This document shows, piece after piece, positions 1 to 48,899 of a stretch of 48,899 nucleotides of DNA (positions are counted from its first letter, which is position 1; every line of letters begins with the position of its first letter). Position numbers and translations under genes: made by a program. The notes beneath the pieces are model-generated. The model worked only from the letters and a program-made list of their open reading frames with translations. It made no database searches and was not told where the DNA came from. This DNA comes from Chamaesiphon sp. 336R_metabinner_41. Lineage in GTDB: Bacteria; Cyanobacteriota; Cyanobacteriia; Cyanobacteriales; Chamaesiphonaceae. The stretch lies in the NCBI GenBank assembly GCA_025359915.1, contig JANYDE010000153.1, positions 1 to 48,899 on the forward strand. The letters run 5' to 3'.

Positions 1-214
1 TCACAATCTGGCTCTAGTTCGTCGTTTTGCACTCAATATTCTCAATTGTGAGCATACTTTTAAGGGTAGTCTCAAGCAAAAATCTAAGCGTGCCGCTATG
101 GATAATCGCTATATGCTTACTTTGTTAGCCTCCGCCTTCCCCGCATCCACAACTACTGCCTCGTTGTCAATAGCGTTTGAGGTGCGCTTACCCTGCAAAC
201 TTATACACCACTAA
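1..214 (+). mobile_element. C-terminal end of an ISAs1-family transposase, cut by the window edge
   Basis: An open frame runs from base 2 to the TAA at 212-214 without a start codon, so this is only the end of a gene that begins outside the window. The translation begins HNLALVRRFALNIL and continues to KQKSKRAAMDNRYMLTLL. That pattern, NLA-LVRR-ALN-L followed by a basic K-KRKRA--D--YL-LL block, is the typical end of ISAs1/DDE transposases. The last residues (EVRLPCKL) also resemble these proteins. Catalytic residues lie upstream and cannot be checked, so I cannot say whether the element is intact. No terminal inverted repeat is obvious between the stop codon and cbiD. The family is inferred from the motif only. 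Confidence 0.6.
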
Positions 215-337
215 ACCTCTTTACAATAACAATAATAGCTATGTTTTACAGGATTGATGCATTATTTCGAGACTGACTCGATCAAACAACTCCACTACCA
301 CTGTAAATTGATAACAAATAATATAGATCGATTAACT

Positions 338-1507
338 ATGCGTTCTGGATATACTTTACCTGTCTTTGCTACGGCTAGTGCGATCGCCGCATTACAATGT
401 TTGCAAAAGTCTAATACCAATGAGGATAAATCAATCGTCACTGTAGATTTAATTACCCCACCGCAACAGGTAGAAATCTCGATCGAACGATCTGCCTTAA
501 TTAACCCTAACATGTCGCTCGGTATCACTTTGAGCGATCCTGGGGATAATTTAGATTTGACTCGCGATACTCCCGTGTGGGCGGTAGTCGAATGGGCAGA
601 CTCATCACAGGTAGAAACGATCGCGCTAGTGGGTGGTGAAGGGGTCGGAAAGCAGTCTAATCGAGATAATCCTCCTGCTATCTATAATTACGCTCAACAG
701 CTTTTACAGGCTAATTTAGCCCCATTGTTGGCACCTGAACAGAAAATTCGGGTGACGATTATTTTACCGGAGGGGCGAATTCTGGCGACACGTACATCTA
801 ATGCTGCGTTTGGGGTAGTGGAGGGTTTATCACTGCTGGGCACTACAGGTATTTCTCAACCGTTGAGTGCGCCTGGGCAATTGGAGGCTTGTTTGGCTGA
901 GTTGCGTTCTAAGTGGGGGCGGGGAGACAGGGGGACGGGGGGACTGGGAGACGGGGGGACAGAAGAGGATGAATTTGCTTTACCTCTGGTGTTTTGTATT
1001 GGTGAGAATGGGTTGGATTTGGCTCAGAAGATGGGGATTGGGCGTGAGCGGATTATTAAGACGGCTAATTGGTTAGGGCCATTATTGACTGAGGCGGGAC
1101 TATTGGGTGTACCTAAGTTATTATTATTTGGCTATCATGGCAAATTGATCAAATTGGCGGGGGGAATTTTTCATACTCATCACCATTTAGCCGATGGGAG
1201 ATTGGAAATTTTGGTAGCAGCGGCGGTGCGGATGGGTTTACCAGCAGCGCAATTGTCGGGTTTATTTGACTGCGAGACGGCGGAGGATGTACTCAAATAT
1301 CTCCATGAAATCGATACGCTGGCGGGGAGTAATTGGGTGACGCAAATCTATGGCTATTTGACCGATCGAATCGATAATAGATCTCAGACATACATTTATA
1401 GCCAGAGTCAGAAATCTGTCAGTGTCGGTTCTGTATTATTCGATCGACAGCGAAAAATCATCGCAACTAGTCCCACTGGAGCAACATTTTTGACCCAATT
1501 GTGCTAG
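338..1507 (+). CDS. cbiD: Cobalt-precorrin-5B C1-methyltransferase
   Basis: CbiD methylates carbon 1 of the corrin ring in the anaerobic (early-cobalt) route to cobalamin, in the cytoplasm. The protein starts MRSGYTLPVFATASAIAAL, the usual CbiD N-terminus. It also has the conserved segments GGEGVGKQS, FGVVEGLSLLGTTGI and FCIGENGLDLA, and ends with the FGYHGKLIKLAGGIFHTHH block. I chose the ATG at 338 because homology begins there; the frame stays open upstream to TTG 254 and ATG 257, but the extra residues look unlike the family. Odd feature: about 20 Gly/Asp/Arg-rich residues (WGRGDRGTGGLGDGGTEEDE) interrupt the protein before FALPLVF. They are encoded by a GGGAGAC/GGGGGAC repeat at about 914-970 like those in nearby spacers. 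No other cobalamin gene or riboswitch is visible nearby. Confidence 0.92.
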   Translation: MRSGYTLPVFATASAIAALQCLQKSNTNEDKSIVTVDLITPPQQVEISIERSALINPNMSLGITLSDPGDNLDLTRDTPVWAVVEWADSSQVETIALVGGEGVGKQSNRDNPPAIYNYAQQLLQANLAPLLAPEQKIRVTIILPEGRILATRTSNAAFGVVEGLSLLGTTGISQPLSAPGQLEACLAELRSKWGRGDRGTGGLGDGGTEEDEFALPLVFCIGENGLDLAQKMGIGRERIIKTANWLGPLLTEAGLLGVPKLLLFGYHGKLIKLAGGIFHTHHHLADGRLEILVAAAVRMGLPAAQLSGLFDCETAEDVLKYLHEIDTLAGSNWVTQIYGYLTDRIDNRSQTYIYSQSQKSVSVGSVLFDRQRKIIATSPTGATFLTQLC

Positions 1508-1660
1508 ATTTAATCGAATATAAAATTTTTTAATCGATCGTTATAAATCTTATTTGATATAACTCTTTAAATTCAAGAGTTGCTCACCCCGAACCCTCGA
1601 TGGTGGGCTATTTCAGCATCTATCCGCATCTACTCTGTATCAACTTCAAGGGAGTCCGTA

Positions 1661-3292
1661 GTGACAACAGAAACCAAAACCAATTCAACCAAGATTAATC
1701 CGACAGATAGCGATTTGGGAGAAGTAAGCATCAATCATCAAATGGTCGTCATTCTGGATTTCGGCTCCCAGTATTCGGAATTAATCGCCCGCAGAATTCG
1801 CGAGACACAAGTCTATTCCGAAGTTATCTCTTATCGTACAACCGCCGCGCAACTTAAATTGTTAAATCCAAAGGGAATTATTCTCTCTGGTGGACCTAGC
1901 TCAGTTTACGACGATCGCGCCCCAAAATGCGATCCGGAAATCTGGAATCTGGGTATTCCGGTATTGGGTGTCTGCTACGGGATGCAACTAATGGTACAGC
2001 AACTCGGTGGCGAAGTCGTCAAAGCGAAGAAAGCTGAGTATGGCAAGGCTGAACTATCGATCAACGATCCGACAGATTTGCTGACAAATGTCGAGGAAGG
2101 AACGACAATGTGGATGAGTCATGGCGACTCCTGTGAAAAATTACCACCAGGATTCGAGCTGCTCGCCCATACTGAGAATACACCATGTGCGGCGATCGCC
2201 GAGCATCAGCGCAAATTATATGGGGTACAATTTCACCCTGAAGTAGTGCATTCGATCGGTGGATTCGCGCTAATTCGCAATTTTGTCTATCATATTTGCG
2301 GTTGTCAACCAACTTGGACGACGGAAGCATTTGTAGAAGAAGCGATTCAAAGTGTCCGCGCTAGAGTTGGTGATAAGAAAGTATTACTAGCACTATCTGG
2401 CGGTGTTGATTCTTCAACTTTAGCATTCTTATTGCACCGCGCGATCGGCGACCAATTGACTTGTATGTTTATCGATCAAGGTTTCATGCGAAAGCTCGAA
2501 CCAGAACGTCTTGTCGCTGTATTTAAAGACCAATTTCATATCAAAGTGGAATATGTGATGGCGCGGGAGCGATTCATTAATGCTGTCGCAGGTGTCACCG
2601 ATCCTGAAGCCAAACGCAAAATCATTGGAACTGAATTTATTCGCGTATTTGAGTCAGAATCAAAACGATTAGGCCCATTTGATTATCTCGCACAAGGAAC
2701 ATTATATCCCGACGTAATTGAGTCCGCAGACACAAATGTCGATCCGCAAAGTGGCGAACGAGTAGCGGTCAAAATTAAGAGTCATCACAATGTTGGTGGT
2801 TTACCCAAAGACTTACAATTTAAACTCGTCGAACCATTACGCAAATTATTTAAAGATGAAGTGCGAAAAGTGGGTAGATCGATCGGATTACCAGAAGAAA
2901 TCGTTAAACGCCAACCTTTTCCAGGTCCAGGTTTAGCAATTCGGATCATCGGAGAAGTCACCGCTGAACGATTGAATATCCTCCGCGATGCCGATTTAAT
3001 CGTTCGCCAAGAAGTCAATAAACAAGGACTTTATGACAAGCTTTGGCAGGCTTTTGCCGTGTTATTAGCAGATGTAAATAGTGTCGGAGTAATGGGCGAT
3101 CAACGTACTTATGCACATCCAATTGTCCTGCGTTGTGTATCTAGTGAAGATGGGATGACCGCCGATTGGTCGAAAGTGCCCTATGAATTTCTAGAGATAG
3201 TTTCTAACCGAATTGTCAACGAAGTAAAAGGTGTCAATCGCGTGGTCTATGATATCACATCCAAGCCGCCTGGAACGATCGAATGGGAGTAA
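1661..3292 (+). CDS. guaA: GMP synthase (glutamine-hydrolysing)
   Basis: GuaA converts XMP, glutamine and ATP to GMP, the last step of de novo guanine nucleotide synthesis. An N-terminal class I glutamine amidotransferase domain has [21 protein letters not shown], the nucleophile Cys in GVCYGMQ near residue 104 and the His/Glu pair in FHPEV. The ATP pyrophosphatase domain follows with the P-loop [11 protein letters not shown] near residue 245. The C-terminal dimerisation domain ends with the conserved [10 protein letters not shown]. The start is GTG 1661: it has AGGGAG at 1649-1654, and the product then matches cyanobacterial GuaA, which carries a short variable leader before the amidotransferase. 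The frame is open further upstream to 1580, but that part shows no similarity. A strong terminator follows at 3339-3363. Confidence 0.97.
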
Positions 3293-3294
3293 TT

Positions 3295-3325
3295 AAGTAA
3301 TAAGTAACAAGTAATAAGTAATAAG
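3295..3325 (+). repeat. Heptamer tandem repeat (AAGTAAT)
   Basis: Four consecutive copies of AAGTAAT/AAGTAAC plus a partial one begin two bases after the guaA stop codon. This is a short tandemly repeated repetitive (STRR) sequence of the heptamer type known from cyanobacteria. Confidence 0.85.
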
Positions 3326-3338
3326 TTTAGATTCTGTA

Positions 3339-3363
3339 GGTGGGCATATTGTCCACCTTTTTT
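3339..3363 (+). terminator. Rho-independent terminator after guaA
   Basis: A 7-bp stem (GGTGGGC with GTCCACC, one G-T pair) closes a five-base loop and is followed by six T residues. It lies 47 bases past the guaA stop, so it should end the guaA transcript before sbtA. Confidence 0.85.
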
Positions 3364-3429
3364 ATCGATACTTTCAGTCACCAGCTATCTCTAGATCGAT
3401 CTTCGCTTAAAAAAACTTAACTACTTACC

Positions 3430-3464
3430 ATCCACTATCCACTATCCACTATTCACTATCCACC
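3430..3464 (+). repeat. Heptamer tandem repeat (ATCCACT), five copies
   Basis: Five head-to-tail copies of ATCCACT with one or two substitutions lie 43 bases upstream of sbtA. The unit differs from that of the array after guaA although both are heptamers in the same spacer. Confidence 0.85.
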
Positions 3465-3506
3465 GGATAATGAACAGACATAGAGTAAGTAAAATTTAAA
3501 GAGCCA

Positions 3507-4505
3507 ATGGATAGCAGTTTAATTCTATCTAATATCTTGAACCCGCCAGTCTTATTCTTTTTCCTGGGAATGCTGGCAATTTTTGTTCAATCCGATTTAG
3601 AAATCCCCAACCCTTTACCCAAACTATTTTCGCTCTACCTCCTAGTCGCAATCGGCTTCAAAGGTGGACATGAACTATATGAGAGCGGATTGAGTCCACT
3701 GATCCTCGCTACTTTAGGAGCAGCCGTATTCATGGCATCGATCGTGCCAGTTTACTCCTTCTTTATCCTCAAAATCAAGCTCGATAATTATAATGCTGCG
3801 GCGATTGCGGCTACTTACGGCTCGATTAGCGCGGTGACGTTCATTACGGCTAGTTCGCTACTCGATAAGCTCCAGATCCCCTATGGTGGTCATATGGTAG
3901 CAGCTTTAGCACTGATGGAGTCACCCGCGATTGTAGTTGGTTTAATCCTCGTCAGAGTCTTTAACAAAAAAGAAGCTACGGGAGAGACTGATGAAGATGA
4001 GAACACAAGTACTTCTTGGGGTGAAGTCTTACATGAAGCTTTCTTAAATGGCTCAGTATTGCTATTAATTGGTAGCGTAATTATTGGGTTTTTAACAGGT
4101 GTTGATGGTTGGCACAAAGTGCATTTATTTGTCGAAAAAGATATCTTTTATGGAGCATTGATGTTCTTTTTACTAGATATGGGATTGGTAGCCGCTCGGC
4201 GGATTCAAGATTTACGTCAAACAGGAATGTTTTTAATTGGCTTTGCTGTTTTTATGCCGATTGGTAATGCTTTAATTGGGATATTATTAGCCAAAGCAAT
4301 TGGGATGGGACAAGGTGATGCTCTACTCTTTTCCGTACTTTGTGCGAGTGCTTCTTATATTGCCGTACCAGCCGCAATGCGGATGACTGTACCAGAAGCA
4401 AACCCCAGTTTATATGTATCAATGGCTCTAGCAATCACATTTCCATTCAACATTATTGTCGGTATTCCAATTTATCTACAAGCTATTAAATTACTGGGAG
4501 TTTAA
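3507..4505 (+). CDS. sbtA: Sodium-dependent bicarbonate transporter SbtA
   Basis: SbtA imports bicarbonate with sodium across the plasma membrane, feeding the CO2-concentrating mechanism. The 332-residue protein begins with the characteristic ILSNILNPPVLFFFLGMLA segment and FKGGHELYESG. It contains about ten hydrophobic helices arranged as two halves, each with a helix-breaking core motif. A charged cytoplasmic loop (KKEATGETDEDENTSTSW) separates the halves near residues 150-170. It is somewhat shorter than the best-known Synechocystis SbtA, mainly in this loop. The partner gene sbtB begins two bases after the stop codon, so the pair is almost certainly one transcript. A weak AAAGAG site precedes the ATG. 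Confidence 0.95.
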   Translation: MDSSLILSNILNPPVLFFFLGMLAIFVQSDLEIPNPLPKLFSLYLLVAIGFKGGHELYESGLSPLILATLGAAVFMASIVPVYSFFILKIKLDNYNAAAIAATYGSISAVTFITASSLLDKLQIPYGGHMVAALALMESPAIVVGLILVRVFNKKEATGETDEDENTSTSWGEVLHEAFLNGSVLLLIGSVIIGFLTGVDGWHKVHLFVEKDIFYGALMFFLLDMGLVAARRIQDLRQTGMFLIGFAVFMPIGNALIGILLAKAIGMGQGDALLFSVLCASASYIAVPAAMRMTVPEANPSLYVSMALAITFPFNIIVGIPIYLQAIKLLGV

Positions 4506-4507
4506 CC

Positions 4508-4795
4508 ATGTTGCAGCCGATCAAAAAAATTGAAATTATCGTCAGTTATCTCGAAGTTCCTGCTGTTTTAAAGGTGCTTAAGAAAAATTTAATCAAGCGT
4601 TATACCGTTATTAACAATGTCTCGGGGATTGGTGAGCATGGTTATTCTGGTGATGATTTAATTACGAACAGCTATATTATGATCATTTGTACTGAGTTAG
4701 AATTAGCAGAACAATTATCCATTGCAATGCAGCCACTGCTCAAAAAAATGGGTGGAATTTTTATCATTACTGATGGTCAGTGGATTGCACATTAA
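4508..4795 (+). CDS. sbtB: PII-like regulator SbtB
   Basis: SbtB is a small trimeric PII-like protein that binds adenyl nucleotides, including cAMP, and associates with SbtA to control bicarbonate uptake. The identification rests on the ferredoxin-like pattern (KIEIIVSYLEVPAVLKVLKK, then RYTVINNVSGIGEHG in the T-loop position, then IMIICTELELAEQLSIAMQPLLKK) and on the two-base spacing from sbtA. The protein is only 95 residues and ends GGIFIITDGQWIAH. The C-terminal CGPEGC hairpin known in Synechocystis SbtB as the redox/apyrase R-loop is absent, and the T-loop is short. I therefore place it in the shorter SbtB subgroup; whether it has the same nucleotide cycle is unknown. Confidence 0.9.
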   Translation: MLQPIKKIEIIVSYLEVPAVLKVLKKNLIKRYTVINNVSGIGEHGYSGDDLITNSYIMIICTELELAEQLSIAMQPLLKKMGGIFIITDGQWIAH

Positions 4796-4925
4796 TAGAT
4801 AGTTCGATCGCTTATCACTGATTATTCGATCGGTGGTGAGCGATAATCAATAAATACATTACAACCTAAATATTTCCTAAAAACTAGAATCTAAAGTCCA
4901 TCCTAAATACTTGGCATCTTCTCTT

Positions 4926-5501
4926 CTATTGAGAATCAGATACAGTTAATTCAGCTAAATGTGTTTGTTGAATATCAGCGATCGCAAATGGCAAGTGTGC
5001 GCCCCTTAGTCCCTGCTTAATGCGTTCATTTGTTTGTTGGAACAAAACAAATAGCGGATATGAATTTTCGGCAGCCTCACTAAGAATATGTCGATAGTAT
5101 TGAGGCATTATCCACTCATAATTATTATCTAATAATACTTGTGTCTGTCGCCATCTTGAGAGTAAATCTGAGAGATCCTCCTCAGGACGATGGATGAAGA
5201 TTAAAATTTCACCACCCATCTTGATTTTCCACTCAGGATCGCACATGAGATAAGCGAGATCGCAAGGAAGTAAGATCGTTTTAGCCGTGGCATTAATTGG
5301 CGAAAAATTATCTGTTTGCGATAGCAATATCTTTCGTAGTTTAATCACAGGCAAAGGCATCGTAATTAAACTTTCGTCAGATCTTCTAATGCTCGGAATC
5401 ATTTCTAAATACGGACGATGTTGTTTTAGCAGCTCTATAGCTTCATTACACTGGCTATATTTGGCTAAAATTTCTTCGTAATCTGATTTTTGAATAGACA
5501 T
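4926..5501 (-). CDS. Unrecognised 191-residue cytoplasmic protein
   Basis: I do not recognise this protein. It has no signal peptide or membrane segment. The composition is balanced, with predicted helices at the start (DYEEILAKYSQCNEAIELLKQ) and in the middle (DLSDLLSRWRQTQVLLDNNYEW). The centre has a beta-like stretch (TILLPCDLAYLMCDPEWKIK, then GGEILIFIHRPEED). It reads in the same direction as pilC, which lies upstream of it, but a 142-base spacer with AATTCTC and TTGATAA repeats separates them, so co-transcription is uncertain. The ATG at 5501 is the only good start. Codon use looks like the neighbouring genes, which supports a real gene. No function is proposed. Confidence 0.7.
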   Translation of the reverse strand: MSIQKSDYEEILAKYSQCNEAIELLKQHRPYLEMIPSIRRSDESLITMPLPVIKLRKILLSQTDNFSPINATAKTILLPCDLAYLMCDPEWKIKMGGEILIFIHRPEEDLSDLLSRWRQTQVLLDNNYEWIMPQYYRHILSEAAENSYPLFVLFQQTNERIKQGLRGAHLPFAIADIQQTHLAELTVSDSQ

Positions 5502-5616
5502 GGTATATTAATTGATAATTGATAATTAAGGCGATTAAAATACTGCCCACTATGGATATAAGCAGACAACAATACAACCATGCTAATTCAAGCGTTTTAC
5601 TTATGATTTCGCTATT

Positions 5617-5640
5617 AATTCTCAATTCTCAATTCTCAAT
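5617..5640. repeat. Heptamer repeat (AATTCTC)
   Basis: Just over three copies of AATTCTC lie immediately after the pilC stop codon (pilC is on the minus strand). A second short array, TTGATAA, lies at 5511-5527 upstream of the unknown gene. Confidence 0.75.
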
Positions 5641-5643
5641 TAC

Positions 5644-6870
5644 TTAACCGAGTTTCTCGAATACTTTGAACATTGGTAAATACATCGAGAGCAGAATTAC
5701 CGCTACCATCCCAGCGAGGAATACCATCATAATTGGTTCAAGGACACTGGTAAGAGCCTTCACAGCTTGCTCGACTTCATCTTCATAGAAGTCAGCAACT
5801 TTCATCATCATTGTGTCTAATTCTCCTGTTTCTTCACCGATACTAATCATTTGAATTGCTAGAGGTGGAAATACTTTTTCGCGTTGGAGGGCAGTACTTA
5901 ACATTCCCCCTTGTTGGACTTCCTGTTTGGATTTCTCGATCGCATTAGAGATCACTTGATTTCCAGCGGTATCGCGGACGATATCGAGAGAGTTTAAAAT
6001 TGGTACACCCGATCGAGTTAAAGTACCAAAAATTCGACAAAACCGTGCAGTAGCAGATTTTTCATTTAGATCACCAAGGATCGGCATTTTCAAGAAAAAC
6101 CGATCCATTGTTAGTTTTCCAATTGGAGTTTTATAGTATTGATTGTACCCAAAAATTAATCCAGAAACTACAGTGATTGGAATCATCACCATCCAACTAG
6201 TTAAGATACCACTGATACCCAACATAAATAGTGTTAATCCAGGTAACTCTGTGCCTAAACCTTTGAAAATTCCTGCAAATACTGGAATCAAGAAAATTGT
6301 CATCCCCAAAAACACTAACAGTGCCAGGATACCAACCGCAATGGGATAAGCCATTGCCCCTTTGACTTGGTTTTTGAGACGAGACATATCTTCAAGTACT
6401 TTCGCTAGACGATTGAGAACTTCATCGAGTACCCCACCCACCTCTCCTGCTTGAATCATACTGACATAGAGCGCATCAAAACATTCTGGATGTCGGCGCA
6501 TAGCATCGGAGAGGTTAATCCCCTGTTGAACATCAATACTGACTTGAGAAAGAACTTTCTTTAGTTTGGGATTATTACATTGCTCGGAAAGAACGGTGAG
6601 ACATCTCACCATTGCAACTCCAGCATTGACCATTGCGGCAAATTGACGAGAGAAGACTGCTTTGTCGCGCACCGTCACTGGATTCATTGCGGCTTCGATA
6701 TCACCGAGATCGATCTTGGTGATATCAAAAGATTTGGATGGTCTAATATTCTGAATAAATTTGTATTTTTGCTTTAGTTTTGTACGTGCTAGTTCGACGG
6801 TTTGAGCATCGACTTTTTCTTGCTTGGTGTTGCCCTGCGCATCACGGACTTCAGCTATAAAAGTTGGCAT
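5644..6870 (-). CDS. pilC: Type IV pilus inner-membrane platform protein PilC
   Basis: PilC is the inner-membrane platform on which the PilB and PilT motors act to add or remove pilin. The 408-residue protein has an N-terminal cytoplasmic region (MPTFIAEVRDAQGNTKQEKV) and then two repeated T2SSF domains. The first begins near VRDKAVFSRQFAAMVNAGV and the second near ATARFCRIFGTLTRSGVPIL. Each is followed by hydrophobic helices, and the protein ends with LEPIMMVFLAGMVAVILLS, the standard GspF/PilC signature. It is the last of three pilus genes read pilB-pilT-pilC on the minus strand. There is no Shine-Dalgarno sequence: on the coding strand the bases before the ATG are a CCCTATC-type pyrimidine array. 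Confidence 0.96.
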   Translation of the reverse strand: MPTFIAEVRDAQGNTKQEKVDAQTVELARTKLKQKYKFIQNIRPSKSFDITKIDLGDIEAAMNPVTVRDKAVFSRQFAAMVNAGVAMVRCLTVLSEQCNNPKLKKVLSQVSIDVQQGINLSDAMRRHPECFDALYVSMIQAGEVGGVLDEVLNRLAKVLEDMSRLKNQVKGAMAYPIAVGILALLVFLGMTIFLIPVFAGIFKGLGTELPGLTLFMLGISGILTSWMVMIPITVVSGLIFGYNQYYKTPIGKLTMDRFFLKMPILGDLNEKSATARFCRIFGTLTRSGVPILNSLDIVRDTAGNQVISNAIEKSKQEVQQGGMLSTALQREKVFPPLAIQMISIGEETGELDTMMMKVADFYEDEVEQAVKALTSVLEPIMMVFLAGMVAVILLSMYLPMFKVFEKLG

Positions 6871-6999
6871 ATAATTTAGGGGATAGGGGGTAGGGGATAG
6901 AGAATAGAGGTCAAAGATCGAGGGTCAAGGTTCCAGGTTCCAGGGTTAAGGGTTGCTAATATTAATATTCCCTATTTCCTATTCCCTATTCCCTATCCC
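6871..6999. repeat. pilT-pilC spacer with complementary heptamer arrays
   Basis: On the coding (minus) strand a G-rich GGGAATA array (6967-7001) begins at the pilT stop codon. A C-rich CCCTATC array (about 6877-6907) ends a few bases before the pilC start codon. The two arms are complementary over about 25-30 bases with a few mismatches, so the spacer RNA could fold into one long hairpin. Between them lies a less ordered stretch with GGTTCCAGGTTCCAGGGTT. Confidence 0.75.
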
Positions 7000-8103
7000 C
7001 TAATTTCGACCATTCGTCGCCATTGGTGTAGATCCAATTAGACGTTGAAGTTCATCTGGTCTAGATGATTTGGCAACGCCAGCTTCAAAGGAAATGGTAC
7101 CTTCGCGAATGTGTTTGGCGAGGATCGATTCCATTGTATTCATGCCTAATTTGGCTCCGGTTTGGATTGCACTATAGATTTGAGCTGTTTTGCCTTCGCG
7201 AATCAGGTTGGAAATTGCGGGGGTGACAATCATGATTTCCTGCACCATGACTCGCCCAAATTCACCTGGTTTGGGTTTTTTCTTCTGGACGAGAGCTTGA
7301 CTAAAGACAGCGACGAGGGAGTTGGATAGCTGGGCGCGAATTTGGGGCTGTTGTTCGGGAGGGAAGACATCGAGCATTCGATCGATCGTCTGAGCCGCAG
7401 AGCTGGTATGGAGTGTAGCCATTACCAAGTGTCCGGTTTCGGCAGCACTAATGGCCAAACTGATGGTTTCTAAGTCCCGTAATTCTCCGACCAAAATCAC
7501 GTCTGGATCTTCCCGTAAGGCACCTTTAAGGGCGTTGGTAAAACTTTTAGTGTCTTCACCTTTTTGTCGCTGGTGGACGAGGCTTTGGATGTTGGAGAAT
7601 ACATACTCGATCGGATCTTCGATCGTCAAAATATGCTCGGCACGAGTACGATTGATTAAATCGATCATTGCGGCCATTGTGGTAGTTTTGCCAGATCCAG
7701 TCGGTCCGGTGACTAGGATCAAGCCTCTGGGACGATGACTCATTTCTCTGACGATTTCGGGCAAACCCATTTGCTCAAAGTTCGGGATTTTGGAAGATAG
7801 TGCCCGCAAGCAAGCAGCATAACAACCTCGTTCTTTGTAAACATTGACTCGAAATCTGGCCAGTCCTTTGACACCGTAAGAGCAGTCTATTTCCCAAGTT
7901 TGTTCTAATTCCTTCCGCTGAGTGTTGTTCAGCATACTAAAGATTAATTTTTGGCACTCTTGAGGGCTGAGTGGTACGTCATTTACAGGTGCGAGTTTAC
8001 CGCTGACACGGAAATAAACAGGCGAACCTGCTTGAATGTGCATATCGGAGCCGCCTACTTCGACGAGTTGCTCCATTAGGTCTTCGATTATTTGTTCGGA
8101 CAT
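7000..8103 (-). CDS. pilT: Type IV pilus retraction ATPase PilT
   Basis: PilT is the hexameric cytoplasmic ATPase that powers pilus retraction and twitching motility. The protein has the PAS-like N-terminal domain (GGSDMHIQAGSPVYFR), Walker A GPTGSGKTTT near residues 133-142, an Asp box around LTIEDPIEYVF, Walker B LVGELRDLETI and the His box ETGHLVMATLHT. At 367 residues it has normal length. The C-terminus carries the AIRAG-equivalent region (LIREGKTAQIYSAIQTGAKLGM) needed for retraction in other PilTs. It lies between pilB and pilC in the same direction. Its stop codon overlaps the first unit of a heptamer array, and the ATG is preceded by a C-rich array rather than a ribosome-binding site. 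Confidence 0.96.
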   Translation of the reverse strand: MSEQIIEDLMEQLVEVGGSDMHIQAGSPVYFRVSGKLAPVNDVPLSPQECQKLIFSMLNNTQRKELEQTWEIDCSYGVKGLARFRVNVYKERGCYAACLRALSSKIPNFEQMGLPEIVREMSHRPRGLILVTGPTGSGKTTTMAAMIDLINRTRAEHILTIEDPIEYVFSNIQSLVHQRQKGEDTKSFTNALKGALREDPDVILVGELRDLETISLAISAAETGHLVMATLHTSSAAQTIDRMLDVFPPEQQPQIRAQLSNSLVAVFSQALVQKKKPKPGEFGRVMVQEIMIVTPAISNLIREGKTAQIYSAIQTGAKLGMNTMESILAKHIREGTISFEAGVAKSSRPDELQRLIGSTPMATNGRN

Positions 8104-8224
8104 TCTAGGGTTTAGGGGATAGGGTTTAGGGGATAGGGTTTAGGGTTTAGGGGATAGGGGATAGGGCTTTCGGACGCTTGCGTCCTTCATATTCCCTATT
8201 CCCTATTCCCTATTGGCTCATTCA
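8104..8224. repeat. pilB-pilT spacer: two heptamer arrays around a GGACGCAAGCGTCC palindrome
   Basis: The whole 121-base spacer is repeat sequence. Reading along the mRNA (minus strand), a GGGAATA array (8191-8214) follows the pilB stop. Next comes the palindrome GGACGCAAGCGTCC (8172-8185). A long CCCTATC/CCCTAAA array (8105-8167) then ends three bases before the pilT ATG. The GGGAATA arm pairs with the CCCTATC arm with one mismatch per heptamer, giving a nested hairpin with the palindrome at the tip. Confidence 0.8.
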
Positions 8225-10216
8225 CTAATTCTCAAATCTTGCCGTCATACAATACGGACAGTCCAACCATTCCGGCTGGAGTGCTGCCGAGCAGGTTACG
8301 CAAACTAGAGTAGTTTTGCGTTTGGCTTTGAGTTCGGCTTCTAAACCGGAGTCGGTGAAGGTGACTCGCTCGACTTCATCAAGAGTGGTGTGACCTTCTT
8401 GAACCATTTGGAGACTATATGCAAGTAGAGTCTTCATCCCTTGTTGAACAGCGGTTTCCTTGATCAAAACGGAAGGAGCACGTTGGTTGATCAGAGCTGC
8501 TATTTCATCAGTGATTTGCATGACTTCATAAACACCAGTCCGACCCCGATAGCCAAGTCCACTACAGTTTTGGCAGAGTTCCCCACAAGCTTTGGCTGAT
8601 TCGATCTCGCCATTATTCAATTCTTTAGCTTTGTAAAAGGTGACAACGGTATCTTTAGAAGCAGACAATCCAAATCGGCTAAGTTCTTCCCGAGTGGGGT
8701 TGTAGGCAATCCGGCAATCTTTACAGACTCGGCGGAGTAGTCGTTGGGCAACGACACCAATTAGTGCCGCCGAAACCATGAATGGTTCCACGCCCATCTC
8801 ATCCAGCCGCGTAATCGACCCAGCGGCATCATTTGTGTGTAAAGTTGTCATGACCATGTGACCAGTTAATGCGGCCTCCATCGAGGTTTTAGCAGTCTCT
8901 TGGTCGCGGGTTTCTCCCACCAGGATGATATCGGGATCTTGCCGCATGAAAGCGCGGAGGATCGAGGCAAAGTTCATTCCTTTTTCGCGAATTACCTGAA
9001 CTTGGTTAATACCTGGAAGGGCATATTCGATCGGATCCTCCGCCGTACTAATATTAACTCCAGGGTCGTTTTGTTCTGCCAGGAGCGAATAAAGTGTGGT
9101 CGATTTACCAGAACCTGTAGGTCCGGTAACTAGAATCAAGCCAAAGGGACGACTACCCATCTCCCGAACTATTTCTAGAGTTGGTAAATCACTAATCAAT
9201 TTATCCAAACCGAGCTGAGTGGAAGCATTGTCCAAAATCCGCATACAGACTTTTTCGCCGTAGCGTCCAGGTAGCGTACTGACACGGAAATCTACTTTTC
9301 GACCTTCAAATGTCCGGCGAATCCGACCATCTTGAGGCAACCGTCGTTCGGCGATATCTAGCTCGGCGATAATTTTGAACCGCGAGATCACGGCGGGAAT
9401 AATATGCTTGGGCAAGATGGGGAAAGTCTGACGCAATACTCCATCCTTGCGGAATCGGATTCTCAATCCTTCTTCCTGTGGCTCGATGTGAATATCCGAA
9501 ACTTTATCGAGCAGCCCTTTAGCAAGAATTTGGTTGACTAACTTGACGACAGGAGCAGCTTCTGCACCTTGAACGTCAATCTCGTCGTTCATCTCCTCCT
9601 CAGCAAACCCTAATTCTGGCTGGTCAAAGTTATCAATTTCGACAGTCAGATTTTTCTGAGCATTATTAACTTCATCTTGCTGAATGCGTTCATCTAGATA
9701 ACCATCGAGCAGTTTTTGATAATCTTCAGGTGCGATTACTTCACTACGCCAAGCAATCCCGTGGGGACGGAGGATTTTATCCAAATCGTTTTTTGCTTGG
9801 AGATCGTCTGGCTTCATCATCGCCACCGTCAGGATCGGTGGATCTCCGTCTAGTTTGCCGATTGGTAGTAATTTAAGTTGACGACAACTATCAGCAGAGA
9901 TAAAAGTATTGATTAATTCACGAACCTGGATCTTGTCGATTTGGGCGGCGTTAATATCCACCGCATTTAAACCATAGACAATCTTGAGTTCAAATAACTG
10001 TTGTTTTTTATATTGATGTTGTAATTCGGCAGGCAAAGATTTGCCCGTCAATGACTCCAAAACCTCCGTCAGTGGGTGGTTATTCGCCCGACTATCAACC
10101 AATGCTTGTTTGAGCTGATCCGCGTTGACATAGCCCGATTGAATCAGCTTGTTGCCGAAAGGAGAAAAGTCATTGCGAACGATGAGTGCCCGTTTGGGAA
10201 ATGAAGATTGAGTCAT
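8225..10216 (-). CDS. pilB: Type IV pilus assembly ATPase PilB
   Basis: PilB is the extension ATPase of the type IV pilus, needed for motility and natural competence in cyanobacteria. The N-terminal MshEN/GSPII_E domain begins RNDFSPFGNKLIQSGYV. The motor domain has Walker A GPTGSGKSTT near residue 367, an Asp box (STAEDPIEY), Walker B ILVGETRDQETA and the His box TGHMVMTTLHTN. A four-Cys zinc site follows (CKDCR, then CQNCSGLGYRGRTGVYE). The very end carries a second CxxC pair set (CVTCS, CPYC), which looks like a small zinc ribbon. I prefer ATG 10216 (MTQSSFPKRALIVRNDF), which matches relatives; an upstream TTG at 10258 adds 14 unlikely residues. GGAG lies about 15 bases before this start. 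It is divergent from grpE. Confidence 0.95.
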   Translation of the reverse strand: MTQSSFPKRALIVRNDFSPFGNKLIQSGYVNADQLKQALVDSRANNHPLTEVLESLTGKSLPAELQHQYKKQQLFELKIVYGLNAVDINAAQIDKIQVRELINTFISADSCRQLKLLPIGKLDGDPPILTVAMMKPDDLQAKNDLDKILRPHGIAWRSEVIAPEDYQKLLDGYLDERIQQDEVNNAQKNLTVEIDNFDQPELGFAEEEMNDEIDVQGAEAAPVVKLVNQILAKGLLDKVSDIHIEPQEEGLRIRFRKDGVLRQTFPILPKHIIPAVISRFKIIAELDIAERRLPQDGRIRRTFEGRKVDFRVSTLPGRYGEKVCMRILDNASTQLGLDKLISDLPTLEIVREMGSRPFGLILVTGPTGSGKSTTLYSLLAEQNDPGVNISTAEDPIEYALPGINQVQVIREKGMNFASILRAFMRQDPDIILVGETRDQETAKTSMEAALTGHMVMTTLHTNDAAGSITRLDEMGVEPFMVSAALIGVVAQRLLRRVCKDCRIAYNPTREELSRFGLSASKDTVVTFYKAKELNNGEIESAKACGELCQNCSGLGYRGRTGVYEVMQITDEIAALINQRAPSVLIKETAVQQGMKTLLAYSLQMVQEGHTTLDEVERVTFTDSGLEAELKAKRKTTLVCVTCSAALQPEWLDCPYCMTARFEN

Positions 10217-10526
10217 AGCTACTGTAGATATCTCCTTAGCTTTACAGTATTCCCACAATTGACCCGAATCTGCTCATGCGATCGAAATTTGGCTCGAACA
10301 TCAAGCAAAATTGGAGTTCGTGTGTTTTAGATCGATCGAGTGGGCATTATAGAATGAGACTATATCAACTAGTTTTCCTGACTTTATAGGATGGAAAGTG
10401 AACGATCGATCCAAATCAGATTTATACTCAAAAACAGATTCACTGAATTAGACTCTCTTGTAGATATATAATCAAGGATCGACCATCAGCTTACGCACAC
10501 TCGATTTAAGATCGAAATTGCCTGAG
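10217..10526. promoter_or_regulatory. Divergent pilB/grpE intergenic region
   Basis: About 310 bases separate the pilB and grpE starts, so this must hold promoters for both directions. It contains several GATCGATC/CGATCG words and an AT-rich stretch (TGTAGATATATAATC near 10459) that could be a -10 region for grpE. I see no CIRCE element (TTAGCACTC inverted repeat), no hairpin with a T-run and no convincing small open frame. Confidence 0.4.
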
Positions 10527-11318
10527 ATGTCTGTTAACTGGAATGAATTAACGATGACTGAAACCGCACCACAGCCAAGTAGACCAGAGGATGAGAGCAT
10601 CTCATCACAACCATCATTAGAAAATATCGAGTCTCAACCCATCCCAGCGGTTGCGGTCAGTTCATCCGCTAATGAGTCAGCACCAAATGTTGTGGTTGAA
10701 GAGATCGCGGCTCCTACCGAACCAGAGACTATCCCCCCAGTCGCAACACCAGTAGTCGAGGTAGTGGAAACAGAAGCTACTGCGACTTCTGAGTCAGAAC
10801 TGCAATCCCTGGCGATGAAGTTAACAGAAATCTCCAATCAACGAGATGCCTTTCAAAGTCAATATCTCAGAATTGCTGCTGATTTTGACAACTTCCGCAA
10901 ACGCAATAGTAAAGAAAAAGAAGAGATCGAACTACGGACTAAATGTGCCACGATCATGGAAATCCTGAGCGTCGTCGATAACTTCGAGCGGGCGAGGAAC
11001 CAAATCAAACCGCAAAATGATGGCGAACTGGGGATTCACAAAAGCTATCAAGGCGTATACAAACAATTGGTAGACAGTCTTAAACGAATTGGGGTCTCAC
11101 CCATGCGTCCAGAAGGACAACAATTCGATCCCAATCTCCATGAAGCAATCATGCGACAACCAACGGAAGAACACCCCGAAGGCACCGTGATTGAAGAGCT
11201 TCAGCGCGGCTACTTCCTGGGAGAACGGATTCTACGACACTCCTTAGTTAAAGTCGCAGCACCCCCAGAACAGTTGTCAGCAGAAGACGCGGTTGGTTTT
11301 GATTCCGCTGATAGCTAA
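10527..11318 (+). CDS. grpE: Nucleotide exchange factor GrpE
   Basis: GrpE releases ADP from DnaK and so resets the Hsp70 cycle. An acidic, Pro/Ser/Thr/Glu-rich N-terminal region of about 90 residues looks disordered. It is followed by a long coiled-coil helix (LAMKLTEISNQRDAFQSQYL through DFDNFRKRNSKEKEEIEL). The C-terminal beta-domain is well conserved (RIGVSPMRPEGQQFDPNLHE, then EELQRGYFLGERILRHSLVKV). ATG 10527 is the first ATG; ATG 10554 (MTETAPQ) is an equally possible start, and TTG 10518 opens the frame. It heads the grpE-dnaK-dnaJ-tusA gene order that is common in cyanobacteria. Confidence 0.94.
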   Translation: MSVNWNELTMTETAPQPSRPEDESISSQPSLENIESQPIPAVAVSSSANESAPNVVVEEIAAPTEPETIPPVATPVVEVVETEATATSESELQSLAMKLTEISNQRDAFQSQYLRIAADFDNFRKRNSKEKEEIELRTKCATIMEILSVVDNFERARNQIKPQNDGELGIHKSYQGVYKQLVDSLKRIGVSPMRPEGQQFDPNLHEAIMRQPTEEHPEGTVIEELQRGYFLGERILRHSLVKVAAPPEQLSAEDAVGFDSADS

Positions 11319-11356
11319 CTTCACCTTTTAACAAAATCTCTGGTTAATTGGGTAGA

Positions 11357-11450
11357 GAGATGGGAGATGGGAGATAAGCTGTCAGCCTAACGTCCTTTCC
11401 CCCTTTCCCCCTTTCCCCTTTCTCCTTTCTCCTTTCCCCTTTCCCCTCTT
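11357..11450. repeat. grpE-dnaK spacer: G-rich then C/T-rich arrays
   Basis: After the grpE stop the sense strand has GAGATGGGAGATGGGAGAT (from 11357) and then, from about 11393 to 11450, an almost pure pyrimidine run of CCTTTCC-type heptamers. The arms are purine/pyrimidine opposites but only partly complementary. The pyrimidine tract ends 16 bases before the dnaK ATG, and no Shine-Dalgarno sequence lies between. Confidence 0.75.
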
Positions 11451-11466
11451 TTATTGCCTCAATTTT

Positions 11467-13464
11467 ATGGCAAAAGTCATCGGCATCGACCTTGGTACAA
11501 CTAATAGCTGCGTCTCCGTCCTCGAAGGCGGGATCCCTGTGGTCATTTCCAATTCTGAAGGTGGTCGTACGACCCCTAGTATTATTGGATTTGCCAAAGG
11601 TGGCGAACAATTAGTTGGGCAACTGGCAAAACGGCAAGGCGTAACTAATGCGGAAAACACCGTATATAGTATCAAACGCTTTATCGGTCGTCGGTGGGAG
11701 GACACAGATACAGAGCGAAATCGCGTTCCTTACAACTGTATTAAAGGACGCGACAATACTGTGGATGTCCAAATTCGTGGACGTACCTACACCCCACAAG
11801 AAGTATCGGCGATGATCCTTCAGAAACTTAAGAAAGATGCCCAAAACTTTTTGGGACATCCAGTCGAACAAGTGGTGATCACGGTGCCGGCTTACTTTAC
11901 CGATGCCCAACGCCAAGCCACTAAAGATGCCGGGACGATTGCGGGGCTTGAAGTATTACGGATTATCAATGAACCTACAGCGGCAGCTCTTGCCTACGGA
12001 TTAGACAAATCTGATACCGAGCAAAAAATTCTGGTAGTTGATTTGGGTGGAGGGACATTTGATGTTTCCGTACTGCAACTGGGGAATGGGATCTATGAAG
12101 TCAAAGCGACCTCTGGAAATAACCATTTGGGCGGGGATGACTTTGACAATGAAATCGTCCGCTGGATGATCAAATATTTCCGCACCACCGAAAATGTCGA
12201 TCTATTGAAGGACAAAATGGCGTTACAGCGGTTGCGAGAAGCCGCCGAAAAAGCCAAAATCGAACTTTCAACGATGATGAATACTTCGATTAATCTGCCA
12301 TTTATTGCCGCTGACGCTCAAGGCCCCAAACATTTGGAAATCGAGCTGACTCGGACTAAATTTGAGGAAATGGTCGCACCATTGATTCAAGCTACCCTCG
12401 AACCCTTGCAACGTTCGCTCAAAGATGCCGATCTTCAGCCTCATGAAATCGATCGAATCTTACTTGTCGGTGGTTCTACCCGCATTCCCGCCGTCCAACA
12501 CGCCATTCAAGAGTTTTTTGGCGGTAAAGAACTCGATCGATCGATCAACCCTGATGAAGCTGTAGCAATGGGTGCAGCCGTTCAAGCAGGTGTTGTGAGC
12601 GGGGATGTCAAAGATGTCCTCCTCCTCGATGTCACTCCCCTCTCCCTCGGTATTGAAACCCTCGGAGAAGTATTCACCAAAATCATCGAACGCAACACCA
12701 CCATTCCTACTAGTAAAGGGCAAGAATTTTCCACCGCCACCGACGGCCAAACCTCCGTCGAAATCCACGTCCTTCAAGGCGAACGGGCAATGGCAAAAGA
12801 CAATAAAAGTCTCGGTCGATTTCTGCTCACAGGTATCCCCCCTGCGCCCCGTGGCGTGCCCAAAATTGAAGTTTCCTTTGATATTGACGTAAACGGAATT
12901 CTCAAGGTGTCAGCGAACGATCGCGGCACAGGTAGAGAGCAAACCGTCGCCATCAGTAATACTGGCGGACTCAATAAAATCGATATCGAGCGGATGCGCA
13001 AAGAGGCAGAAACTTATGCGCAAGACGACTGGCGTAGACTCCAATTGGTGGAACTCAAAAACCAAGCCGATGCGCTGTTCCATACCTACGATGTTGCCCT
13101 TCAAGACAACGGTCATCTGATTAACGACCATCTGCGCGAACAGGCGGAAACCACCGCCAAAGAACTCCAGATGCTGTTATTAGAGCCATCTGCTAATCTG
13201 GAAAATGTGCAACAATCGATCGATAAGCTCCAGCAGCAGATTTTTGCAATGGGTGCTGCCGTTTATCAACAAGGAACTATTCCTAATGGTTCTAGTTCGA
13301 CCCAATCACCTAATCCTAATGCAGGGACTAGACATGCGCCCCTCAGTCGAGCGAGTGCGCCACCACCACCACCGCCACCACCAGCCAAGAAAGTTTCTAG
13401 CACTTTGACGTTGGATTTTGATGATGAAGAGACGGCTAGTACTGAATATGAAGCAGTGGAGTAG
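11467..13464 (+). CDS. dnaK: Molecular chaperone DnaK (Hsp70)
   Basis: DnaK binds exposed hydrophobic peptides in an ATP-driven cycle with DnaJ and GrpE. The protein begins [20 protein letters not shown]. It has the Hsp70 signatures ([31 protein letters not shown]), the linker/substrate domain ([20 protein letters not shown]) and the helical lid. At 665 residues it is slightly longer than the E. coli protein. The C-terminus is unusual: a run of eight prolines followed by [25 protein letters not shown] instead of the DVVDAEF-type tail of the major DnaK. This resembles the DnaK paralogues that sit next to grpE in cyanobacteria, which usually have several dnaK genes; the paralogue number cannot be settled here. 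Confidence 0.97.
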
Positions 13465-13714
13465 TTGATAGTTGATAGTTATTGGCGAAGCGTCTGCCTG
13501 AGCTGTAGCCTCTCCGACAGGAGAATGGAACCAACCCAAGCGGGAGAGAGCACACTTTTCGCTAAACCACCAAACCACTCCATAAGAAAATGGGTAATTA
13601 CGGTTAATACTCCATCAAAAAGACCTGATTCCTTTACAATAGTTAAACCTATTTACGTTACAGATCGCCCCCGAATCCTGCTTCCCAACACTCCTTGTAA
13701 GATAGAACATCTCT
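13465..13714. other. dnaK-dnaJ spacer with repeat fragments
   Basis: The spacer starts with AGTTGAT heptamers (13462-13479). It then has a dispersed cyanobacterial repeat fragment (GGCGAAGCGTCTGCC followed by TAGCCTCTCCGACAGGAGAA), and later AT-rich sequence that may carry a separate dnaJ promoter. An open frame across it (13465-13776) has no family resemblance and overlaps dnaJ, so I do not call a gene. Confidence 0.45.
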
Positions 13715-14854
13715 ATGGCACGCGACTATTACGAAATCCTTGGTACCTCACGAGATGCCGACCAGGAAGAAATTAAACGCGCCTATCGCCGATTGGCGCG
13801 AAAATATCACCCCGATGTCAACAAAGAGGCTGGGGCAGAAGATACATTCAAAGAAATCAACCGAGCCAACGAAGTTCTATCCGAACCCGAACTCCGTGCT
13901 CGTTACGACAGATTTGGCGAAGCAGGAGTATCTTCAGGCGGTGGTGGCGCGCCTGGATATGGAGATCAAGGAGACATGGGCGGCTTTGCCGATATCTTTG
14001 ATGCATTTTTCAATGGCTTCGGTGGTGCCCAAGGCGGACAACAGCAACAAGCTCGCCGTCGCAACGGCCCAGCGCGTGGCGAAGATTTGCGACTCGATCT
14101 CAAACTAGATTTTCACGAAGCCATCTTCGGCGGCGAAAAAGAAATTCGGATTCCGCACCTCGAATCCTGCAATCCTTGTAAAAGTACGGGTGCAAAACCA
14201 GGCTCTCAACCCCAAACCTGCGGCACCTGTGGCGGTGCTGGACAAGTGCGCCGGAATACCCGCACTCCTTTTGGTAACTTTACTCAAGTATCTGTCTGTC
14301 CGACCTGTAGTGGTGAAGGTCAGGTAATTGAAGATAAATGCGAGGTCTGTAATGGAGCCGGACGCAGACAGGAAACCAAAAAACTCAAAATCACGATTCC
14401 GAAAGGAGTCGATAATGGCACTAAACTACGCATCGGGAAAGAAGGTGATGCCGGATTACGCAGCGGGCCTCCAGGCGATCTCTATGTCTATCTACATGTC
14501 GAAGAAGATGCCGAATTTCGCCGTGAGGGAATTAATATTCTCTCACAAGTGAAGATTAGTTATCTTCAGGCAATTCTGGGTAGTCATATCCAAATCAACA
14601 CTGTAGATGGCCCGACAGAGTTGAATATCCCCGCAGGTATTCAGCCGAATACAGTACTAAAACTAGAACACAAAGGAGTACCCCGCTTAGGTAACGATAT
14701 CAGTCGTGGCGATCATTTACTCACGCTCCAGATTGATATCCCTGGTAAAGTTAGCTCCGAAGAACGCGATCTCCTCGAAAAACTCGCCAAGATTCGTGGT
14801 GATAAAGTCGGTAAGGGGGGAATTGGTAGTATTTTTGGAAATGTGTTTAAGTAA
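13715..14854 (+). CDS. dnaJ: Chaperone protein DnaJ (Hsp40, type I)
   Basis: DnaJ delivers substrates to DnaK and stimulates its ATPase. Domains in order: the J domain at residues 1-70 with the HPD motif in [10 protein letters not shown]; a Gly/Phe-rich region ([17 protein letters not shown], then a Gln/Gly stretch); the cysteine-rich domain with four zinc-binding repeats ([32 protein letters not shown]); and the C-terminal peptide-binding domains ending near [19 protein letters not shown]. The first repeat has Ser in place of the usual first Gly, a small deviation. At 379 residues the length is normal. It follows dnaK after a 250-base spacer and precedes tusA. Confidence 0.97.
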
Positions 14855-14862
14855 GGGGTGAT

Positions 14863-14986
14863 ATGGGAGATGGGAGATAAGAAGTGGTTGAGTAGAAAAA
14901 GATCTATGCAATCATTCCGTTACTCTTCGTTTCCTATCTCCTGACTGTACTAACATCCCATCTCCCATCTTCCCTCTCCCCTCTCC
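14863..14986. repeat. dnaJ-tusA spacer: complementary heptamer arrays
   Basis: ATGGGAGATGGGA at 14863-14875 just after dnaJ is the exact reverse complement of TCCCATCTCCCAT at 14956-14968. A pyrimidine run (TTCCCTCTCCCCTCTCCTC) then leads directly into the tusA ATG at 14989. The 13-bp perfect arms could pair across about 80 bases. Confidence 0.8.
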
Positions 14987-14988
14987 TC

Positions 14989-15213
14989 ATGACTCAACTA
15001 GACTTACGTGGAACACCTTGTCCGATTAACTTTGTGCGGACAAAGATGAAGCTCGAACAGATGGAAGCTGGCGAATTGTTAGAAGTTTGGCTCGATGCTG
15101 GTGAACCGATCGAACAAGTACCCGATAGTCTTAAAATGGCAGGATATGGAATCGAGCAACTGATTGAGTGTGAAGACTTTTTCAAGCTTCAAGTCCGCAA
15201 TCAATTTGCCTAG
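14989..15213 (+). CDS. tusA: TusA/SirA-family sulfur carrier protein
   Basis: This 74-residue protein has the TusA fold signature: DLRGTPCPINFVRTK, with the conserved CPxP-type motif here as CPIN, followed by MEAGELLEVWLDAGEP and a C-terminal strand. The Cys (residue 11) is the expected persulfide-carrying residue in sulfur relay, for example for tRNA thiolation. The third motif position is Ile rather than Pro-Xaa-Pro, as in many cyanobacterial members that follow dnaJ. The stop is followed by a MITE-like repeat and then dnaN; the rsgA gene that often comes next in other cyanobacteria is absent. The start codon directly follows a C/T-rich array with no Shine-Dalgarno sequence. Confidence 0.85.
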   Translation: MTQLDLRGTPCPINFVRTKMKLEQMEAGELLEVWLDAGEPIEQVPDSLKMAGYGIEQLIECEDFFKLQVRNQFA

Positions 15214-15284
15214 TACAATCGCCTGAACCCTACATGGTGGTCGATATCCACCCTGCTGTGACTATTGGACTTCATTTTAAGTTG

Positions 15285-15408
15285 CTTTACCCCCCAACCC
15301 CCCTTATAAAGCGGATGCGCGCTCCTCGGGTTTCCCGATGGTTTAGCGCACCAAGCAGGGGGGCTTTACTCCCTCCCCTTTATAAGGGGAGGGTTGGAGT
15401 GGGGTAAA
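15285..15408. repeat. About 124-bp inverted-repeat (MITE-like) element
   Basis: The arms CTTTACCCCCCAACCCCCC plus TTATAAAG (15285-15312) and CTTTATAAGGGGAGGGTTGG plus AGTGGGGTAAA (15378-15408) are imperfect inverted repeats of about 28 bases. The interior has GCGCGCTCCTCGGGTTTCCC and GTTTAGCGCACCAAGC. No open frame is inside. Related sequence occurs at about 29655-29697, inside the end of the response-regulator gene, and related words at 46706-46770. Confidence 0.75.
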
Positions 15409-15453
15409 TATCTACGCAGCATCTCCCCTCCCCCCTCCCCCCTCCCCCTCTCC

Positions 15454-16620
15454 ATGAAATTTGTCTGTACTCAGCACGATCTCAATATCAACCTCGCATT
15501 AGTCAGCCGTGCTGTTTCCACACGTCCAACACATCCCGTTTTAGCGAATATCAAAATCGAAGCCACCTCAAATCCAGATTTAATTCGGTTGACAGGATTC
15601 GATTTGAGTTTGGGAATTCAGACTAGTTTTATGGCTCAGGTGGACGATGAGGGTACACTAACCCTCCCTGCCAAATTGCTCAATGATATCGTCGCCAAAT
15701 TACCCAGCGGCGAAATTACCCTCGATGATGAAGCAGGGGAAAATCTGATTACAATTACATCTGCTTCTGGTCGTTATCAGGTGCGGGGGATGAGTGCGGA
15801 AGAATTTCCCGAACTCCCATCCATCGAAGAAGGCGAAACTAATCAACTGTCTGCCGCAGCATTCATTGATGGCTTAAAGGGGTCTCTCGTCGCCTGTAGC
15901 CAGGACGAAAGCAAACAAGTATTAACTGGGGTCTATCTCAAGGTCGAGCCAGACAGACTGGAATTTGCCGCCACAGACGGACATCGCTTGGGAATTGTCG
16001 AAGTATATCCAACCGAAACCGAGACACCCGAACTCGCTTCAGAAGAACAAGCATCAAGCGCGAGTAAAGGATCGTTTGAAGTCACTGTTCCGGCGAAGGC
16101 TTTGCGCGAACTGGAGAAGATGCTAGGATCTGGGCAAGAAGGTGATAAATTGGCGGTGCAATTAGAACAGGGACAAGTAGTCTTTGGTTGGGGCGAACGG
16201 AAATTAACGACTCGGACATTGGAAGGAAAATACCCCGATTATCGATTACTAATCCCCAAACAATTTCAACGTCAAATTACACTCGATCGCAAACAACTAT
16301 TGACTGCACTAGAACGGATTGCGGTATTATCAGATCAAACCAATCTAGTTAAATTTAGCATTAATAGCGAAACTCAATCGATCGATATTTCTGTCGATAG
16401 TCAAGATCGCGGTAGTGGCAGAGAATCTCTCACAGCTCAGATTTCTGGCGAGCAGTTAGATATTGCTTTTAATATCAAATATCTCATGGATGGCTTGAAA
16501 ACCCTACCAACCCAGGAAATCACCATCAGTCTCAATGGTCCCCTCGAACCAGTGATCCTCACTCCTCTAGGTGGCGTGAAAATGACTTACCTAGTTATGC
16601 CAGTTCAATTACGTAACTAG
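15454..16620 (+). CDS. dnaN: DNA polymerase III beta subunit (sliding clamp)
   Basis: DnaN forms the ring that tethers DNA polymerase III to DNA. The protein begins MKFVCTQHDLNINLALVSRA, as in cyanobacterial clamps. It shows the three clamp subdomains (VLANIKIEAT, LEFAATDGHRLGIVEV, GGVKMTYLVMPVQLRN at the very end). The last motif, with MPVQL, is the family's hallmark C-terminus. ATG 15454 is chosen because homology starts there; the frame is open to an ATG at 15394, but that extension is encoded by the upstream repeat (RSISPPPSPLPLS). There is a slightly long acidic loop (TETETPELASEEQASSASKG) in the middle domain. The start codon follows a run of CCCCCCT pyrimidine units. Confidence 0.96.
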   Translation: MKFVCTQHDLNINLALVSRAVSTRPTHPVLANIKIEATSNPDLIRLTGFDLSLGIQTSFMAQVDDEGTLTLPAKLLNDIVAKLPSGEITLDDEAGENLITITSASGRYQVRGMSAEEFPELPSIEEGETNQLSAAAFIDGLKGSLVACSQDESKQVLTGVYLKVEPDRLEFAATDGHRLGIVEVYPTETETPELASEEQASSASKGSFEVTVPAKALRELEKMLGSGQEGDKLAVQLEQGQVVFGWGERKLTTRTLEGKYPDYRLLIPKQFQRQITLDRKQLLTALERIAVLSDQTNLVKFSINSETQSIDISVDSQDRGSGRESLTAQISGEQLDIAFNIKYLMDGLKTLPTQEITISLNGPLEPVILTPLGGVKMTYLVMPVQLRN

Positions 16621-16626
16621 ACATCT

Positions 16627-16677
16627 AGCAATAAGTAATAAGTAATAAGTTTTTAGCTATCAACTATCAACTATCAA
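16627..16677. repeat. Two heptamer arrays (AATAAGT and CTATCAA)
   Basis: Three AATAAGT units and then three CTATCAA units fill the dnaN/FHA convergent spacer. The CTATCAA array enters the next gene: it supplies the stop codon and the last two residues of the minus-strand FHA protein. Confidence 0.8.
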
Positions 16678-16978
16678 GACCGACTTTGATTTGAATTTTT
16701 GGGCCTGACGTTGCTAGCCGAAAAATCATCCCTTCGGTTAGATTCATCGTCTTAATTGCTTCACCACTAATGTACGTTCCATTCGTACTGATATTCACCA
16801 ATTGCCAACCCTCAACTTCACTCCAGCGGATTTCGGCGTGATGTCGAGAAACAACGGCACTGAATAAAACCACATGGTTATCGGTAGCTCGTCCGATCCG
16901 AATAATGTCTTCAGATATGAATGTCCAATTCTGCACGGGAATTGAATTAACTAAGTTTAATACGATCGCAGATGACAT
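16667..16978 (-). CDS. Single FHA-domain protein
   Basis: The 103-residue protein is essentially one forkhead-associated domain, a phosphothreonine-binding module. The conserved blocks are present in order: IRIGRATDNHVVLF, VVSRHHAEIRWSE, GWQLVNISTNGTYISGE (the GR, S-x-x-H and N-G-T residues). The C-terminus (KVGLDS) and stop codon come from a CTATCAA heptamer array, so the end may have been shaped by repeat growth. It lies 20 bases downstream of a larger FHA protein in the same direction, suggesting a two-gene operon. The partner phosphoprotein or kinase is not in the window. Confidence 0.85.
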   Translation of the reverse strand: MSSAIVLNLVNSIPVQNWTFISEDIIRIGRATDNHVVLFSAVVSRHHAEIRWSEVEGWQLVNISTNGTYISGEAIKTMNLTEGMIFRLATSGPKIQIKVGLDS

Positions 16979-16998
16979 TTAGTAGTGCTTGGTGAGAA

Positions 16999-17763
16999 TT
17001 ATTGGAAAATAAAAGTTACTAAATCTCCCTTGCCTAAACCGATTCGATCGCCAGAACGCAATAAATGACGATTACCTTTTGGTAAGATATTGTGGTTGAT
17101 ATAAGTGCCATTAGCACTACCAACATCCTCAATATAGTAGCTTTCTTCCTCCAAGCGGATATTTGCATGGATTCTGGATACCACTTCTGCACAGGGGAAA
17201 CCCGACACATCAATATCAGGCGGTATTTGGTCGTTAGGTTTGCCCAAATGAACTACTGGCAGATGCGGCGGAATTTCTAGACTTGTATTTGTTTGCAGGT
17301 GGAGCAATTGACGCGCAGCGACTTGGAGTCGGGTGCTGACAGGGGCTGAAGCAACTTCAACTTCTGGCACTGGCAATGCTGTGACGGGGAATGGCTCCAC
17401 AGGTAATGGTACCTCAACTTCTGCAACGATCGGCAAAGTAGCCGGATCTGGCTCGGTGACAGCAACCGTAACTACTTCTTCTGAAACAACAACCGGATCA
17501 TCAGCTTCAGGAATGGTCAGAACTGTTGGCGGTAAGCCAAGACTAGCTGCTGCTGGTATAGAGATAGCAGGTGGCGGCAACAGAATGGGAGAATTAGATG
17601 CTGATTTCAGGTCATGACCACACTGACCACAGAACGTAGCATCGATTTGGACCGATGCCCCACAGGTTGGGCAAGCTTTTGTAGCTGGCAAGGCTGTATA
17701 GCAAGCTTCGCAGTTCGTTGCTCCTTCGGGATTTCCATGTTTACAGTTCGGACAGACTACCAT
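16999..17763 (-). CDS. Zinc-ribbon and FHA-domain protein
   Basis: The 254-residue protein starts with a double zinc ribbon: CPNCKHGNPEGATNCEAC and then CPTCGASVQIDATFCGQCG, giving four CxxC pairs. A Pro/Val/Glu-rich, probably unstructured linker of about 90 residues follows (for example VSEEVVTVAVTEPDPATLP). The C-terminal FHA domain has VSRIHANIRLEEESYYIEDV, GSANGTYINHN and RSGDRIGLGKGD. This architecture is frequent in cyanobacteria and suggests an adaptor that joins a zinc-dependent partner to a phosphothreonine protein. It is the upstream gene of a pair with the single-FHA protein. The specific role is unknown. Confidence 0.85.
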   Translation of the reverse strand: MVVCPNCKHGNPEGATNCEACYTALPATKACPTCGASVQIDATFCGQCGHDLKSASNSPILLPPPAISIPAAASLGLPPTVLTIPEADDPVVVSEEVVTVAVTEPDPATLPIVAEVEVPLPVEPFPVTALPVPEVEVASAPVSTRLQVAARQLLHLQTNTSLEIPPHLPVVHLGKPNDQIPPDIDVSGFPCAEVVSRIHANIRLEEESYYIEDVGSANGTYINHNILPKGNRHLLRSGDRIGLGKGDLVTFIFQ

Positions 17764-17839
17764 AAAAAAGTTGAATTTTAAGTTTTAGTGACTTAGCCGA
17801 TCTCAATTTTATCAGAGTTATGGGTGGCGAATGGATCTT

Positions 17840-17869
17840 TTGGACTGTCCTGGCAATTTTTGCTATACT
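17840..17869 (+). promoter_or_regulatory. Sigma70-type promoter for the 45-residue membrane protein
   Basis: TTGGAC (17840-17845) and TATACT (17864-17869) are separated by 18 bases, with an extended -10 TG two bases before the hexamer. Transcription would start near 17876, about 29 bases before the ATG at 17905. Confidence 0.6.
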
Positions 17870-17904
17870 AGTATGGAAAGACTATCTCTTATTGATAAGT
17901 AACT

Positions 17905-18042
17905 ATGTCAGATCTAGATCGCGGTATCATGAAATTTAAAGGAGCGGATACTCCAATTGCGATCGGCATCTCTGCTACGATCATTCTAGGTGGAATCTTA
18001 TTCCTTGTCGTCTGGGCGATGAAAAATGCCTACGTAGTCTAG
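17905..18042 (+). CDS. Unrecognised 45-residue single-pass membrane protein
   Basis: The frame encodes 45 residues starting MSDLDRGIMKFKGADTPIAI. A single hydrophobic helix (roughly residues 18-38) follows and the end is KNAYVV. It has a good promoter just upstream and sits alone between a divergent FHA operon and mutL. The pattern of a short charged stromal-side start, one membrane helix and a polar tail is typical of small subunits of thylakoid complexes, but I cannot match it to a named Psb, Psa, Pet or Ndh subunit. It is short enough to be missed by automatic gene callers. An alternative start is ATG 17929 (MKFKGADTP). Confidence 0.65.
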   Translation: MSDLDRGIMKFKGADTPIAIGISATIILGGILFLVVWAMKNAYVV

Positions 18043-18123
18043 CGGACTAATTTTCACAAGCGATTGATCAAGGGTGCTCTCAACCCAAATTAATAATTAT
18101 TAATTATTAATTAATTTAATTTA

Positions 18124-19824
18124 ATGCCGATTCATTCTCTACCTATCGATGTAATTCATCTGATTGCTGCGGGAGAAGTCATTGACTCTTTCGCGGCTGT
18201 GGCCAGAGAACTATGCGAAAATGCGATCGATGCTGGAGCTTCAAGAGTTACGGTTTCGCTATTTCCCGATCGGTGGCGGATTCAGGTAGCCGATAATGGG
18301 ATTGGGATCGAACTTGCCGATCTTCAGATCGCGGCTACGGCTCACAGTACTAGTAAAATTGACGATCGAGACGATTTATTTCACATTACCAGTCTAGGTT
18401 TTCGCGGTGAGGCTCTCCATAGTCTGGCTCAACTTGCCGATCTCGAAATTTATAGTCGTCCCCGCCATAGTTGCGATGGTTGGCATTTAGTATACAACCA
18501 TCAGGGCGAGGTTTTGCGGCAACAGGAAATCGCGATCGCCCCTGGTACGATCATTAATGTCGAAAATCTCTTCGGAGAATGGGAAGCTAGACGCGAAGGT
18601 TTACCCAATCTCAATCAACAATTGCGCCAAGTTCAGACAATAATTCACCATCTGGCTCTGTGTTATCCCCATGTCAGTTGGACGATAGAACAACAAAATC
18701 GCCCCTGGTTTCAGATCGTTGCGAGTAAAACAAGTCAGCAAATTATCCCGCAATTATTACCGAAAGTTAGAGTACACGATCTTCAGTATGTAGAGCTGAA
18801 TATTTTGGGTGGGGAATTGGGAGACTGGGAGAGGGTGAGAGGGGAGGAAGAGTCCAAAATTCAGTTAACTTTAGGACTACCCGATCGCTGTCACCGTCAT
18901 CGATTAGACTGGGTGAAAGTCGCTGTCAATGGACGAATTGTCAGAGCACCAGAATTGGAACAAACGATCGTCAGTGGATTAGCTAGAACATTACCACGCG
19001 ATCGATATCCGATCTGTTTTGTCCATCTCCAAATTCCGCCCCACTATATCGATTGGAATCGTCATCCCGCGAAAGTAGAGATTTACCTTCAACAGATAGA
19101 ACATTGGCAGTCTCAGGTATTGAAAGCACTCGATCGAGCATTGAATCTCGATGTTGAAAATATTGATGATCATACCACTCAAACCAGCCGAATTGGTAAA
19201 TTGTTGGCAGTCGCCGAACAACAGGGTGTTTATAGTATTCCCAATCGTTCGATTTCTAGTCATGATGAGAATGGATTAGGATTACTCGAACTTCGCGCAG
19301 TTGGACAGGTGCTAAATACCTACATCGTCGCCGAACATGCCGACGGATTGTGGTTAGTCGAACAGCATATCGCTCACGAGCGGGTGCTATACGAGCAAAT
19401 AACCGCTGCTTGGCAGCTTTTACCCCTAGAGCCGCCAATCATTATTTCTCACCTGTCAGAGCGGCAAATAGAACAGCTACAGGAGATCGGGCTAACTATC
19501 GATCCCTTTGGTGAGGGCTTGTCGGCAATTCGGACGGCTCCAGCCCCATTATTGATGCGGGAAGATCTGGCAGCGGCGATTACCGAACTCAGCCTGGGCG
19601 GAGATTTACAAGCCGCACAAGTTGCAGTGGCTTGTCGCTGCGCGATTCGGAATGGGACACTCCTGAGTTTACCCGAAATGCAAAGTTTACTCGATCGCTG
19701 GCAACGTACTCGCAATCCTCGGACATGCCCTCATGGTAGACCGATTTATCTCTCTTTCAAAGAAAGTAGTCTAGCTCGATCGTTCCGTCGTCATTGGGTG
19801 ATTGGTAAAAGCCACGGAATCTAA
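18124..19824 (+). CDS. mutL: DNA mismatch repair protein MutL
   Basis: MutL couples mismatch recognition by MutS to strand removal. The GHKL ATPase domain has ELCENAIDAGASRV, VADNGIGIE, STSKID and GFRGEALHSL. The C-terminal domain has EQHIAHERVLYEQ, ACRCAIR and TCPHGRPI. These correspond to the metal-binding motifs of endonuclease-active MutL proteins (DQHA-x2-E-x4-E, ACR, CPH), with Glu for the first Asp and Ile for Ala. At 566 residues it is normal for cyanobacteria. Odd feature: GGELGDWERVRGEEES at about 18806-18855 is encoded by a GGGAGACTGGGAGAGG repeat inserted in frame just before the conserved LTLGLPDRCHRHR. The gene begins after an AT-rich ATTATTA array. Confidence 0.95.
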   Translation: MPIHSLPIDVIHLIAAGEVIDSFAAVARELCENAIDAGASRVTVSLFPDRWRIQVADNGIGIELADLQIAATAHSTSKIDDRDDLFHITSLGFRGEALHSLAQLADLEIYSRPRHSCDGWHLVYNHQGEVLRQQEIAIAPGTIINVENLFGEWEARREGLPNLNQQLRQVQTIIHHLALCYPHVSWTIEQQNRPWFQIVASKTSQQIIPQLLPKVRVHDLQYVELNILGGELGDWERVRGEEESKIQLTLGLPDRCHRHRLDWVKVAVNGRIVRAPELEQTIVSGLARTLPRDRYPICFVHLQIPPHYIDWNRHPAKVEIYLQQIEHWQSQVLKALDRALNLDVENIDDHTTQTSRIGKLLAVAEQQGVYSIPNRSISSHDENGLGLLELRAVGQVLNTYIVAEHADGLWLVEQHIAHERVLYEQITAAWQLLPLEPPIIISHLSERQIEQLQEIGLTIDPFGEGLSAIRTAPAPLLMREDLAAAITELSLGGDLQAAQVAVACRCAIRNGTLLSLPEMQSLLDRWQRTRNPRTCPHGRPIYLSFKESSLARSFRRHWVIGKSHGI

Positions 19825-19948
19825 AACCCTTACCGGAGAGTTTGATAGGGCGGTTCGATCGTGGCAAATTGCTCAAAAGTTAGATCCCAAAAATACGTTG
19901 GTATCGAATTATTTAGAGATGTTCGATCGGATTGGTATCAGCGATTGA
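19802..19948 (+). pseudogene. Possible remnant of a TPR-protein C-terminus
   Basis: Reading a frame that overlaps the end of mutL, the sequence to the TGA at 19946 gives GEFDRAVRSWQIAQKLDPKN followed by TLVSNYLEMFDRIGISD. GEFDRAV-W--A-KLDPKN is a near-consensus tetratricopeptide repeat helix pair. There is no start codon, and a stop lies directly upstream at 19799-19801. It therefore looks like the tail of a lost gene lying against mutL rather than a working protein. The evidence is the motif alone. Confidence 0.4.
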
Positions 19949-21233
19949 AATCATGGACACTGCTCCAAGTATAAAACAAATAACTGATTTCGATCGCAGT
20001 CCCTAAAATCATCCCAATTGCTGCTGAAATCGCGCCATTTTGACCTAATTGTGAGGCTAAATACGCCGTAGCTAACATCATAATTGCACCTACCCAAGCG
20101 GCTTGATTTACCCCCCAGGTGCGTCCTTCACTGACTAAAAAACCTTGGAGCGCATTTTGGACAGATACGAGTAACGGTATGATCGTGCAGATTAATAATA
20201 CCGGACGAACTCGATCGATTAAGTCTCGATCGCTACCGATAAAATAACTAATTGCCTGTTCGCTCATCGGCGTTCCACTGAGGGATAATAGAATTAACGA
20301 ACAGAAAATTCCGACACTAATTGCAAAAGTAATTAGGGATCGATCGGGCATGAACTTCCGATTGCGAATGATGATTTGCTGTACCATCCGCGTCGAATTA
20401 GCGATAACTAATACTAAACCCCACGCAGCCGGCCAAGCAGCTAAGGCAATATTACCATCATTCGATCGCGCGACAATACCTACCAGAGCCGCTCTCGCGC
20501 CCCATCCCAGCATCATAGTACCGCCCAATGGCGCGTAAAATTTCCAGACTCCAGCGATATCTTGAGGTAATTCGGGGGTGGATACTAGCTCCGGTGGTTT
20601 CGTCGCTCCCAACTTTTGCGCCAGATAGGTGACAGCCACAGCTTCGGCAATTACGCCCCAAACTAAACTCATCCCCGCGACTACCGCACCATTCGCCTTG
20701 AGCATAAATCCACCAGCGAGAATGCCACCGACAACCAAGAGCCGAATGATCCCCGCCTGCGCGACAGCATTACTGTGTCCGCAATGAATTAATAAAGCTT
20801 GAAAATATCTGCGCCAACCGATCGCAAATGGCCATAAAATAACGATAGAGAGTGTCGATCGAATTGTACTTGTCAAACTAGGCGAAACACCCAACCATCC
20901 TTCTCCAACGATCGCAAAAATAAACGGCAAAGTTGTCATTGCAAGTAATAAACTCATCACGCCACTGGCAATTAAGGCAAACTTCCATAGTGCCTGACGG
21001 GATACTTGAGTCGGTGCAAGTGCATTACTCGCATGAAGCAACATAATAATCGGACTTTCACAAAAAATCGCGATCGTTTTGGCTACGCCGACGGCGGCGA
21101 TATTAGTCCGCGCATCGGGTAAGTGTGCGAGAGTAGTAGTAGTTAAAGGATCCCCCAATGCCATCGATACATCGGACAAAGATAGGGGAATAAACTGTTG
21201 CCAGAGCTTGACTAAATTGCGATCAAGAGACAT
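19938..21233 (-). CDS. Multi-pass membrane protein, MATE/ANK-like (MOP superfamily)
   Basis: The 431-residue protein has about 12 hydrophobic segments and begins LVKLWQQFIPLSLSDVSMAL. The opening (a polar residue pattern in helix 1, then GDPLTTTTLAHLPDARTNIAAVGVA) and the two-bundle spacing resemble flippase-type proteins of the MOP superfamily, including ANKH-like proteins. A cytoplasmic loop near residues 205-235 is charged. The second half begins WKFYAPLGGTMMLGWGARAAL, mirroring the first half. Substrate cannot be deduced. It overlaps by a few bases a possible TPR remnant on the other strand and faces mutL tail to tail. No adjacent gene hints at the substrate. Confidence 0.6.
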   Translation of the reverse strand: MSLDRNLVKLWQQFIPLSLSDVSMALGDPLTTTTLAHLPDARTNIAAVGVAKTIAIFCESPIIMLLHASNALAPTQVSRQALWKFALIASGVMSLLLAMTTLPFIFAIVGEGWLGVSPSLTSTIRSTLSIVILWPFAIGWRRYFQALLIHCGHSNAVAQAGIIRLLVVGGILAGGFMLKANGAVVAGMSLVWGVIAEAVAVTYLAQKLGATKPPELVSTPELPQDIAGVWKFYAPLGGTMMLGWGARAALVGIVARSNDGNIALAAWPAAWGLVLVIANSTRMVQQIIIRNRKFMPDRSLITFAISVGIFCSLILLSLSGTPMSEQAISYFIGSDRDLIDRVRPVLLICTIIPLLVSVQNALQGFLVSEGRTWGVNQAAWVGAIMMLATAYLASQLGQNGAISAAIGMILGTAIEISYLFYTWSSVHDFNR

Positions 21234-21319
21234 TATTTAGATGAAGAGATCTTATTAGTCTATCAACAATCGATCGACTAATCAGTGTCACTAACCTAAA
21301 TAACTAAATTCCCTCAAAA

Positions 21320-21832
21320 CTATCGATCGAAACTAAAGCGACCATCAATTTTTTCGCCACCAATTATTGCGGCGATCTTTACTTGATATTTACCTGTTGC
21401 CTTTTCGCCTAATGCGGCAGCATAATGCTTGCCACTAGCATCGTAGCTAAATGGCAGAGTTTTTTGCTTGCCATCTGGAGATTGGATATCCGCAGTCACT
21501 TTGGCATTTGGCACAGTTTCATGTTTGTCCCCTTGCAGGATATAAAAATCTAAGTGGGTACTATCGCCTTCTTTCTCTGGAACTAGCTCTAAATGATATT
21601 TGCCAGATTCTACCACCTGTCCACCTTTTCTCGGAGCCATATGCGATTTTTCCATCCCATCTCCAGTCATTGGCTTAGTTCCTGTTGCTGGAGCTGATTT
21701 CTCTGCTGAGGGCGCAGAGGTGGTACTAGCTAAATCGCTAGTTTTGCCCCCTTTGCTACAGGCTCCTAGTAGTAACAATCCAGCACCCACTAAAACAATA
21801 ATTCCTGAATTAAAAGGTCTCACTTTTTGCAC
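21320..21832 (-). CDS. Secreted lipoprotein of the metal-resistance island
   Basis: The 170-residue protein has an N-terminal hydrophobic segment and a lipobox LLGAC, with the lipidated Cys at about residue 25. A Ser/Thr/Pro/Lys-rich linker containing Met and His (GDGMEKSHM) follows. A C-terminal beta-rich domain (YHLELVPEKEGDSTHLDFYI, then VPNAKVTADIQSPDGKQKTL and GKYQVKIAAIIGGEKIDGRF) resembles the immunoglobulin-like fold of YtkA/FixH-type accessory proteins. It is the last gene of the island, 93 bases after the DUF2808 gene. It has no GATGAAA box of its own, so it may be co-transcribed. A metal-handling role is inferred from context. Confidence 0.7.
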   Translation of the reverse strand: MQKVRPFNSGIIVLVGAGLLLLGACSKGGKTSDLASTTSAPSAEKSAPATGTKPMTGDGMEKSHMAPRKGGQVVESGKYHLELVPEKEGDSTHLDFYILQGDKHETVPNAKVTADIQSPDGKQKTLPFSYDASGKHYAAALGEKATGKYQVKIAAIIGGEKIDGRFSFDR

Positions 21833-21925
21833 TCCTAAATAAAATTGTTTGAACTATCAATAATTTTGACATCAATAAAATACATAGAGATCATTGCTCA
21901 TGTATTTTAACTTCCATAATAAAAA

Positions 21926-22402
21926 TTAATCCGATCGAGGGAAATATGCCGAGCCAAGAAAATTAGTTGTCCCGTCTGTAGTTTTACCATAAAGGTAGTA
22001 TGTAGACGATCCCATCAACATATTTCTCTGCACACCGTTCAGATCAATTTTCAATTTAGTATTGGAAGAGATTGGTCGATCAAAGTCGATTTGAAGCCGC
22101 TGTCCTTGACGAGAAATCAGGGTAGAAACAATGCGATCTCGATCTGTCACTTCAACTTTACTGGTTTGAAAATCAAAGCTTTCAGGAATGTCGATCAATA
22201 GCTGTGTTAATGCCTGTCCTCCTTGAGGCACGTGAATCTGAACCGTCTGACGAACAGTTGCCCATCGGGTGTTGGGAAACTCCAGTTGGCTATCGACATG
22301 AGGTGAAGTAGCAGTAGTCTCGTGAGCACTGGTATAGTTGCCACTATTAAATGCTATAGTTACGAGACTCCAGGTAGCGATAAACAGCAATATTTTGTTC
22401 AT
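21926..22402 (-). CDS. Secreted DUF2808-type protein
   Basis: The 158-residue protein has a signal peptide (MNKILLFIATWSLVTIAF, cleavage probably near SAHE). One compact beta-rich domain follows: FPNTRWATVRQTVQIHVPQG, LLIDIPESFDFQTSKVEV, then LKIDLNGVQRNMLMGSSTYY. This is the DUF2808 pattern common in cyanobacteria, whose function is unknown. It lies 95 bases downstream of the RND pump gene and has its own copy of the island's promoter box (22433-22477). It is therefore probably part of the same metal response, possibly in the place held by copC in the known copBAC operon. That placement is inference only. Confidence 0.75.
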   Translation of the reverse strand: MNKILLFIATWSLVTIAFNSGNYTSAHETTATSPHVDSQLEFPNTRWATVRQTVQIHVPQGGQALTQLLIDIPESFDFQTSKVEVTDRDRIVSTLISRQGQRLQIDFDRPISSNTKLKIDLNGVQRNMLMGSSTYYLYGKTTDGTTNFLGSAYFPRSD

Positions 22403-22432
22403 TACGTTAACTCTCCTAACTCCATCATAACC

Positions 22433-22477
22433 ACTATAAATCTTGATGATGAAAACCAGATGAAATATCGATTAAAA
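22433..22477 (-). promoter_or_regulatory. Putative CopR box and -10 element for the DUF2808 gene
   Basis: Three units GATGAAA (22448), GATGAAA (22459) and GATTAAA (22470) are spaced exactly 11 bases apart on the plus strand. Toward the gene, nine bases after the first unit, the coding strand reads TATAGT (22433-22438), a -10-like hexamer. The start codon is at 22402. Confidence 0.65.
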
Positions 22478-22497
22478 CTTGATTTTAAAATACCTAA

Positions 22498-25400
22498 TTA
22501 ATCTACGATTGACTCAATGATCGGATTGTGAGTTGGAACGAGTTTTTTCTTGACCATAAATCTGCCAAACAGTGAATATAACGCAGGTAAAACCAGCAAT
22601 GTTAGCGCAGTCGAAGTCACCAACCCACCCAACACCACCACCGCCAACGGCTGCAAAATCTCCTTACCCGCACCAGAGCCAATTACTAGCGGTACCATCC
22701 CCAGAGCTGAGGCTAGAGCAGTGAGCAGAATCGCCACCAACCGCTCCATCGAGCCTTCGACAATTACCTGTCTGAGCGGTAATCCTTCAGCGAGTCGATT
22801 GTTATAGTTATCGACTAGCAATAACCCATTTCTAGTAGCAACGCCAAACAGGGTAATAAAGCCCACCATCGAAGCAACAGAGATAATCCCGCCACTACTC
22901 GCAACAGCAATCACCCCACCAATCAGGGCGAGTGGGAGATTGATCATAATCATCAGTGTGGCGGGAATAGACTTGACGGCAAAATAGATCAGAATTCCGA
23001 TCGCGATTAATGAAAATGCTCCAGCTACAATTAGAGTCTGAGTGGCTTGCTCTTGGGCTTGAAATTGTCCGCCGAATTGGATGTAATAGCCGCTAGGAAG
23101 GGTGATGGTTTTGACTTTCGATCTCACATCAGCAATTACCGATCCCAAGTCTCTCCCGCTGACGTTGGCGGAGACAATAATCAGCCTTGATACGTTCTCG
23201 CGATTAATCGTACTCGGTCCACTCCCATATTCTACCTTAGCGACTTGCACCAGTGGTATTTTTTGACCGCCAGGAATATCGATGAGTAAATTACCTAATA
23301 CGTCCAAATTGTTGCGATATTTTGCTTCGAGCCAGACAACTAAATTAAATGTCTGCTGCTTTTCCAAGACTTGGGAAACAGTGCGCCCGTTGAGACTAGT
23401 CTCGATCGTTTCAGCTAATTCACCGATACTCAAACCATACCGTGCGGCGGCAGATCGATCGAATTTAATTTCCACTTGTTTGACGGGAATTTGCGGTTCG
23501 AGTTGTAAATCGACAATGCCAGAAATACCACCCATTGCGGCTTGAACTTGTTGCCCGATTTTACGAAGTTCGGGTAATTCGGGACCATATATTTTAACTG
23601 CTATCGCACTTCGCACCCCTGATAAAATTTCATCCATCCGGTGCGAGATAAAACCGCCGATATTAGTCGCAACTCCAGGTAATTTATTAAGTTCCGTTCT
23701 GAGACTTGCGATCGTTTTCTCTCGATCTTTATCGCCTTCCTCACTAATTTGGACATCCAATTCTCCCGAATTTACCCCCGCGACATCCGCATCACCTTGA
23801 GCAAATCCCGCCCGAAATTGGATCGCATCAAATCGTTTATCATCTTTGAATGCAGCCATCACAGCTAGAGCAGCTTGATTGGTAGATTCTAATGATTGTC
23901 CAGGATAAAGTGTCATTGCATTGACTAGCGATCGATCCTGAAATTCTGGTAAAAAAACCTTCCCCAATCCAGGTAAAATTACCATTGCAGCGACGAATCC
24001 AGTCAGTGATATACCCAGGATGATTTTCGGAAATTTCATCGCTAATAACAGCAATGGTTGATAAATATGACGAACCATTTTCTCGACAAAAGTTTCCGAA
24101 CTAGGTAACTTCTGATTCGCCAATAGCAACGCACAAAGTGCAGGGGTAAGCGTCAAGGCAACTAAAGTAGAAGCCAAAATCGAGAGTAAATAAGCCATCC
24201 CCATCGGTGTAAAAATTCGTCCTTCCACACCTGAAAGTACGAAAATAGGCGCAAAGACAACCGCGATAATTACCGTTGAAAATAACACACTAACTCGAAC
24301 TTCTACCGAACCATCAAATACGACTTGTAAAGGTGATTTAGGATTGTCCGCAGCCTGATTTTCTCGCAGCCTGCGATAAACATTTTCCATATCAACGATC
24401 GCATCATCGACTACAGATCCGATCGCTACTACTAATCCACCCAAAGTCATTGTATTTAAACCCTGTCCTGTCCAGTTTAGAATAATTAAGCCTAACAATA
24501 GTGATAGTGGTAAAGCACTAAGACTAATTAATACTGTCCGCCAATTCATCAGGAAAATAATCAAGATTGCCGAGACAATAATCGTCCCATCTCTGAGTGC
24601 TTCCTCGACATTATTAATCGAGGCTTCAATAAATATATTTTGGTCGAAAGTTTTAGTAAAGGTAACATCTTTAGTAAGCCCCACTTTCAACTCCACCATC
24701 GCTGCATCGACAGCTTTAACTACCGTTGGCGTATCAGCGACGGGCTGTTTAGTAACAGTCAAAATCAACGCCCGTTTACCCCGAAATAATCCATCACCCC
24801 GCCGCAGTGCTGGAGCAATTTTGACATCGGCAACTTGTTCTAATAATACTGGTGCGCCATTAATCGCTTTGATCGCAGATTTTTGGAGTTGTTCTATGGA
24901 TTCTATTCTACCAATTCCCCGCACCAACATCTCTCGATCGGGTGTAGTCAAAAAACCACCTGGAACGTTAGCATTAGAATTCTGGACAGCTTTGGTAACA
25001 TCCGCTACAGATACATTAAATGCTTTGAGTTTATCAGGATTAATTAATACCTGATATTGACGCTCATCACCACCATAAAGAAAGACATTACTCACACCAG
25101 GTACCGCTAACAGGCGATTGCGAATATCCCAATTCACCACCCGCCAGACTTCCATCATATCATTACCAGAAAAAGCATATTTCACCGTCCAACCTAACGG
25201 CGAACTAACAGGTAAAATCTCCAGTTGTCCAACACCCTTGGGCAAAATACTCTGCACTCGCTGAAGCCGCTCTGTTACAAGTTGACGAGCGCGATAAATA
25301 TCTGTTTGGGGGCTAAATACCGCCTTAACTGAAGCAATTCCCACCGCCGAAGAAGAGCGCAGGGATTCTAAACCAGGCGTACCATTAATTGCACTCTCGA

Positions 25401-25605
25401 TCGGGCGAGTAACTAAAGATTCTACTTCTTCGGGGGCTAAACCTGGCGCATCGGCTTGAATTTCCACCTGTGGCGGTGCAAAAGTCGGAAACACATCCAG
25501 CGGCATTTGTCCCAATATCCGCCAACCCCAGAGGCTAATTAGCAGCGATGCGATGACAATTAACCAACGTCGCTCGATCGACCATTTTACAATTGTATTC
25601 AGCAT
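22498..25605 (-). CDS. RND heavy-metal efflux pump, CopA/CusA/CzcA type
   Basis: This 1035-residue inner-membrane protein is the proton-driven pump of a tripartite heavy-metal exporter. It starts MLNTIVKWSIERRWLIVI and has two large periplasmic loops and twelve predicted membrane helices. Helix 4 carries VVAIGSVVDDAIVDMENVYR, the proton-relay motif of the HME-RND family. GGFISHRMDEILSGVRSAI and IYGPELPELRKIGQ are also family signatures. Metal type (monovalent copper/silver or divalent zinc/cobalt/nickel) cannot be fixed from motifs I can check by eye, but the neighbouring DUF305 protein and CopR-like regulator favour copper. It corresponds to copA of the Synechocystis copBAC operon. The upstream spacer holds a GATGAAA box. 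Confidence 0.92.
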   Translation of the reverse strand: MLNTIVKWSIERRWLIVIASLLISLWGWRILGQMPLDVFPTFAPPQVEIQADAPGLAPEEVESLVTRPIESAINGTPGLESLRSSSAVGIASVKAVFSPQTDIYRARQLVTERLQRVQSILPKGVGQLEILPVSSPLGWTVKYAFSGNDMMEVWRVVNWDIRNRLLAVPGVSNVFLYGGDERQYQVLINPDKLKAFNVSVADVTKAVQNSNANVPGGFLTTPDREMLVRGIGRIESIEQLQKSAIKAINGAPVLLEQVADVKIAPALRRGDGLFRGKRALILTVTKQPVADTPTVVKAVDAAMVELKVGLTKDVTFTKTFDQNIFIEASINNVEEALRDGTIIVSAILIIFLMNWRTVLISLSALPLSLLLGLIILNWTGQGLNTMTLGGLVVAIGSVVDDAIVDMENVYRRLRENQAADNPKSPLQVVFDGSVEVRVSVLFSTVIIAVVFAPIFVLSGVEGRIFTPMGMAYLLSILASTLVALTLTPALCALLLANQKLPSSETFVEKMVRHIYQPLLLLAMKFPKIILGISLTGFVAAMVILPGLGKVFLPEFQDRSLVNAMTLYPGQSLESTNQAALAVMAAFKDDKRFDAIQFRAGFAQGDADVAGVNSGELDVQISEEGDKDREKTIASLRTELNKLPGVATNIGGFISHRMDEILSGVRSAIAVKIYGPELPELRKIGQQVQAAMGGISGIVDLQLEPQIPVKQVEIKFDRSAAARYGLSIGELAETIETSLNGRTVSQVLEKQQTFNLVVWLEAKYRNNLDVLGNLLIDIPGGQKIPLVQVAKVEYGSGPSTINRENVSRLIIVSANVSGRDLGSVIADVRSKVKTITLPSGYYIQFGGQFQAQEQATQTLIVAGAFSLIAIGILIYFAVKSIPATLMIMINLPLALIGGVIAVASSGGIISVASMVGFITLFGVATRNGLLLVDNYNNRLAEGLPLRQVIVEGSMERLVAILLTALASALGMVPLVIGSGAGKEILQPLAVVVLGGLVTSTALTLLVLPALYSLFGRFMVKKKLVPTHNPIIESIVD

Positions 25606-25645
25606 TAGTTTACGGCAAACTTTAGCTGCCTTAGCAATGAGTTAA

Positions 25646-25680
25646 ATAATACAGAACCATGATGAAATTCAGGTGAAATT
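25646..25680 (-). promoter_or_regulatory. Putative CopR box and -10 element for the RND pump gene
   Basis: GATGAAA at 25661 and GGTGAAA at 25672 are 11 bases apart. Nine bases after the first unit, toward the gene, the coding strand has TATTAT (25646-25651). A transcript from there would have a leader of about 34 bases to the start at 25605. Confidence 0.65.
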
Positions 25681-25843
25681 TATAATCCTTGTCACCGCAA
25701 TAGTTTTACGATTCTAAACTGCCCTTTCTAGATTAAAATAACAGCACTGATTCACGAAACTTATGTCACAATTCCCCCACGATCAGGAACTGTTTTTAAG
25801 CATTTTTCTTACCGTCAGGATATAAATACAGGTAAAGAATTGA

Positions 25844-27814
25844 CTATCGATCGATCCTTACAGATTCAGATTTAGATTCCGAATGTACACGATCGACATT
25901 AGCTTGCTCTAACACTAAAATCTCGGCGGCTGGTAAATCTCGAACTTCCGCTGCTGGCTCGACAAAATCGACAATACTAGTGGTGACTTGATTACTTCTA
26001 CGCCCCAACCAATAAGCACCACCGCCCAGAATACCAACGGCTGGAATTGAGCACCAGATTAAGTAAGGTGGTATTTGACTGACAGGTGTTTGACTAGCAA
26101 CCGCAGGCTTGATATCTCCATGTGTACTGGCTGGCTGCTTTTTCAGGGATTGAGCGTAGAGTTGGGGTGCGCGTTGACTGACGACTAAATCGCCTGAAAA
26201 TAATCCGGTTTTGACTTCGACTAAATCGCCGACGGTTTGTCCGAGAGTGATGGTAATGGGTTGATAGCTGTCGCCACTTTGGACATAGACTAGCTGCTCT
26301 TTTTCGTTCTCTACTACTGCGCTGGCGGGAATTACGACTACGGGAGAGGTGATTTGACTGGTGGCTAGTTGGATTTGGGCGAAGGTTCCGGCTTTGAGCA
26401 ATCCTTCGCGGTTGTCTAAGATTGCTTGGACGGGGACGATACGGCTCTGAGGGTCTACTAATGTGCCGATCCGAGATATTTGACCTGAGAAGGATTTGGG
26501 GAGGTTTCCAGGCACTTTTACGGCAACTCGCTGACCAATTTTGATTCGTGCTAAGTCGCGTTCGTAGATATTGGCGGTGACTAATACTTGGCGATCGTCG
26601 ATGAGCGTCATTAATTTAGCTCCCGCGTCGGCAACGGATTGTCCGATCGTAATTTCTTTATCTGTGATCGTACCATCGATCGGGGCGGTAATAGTGACTA
26701 TTCCTTCGGCATTGGCGCGATTGCCTAGTTGTCCTAGTCGCCCTTGATAATTGGCATCGCTTAGTTTGAGACGGGTTGTGGCGGCGGTGACGGCGGCGTG
26801 AGATTTTTGGACTTGGGCGTTGGCTTCGACTACAGATTTTTGGTTGGTGGCTTTGGCTAATTGTCCGGTGGCTTCGGCTACCTGTTTTTCGGCATCCCGC
26901 AATTCGCGTAGGGGTAAGTCAGTTTCGGCTTTGCGGAGTTCGGTTTCGGCTTGCAATACTCCTGGTTGGCTTTGGGCTTTGATTAACTGGGTGCGTGCTT
27001 CGGCAAGTTTTGCCTGAGATTCTAAGGCTTGACGGTGAGAAACTGCGCCGCTATTGGCTAATTCGAGATCTTTTTGATACCGCTCTTGGGCTAATTGTAA
27101 TTCGGTTTGACTCGATCGAATCTCGGCAGTGGCGATTTGTTTTTGCTGTTGGTAGCTATTTTTGGCGGCGCGAATTAATGAGCCATTTTTGACGAGTTGT
27201 TGCTCTCGCGCTAGTCTAGATTTCGCTGCGGTTAATTGACTTCGCGCCTGATTTGTTTCGGCGGTGGCGATTTCGACGATCTTACCATAGCTCTCTTGGG
27301 CGAGAGTCCGATCGGTTTGAGCCTGTTGGATTAGAGCGAGTGCTTCGGCGCGCTTTTCCAGGGAATTTACCCGCAGTTCATTTAATTCGGGGCTAGACAT
27401 CCGCGCTAGTATTTGCCCTGCTTTTACTCTCGCTCCAGGTTGGACTAAAAGCTGAATCAGCTTACCCTTAATTGGGGCGGTAACTTCGACTTTTTTACTC
27501 GGTAATAATTCGATTTGCCCAGTCGCCGCAATTTCGACATTCAAACTTTGTTTTTTCGCCGCAATTACTTGCACGCCAATTTGTTTCCCTGTGGCGGAGT
27601 CAATCTGGACATTTTGATTTGTCGCACCATCTTGATGCGAAAATTCATTTCCATGTCCAGCATGAGCGGATGCTAACGTAGATAATATTAGAACCGATAG
27701 CGGTAATAATATCCAGCTTAAGTATTGAACAGATATTGCCGCACCGATCGATCGATCTAGATCCCTGGCAAGATATGGTGGTGAAACAGTGCGATATTTT
27801 GGATCTATAATCAT
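25844..27814 (-). CDS. RND efflux periplasmic adaptor, CopB/CusB type
   Basis: This membrane-fusion protein links the RND pump to an outer-membrane channel. It is long for the family (656 residues). It has a hydrophobic N-terminal segment (LSWILLPLSVLILSTLASA) and a short His-rich stretch (HAGHGNEFSHQDG) that could bind metal. A barrel-sandwich lipoyl half (VEVTAPIKGKLIQLLVQPGA) is followed by an unusually long alpha-helical hairpin (about residues 120-350, rich in Ala/Gln/Glu). The second lipoyl half (ADAGAKLMTLIDDRQVLVTA) and beta-barrel domains come next, with a second membrane helix near PYLIWCSIPAVGILGGGAYWL and a cytoplasmic tail. The C-terminal membrane anchor is uncommon in CusB-type adaptors. 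It is the gene upstream of the pump. Confidence 0.9.
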   Translation of the reverse strand: MIIDPKYRTVSPPYLARDLDRSIGAAISVQYLSWILLPLSVLILSTLASAHAGHGNEFSHQDGATNQNVQIDSATGKQIGVQVIAAKKQSLNVEIAATGQIELLPSKKVEVTAPIKGKLIQLLVQPGARVKAGQILARMSSPELNELRVNSLEKRAEALALIQQAQTDRTLAQESYGKIVEIATAETNQARSQLTAAKSRLAREQQLVKNGSLIRAAKNSYQQQKQIATAEIRSSQTELQLAQERYQKDLELANSGAVSHRQALESQAKLAEARTQLIKAQSQPGVLQAETELRKAETDLPLRELRDAEKQVAEATGQLAKATNQKSVVEANAQVQKSHAAVTAATTRLKLSDANYQGRLGQLGNRANAEGIVTITAPIDGTITDKEITIGQSVADAGAKLMTLIDDRQVLVTANIYERDLARIKIGQRVAVKVPGNLPKSFSGQISRIGTLVDPQSRIVPVQAILDNREGLLKAGTFAQIQLATSQITSPVVVIPASAVVENEKEQLVYVQSGDSYQPITITLGQTVGDLVEVKTGLFSGDLVVSQRAPQLYAQSLKKQPASTHGDIKPAVASQTPVSQIPPYLIWCSIPAVGILGGGAYWLGRRSNQVTTSIVDFVEPAAEVRDLPAAEILVLEQANVDRVHSESKSESVRIDR

Positions 27815-27848
27815 AGCTGCCAGTTAACTAAGTCCTTATATTATTCCC

Positions 27849-27893
27849 AGTCTGGCAGTCAGAGATGAAAACTAGATGAAATTCGGATAAAAT
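27849..27893 (-). promoter_or_regulatory. Putative CopR box for the adaptor gene
   Basis: Units GATGAAA (27864), GATGAAA (27875) and GATAAAA (27886) repeat every 11 bases. Nine bases after the first unit, the coding strand reads CAGACT (27849-27854), a weak -10 match. The adaptor starts at 27814. Confidence 0.6.
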
Positions 27894-27920
27894 TTATCTC
27901 TATATATGGGTGTAAAATTT

Positions 27921-27954
27921 AGGGTAGGGGCAATTCATGAATTGCCCCTACCCT
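27921..27954. repeat. 34-base perfect palindrome, dispersed repeat copy 1
   Basis: Both strands read identically over the half-site AGGGTAGGGGCAATTCA. The core GTAGGGGCAATTCATGAATT, completed by GCCCCTAC, occurs again at 38277-38308, so this is a mobile or amplified palindromic element. It sits between the copM-like and copB-like genes. Confidence 0.85.
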
Positions 27955-28018
27955 GAACTCCAGGACAATCTCTGAACTTAAATCATCCTTTAATTTGACG
28001 TTGCTGAATTTTTTACAA

Positions 28019-28687
28019 TTATTTAGCCACAGCCCATTCTTTCTGCCACTTAGTCATCATATCGATTTCTACCTGTTGAGATTTAATGATATTCTGAGCG
28101 AATTTCTTCATCTGTGGGCGTTTGGATTTGAGTAATAAATCCTGAGCCATTGTCACCGCACCTTGATGATGGGGAATCATACTATCGAGAAATCTGACAT
28201 CAAATCCAGCATCTGCTTTACCTAATGACATCCTCATCATCATTGACTGTTTATGGGCTGGTGTCATTGCCATTTCATGATTCATTTCAGCGTGCCACAT
28301 GATGGGTGTTGCGGATGCTTTTGGATACCATTGTTTGCGCCACAGTTTCATTTGGGCGATGTCTTTTTTCTGATCTATGAGAATACCTTGAGCTAGCTTA
28401 ATTAGTTCTGGACGTTTGGACTTTTGCAATACTTCCTGAGCCATTACCAAGGCACCTTGATGATGGGGAATCATACTATCGAGAAACCGCAGATCGTAGT
28501 TAGCATTAGCAGGCCCGACATCCATGCTATGATTCATCATGCCCCCATGATTCATCCCTTCATGATTTTGCGCGAGGTTTGAATTTTGATGATGTTGAGT
28601 TGTTAAATTAGCTATAGCTAAAGAGCTAATACCGAGAGTTCCCACTATCATAGCGATCGGGGTAAGTAATCGAACTTTAGGATGCAT
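28019..28687 (-). CDS. copM: Periplasmic DUF305 protein with two metal-binding units (CopM-like)
   Basis: The 222-residue protein has a signal peptide (LLTPIAMIVGTLGISSLAIA) and two tandem DUF305 units. Each carries FLDSMIPHHQGA, near residues 68 and 163, and a helix ending KSKRP-x-x-KK/KL-AQ. Between signal and first unit is a Met/His stretch (HEGMNHGGMMNHSMDVG), and between units a second one (MNHEMAMTPAHKQSMMMRMS). This agrees with CopM, the periplasmic copper-binding protein of Synechocystis that is encoded next to copRS. Its gene is divergent from the response regulator and shares a promoter region with it. The copper specificity is inferred from homology and from the residue composition. 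Confidence 0.82.
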   Translation of the reverse strand: MHPKVRLLTPIAMIVGTLGISSLAIANLTTQHHQNSNLAQNHEGMNHGGMMNHSMDVGPANANYDLRFLDSMIPHHQGALVMAQEVLQKSKRPELIKLAQGILIDQKKDIAQMKLWRKQWYPKASATPIMWHAEMNHEMAMTPAHKQSMMMRMSLGKADAGFDVRFLDSMIPHHQGAVTMAQDLLLKSKRPQMKKFAQNIIKSQQVEIDMMTKWQKEWAVAK

Positions 28688-28717
28688 AATATTATTGCTA
28701 ATTTTTAGATTATCTCT

Positions 28718-28752
28718 ATCTTAGTTAAATGAGATGAAATTAGGATGAAATT
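28718..28752 (-). promoter_or_regulatory. Putative CopR box and -10 element for copM
   Basis: GATGAAAT at 28733 and 28744 are 11 bases apart. Nine bases after the first unit, on the coding strand, is TAAGAT (28718-28723). The leader to the ATG at 28687 would be about 24 bases. Confidence 0.68.
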
Positions 28753-28766
28753 AGTTCCGTTGAAAG

Positions 28767-28798
28767 TTCATGTCAATTTCATCTAGGCAAGGGATGAT
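28767..28798 (+). promoter_or_regulatory. Inverted, weaker CopR box facing copR
   Basis: On the plus strand TTCAT at 28767 and TTCAT at 28778 (in TTTCATC) are 11 bases apart, that is GATGAA-type units on the minus strand. Nine bases later comes GATGAT (28793-28798), a weak -10 match. The predicted start would fall at about the ATG, so the transcript would be nearly leaderless; the AAGGGATG near 28790 would then not act as a ribosome site. This makes the call uncertain. Confidence 0.4.
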
Positions 28799-28803
28799 AA
28801 TTA

Positions 28804-29676
28804 ATGATGAAAATTTTACTGATCGAAGACGAACCAGATTTAGGTAGTATTATCCAAAAAAGTCTCTCGCATCATCAATATGTTGTAGATTGGGCGATGG
28901 ATGGTAAAGCCGGATGGGAATATTTGACTGTCGAACGAGATATGTATTCCCTAGCCATTATTGATTGGATGTTGCCAAAAATATCTGGGGTCGAACTTTG
29001 CCAAAGATTACGTGCAGAAAAGCACAGTTTACCCATCTTAATGTTGACCGCACGAGATCGAATGGAGGATAAAATTACCGGATTGGATGCTGGCGCGGAT
29101 GACTATCTCGTCAAACCATTTGGGATGGAAGAATTACTCGCCAGACTTCGCGCTCTTCACCGTCGCGCTCCGACATTTCAAGCAGAGCGATTGCAAGTAG
29201 GAAATCTGCGATTGGACTATGGTAATAATGCTGTTACTATTATTAGTTCAGCAGCAATAGAACAATCTGTAACTTTGACGGCGAAAGAGTTTCAACTATT
29301 AGAATATCTGATGCAACATCCAGATCTAACGCTTACCCACGAACAGATTCGCAATCGAATTTGGGCATTTGATTCTGAGTCAGCAAGTAATGTTGTTGCG
29401 GCTCAAATTCGATTGTTGCGGAAGAAGTTAGCTGAATTCGATCGCGATGATGCAATCGAAACCATCCGTGGATTTGGTTATAGATTAAATGCAGCCAATT
29501 TATACTCCAAAAGTAGCTCGTCTTTACTTCCCTTCACTCTTCATCCAACTGTGCAAAATCTAGTGTGGGAAAACGTTACAGGGGTGCTTGTCACCCCTTC
29601 AGGTCCCTTCCCCTGTATACACAAGTCTGTTGGAGATGATGCGCAGATCGCCACCCCACCCCAGCCATCCCCTTAA
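28804..29676 (+). CDS. copR: OmpR/PhoB-family response regulator (CopR-like) with abnormal C-terminus
   Basis: The receiver domain (residues 1-120) has the acidic pair in IEDEPD, the phospho-acceptor Asp in IIDWMLPKISG, the Thr in MLTARD and the Lys in YLVKPFGMEEL. The winged-helix DNA-binding domain runs from about residue 135 to FGYRLNA near residue 233. It is divergent from copM and probably controls the GATGAAA boxes. Odd: a further 55-odd residues after FGYRLNA (LHPTVQNLVWENVTG on to TPPQPSP) are unlike any regulator and are encoded by a hairpin and a dispersed repeat. No sensor kinase gene follows, although copS normally overlaps or follows copR. ATG 28804 or 28807 may be the start. Confidence 0.85.
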   Translation: MMKILLIEDEPDLGSIIQKSLSHHQYVVDWAMDGKAGWEYLTVERDMYSLAIIDWMLPKISGVELCQRLRAEKHSLPILMLTARDRMEDKITGLDAGADDYLVKPFGMEELLARLRALHRRAPTFQAERLQVGNLRLDYGNNAVTIISSAAIEQSVTLTAKEFQLLEYLMQHPDLTLTHEQIRNRIWAFDSESASNVVAAQIRLLRKKLAEFDRDDAIETIRGFGYRLNAANLYSKSSSSLLPFTLHPTVQNLVWENVTGVLVTPSGPFPCIHKSVGDDAQIATPPQPSP

Positions 29677-29697
29677 AAATGGGAGGGAGTAAAGTCC
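29580..29697. repeat. Dispersed repeat forming the end of the regulator gene
   Basis: AGGGGTG-CTTGT-CACCCCT (29580-29598) is a 7-bp stem hairpin. From about 29650 to 29697 the sequence (CACCCCAGCCATCCCC then TTAAAAATGGGAGGGAGTAAAG) matches, in reverse orientation, one arm of the element at 15361-15405. Together they code for the last part of the response-regulator frame and its stop codon. Confidence 0.65.
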
Positions 29698-29865
29698 ACC
29701 TTTAAAAGAAGTCTAGCCGACACGGTAGCTAACAACACCAGGGATGTTGCCTCTGGTGCAAGATGTAAATTTGTATACTTTCCGTAACGATTGTCGGCAG
29801 TCGATCGCCTGAATATGATAGGTTTCTAGATAGTTAAATCAATTTAACCTTAATTAAAATTTCAC

Positions 29866-30882
29866 ATGACAGCTTTCTCCACCGACACCAAGTTTCTACC
29901 CCCTGCTGATGCAAAAAGTCGGATTACACAGTTCATGCGGGAATTTCAGGATAGTGTCTGTCAAGGCTTAGAAGCAGTTGATGGCGGTGGTAAGTTTCAA
30001 GAAGAAAGCTGGGAACGTCCCGAAGGCGGTGGCGGTCGATCGAGAGTAATGAAAGAAGGTAATGTATTTGAACAAGGTGGCGTAAACTTTTCGGAAGTTT
30101 GGGGCGATCATTTGCCACCTTCGATTTTAAGTCAACGTCCCGATGCGGCTGGACATCGGTGGTTTGCAACAGGTACCTCGATGGTGCTGCACCCACGTAA
30201 TCCTTATATCCCGACAGTTCATTTGAACTATCGTTACTTTGAAGCTGGCCCCGTTTGGTGGTTTGGCGGCGGTTTGGATCTTACTCCCTACTATCCATTC
30301 GCAGAAGATGCCAGTCATCTCCACAATACGCTCAAAGGAGCTTGCGACAAACACAGCCCCGATTTATACCCGACTTTTAAGCTCTGGTGCGATGAATATT
30401 TCTATCTCAAACACCGCGACGAGACTCGTGGCGTGGGTGGAATCTTCTTTGACTATCAAGATGGTCAAGGCGCATTATATCGCGGCCCTGACCCCCAAGG
30501 CCCTGCGGCTCAATATAGCGACTCGATTGGTGTTCCGGCAGCACGTACGTGGTCAGAATTATTCGCTATCTCTCAAGACTGCGCTAACAGCTTCTTGCCA
30601 GCGTATGTGCCAATTGTAGAACGCCGCCGCGATACTGAGTATGGCGAACGAGAACGGAATTTCCAATTATACCGACGCGGACGCTATGTTGAGTTTAATC
30701 TAGTCTACGATCGCGGTACCATTTTCGGACTCCAGACGAATGGACGCACTGAATCGATCTTGATGTCTTTACCACCCCTCGTGCGTTGGGAATACGGCTA
30801 TCAACCCGAACCCAATTCACCCGAAGCTGAACTTTACAATGTCTTTCTCAAACCTCAAGATTGGGCTAATTGGAAACCTTAG
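29866..30882 (+). CDS. hemF: Oxygen-dependent coproporphyrinogen III oxidase
   Basis: HemF oxidatively decarboxylates coproporphyrinogen III to protoporphyrinogen IX, feeding haem and chlorophyll synthesis. The 338-residue protein has [61 protein letters not shown] and [20 protein letters not shown], the standard signatures of the aerobic enzyme. The length is normal. It lies downstream of the regulator after a 189-base spacer that has a small hairpin (CACCAG with CTGGTG at 29736-29758) and AT-rich sequence before the ATG, so it most likely has its own promoter. An octamer array follows the stop codon. Confidence 0.97.
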
Positions 30883-30899
30883 ATAGTCGGCAGAGAGGG

Positions 30900-30927
30900 G
30901 ACTGGGTGACTGGGTGACTGGGTGACT
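30900..30927 (+). repeat. Octamer repeat (GACTGGGT)
   Basis: Three and a half copies of GACTGGGT lie 18 bases after the hemF stop. Unlike most arrays here the unit is eight bases, and it is G-rich on the sense strand of hemF. Confidence 0.8.
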
Positions 30928-30968
30928 AGAAATCTTTGCTAACTATTCACTATTCACTAAACCACTAA

Positions 30969-32102
30969 CTAAATTGCCGATTTAAACCAACCACGTTTCC
31001 AGAAGAAAAACACTAAACTACCTCCAATCGTAAACATTAGAGCTAGACAAAACGGATAGCCCCAATACCAACCGAGTTCGGGCATATTGAGCGGTGATTT
31101 TTCGGGACTAAAATTCATGCCATACACTCCAGCGATGAATGTCAGTGGAATAAAAATAGCGGAAACAACAGTCAGTAATTTCATCACCTCATTCATTTTA
31201 TTGCTAACCACAGAAAGATAAACATCCATCAGTCCTGTCGCTAGTTCTCGATAAGTTTCGACCATATCCATCACTTGAATAGTATGGTCATAGCAGTCGC
31301 GTAAATAGACCTGAACCTCCGCACTAATCAAATCACTACCATCGCGAATCAGTGAATTAATCGCATCTCTGAGCGGCCAAATTGCTCGTCTGAGGATCAG
31401 TAGCTCACGCCGAATTTTGTGAATTTTTGAGAGGGTAGATCGATCGGGTTGAGTCATCACCTCATCTTCTAATTCTTCAATTAATTCGCCATAATATTCC
31501 AAGACTGGAAAAAAGCCATCGACGATCGCATCCACTAAGCAGTAAGCTAAATAGTCAGCACCTTGCTTCCGAATAATTCCTCGATCAATCTCAATTCGCT
31601 GTCGGACTCCATGAAAACAATCTTCTTCTGGCTCTTCCTGAACTGTCAGTAGATAGTTTTTACCTAATACCAAACTCACTTGTTCTTTGCTAAATCCATT
31701 GCCATTTGGATTTAAAACTACCATGATTGCAATAATTAATAACTGATCTTGATAATGCTCGATCTTCGGACGCTGAGGAACATTAACAATATCTTCTACC
31801 AACAATCGATGGAGATTAAAAATCGGACTTAAAGCTGCCCAAGTAGCTGTATTTCCTAAACCTAAAACATCAACCCAAGAGACAGTATGCGTCTCCAAAT
31901 ATTCATGGAGCAACTCTGGATCTGATACAGAAATTCGGGTAGATCGATCGCGATCGTAATCAATTAAAACTAGATCCGCTGGCTGGGCATCCGCGCTAAT
32001 ATTTAATTGTCCTGGCGTAGTCCCAGGTCGATCGTAAAAATATCCCAACTTAGACTTTTCAGGTGATCGATAAGTAGTGGGAAAAGAGTCTGAATTTGGC
32101 AT
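30969..32102 (-). CDS. corA: CorA-family magnesium/divalent cation channel
   Basis: CorA is a pentameric inner-membrane channel for Mg2+ (in some cases Co2+ or Zn2+). The 377-residue protein has a long cytoplasmic N-terminal domain of beta sheet and the coiled helix around IHKIRRELLILRRAIWPLRD. Two C-terminal membrane helices follow. The first ends in the diagnostic VYGMNF, GMN at about residues 327-329, followed by the loop SPEKSPLNMPELGW. The basic end FFFWKRGWFKSAI is usual for the family. It is convergent with hemF and divergent from the EamA gene; no regulatory RNA such as an M-box is evident upstream. Confidence 0.93.
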   Translation of the reverse strand: MPNSDSFPTTYRSPEKSKLGYFYDRPGTTPGQLNISADAQPADLVLIDYDRDRSTRISVSDPELLHEYLETHTVSWVDVLGLGNTATWAALSPIFNLHRLLVEDIVNVPQRPKIEHYQDQLLIIAIMVVLNPNGNGFSKEQVSLVLGKNYLLTVQEEPEEDCFHGVRQRIEIDRGIIRKQGADYLAYCLVDAIVDGFFPVLEYYGELIEELEDEVMTQPDRSTLSKIHKIRRELLILRRAIWPLRDAINSLIRDGSDLISAEVQVYLRDCYDHTIQVMDMVETYRELATGLMDVYLSVVSNKMNEVMKLLTVVSAIFIPLTFIAGVYGMNFSPEKSPLNMPELGWYWGYPFCLALMFTIGGSLVFFFWKRGWFKSAI

Positions 32103-32278
32103 AATTAAAGAGCGTGCAAAATTGTTGAGAGCGATCTATGAATCCATTCACACTTAAACTCTGAATCCGATCGATCGACTACTATGTGAATATATATTGG
32201 TGATATCTAAAAGCTGTGCGATCAAGATCGGACTGACATATTATCTCACATTCACAGATCCTCACAACTTATAAATGC

Positions 32279-32710
32279 ATGGAAAATAGCTCCAATCTTT
32301 GGTGGATTTATGCTTTACTTTCAGCTTTTTTTGCGGCTTTAACCACCATTTTTGCCAAAATTGGAATCGAAAATATCGATGCAAATTTAGCTACCGCTGT
32401 GCGCACGGTGGTAATTGTGCTGATGGCATGGGGGATAGTATTATCACAGGGCAATATCAACCAGCTCACCACCATTTCCTCCCGCACGCTGATTTTCTTA
32501 GTCATTTCAGGAATTGCGACTGGCTGCTCGTGGATTTTTTACTTCCAAGCATTGCAGCTAGGTAAAGCCGCTCAGGTAGCTCCAATTGATAAAGCTAGCG
32601 TGGTAATGGTAATCTTATTCTCAGCGATCTTTCTCCACGAACCACTCACGCTCAAAGTCATTTTCGGTGGTTTACTGATTGTCATCGGTACTTTTGTCTT
32701 GGTTTTGTAA
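32279..32710 (+). CDS. Half-size EamA/DMT-family transporter
   Basis: The 143-residue protein contains one EamA unit with five hydrophobic helices and begins NLWWIYALLSAFFAALTTIF. ISGIATGCSWIFYFQALQLG and the ending LIVIGTFVLVL are typical of the family. The usual EamA transporters have two such units; one-unit forms must dimerise. The substrate is unknown. It precedes an EF-hand membrane protein by 15 bases, so the two are probably co-transcribed. Confidence 0.82.
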   Translation: MENSSNLWWIYALLSAFFAALTTIFAKIGIENIDANLATAVRTVVIVLMAWGIVLSQGNINQLTTISSRTLIFLVISGIATGCSWIFYFQALQLGKAAQVAPIDKASVVMVILFSAIFLHEPLTLKVIFGGLLIVIGTFVLVL

Positions 32711-32725
32711 TGTCTCGCTCCAAAA

Positions 32726-34048
32726 ATGAATAAAAATACAAAAGTAGCATTACTAATGCTACCACTAACTATTTATATGCTGACTTGTTACTATTATTCA
32801 ACTAATTTGAGTAGTGAAGCAACATTAAGCAATCAAAAACTTGCCCTTTGTGCGGCTTCCATATTATGCAATTTCTATGTTTTATATTATCACTATACTA
32901 ATCCACCTCATCCTAAATTTTTAATGCTTCCCACTCGAAAATTCTCGATTCGAGTGCATACTATTTCAGGAACGATCGAGTTAGTCTGCGGTATCATTGC
33001 TTTTTTTAGTAGCGATCCAGCTATTTGGGCAATTATCATGGCATCATCGGCAATAATTGGTCACGTTACTTCATCAAGCTATCAAACCCCAATTGTCTTT
33101 GGTGCAAAGGCAATTATGATACCATCGTACATTTTCTGTATCGGATTACATCTGTATTGTGCCGTGCAGGTACTGTTAAATCCTACCTCAATGCTATGGA
33201 TATCAAACACATTTTTGGTGTTAAATGTCTATGTCTGGTGTCGAGTATTTTACGTTGTATTTTCAAGGATTGGTATTTTCAAAGAATCCCTTTATTCTAG
33301 CTCAATTTTAGTAGCTCAATTATTAATAATCCCAGCAGTTTTAGGTGGTGCTGGCAATTTAATTCTAATGTTCTTTCTACTAGGTTATGCATTTCTGTAC
33401 GTTTTAATTATGCAGCCGACCCCAGGAGAGAAAATTAATTTCATTCGCGAAAGTGCTAGACAGACATTAATTAATGAACAAGCTAAAGAATTGTGGGTGA
33501 ACAATTATTCAAATTCTGTGGCAGGAGCTAGCGATCGTGAAGTAGCTCAATCAGTGTTTGACCAGCTAGATACAGATGGTAATGGTTGGTTAGATAATGA
33601 AGAAGCTAAAGGCATCCTCAAACAATGGCAGGTACCAGCTAGTTTTGCTGAAGCTTTTATCTCTCAAAAAAGCCAAAATGAAGGATTTAGTTTTGAACTA
33701 TTTTATGAGAATGTCTGGCAAATACCTAGTATCAAACAACGGTTAACTTCTGCTAAAATACACAGTGAGTATCTGAATAAAGATCCTAAAACAGTTAGTG
33801 ATCGAGAGAAAGCTCAAATGATTTTTAGTCAATTAGATGTCGATCACAGTGGTTTTTTAGATTTCTTTGAAATTCAGACTTTACTACTAGAATGGGGATT
33901 GCCCGATCTGGAAGCAAAACAATATCTGAACCAATACGATGCTAATGGCGATAAAAAATTCTCCTTTGAAGAATTTTTTGAACATATGCGCCCGATTTGG
34001 TTATTTGCCTTTTCAAACATTCTTTATCCACGACAAAGCACAGTTTAA
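32726..34048 (+). CDS. Membrane protein with C-terminal EF-hands
   Basis: The 440-residue protein has an N-terminal membrane part (residues 1-235) with about six hydrophobic helices, then a soluble tail with calcium-binding EF-hand loops. Canonical loops are DTDGNGWLDNEE (282-293), DVDHSGFLDFFE (371-382) and DANGDKKFSFEE (405-416), each with Asp/Asn at positions 1, 3 and 5 and Glu at 12. A degenerate loop (SQKSQNEGFSFELF) lies between the first two, so the tail probably forms two EF-hand pairs. It is likely a calcium-regulated membrane protein, facing the cytoplasm if the EF-hands sense internal calcium. The membrane domain is not one I recognise. Co-transcription with the upstream EamA transporter (15-base gap) suggests regulation of that transporter, which is inference. 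Confidence 0.78.
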   Translation: MNKNTKVALLMLPLTIYMLTCYYYSTNLSSEATLSNQKLALCAASILCNFYVLYYHYTNPPHPKFLMLPTRKFSIRVHTISGTIELVCGIIAFFSSDPAIWAIIMASSAIIGHVTSSSYQTPIVFGAKAIMIPSYIFCIGLHLYCAVQVLLNPTSMLWISNTFLVLNVYVWCRVFYVVFSRIGIFKESLYSSSILVAQLLIIPAVLGGAGNLILMFFLLGYAFLYVLIMQPTPGEKINFIRESARQTLINEQAKELWVNNYSNSVAGASDREVAQSVFDQLDTDGNGWLDNEEAKGILKQWQVPASFAEAFISQKSQNEGFSFELFYENVWQIPSIKQRLTSAKIHSEYLNKDPKTVSDREKAQMIFSQLDVDHSGFLDFFEIQTLLLEWGLPDLEAKQYLNQYDANGDKKFSFEEFFEHMRPIWLFAFSNILYPRQSTV

Positions 34049-34324
34049 GTCTGATGGGGTGGTTGCATCAGTCGCATCGATTGGGTATGCTCGATCGATA
34101 AAACTGGCGTGGTAATATTACTAAAGCTTGGCTCAATAATGCTGTCAATTCTCAACCAGAATGGGTGCAAATGATCTGTGATTACCTACGGTAGGCTATT
34201 GCATTGGCGTTAGCCTGCCGTAGGCACTGCAAACGCTCCGATCGACACCACTCTATCATTAAAAATTAGTCATTTTCTTACCTATACCTCGACCTCCCAA
34301 AATCACCAATGAAGAAATTTTGAC
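34049..34324. other. Spacer with palindromic hairpin and a possible gene remnant
   Basis: CCTACGGTAGGCTA (34185-34198) pairs with TAGCCTGCCGTAGG (34211-34224), giving a 14-bp stem with one G-T pair and a 12-base loop; no T-run follows, so it is a palindromic repeat rather than a terminator. The stretch from about 34109 to 34194 reads NWRGNITKAWLNNAVNSQPE, then WVQMICDYLR and a stop in one frame. This looks protein-like but has a stop codon directly before it and no start; it could be a pseudogene fragment. Confidence 0.4.
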
Positions 34325-34783
34325 ATGATGAATTCTCATTCACTTTCCACCGAAATTGTCCAACTAATTGATAAATTGCAATTGCAGCCGCATCCCGAAG
34401 GTGGCTTTTATCGTGAAACTTGGAGATCGAATCTTTGTTTACCCCAATCGATTTTACCTGCCAAATATACTGGAGATAGATCGGCTGGTACCGCAATTTT
34501 ATTTCTACTGCCCACTGGTCATTTCTCGCGCTGGCATCGGGTTCGATCTGCCGAATTATGGTTTCATCAAGCCGGAGATCCACTAGAATTGGTCATGGCA
34601 GAAACTTTGGATGGAGCAACAGAAATCATCCAACTCGGTCGAGATTACGCATTCCAAGCCATTGTACCCCCCGATCGTTGGCAAAAAGCGGCACCAATTT
34701 CTGGTGCAGCAGGATATGCGCTGGTGGCTTGTGTTGTGGTGCCTGGATTTGACTTTGCCGATTTTGAGATGAGTGATGCTTAA
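34325..34783 (+). CDS. DUF985 (cupin-5) family protein
   Basis: The 152-residue protein matches the cupin_5/DUF985 family: IVQLIDKLQLQPHPEGGFYR at the start, then AILFLLPTGHFSRWHRV, SAELWFHQAGDPLEL and a closing VVVPGFDFADFEM. His residues in HPEGGF, FSRWHR and WFHQAG are in positions used for metal binding in cupins. Family members are small sugar-isomerase-like or unknown proteins, so no reaction is assigned. It lies 85 bases before mfd in the same direction; the ATG at 34325 is followed by a second ATG at 34328. Confidence 0.85.
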   Translation: MMNSHSLSTEIVQLIDKLQLQPHPEGGFYRETWRSNLCLPQSILPAKYTGDRSAGTAILFLLPTGHFSRWHRVRSAELWFHQAGDPLELVMAETLDGATEIIQLGRDYAFQAIVPPDRWQKAAPISGAAGYALVACVVVPGFDFADFEMSDA

Positions 34784-34868
34784 ACTAATTGTCTTAATCA
34801 ATTACCCTTTCAAAATTCTCTAAAACGGTTTAAGGTGAGAAAGCTTTGTGTTCTGACAAACTGAAACG

Positions 34869-37800
34869 ATGGCTTTCTCTGCACTGATTCGCACCCTCGA
34901 ACGATCCCAATTAGCAGCGGAACTGCTTGCAAAGCTTCAACAGCAGAGGATGCTCCATCTGTGTGGATTACCGCGCTTGCCGAAGGGTTTAGTCACTTCA
35001 GCTTTGGCGCAAGGATCTGGGCAACACCTGTTAGTAGTGGCTGCCACCATTGAAGAGGCTGGCAGATGGGCGGCTCAATTAGAGGCGATGGGATGGCAAT
35101 CTGTCCATTTCTATCCCACAACAGAATCATCGCCTTACGGGGTTACTAGCCGCGAATCAGAAACGATTTGGGGACAGATGCAGGGGTTGGCGGAGATGGG
35201 GCGATTGGGAGTGGGGGAGTGCGGGAGTGAGAAGGATAAAATAGCGATCGTTTGTACCATGCTAGCTCTACAGAAGCACTTGCCTTCGCCTGCGGAGTTT
35301 GCAGCGCGGTGTTTGACTTTGCGGGTGGGGGATAGTGGGGACGTGGAGCAGATTAGTACTAAGTTAGTAAATTTGGGGTACGATCGAGTCCCGCTGGTAG
35401 AAGTTGAGGGACAATGGAGTCGGCGGGGGGATATTATTGATATTTTTCCAGTGGCGGCGGAGCTGCCAGTGCGGTTGGAGTGGTTTGGTGACGATCTAGA
35501 TAAGTTGCGGGAATTCGATCCGAGTACGCAACGTTCTTTGGATAAGATTGAGAGTTTGATTCTGACTCCGGTGAATTTTGCGACGATTTTTGGCGAGGAT
35601 ATTTCGGCGGATCGGTATTCGTTAATTGACTACTTGCCGGATAATTGTTTGGTGACGATCGATGAGTTCGATCGCTGTCGGGCGCATAACGATCGGTGGT
35701 GGGAATATACTGAGGAGGAATGGGACATATTGCCCACAGGTACTCCGATTTGGCATCAGCAGTTTAGTCATAGTATTGCTCAGATTGAGGAGCGATTTAG
35801 TTATCTGCGATTAGATGAATTGGCGGTGAGTGGTGAGGGTTTAAATTTAGCTTGTCGATCGATTCCCACGATTCCCCATCAGTTTGCCAAGATTGCGGAA
35901 ACTTTGCGGGGCTATCATAAGCAAAATTATTCGAGTTGGTTGGTATCTGCCCAACCTTCGCGCTCGGCTTCGCTGCTACAGGAGCATGATTGTCCATCCC
36001 AATTTGTCCCAAATCCGCGTGATTTTCCAGCAATTGATAAGTTGCAAATTCAGCATACAGCGGTGGCGATTAAATATTCGGGTATAGCTGAATTAGAAGG
36101 ATTTATTCTGCCAACTTTTCGGATGGTACTTGTCACCGACAGGGAGTTTTTTGGGCAACAATCTTTAGCTAGTTTTAGTTATGCTCGTAAACGTCGTCAA
36201 GCGATATCAAAGCAGGTAGATCCAAATAAATTGCGTCCAGGTGATTATGTGGTTCATCGCAATCATGGATTGGGTAGATTTGTGAAGTTTGAAAGTATTC
36301 AGACTGATGATACTTTGCGCGATTATTTGACGATTCAATATGCTGATGGTTCGCTCAAAGTTCCCGCAGATCAGGTGGGAGTATTATCACGGTTTAGGCA
36401 GGCAGTAGGTGCGAAACCAGAATTAAATAAACTGTCTGGGCAAGCTTGGGAAAAGACTAAGGCAAAAGTCAAGAAGTCGATTAAAAAGTTAGCATTTGAC
36501 TTGTTGAAACTATATGCAGATCGATCGCTAAAAGAGGGCTTTACTTTTCCGCCCGATGCACCCTGGCAACAGGAATTAGAAGACTCATTTCGCTATCAAC
36601 CAACACCCGATCAATTAAAGGCAACTCAAGATGTCAAGCGTGATATGGAAAGCGATCGACCGATGGATCGGTTGGTTTGTGGGGATGTTGGTTTTGGTAA
36701 AACAGAGGTAGCAATTAGAGCGATCTTTAAAGCTGTCACTGCGCACAAACAGGTGATTTTTCTCGCTCCGACGACAATTTTAACTCAACAGCATTATCAT
36801 ACTCTTCAAGAACGATTTGCGCCCTATCCAATCAATGTTGGCTTACTCAATCGGTTTCGCACAGCCGAAGAACGTAAAAATATTCTCCATCGCCTAAAAA
36901 TTGGCGAATTAGACATCGTAATTGGTACTCATCAACTCTTGAGTAAAGAGCTAAAATTTAAAGAGTTAGGTTTATTAGTCATTGATGAAGAACAGCGATT
37001 TGGTGTCAATCAAAAAGAGAAGATCAAGACGCTCAAAAGTGATATTGATGTCCTCACCCTGTCCGCTACACCGATTCCACGTACCTTATATATGTCTCTT
37101 TCTGGTGTGCGCGAAATGAGTTTAATTACCACGCCACCACCATCCCGTCGTCCGATTGCTACTCATTTATCACAGTATAAAATTGATGCCGTAGCCACGG
37201 CAATTCGCCAAGAACTCGATCGCGGTGGACAGATATTTTATGTGGTGCCCAGAATCGAAGGCATCGAAGAAACTGCGGCAAAAATTCTCGAAGTAATTCC
37301 TTCCTGTCGGATCGCTATTGCCCACGGACAAATGGACGAAGCGGAATTAGAATCAACGATGTTGACGTTTAGTAATGGCGATGCCGATTTACTCGTATGT
37401 ACGACAATTATCGAATCTGGTTTGGATATTCCCCGCGTAAATACAATTTTAATTGAAGATGCTCATCGGTTTGGATTGTCCCAATTGTATCAACTGCGAG
37501 GGCGCGTCGGACGAGCCGGAATTCAGGCTCATGCCTGGTTATTTTATCCCAAAGAATCAAGTCTATCCGAACAAGCTAGACAGCGGTTAAAAGCGATTAA
37601 AGAATTCACCCAATTAGGTTCTGGATATCAATTAGCCACTCGCGATATGGAGATTCGCGGAGTAGGAAATCTTTTGGGTGCCGAACAGTCGGGACAAATG
37701 GATGTAATTGGATTTGACTTATATATGGAAATGCTCCAAGAAGCAATCAAAGAAATTCGCGGACAGGAAATTCCTCAAGTCGATGATACGCAAATCGATC

Positions 37801-38231
37801 TCAAAGTTACGGCGATGATTCCGGCTGATTATATCGCAGATCTAGAACAAAAAATGAGTGCTTATCGATCGGTAGCTGCCGCCGATACCAAACAAGAACT
37901 TATCAATATTGCCGCTGAATGGCACGATCGATATGGTGAAATTCCTAAACCAGCACAACAATTATTCCGCATCGTCGAACTCAAACAAATTGCCAAACAA
38001 CTCGGCTTTAGTCGGATTCGTCCCGATGGCAAACAGCACGTGATTTTAGAAACACCAATGGCTGAACCAGCCTGGAATTTACTAGCTGAATATCTAACCG
38101 ATAGTATGCGATCGCGTTATGTTTATAGTATGGGTAAAGTCACTGCCAGAGGATTGGGTGCATTGCGTCCAAATGAGCAGGTAGAAACGCTAATTAATAC
38201 TTTGAGTAAAATGGAAGGTGTGTTGAATTAA
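34869..38231 (+). CDS. mfd: Transcription-repair coupling factor Mfd
   Basis: Mfd removes RNA polymerase stalled at DNA damage and recruits UvrA. Domains in order: the UvrB-like region with TESSPYGV and [20 protein letters not shown]; the RNA polymerase interaction domain ([20 protein letters not shown]); the RecG-like translocase with Walker [12 protein letters not shown] near residue 604, DEEQRFG near 705, [20 protein letters not shown] and [10 protein letters not shown]; and the C-terminal UvrA-inhibiting domain. The length (1120 residues) is normal. Odd feature: [19 protein letters not shown] at about 35185-35240 is encoded by a GGGGCGATTGGGAGTGGGGG repeat in frame, where relatives have a shorter loop. 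Likely monocistronic. Confidence 0.96.
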
Positions 38232-38276
38232 TTAATAATTAATAATTATTCATTTGGTTGATAGGAGGGTGATTTG

Positions 38277-38308
38277 GAGTAGGGGCAATTCATGAATTGC
38301 CCCTACTC
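38277..38308. repeat. 32-base perfect palindrome, dispersed repeat copy 2
   Basis: The half-site GAGTAGGGGCAATTCA repeats in reverse complement. The central 28 bases equal those of the palindrome at 27921-27954. It overlaps the last base of the CHAT-FHA stop codon and could act as a two-way hairpin between convergent mfd and the CHAT gene. Confidence 0.85.
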
Positions 38309-39909
38309 TAAATTTGAACATCGATTCTAAATTCTAAAAGCTGCCCTTGCTCACTGCCAAATTTAAGCTGCATTCCTGACTGCAATGGAAATTCTTGGGC
38401 GTGAACTTTTTGCCATTTACCATCAACATCGAGCACATAACTGCCGAAACGAGAGATATCCCGTAGATAATAAACTCCGCTGGTATCCGTCATCGATCGA
38501 GAACGATAGATAATCTCCGCATGATGTTGCGATACCCAAGATTCAACAATGCGCAGATCGTTATCGACAGATCTACCAACTCGCATTAAACCACGATCGA
38601 TCCGACAATCCGGCTGATTCTCAAATCCAATCGATCGAATATATGCAGCCGGAATCAGTTGTGAAATAAATGGAATCTCCGTAATTGCTTGAGTAAGTGG
38701 ACAAATTAATTCACCATTAAACTCTGGATGCATATACAGAATTGGCAGCGTCCAGGCAGGTTGATTAAACTTATATAAAATTAGCAATTGTTGTCTGGCA
38801 ATCGCAACGGCTCGATCGATACTCAGCCGATCCGCTAAAGCCTGTGTAAACGTCCCAATAAAGCTCAGAGCCTCCCGATCAGCGATCGTGTCACGCATTG
38901 CCAGTACCGCTGGAACACCATGATGGAGCAACACTTCCGCCAGACTGCTACGCGGAACGGCTTGCTGTTGTTGATGATAAGGCTGCGCTCCCCAACAGGA
39001 ATTAAATACGGCTAATTTGACTCGACACCGAACGAGTAATTGCGCCAATTCTGTCCCATTTATTCCCCCTAAATCATTGAGCATCAGCAATCCGCCATCG
39101 GGTGCGGGCATCCCATGTCCAGCATAAAAAAATACATTGTACTGCTGACTCTCTAGCTGGGCAATGAGCTGGGCGGGACTCGGCTGCACCAACGTATCCA
39201 CCTGACAAGCGGCAGGATTGCTTTGATTGGGAGGATTAAATCCGCTGGGAATATGATTGCGCAAGGCTTGAGCGATGGTAGCTGATTCCTGCCGCAGATC
39301 GAGCTGGGGACTGTCAGGGATATTTTGACCGAGTACTAATAGGATTTTAATCGATCGATCGAGTCGTTGGATCGGCAGCGAACCGACATCGCTATTAGTC
39401 CGGCTAAATAACACCTGCGGATCGATCGAGATTGCGGGCTTGCCGAGCTGTGGTTGGACGATTTCCCAGGGTAATGAGATGGAGTCTGGATCGCGAATTT
39501 CCAACCGTAATCTTAGCGTTTTACCCTGACCGATCGCCATCCCCTGACTGTGTGCAAAAGCATTTCCCACCTGCCGCGAAAATAACCATTGCCACAAATT
39601 CAGCCCCAAGTATTGCATCAAGTTAGCACTATAGCTTTGGGCGTGAGGCGTATTTCCCGCATTAACCGCCACTAAATCTAGCACTGGAATGCTCAAATGT
39701 TGATGACAGGGCAGACAATAGGATTTACTCCCCGTACTAAAGAATTCCTGCCATCCCAGCCAAATTTGGGACAGATCGATCGTCCACCGACAATTTTCAA
39801 TTACAGAACCGCCAGGATAGGGTGATTTTACCACCCACACCACATAGTTGTCTAACTCTGTTGCACCTAACTGTGCGACTGCAATATTTAGCGAAGGATA
39901 TTCATCCAC
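38308..39909 (-). CDS. CHAT-protease and FHA-domain fusion protein
   Basis: The 533-residue protein combines a caspase-like CHAT domain with a C-terminal FHA domain. The catalytic pair is visible: His265 in FFYAGHGMPAPDG and Cys305 in AVFNSCWGAQ, with the downstream ADREALSFIGTFTQALA helix. The FHA part (about residues 440-530) has RVGRSVDNDLRIVES, VSQHHAEIIYRS and RFGSYVLDVDGKW. The N-terminal part (LNIAVAQLGATELDNYVVWV, then CRWTIDLSQIWLGW) resembles the leader region of other cyanobacterial CHAT proteins. CHAT proteases cut specific partners in signalling or defence; the FHA would tie activity to phosphothreonine. No toxin or partner gene is next to it; the divergent neighbour is a small anchored protein. 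Confidence 0.85.
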   Translation of the reverse strand: MDEYPSLNIAVAQLGATELDNYVVWVVKSPYPGGSVIENCRWTIDLSQIWLGWQEFFSTGSKSYCLPCHQHLSIPVLDLVAVNAGNTPHAQSYSANLMQYLGLNLWQWLFSRQVGNAFAHSQGMAIGQGKTLRLRLEIRDPDSISLPWEIVQPQLGKPAISIDPQVLFSRTNSDVGSLPIQRLDRSIKILLVLGQNIPDSPQLDLRQESATIAQALRNHIPSGFNPPNQSNPAACQVDTLVQPSPAQLIAQLESQQYNVFFYAGHGMPAPDGGLLMLNDLGGINGTELAQLLVRCRVKLAVFNSCWGAQPYHQQQQAVPRSSLAEVLLHHGVPAVLAMRDTIADREALSFIGTFTQALADRLSIDRAVAIARQQLLILYKFNQPAWTLPILYMHPEFNGELICPLTQAITEIPFISQLIPAAYIRSIGFENQPDCRIDRGLMRVGRSVDNDLRIVESWVSQHHAEIIYRSRSMTDTSGVYYLRDISRFGSYVLDVDGKWQKVHAQEFPLQSGMQLKFGSEQGQLLEFRIDVQI

Positions 39910-40107
39910 AATGGGATCGGGGATAGGGATTAGGCTTTGGGCGCAGTGAAATAATTGTTATTCTCCAGTGCCATTATCGGCGATTCTGTGACTAACTGGA
40001 GCCTCTTGTTATTGACGATCGATATACTCGATCGAATATCTGCAATCAATTGCCCCAAAGTCGCTATACTTGCACTGTATATTCAATCTCCAAACTATTT
40101 CTGCATT

Positions 40108-40413
40108 ATGGGAGCGATCGAATTACTGATCCTATTGGGTTTAGGAGCAGGCGCAGCCGGATTTATTGCCAAATCCAATCGGCGCAAACGTCTGGAAGCA
40201 GCTTTTTATCAATTATTACGACAGCAAGATAGTTGTATCTCCTTGATTCAGTTGATGGCAATTTCTCAAGTCAGTAGTCAAACTGCCAAAATATTTCTTG
40301 ACGAACAGATGCGTCTACTGAATGGCATTCCAGAGGTTGATGACGATGGCGACACCTTTTATCGGTTTCCCAAGTTACGGCTACCAGATTTGCTCGCTGA
40401 TGATGGCTGGTAG
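40108..40413 (+). CDS. Small membrane-anchored protein of unknown function
   Basis: The 101-residue protein starts MGAIELLILLGLGAGAAGFI, a single membrane segment. A basic patch (KSNRRKRLEAAF) and a soluble domain (QLLRQQDSCISLIQLMAISQ, then AKIFLDEQMRLLNGIPEVDD) follow, looking like a small helical or winged-helix fold. ATG 40108 is chosen because the hydrophobic start fits; the frame is open back to 39955, but that extension looks unlike protein. It is divergent from the CHAT-FHA gene and could share its promoter region. I do not recognise the family. Confidence 0.7.
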   Translation: MGAIELLILLGLGAGAAGFIAKSNRRKRLEAAFYQLLRQQDSCISLIQLMAISQVSSQTAKIFLDEQMRLLNGIPEVDDDGDTFYRFPKLRLPDLLADDGW

Positions 40414-40687
40414 ATTAGTTGAGAGTTGAGGGTTGATAGTAAATGCTCACTGGCTAGATGCTAGGCGATTTTGATCGTGAAAATTTATCCAAGCGAATTT
40501 TCCCCTCGAATCACGGCTAAAGTGAGCCAAAGTGGTACGGACTGAAACAACGAGAATGTTGATGGTTGGGGGATTGAGAGAAAATTAAGGAATGTAATGT
40601 TTTCTACTCAGGGTCATAAATGGATACCAGATCGGGACTATGATGAGAAAAATTTGTAAAGTTTCGTAAGAAGAGAACTTTAAATAT
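40414..40687 (+). promoter_or_regulatory. Long leader/promoter region of cpcG
   Basis: About 274 bases lie before the cpcG start. They include AGTTGAGAGTTGAGGGTTGA repeats near 40420 and AT-rich sequence with TTGAGA and TAATGT (about 40573-40600) that may be promoter elements with short spacing. A purine-rich stretch (AAGAAGAGAAC) is a possible ribosome site about 8 bases before the ATG at 40688. No open frame was found. Confidence 0.35.
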
Positions 40688-41434
40688 ATGGCTATTCCAT
40701 TATTAGAATACGCTCCTTCAACTCAGAATTCCCGCGTTAGCGGCTATGAAGTAGGTGGAGACGAGCAATCAAGAATATTTTCAACCGACAACTTGCTATC
40801 TTCTGGTCAGATCGGCGATCTGATTGAAGCAGCTTATCGTCAGGTTTTCTTCCATGCTTTTGCAGCAGATCGGGAGAAATTCTTAGAATCCCAACTCCGC
40901 AGCGGACAAATCACGGTGCGTGACTTTATCCGTGGCTTGTGTTTATCCAACACTTTCACCAACAGTTTCTACAACCTCAATAGCAACTATAAGTTCGTTA
41001 CTCACTGCATTCAGAAGGTGCTAGGACGCGACGTATACAACGAAGCTGAGAAAATCGCTTGGTCGATCGTTATTGCTACCAAAGGCCGTGCAGGCTTCAT
41101 TAACGACCTGCTCAATAGCAACGAGTACTTGGAAAACTTCGGTGACAACATCGTTCCTTTCCAACGTCGTCGGGTATTACCTTCCGGTGCAAGCGAACTA
41201 CCATTCAACATCCAGTCACCTCGTTACGACGCTTACTACCGTCGGAAACTAGGTTTCCCCAAAGCTTCTTGGCAAGCTGCTGTCCGTGGATATACTCCTC
41301 AAGACCAAACGCCCAAAGCAGGTTCTCCAGATCTATTCAAAGCAATGGCAGCTAGTCTGGGCAAGGTTGGCAACATGCCTCAATCTATCTCACCTTACAA
41401 CATTGATTATCAGAATCTCGTACCTCGTCGGTAG
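40688..41434 (+). CDS. cpcG: Phycobilisome rod-core linker CpcG
   Basis: CpcG anchors phycobilisome rods to the allophycocyanin core on the thylakoid surface. The 248-residue protein begins [20 protein letters not shown] and has the linker (PBS_linker_poly) domain: [19 protein letters not shown], then [40 protein letters not shown] and the ending [15 protein letters not shown]. The C-terminal tail ([21 protein letters not shown]) is CpcG-like. It is not in a cpc operon here; it stands upstream of cpeBA with a terminator between. CpcG paralogues exist in most cyanobacteria, and which one this is cannot be settled. Confidence 0.93.
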
Positions 41435-41535
41435 GAATTGGTGAATGGTGAATGGTGGATAGTGGCTGGGGTTTTAGGTTGCCTACGGTGATTTAATGCC
41501 TAGAAATAACCTACCCTCTAAAAATAACCGATTGT

Positions 41536-41570
41536 AAAAATCCCCTGCATAAATCATGCGGGGGATTTTT
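41536..41570 (+). terminator. Rho-independent terminator after cpcG
   Basis: TCCCCTGCAT (41541-41550) pairs with ATGCGGGGGA (41556-41565) with one G-T pair around a five-base loop, flanked by A5 and T5. It cleanly separates cpcG from cpeB. Confidence 0.88.
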
Positions 41571-41677
41571 GTACTAGCAACTACCAAATCTCAACTAATT
41601 TATTAAGGATTGTTGCGTAGTTTCTCATAACCAGGGTGTGGAGAATGAAGATTGTTTACTATAAGCTCAATTGTTAA

Positions 41678-42829
<1,152 letters not shown>

Positions 42830-42932
42830 TCTGGAAAGGGATTGTCAATCTCAGCTAATTTAGGTGAGATGTCGTCCTGACAAGCCTGGGGATTCTTGGC
42901 TCTTTGCTTTACCTGCTAAGGTTAAGTAATTG

Positions 42933-42959
42933 CCCAGAATCTCTGGGTTTGTTTCGATT
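42933..42959 (+). terminator. Terminator/attenuator-like hairpin before cpeY
   Basis: CCCAGA (42933-42938) pairs with TCTGGG (42942-42947) around ATC and is followed by TTTGTTTCGATTT. The stem is short, so it may give partial termination between cpeBA and cpeYZ. Confidence 0.55.
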
Positions 42960-42969
42960 TAGGTAAACA

Positions 42970-44238
42970 ATGGATAACCGCTTTTTTAGCTTATTTAATC
43001 TGACAGAAGATCGGGCGATCGAAATTTTGGATACGCCACCCGATCTTGTCGCCGAGAGTGATTCTCGCTATATTGCCGCGTCTCATTTAATTAATTTTCA
43101 GACAGATCGATCGATCTCCGCCCTGATCCGGGCTGTCGCCGAAACCGATCCACGCCTGGATAATAAGATCGTGCGGCGCAAGTCGGTAGAAATTTTGGGG
43201 CGATTAAAAGCAGCCCAAGCCCTCCCCGCAATTCGGTTCTGTCTGCAAGATGAAGACTGCTACACGGTGGAAAATGCCGTGTGGTCAATTGGCGAAATTG
43301 GCACCCAAGATCCAGAAATTTTGGCAGAGATAGCTCAGCTACTCGAACAGCCTGGGCAAAGTTATCGGGTGATGATTCACACCCTAACTAAGTTAAATTA
43401 TCAGCCTGCCGTTGCACAAATTAGTAAATTTGTCAATAATATCGATCCGCCGATCGCTAGTGCTGCCATTGCTGGAGTTTGCCGTTTGACTGGGGACTAT
43501 ACCCAGATGGAACGAGTAGTCGCAATGCTGCAAAATCAGAATGTCTTAGGGCGACGGTTATCGATTCAAGATTTGATTGATGCGCGATATTATCAGGCGA
43601 TTCCCGATATTGCCTGTTGTCCAGTATCCCTAGTATTTCGGCTGCGTGGAATTCGGATGCTAGCTGAAGCGGGAATTGGTGATGGCTCGATCGATTTTGC
43701 CACAGTGCAACCCTATTTAGAACAATCATTACGCGATCGACCCCAAGATTTAAAGCTGGTACATCGTTACGATCAATTGCCCGAACTGTCAGCCCTAATT
43801 CGGGACTTATACGAAACCGACTTTGGTAAGTGTTATTTAGCAACCCAAACGATTGTTGATAGTTACCCAGATACCGCTCCGGCTGCGCTATTTGCCGACT
43901 ATGCCGAAGAAGCAAATAATGATTATGGTGCCCATTTTCATGTGATGAAAATTATGGGTTGGTTAAAACACGCCCCAGCTTACGATCTATTGATTGAAGC
44001 TTTACACAATACTCAGCCACAATTTCAGAAATCTCGCGCCGCTGCCGCGATTGCACTAGGCGAAATTGGCGACTCACGCGCAATTCCTGAATTACACAAG
44101 AGTCTCGACACTAAAATCTGGGATCTGAAATATGCAGCATTGATGGCATTAGAACAATTTGGCGATCTTAGTGGGTATGAAATTCTCAAGGATGATACCG
44201 ATTGGTTAGTACGAGCGAAAGCCAATTCTCAACTCTGA
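42970..44238 (+). CDS. cpeY: Phycoerythrobilin lyase CpeY
   Basis: CpeY belongs to the E/F-type bilin lyases made of HEAT repeats. In Fremyella it attaches phycoerythrobilin to Cys82 of CpeA, helped by CpeZ. The 422-residue protein begins MDNRFFSLFNLTEDRAIEIL. It contains several HEAT-like helical repeats (for example AAQALPAIRFCLQDEDCYTV, VENAVWSIGEIGTQDPEIL and AAAIALGEIGDSRAIPELHK). The match is over the full length. It follows cpeBA by 140 bases and precedes cpeZ by 194 bases, so it may be transcribed with either or from its own promoter. Confidence 0.92.
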   Translation: MDNRFFSLFNLTEDRAIEILDTPPDLVAESDSRYIAASHLINFQTDRSISALIRAVAETDPRLDNKIVRRKSVEILGRLKAAQALPAIRFCLQDEDCYTVENAVWSIGEIGTQDPEILAEIAQLLEQPGQSYRVMIHTLTKLNYQPAVAQISKFVNNIDPPIASAAIAGVCRLTGDYTQMERVVAMLQNQNVLGRRLSIQDLIDARYYQAIPDIACCPVSLVFRLRGIRMLAEAGIGDGSIDFATVQPYLEQSLRDRPQDLKLVHRYDQLPELSALIRDLYETDFGKCYLATQTIVDSYPDTAPAALFADYAEEANNDYGAHFHVMKIMGWLKHAPAYDLLIEALHNTQPQFQKSRAAAAIALGEIGDSRAIPELHKSLDTKIWDLKYAALMALEQFGDLSGYEILKDDTDWLVRAKANSQL

Positions 44239-44316
44239 TCGTGATTTACAGGATTCAAGGATTGGCAGGATTAAGTTATCGGCACGAACCATCCGATGGT
44301 AGATAAACGAAAAATT

Positions 44317-44400
44317 GTAGGTTGGGTTGAGCAGGGCGAAACCCAACAACAATACACATAAACCCTAAAATGTTGGGTTGAAGAATAAAACCCAACCTGC
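44317..44400. repeat. About 84-bp inverted-repeat element between cpeY and cpeZ
   Basis: GTAGGTTGGG (44317-44326) and CCCAACCTGC (44391-44400) form the outer arms. Two inner hairpins, each with GGGTT paired to AACCC-type sequence (about 44324-44347 and 44371-44395), fill the element. It is non-coding and of the dispersed palindromic kind common in cyanobacteria. Confidence 0.75.
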
Positions 44401-44432
44401 AAAACTGTCAATTGTCAACTTTCAACTAAATC

Positions 44433-45047
44433 ATGTCTACAGAAGAACGCTTACAACAACTAAAACACCCAAACCCTCACATGCGCGAACGGGCAATGTG
44501 GGAACTAGTAGATCATCCCGATGAGTCAACAATTCCTCGCCTGATGAGCATTCTTGATGATGAGGATACTACCTATCGGCGGGCAGCGGTCAAAACATTG
44601 GGAGCGATCGGACATGATACAGTACCATTGCTAGTAGAATCATTACTCAATAGTGAAAATGTCACTGTACGCGGGAGTTGTGCCAAAGCACTGGCACAAG
44701 TGGCACTTAATTATCCTGAAGATCCATTCCCAGCAATCGGCATTGAGGGTTTAAAGACTGCGCTCCAAGATCCGAACCCTGTCGTAAATATCGCCGCTGT
44801 GATGGCAATGGGCGTGATTGGTACCCCCATTGTGGATATTTTGATTGAGGCATTGCAAACCACTGATAACCCCGCACTGGCAATGTCGATCGTCAATGCG
44901 CTTAGTGCTATCGGCGATCCACGCAGTTTGGATGCGATTAATACTCTATTGGCGGATGAATCTACCGATTCCTATGTGCGGGAAGCCGCGACTAGTGCCT
45001 TGTCTCGACTAGAGATGACGACAAAATTTAAGAGCGATGGGCATTAA
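44433..45047 (+). CDS. cpeZ: CpeZ, HEAT-repeat chaperone-like partner of bilin lyases
   Basis: CpeZ assists CpeY and is needed for good bilin attachment to and stability of phycoerythrin subunits. The 204-residue protein is built from HEAT-like repeats: MRERAMWELVDHPDESTIPR, YRRAAVKTLGAIGHDTVPLL, VRGSCAKALAQVALNYPEDP, VNIAAVMAMGVIGTPIVDIL and SIVNALSAIGDPRSLDAINT. The size agrees with known CpeZ (about 205 residues). It is the last of the cpe genes here; no other lyase (cpeS, cpeT, cpeU), linker (cpeC, cpeD, cpeE) or regulator (cpeR) is in the window. Confidence 0.92.
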   Translation: MSTEERLQQLKHPNPHMRERAMWELVDHPDESTIPRLMSILDDEDTTYRRAAVKTLGAIGHDTVPLLVESLLNSENVTVRGSCAKALAQVALNYPEDPFPAIGIEGLKTALQDPNPVVNIAAVMAMGVIGTPIVDILIEALQTTDNPALAMSIVNALSAIGDPRSLDAINTLLADESTDSYVREAATSALSRLEMTTKFKSDGH

Positions 45048-45048
45048 A

Positions 45049-45079
45049 AAGTTGAAAGTTGAAAGTTGAAAGTTGAAAG
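45049..45079 (+). repeat. Heptamer repeat (AAGTTGA), four copies
   Basis: Four exact AAGTTGA units begin just after the cpeZ stop codon, with three more matching bases. They are followed by GGGATTTAAACCCCACCC, a small imperfect palindrome. Confidence 0.85.
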
Positions 45080-45219
45080 CGAGGTTTTTAGGATGGGGAT
45101 TTAAACCCCACCCTAAAGGCGGGGGATTTAGACACCTAATTTTTGTTAAATTAGAGATTATAGTTGAGCGAGTTGCTAAGATGGAGGACTGAATCTCAAC
45201 TTGAAGGCAGGATTTTTAA

Positions 45220-45648
45220 GTGATGAAAGACGCTCCGCCTGAATGGTTACAGGGGATTAATCAGTTTAACGATCGAGAGTATTATGCTTGTCATGATACT
45301 CTCGAAGCGTTGTGGATGGATTCGATCAATCCAGACAAGAAATTTTATCAAGGTGTATTGCAAATTGCTGTCGCTTGCTATCATCTCCATAACTGTAACT
45401 GGCGAGGTGCTGTTACTTTGCTGGGCGAAGGGGTGGGTAGGTTGCCTTATTATCAACCAGTCTATGCTGGTATTGATGTGGCTAAATTGATTCGAGATAG
45501 TAGTGAGTTATTACAGATTTTACAATCGATCGGCATCGATGGCATCGGGGATTTTGTCGATCGATTAGCTCAAGATTCTACACTTTTACCAATAGTTAAA
45601 TTGGTGTGCAGCGATGATCTCAACACGAGGACTTCTGATAATTTATGA
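45220..45648 (+). CDS. DUF309-family protein
   Basis: The 142-residue protein has the DUF309 signature: GINQFNDREYYACHDTLEAL, FYQGVLQIAVACYHLHNCNW and a short RGAVTLLGEGVGRL helix. The His/Glu pattern (CHDTLEALW) and GVLQIA are typical of this small helical family, which is widespread in cyanobacteria, actinobacteria and chloroplasts and has no agreed function. The start is ATG 45220 (second ATG 45223). An open spacer to the 58-residue gene follows. Confidence 0.82.
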   Translation: MMKDAPPEWLQGINQFNDREYYACHDTLEALWMDSINPDKKFYQGVLQIAVACYHLHNCNWRGAVTLLGEGVGRLPYYQPVYAGIDVAKLIRDSSELLQILQSIGIDGIGDFVDRLAQDSTLLPIVKLVCSDDLNTRTSDNL

Positions 45649-45786
45649 TGAAGAATCATCTCTAATTATCAACATTGATTTCAAAATCTCATAATTGCGG
45701 TTGAAACGATCGAGCTGAGTGATAAGCTGCGGGGAATTATTTAAATAAATCTCAATATCATTATCACCACTCAATCTTCAAAAACA

Positions 45787-45963
45787 ATGTATAAAAATCG
45801 TTCTGGACGCTCTTTATTTGACGTTGCTATGCCTGCGGCGATTGGGGCTGGAGTAGTGACATCTTTTGCGATTGCACAGGGACAACATCCAGCAATTGCG
45901 ATCGCAATTACAGCTATTGCTACAGCGTTTGCGATGATTTGTTATCACTTCGATCTCGTCTAA
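45787..45963 (+). CDS. Unrecognised 58-residue membrane protein
   Basis: The frame begins MYKNRSGRSLFDVAMPAAIG. It has two hydrophobic helices (roughly residues 14-30 and 34-52) separated by GQHPAIAIAI, and ends CYHFDLV. It is too short for many gene finders. It lies between the DUF309 gene and the convergent aldolase gene; the stop codons overlap tail to tail by four bases (45960-45963). The composition and codon use look genuine. No family is recognised. Confidence 0.6.
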   Translation: MYKNRSGRSLFDVAMPAAIGAGVVTSFAIAQGQHPAIAIAITAIATAFAMICYHFDLV

Positions 45964-46613
45964 ATTAGATTTTTAGTTGTTGTAACTAGATTCCTAGCCC
46001 GATCGCGAATGCTCTGCCAATCTGCTTGTAAAATTTCAGATTGGGGAAATAAAGATCCGGCTAATCCCACAGCCACTGCACCAGCAGCCAAAAAATCGGC
46101 AGTATTTGTCACCGTTACTCCACCAGTCGGAATCAAGGGAATATGACCGATTGGCCCTTGCAGTACCTGTAAATAATCAACACCACCGACAGACTGAATG
46201 GGGAAGACTTTCACTGCCGTCGAGCCAGCTTGCCATGCGGTAATAATTTCTGTTGGAGTTAATGCACCAGAAATAATTGGAATTTCAGCAGTAGTTGCCG
46301 CTTGAATTAAAGTCAGATCAACATGCGGTGTAAAAATATATTCGGCACCACAAGCGATCGCATTGTGGACATCGGCTAAACTTAATACTGTCCCCGTACC
46401 GATCGAACAATCCGGTAATTCTGTTCTGAGTAATTCAATTAATTCCCACGGTTGATCGCTATTTGCCGTAATCTCAATTAATTTAATCCCCCCAGCTGCC
46501 GCCGCCTGCGCCATCTTTTTGCCGATGTGAAGATCTGTCGATCGAATCACCGCAATTATCCGTTGCTGTTTGACAAATTTTAACCAATCGTCCCCGTACC
46601 TCTGCATCATCAA
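45960..46613 (-). CDS. eda: KDPG/KHG aldolase (Eda-like)
   Basis: This 217-residue class I aldolase cleaves 2-keto-3-deoxy-6-phosphogluconate to pyruvate and glyceraldehyde 3-phosphate, the last step of the Entner-Doudoroff pathway. The family signature is present: the Glu in GGIKLIEITANSD, the phosphate loop in GTGTVLSLADVHNAIACGAE, and the Schiff-base Lys in GSTAVKVFPIQSVGG. PLIPTGGVTVTNTADFLAAGA follows. The length is normal. Which of the related substrates (KDPG, KHG or KDPGal) it prefers cannot be told. It is convergent with the 58-residue gene and lies downstream of panB in the same direction. Confidence 0.9.
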   Translation of the reverse strand: MMMQRYGDDWLKFVKQQRIIAVIRSTDLHIGKKMAQAAAAGGIKLIEITANSDQPWELIELLRTELPDCSIGTGTVLSLADVHNAIACGAEYIFTPHVDLTLIQAATTAEIPIISGALTPTEIITAWQAGSTAVKVFPIQSVGGVDYLQVLQGPIGHIPLIPTGGVTVTNTADFLAAGAVAVGLAGSLFPQSEILQADWQSIRDRARNLVTTTKNLI

Positions 46614-46697
46614 TTATCAAGCTATCTCACAGGGAATTTATGGTGGGGTTGGTCGGGTTTGTTTTAAGGTTGTAGCACCAATTTAAAGAATTAACAC

Positions 46698-46770
46698 GAC
46701 AGATGTTTACCCCACCCAACCTCCCCTTGGAAAGGGGAGGAGCCAATCTGTCATTTACCCCATTCCACCC
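46698..46770. repeat. Hairpin-rich repeat between panB and eda
   Basis: GACAGAT (46698) and ATCTGTC (46746) enclose CCTCCCCTT-GGA-AAGGGGAGG (46720-46740), a perfect 9-bp stem. TTTACCCC occurs on both sides. The words are shared with the MITE-like element at 15285-15408. Confidence 0.7.
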
Positions 46771-46779
46771 CTACAGATC

Positions 46780-47547
46780 TTAACTTCCAACTGACTTCAC
46801 ATCAGCACTATAATCTTGTACCGCTTGAGTAATAATTGCACGTAAATCGACATAAGCCTTTGCAAAAGGTGGTTGGCGCAGGGTCAATCCCAATAAGTCT
46901 GCTGTCACTAATACCTGCCCATCACAGTCTACCCCAGCACCGATCCCGATGGTCGGAATCGAGAGTTTTTCGGAGATTGATTTGGCTAAATCAGCGGGGA
47001 TATGCTCCAAGACGATCGAAAACACCCCAGCTCTCTCTAATTCTACTGCTGCGAGAATCAGACGTTCTCGATCGATTTCTGTTTGTCCTTGTTGACGATA
47101 GCCTAATTGATGCACTGATTGAGGAGTCAAGCCGATGTGTCCCATCACGGGGATACCTGCTTCAACCAGCCGAGTTATCGTCTCGATCATCCTCGGATAA
47201 CCACCTTCGAGCTTAACCGCTTGTGCGCCTGTTTCCTTGAGGATCCGTCCGGCTGACTCGATCGCGACCTCTGGACTAGTTTGATAGCTCAGGAACGGCA
47301 AATCCACCACGATTAGCGCATTTTTAACTCCGCGTTTTACAGCTTTGGCGTGGTGAATAATTTCGTCTAGAGTTAGAGGGAGAGTGTTTTCATATCCCAA
47401 CGTCACCATTGCCAGGGAATCGCCGACAAGAATTAGATCTACACCCGCTGCATCTAATATTTGCGCGATCGCAAAATCCCACGCTGTCAGCGCGACAATC
47501 TGTTTTCCATTGGCTTTGAATTGCAACAACTGACGAACTGTTGGCAT
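46780..47547 (-). CDS. panB: 3-Methyl-2-oxobutanoate hydroxymethyltransferase (ketopantoate hydroxymethyltransferase)
   Basis: PanB transfers a hydroxymethyl group from 5,10-methylene-tetrahydrofolate to 2-oxoisovalerate, the first committed step to pantothenate and coenzyme A. The 255-residue protein has [20 protein letters not shown], the Mg-binding [36 protein letters not shown] and [19 protein letters not shown]-like sequence, with GIGAG near the end. The length is normal. The start codon follows a C-rich CCCATCT array with a GACGCAAGCGTC palindrome 50 bases upstream, the same arrangement as before pilT. It is divergent from chlG. Confidence 0.95.
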
Positions 47548-47548
47548 A

Positions 47549-47595
47549 GATGGAGGGGGGAGATGGGAGATGGGAGATGGGAGACGCTTGCGTCT
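47549..47595 (-). repeat. C-rich heptamer array and GACGCAAGCGTC palindrome before panB
   Basis: On the coding (minus) strand the order is AGACGCAAGCGTCT (47582-47595), then CCCATCT units, then CCCCCCTCCATCT, then the panB ATG. It has no G-rich arm because the next gene upstream, chlG, is divergent. Confidence 0.75.
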
Positions 47596-47706
47596 TAGTT
47601 CGGAACTCTAAGATTTGACTGAGAGCTTTGGTAGTTATACACTCTAGTTTATGAAGCTCCATGAACTGAGCCTAGACTAGAATAGCACCCCTATATTTAT
47701 TTTATT

Positions 47707-48690
47707 ATGAGCGATCTACCAGTTGAGTCATCCGAGGATAAGAGTGCGAAAACACGACAGATGTTGGGGATGAAGGGTGCTTCGACGGAGGCGGCTTCGA
47801 TTTGGAAGATTCGGTTGCAGTTGATGAAGCCAATTACTTGGATTCCGTTGATGTGGGGGGTTGTCTGTGGTGCAGCTTCTTCGGGTGAGTATGTGTGGTC
47901 GATCGAGAATGTCCTCAAGGCGGCATTATGTATGTTGATGTCTGGGCCATTATTGACTGGTTATACTCAGGTGGTAAATGAGTGGTACGATCGCGAGATC
48001 GATGCGGTGAATGAACCTTATCGACCGATTCCTTCGGGGGCAATTTCTGGTGCTCAAGTGGTAGTCCAAATTTTTGTTTTATTAATTGGGGGAATTGGGG
48101 TTGCCTATATTCTCGATCGAGCCACAAATCATGATTTCCCAATTATGACTTGTTTAGCGATCGGTGGTGCATTTGTTGCTTATATTTATTCAGCTCCACC
48201 ATTGAAATTAAAACAAAATGGCTGGTTGGGTACTTATGCTCTAGGCGCAAGTTATATCGCCTTACCCTGGTGGGCTGGACATGCTTTATTTGGGACGTTA
48301 AACTGGACGTTAATTGTGATGACTCTGTTTTACAGTTTAGCAGGGCTGGGAATCGCGATCGTCAATGATTTTAAGAGCGTCGAAGGCGATCGACAGTTTG
48401 GATTAAAGTCTCTCCCTGTGATGTTTGGGATTACGAAATCTGCTTGGATTTGCGTATTAATGATTGATATTTTCCAAGCTGGAATTGCGGTGTATTTGAT
48501 GACAATCCATCAAAATCTTTATGCTGCAATTTTATTACTATTAGTCATTCCCCAGATCGTCTTTCAAGACATGTATTTCCTCCGCAACCCATTAGAAAAT
48601 GATGTCAAATATCAAGCCAGTGCCCAACCTTTTCTAGTAATCGGAATGCTTGTGGCTGGATTGGCTTTTGGTCATGCATCGATCGGCTAA
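47707..48690 (+). CDS. chlG: Chlorophyll synthase
   Basis: ChlG esterifies chlorophyllide with phytyl (or geranylgeranyl) diphosphate in the thylakoid membrane, the last step of chlorophyll synthesis. The 327-residue protein belongs to the UbiA prenyltransferase superfamily. The first aspartate-rich motif is NEWYDREIDAVNEPYRPIPS and the second is IVNDFKSVEGDRQFGLKSLP. Eight to nine membrane helices are visible, beginning after QLMKPITWIPLMWGVVCGAA. The N-terminal 30-odd residues are a variable soluble leader. It is divergent from panB. Confidence 0.97.
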   Translation: MSDLPVESSEDKSAKTRQMLGMKGASTEAASIWKIRLQLMKPITWIPLMWGVVCGAASSGEYVWSIENVLKAALCMLMSGPLLTGYTQVVNEWYDREIDAVNEPYRPIPSGAISGAQVVVQIFVLLIGGIGVAYILDRATNHDFPIMTCLAIGGAFVAYIYSAPPLKLKQNGWLGTYALGASYIALPWWAGHALFGTLNWTLIVMTLFYSLAGLGIAIVNDFKSVEGDRQFGLKSLPVMFGITKSAWICVLMIDIFQAGIAVYLMTIHQNLYAAILLLLVIPQIVFQDMYFLRNPLENDVKYQASAQPFLVIGMLVAGLAFGHASIG

Positions 48691-48899
48691 AATATCTGGA
48701 GGGGCGGGTTTGTGCCAACGATTTAATTTTTGACAAATAACCGTCGGACAAAACTCGCCCCAATAAATCTTGGGGAAGATAAAATAATCGTAAGTTTGTG
48801 TTATTACTATTAAAAATAAGATCTAAACCACAAATTTTTCAGCGGTGAAGATTTAGGCGCATCCGTATTTACTATCTACCATCTCATGAATAAACCCCT
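48691..48899. other. End spacer with an imperfect inverted repeat
   Basis: GGGGCGGGTTTGT (near 48702) and ACAAAACTCGCCCC (near 48749) form an imperfect inverted repeat typical of dispersed palindromes. The rest is AT-rich. An ATG at 48886 (MNKP) could open a gene that continues beyond the window, but only 14 bases are visible. Confidence 0.35.

Follow-up and report, generated by a model that had tools for sequence, protein, structure and literature searches.

Direct repeats with a period of 11 bp precede the genes of a copper-type resistance island in Chamaesiphon sp. 336R_metabinner_41, and they are best read as sites for the CopR/RppA response regulator encoded in the same island. On this reading, which we hold with a probability of about 0.85, the boxes would drive copM, copB, copA and a gene for a DUF2808 protein (together with copC), and probably copR itself, with copper as the most likely inducer. 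The motif and this kind of regulon are already known; the new elements are a promoter rule, DUF2808 as a recurrent member and a kinase gene unlinked from that of its regulator.

The island and its boxes

The window, i.e. the whole stretch of 48,899 nucleotides analysed, is a single contig, C67, from a genome of 4.23 Mb assembled in 169 contigs. Its minus strand carries copM (28019-28687), a DUF305 family member assigned to the CopM family of metallochaperones (NF049983, 122 bits, cut-off 90); copB (25844-27814), an efflux periplasmic adaptor (TIGR01730, 150.6 bits, cut-off 94.9); copA (22498-25605), a heavy-metal RND pump of the CusA/CzcA family; and a gene at 21926-22402 whose product, as judged by Pfam and a predicted structure, is a divergent member of DUF2808 that has a signal-like stretch at its N terminus and is predicted to fold as an Ig-like beta sandwich. 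A lipoprotein-like copC homologue (21320-21832) follows 93 nt after the DUF2808 gene; its product is 36% identical to the protein at the place of copC on pSYSX. It lies beyond the coordinates given in the initial annotation. No box of its own was detected for this gene, and the DUF2808 transcript probably carries it as well. On the plus strand, divergent from copM, is copR (28804-29676), where a profile search places residues 2-229 in the RppA/CopR family of response regulators.

Read on the coding strand, the repeat is TTTCATC-N4-TTTCATC. A pattern search finds it at all four places where the initial annotation had put it on the minus strand, with perfect pairs of units at 22448/22459, 27864/27875 and 28733/28744. 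The copM box (28733-28750) consists of two perfect units, followed by a -10 hexamer, TAAGAT, at 28718-28723. The copB box (27864-27892) has two perfect units and a third, and its hexamer CAGACT (27849-27854) is preceded by TG. At copA (25661-25678; hexamer TATTAT at 25646-25651) the annotated position of the two units, 25661/25672, is right, but one of them carries a mismatch (GGTGAAA). The DUF2808 box (22448-22476; hexamer TATAGT at 22433-22438) again has two perfect units and a third. The annotation's three units at DUF2808 and copB are only loosely true, as each third one, at 22470 (GATTAAA) and 27886 (GATAAAA), departs from the unit by a single base. The four hexamers lie as described, 9 nt past the 7-base unit, and the reported 46-56 bases to the start codon agree with 45, 55, 49 and 45 nt, in ascending coordinate, between the nearest unit and the codon.

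The shared geometry extends further than the four starts to which it had been attributed, as a fifth, degenerate box was overlooked. It faces copR on the plus strand (28766-28783), departs from the 14 fixed bases at two positions and has GATGAT (28793-28798) at the same -10 offset. The regulon probably includes copR as a fifth member. This box leaves almost no leader, the predicted start being at or near the start codon, and the copR transcript is possibly leaderless. Boxes face both genes in six copM-copR loci from four other Chamaesiphon genomes (G002, G003, G005 and G006), loci that were chosen mostly because boxes were present.

Could such repeats arise by chance? The initial annotation thought this unlikely, and the counts bear it out: the window holds three exact copies against 0.00 expected from window shuffles and six with at most one mismatch against 0.09. 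A genome-wide search for the box returns the same three exact copies, all in this island and upstream of its genes; with at most one mismatch there are eight places in the genome, six of them in the island. Looser versions carry no signal. At up to two mismatches the genome has 56 places against 57 for the reversed pattern, so these matches are noise, and at up to three the window count is at chance (12 versus 10.57). Outside the box and the -10 hexamer the five promoter flanks are only 20-48% alike, which rules out duplication as the origin of the repeated boxes; the promoters are not recent copies of one segment.

A promoter rule across cyanobacteria

In the window together with 20 plasmid loci from other cyanobacteria, the half-site recurs at a period of 11 in 145 places, compared with 3 for the reversed unit, while periods of 7-10 and 12-15 give 3 to 30 places. 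An alignment of 110 non-redundant exact boxes from plasmid and genome loci reveals a second conserved block, with T (84%) and G (72%) at offsets 24-25, A (91%) at 28 and T (90%) at 32. A28 and T32 occur together in 84% of the 90 non-redundant plasmid boxes, the next best offset reaching 21%, and in 83% of 29 Chamaesiphon boxes (next 34%), the latter drawn from stretches mostly picked for having boxes. All five window promoters have both bases. The nine-base spacing between box and -10, first proposed from the window, thus recurs across genera in sequences that the initial annotation had not seen.

Two further features do not belong to the rule. TG before the -10 hexamer is found at 73% of the plasmid boxes versus one of five window promoters (copB), and an extended -10 was rejected as a general feature because only 28% of the Chamaesiphon boxes have it. 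A third unit 11 bp upstream is present in just 3 of 90 plasmid and 4 of 29 Chamaesiphon boxes, and was likewise set aside.

A sigma-70 scan gave 17 consensus -35/-10 pairs, with a shuffle mean of 16.7, and none uses the hexamers described here. The hexamers, having no consensus -35 partner, fit promoters that need an activator at -35. One sigma-70 pair (28718-28691) falls between the copM hexamer and the start codon and ends 3 nt before the codon. The arrangement resembles that of promoters served by activators of the PhoB/OmpR type. The pho box, too, is a pair of direct half-sites with 11-bp spacing that occupies the -35 place at a fixed distance before the -10, although its half-site differs from TTTCAT. 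The earlier proposal that the repeat is a PhoB/OmpR-family site replacing the -35 box is the best reading, given the family of the neighbouring regulator, the match to a published site, the fixed -10 offset and a box excess that tracks the regulator.

CopR/RppA and its published putative site

The divergent regulator was correctly called CopR-like: it scores 361.9 bits against the RppA family model NF041734 (cut-off 250), where CopR of Synechocystis pSYSX scores 384.1. The NCBI RppA model does not tell CopR and the nickel regulator NrsR apart.

In passages of one paper, TTCATN4-5TTCAT is given as a putative site for Synechocystis CopR that occurs at the cop promoters, ahead of mntC and in the region separating nrsRS from nrsBACD (PMC4182526). 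This pattern is exact in the window at copM, copB and DUF2808, so the motif is not new. By the same passages, mntC and the nrs genes lack a CopR-dependent copper response despite the motif (PMC4182526), and the box alone is therefore not sufficient. Direct binding of CopR to the copMRS and copBAC promoters is stated in part of a 2014 review (PMC4284471); passages of a 2026 review quote another motif for RppA of Synechocystis (PMC13421787).

Does the box go with the regulator? In 40 genomes with an RppA/CopR homologue of at least 350 bits there are 279 boxes versus 94 for a control pattern; in 20 without a strong homologue, 51 versus 46. The mean excess over these 60 genomes is 4.62 with the strong homologue and 0.25 without it (one-sided Mann-Whitney p 5.8e-5, uncorrected for kinship among related genomes and with the score split set after the gap had been seen).

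The island is closest in kind to the CopRS-copM-copBAC system of Synechocystis sp. PCC 6803, with which it shares the regulator (57.5% identical), homologues of copM, copB, copA and copC, and the box. On pSYSX the copM and copB boxes also have the 11-bp period, and the -10 position at copM is occupied by CAGACT, as at the window's copB. The layouts differ. Synechocystis has two colinear units, copM-copR-copS and copB-copA-copC, whereas here copM and copR diverge, copB, copA and DUF2808 have a separate box each, copS is unlinked and the DUF2808 gene is an addition. In the pSYSX stretch examined, the annotation shows no DUF2808 gene.

The DUF2808 member

The initial annotation had placed an otherwise unassigned DUF2808 protein in the regulon, and comparison strongly supports this for divergent members of the family. 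The window protein scores 30.7 bits against PF10989 (gathering cut-off 25.3), compared with 124 for the canonical member of the same genome. In three overlapping sets of loci, 37 of 38, 33 of 44 and 60 of 71 divergent DUF2808 genes have a box near their start, compared with 18/191, 2/27 and 19/142 of the other open reading frames of the respective loci. Although these genes were chosen by protein similarity and not by the box, many of them are paralogous or closely related, and some of these loci also went into the profile by which DUF2808 was called. The second set holds the window's own gene and shares Chamaesiphon contigs with the third (e.g. G002:C282, which is L165). Starts were taken from the longest open reading frame and the box was sought from -300 to +80; 19 of 21 records were used (H46 and H47, apparent near copies of H45, being left out), and loci L174, L175 and L183 were dropped from the later counts as already seen. 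The boxless divergent genes, 23 in all (1, 11 and 11 per set), are partly more distant relatives.

In the first set the DUF2808 rate exceeds those of RppA (10/16), copB-like (5/8), copM-like (3/6), copA-like (6/20) and copC-like genes (0/8), of which the copA-like and copC-like ones often lie downstream of other genes. A link of the box to all DUF2808 genes was considered and rejected: the canonical, high-scoring genes have it in 0 of 27 cases (30 loci, with an open reading frame called in 27 and none in the other three), and the exact box is absent from all 99,955 bases of those 30 loci. The second DUF2808 gene of the window's genome (on C125) has no box match on its contig.

A possible counterpart is All7597 of Anabaena sp. 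PCC 7120, a DUF2808 protein reported in an exoproteome study, whose gene number is near that of all7594, described in source passages as a copper-induced CopM homologue. The passages that name All7597 do not mention regulation by CopR, and no link between DUF2808 and copper appears in the DUF2808 passages of two papers or among the results listed for all7597 and for CopRS/TTCAT.

What might the protein do? Its model is an eight-stranded beta sandwich with block-mean pLDDT of at least 84 from residue 51 on. When solved folds were re-aligned with VIA-align, three YcnI entries came out best (Z 11.8-11.9, 2.1 A over 103-104 residues), followed by a match at Z 10.7 and 3.4 A. In order of Foldseek E-value YcnI is fourth and the pilin EbpB first; apart from YcnI, the matches come mainly from Ig-like domains in adhesins and pilins, and some from other proteins. 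The likeness to the copper-binding YcnI/DUF1775 proteins is thus one of overall fold, whereas identity is 12-13%. The DUF1775 Pfam profile has no match at E up to 5 in five DUF2808 proteins, and DUF2808 is for this reason not filed as a YcnI/DUF1775 member. The copper brace of YcnI, as described in passages of PMC8424229, comprises the N-terminal His27, Glu50 and Trp137. These ligands are not evident in DUF2808. In an alignment of 43 sequences, read for the histidine, only the window protein has His in column 27 (1/43), and another His (35) is conserved in 33 of the 43. A sequence search of solved structures gave a sole match, at E 0.29. Since Ig-like folds are common and the YcnI ligands are not evident, copper binding by DUF2808 is a hypothesis. 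That the divergent DUF2808 proteins are an exported, YcnI-like family binding copper (or another metal), often in tandem, and the most constant members of the CopR/RppA regulon, tied to the box more tightly than the pump or CopM, is offered tentatively and at somewhat less than even odds.

An unlinked copS kinase

One RppB/CopS homologue exceeds its family cut-off in this genome, the best match, which was followed up (C104:2951-4300, NF041735, 535.2 bits, cut-off 400). The gene is unlinked from copR and is flanked by what we take to be an EVE-type gene and a TPR-type gene, one on each side. In relatives, 15 copS loci (L145-L159) were scanned. Eight, from six genomes (G001, G002, G003, G005, G006 and G007), adjoin an intact copR, one (G002) adjoins an interrupted copR, two are more distant copR-copS pairs and two are cut by contig ends. 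In the remaining two (G003 and G006) no copR is in view, and copS thus occurs on its own in other genomes as well. At seven loci around the EVE-type gene in relatives, with 229 to 1,500 nt upstream in view, copS was seen at none. The copS of the window's genome shares 83% identity with the G002 copy that adjoins the interrupted copR.

Just downstream of copR, at the place where relatives have copS, lies a dispersed repeat (29611-29708) with at least 49 other matches among those listed, for which 40 of 116 candidates were scored. The reading frame of CopR extends into this repeat, which gives the protein a tail of about 61 residues unmatched by the family profile. It is likely that copS was lost from its place beside copR by rearrangement.

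Mechanism and alternatives

How might the island be switched on? A CopR dimer, phosphorylated by a CopS kinase encoded elsewhere in the genome and sensing most likely copper, would bind head-to-tail on a single face of the DNA, occupying both 11-bp half-sites at the place of the -35 box, and would recruit RNA polymerase to the -10 hexamer at its fixed offset. Transcription of copM, copB, copA and DUF2808 (with copC) would then begin from separate promoters, and that of copR itself, probably, in the divergent direction.

The alternative that deserves most attention, though clearly the less probable one, keeps the box and the type of regulator and changes the signal to nickel (as for NrsR/RppA), manganese or a broader stress, making the copper label wrong. 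The motif stands at the nrs and mntC promoters of Synechocystis as well, the pump scores higher against the zinc pump ZneA (484.8 bits) than against CusA (449.8) among solved structures, and in Leptolyngbya NIES-3755 a manganese-type ABC transporter has an RppA-like pair and a DUF2808 gene as neighbours. The island itself speaks rather for copper, as it encodes a CopM-family protein above the cut-off, a copC homologue and a pump that shares 62% identity and an almost unchanged TM4 signature with CopA of Synechocystis, although the pump by itself does not settle the metal. It is improbable that another OmpR-family regulator binds the boxes in place of the neighbouring CopR. The genome does encode further response regulators of this kind, one of them right at the RppA cut-off (C16, 249.6-250.7 bits), but its boxes occur only around copR, and across genomes the box excess follows strong RppA/CopR homologues and not the weaker relatives that are also present. 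As to a chance or non-regulatory repeat, the looser patterns do occur at chance frequency; the exact and one-mismatch counts far above shuffles, the unrelated flanks, the -10 offset fixed across genera and the specific tie to one gene family, the divergent DUF2808, leave this reading next to no weight.

Implications

With CopR/RppA as the favoured regulator, the rule of two 11-bp half-sites at a fixed distance from the -10 hexamer turns a motif described in one species into a means of reading CopR/RppA regulons across cyanobacteria from sequence. An uncharacterised family of predicted exported proteins gains a putative regulator, a likely signal and a biochemical role that is open to test. If the proposed role is true, DUF2808 would be an unrecognised arm of cyanobacterial metal defence.

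A dispersed repeat lies immediately 3' of copR, the RppA/CopR-family response regulator gene, at positions 29611-29708 of the window, and this stretch takes most of the 49 other matches listed for the repeat. The extra C-terminal tail of CopR is partly made of the same repeat. An interrupted copR is found in a Chamaesiphon relative (locus L105, G002:C140, 5820-8162), where the gene is present as two separate open reading frames with approx. 1.5 kb between them. The CopS/RppB kinase homologue of the window's genome is not linked to copR; it is situated on contig C104 (locus L097, 2951-4300), and no box (TTTCATC-N4-TTTCATC, the putative CopR/RppA site) is present in the surrounding 9 kb viewed.

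Regulator and box differ in copy number between genomes: the exact box occurs 29 times in the relative G006 (contigs C1 and C3), which encodes four strong homologues of CopR, compared with three boxes and a single CopR in the window's genome. G006 also carries a tandem pair of RND pumps (locus L099, 9926-16472), and the window pump (22498-25605) represents the second type of this pair only (identity 92% versus 57%).

On a plasmid of Leptolyngbya sp. NIES-3755 (locus L057, 9887-15786), genes for a DUF2808 protein, an RppA-like regulator and a kinase are immediately 5' of a manganese-type ABC transporter; this regulator/kinase pair may serve a different metal. Boxes (L043, 18812-19038; L055, 17271) also precede long, porin-sized genes, and the L055 gene is annotated as an iron uptake porin. 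These upstream positions suggest that outer-membrane porins may be members of the putative CopR/RppA regulon.
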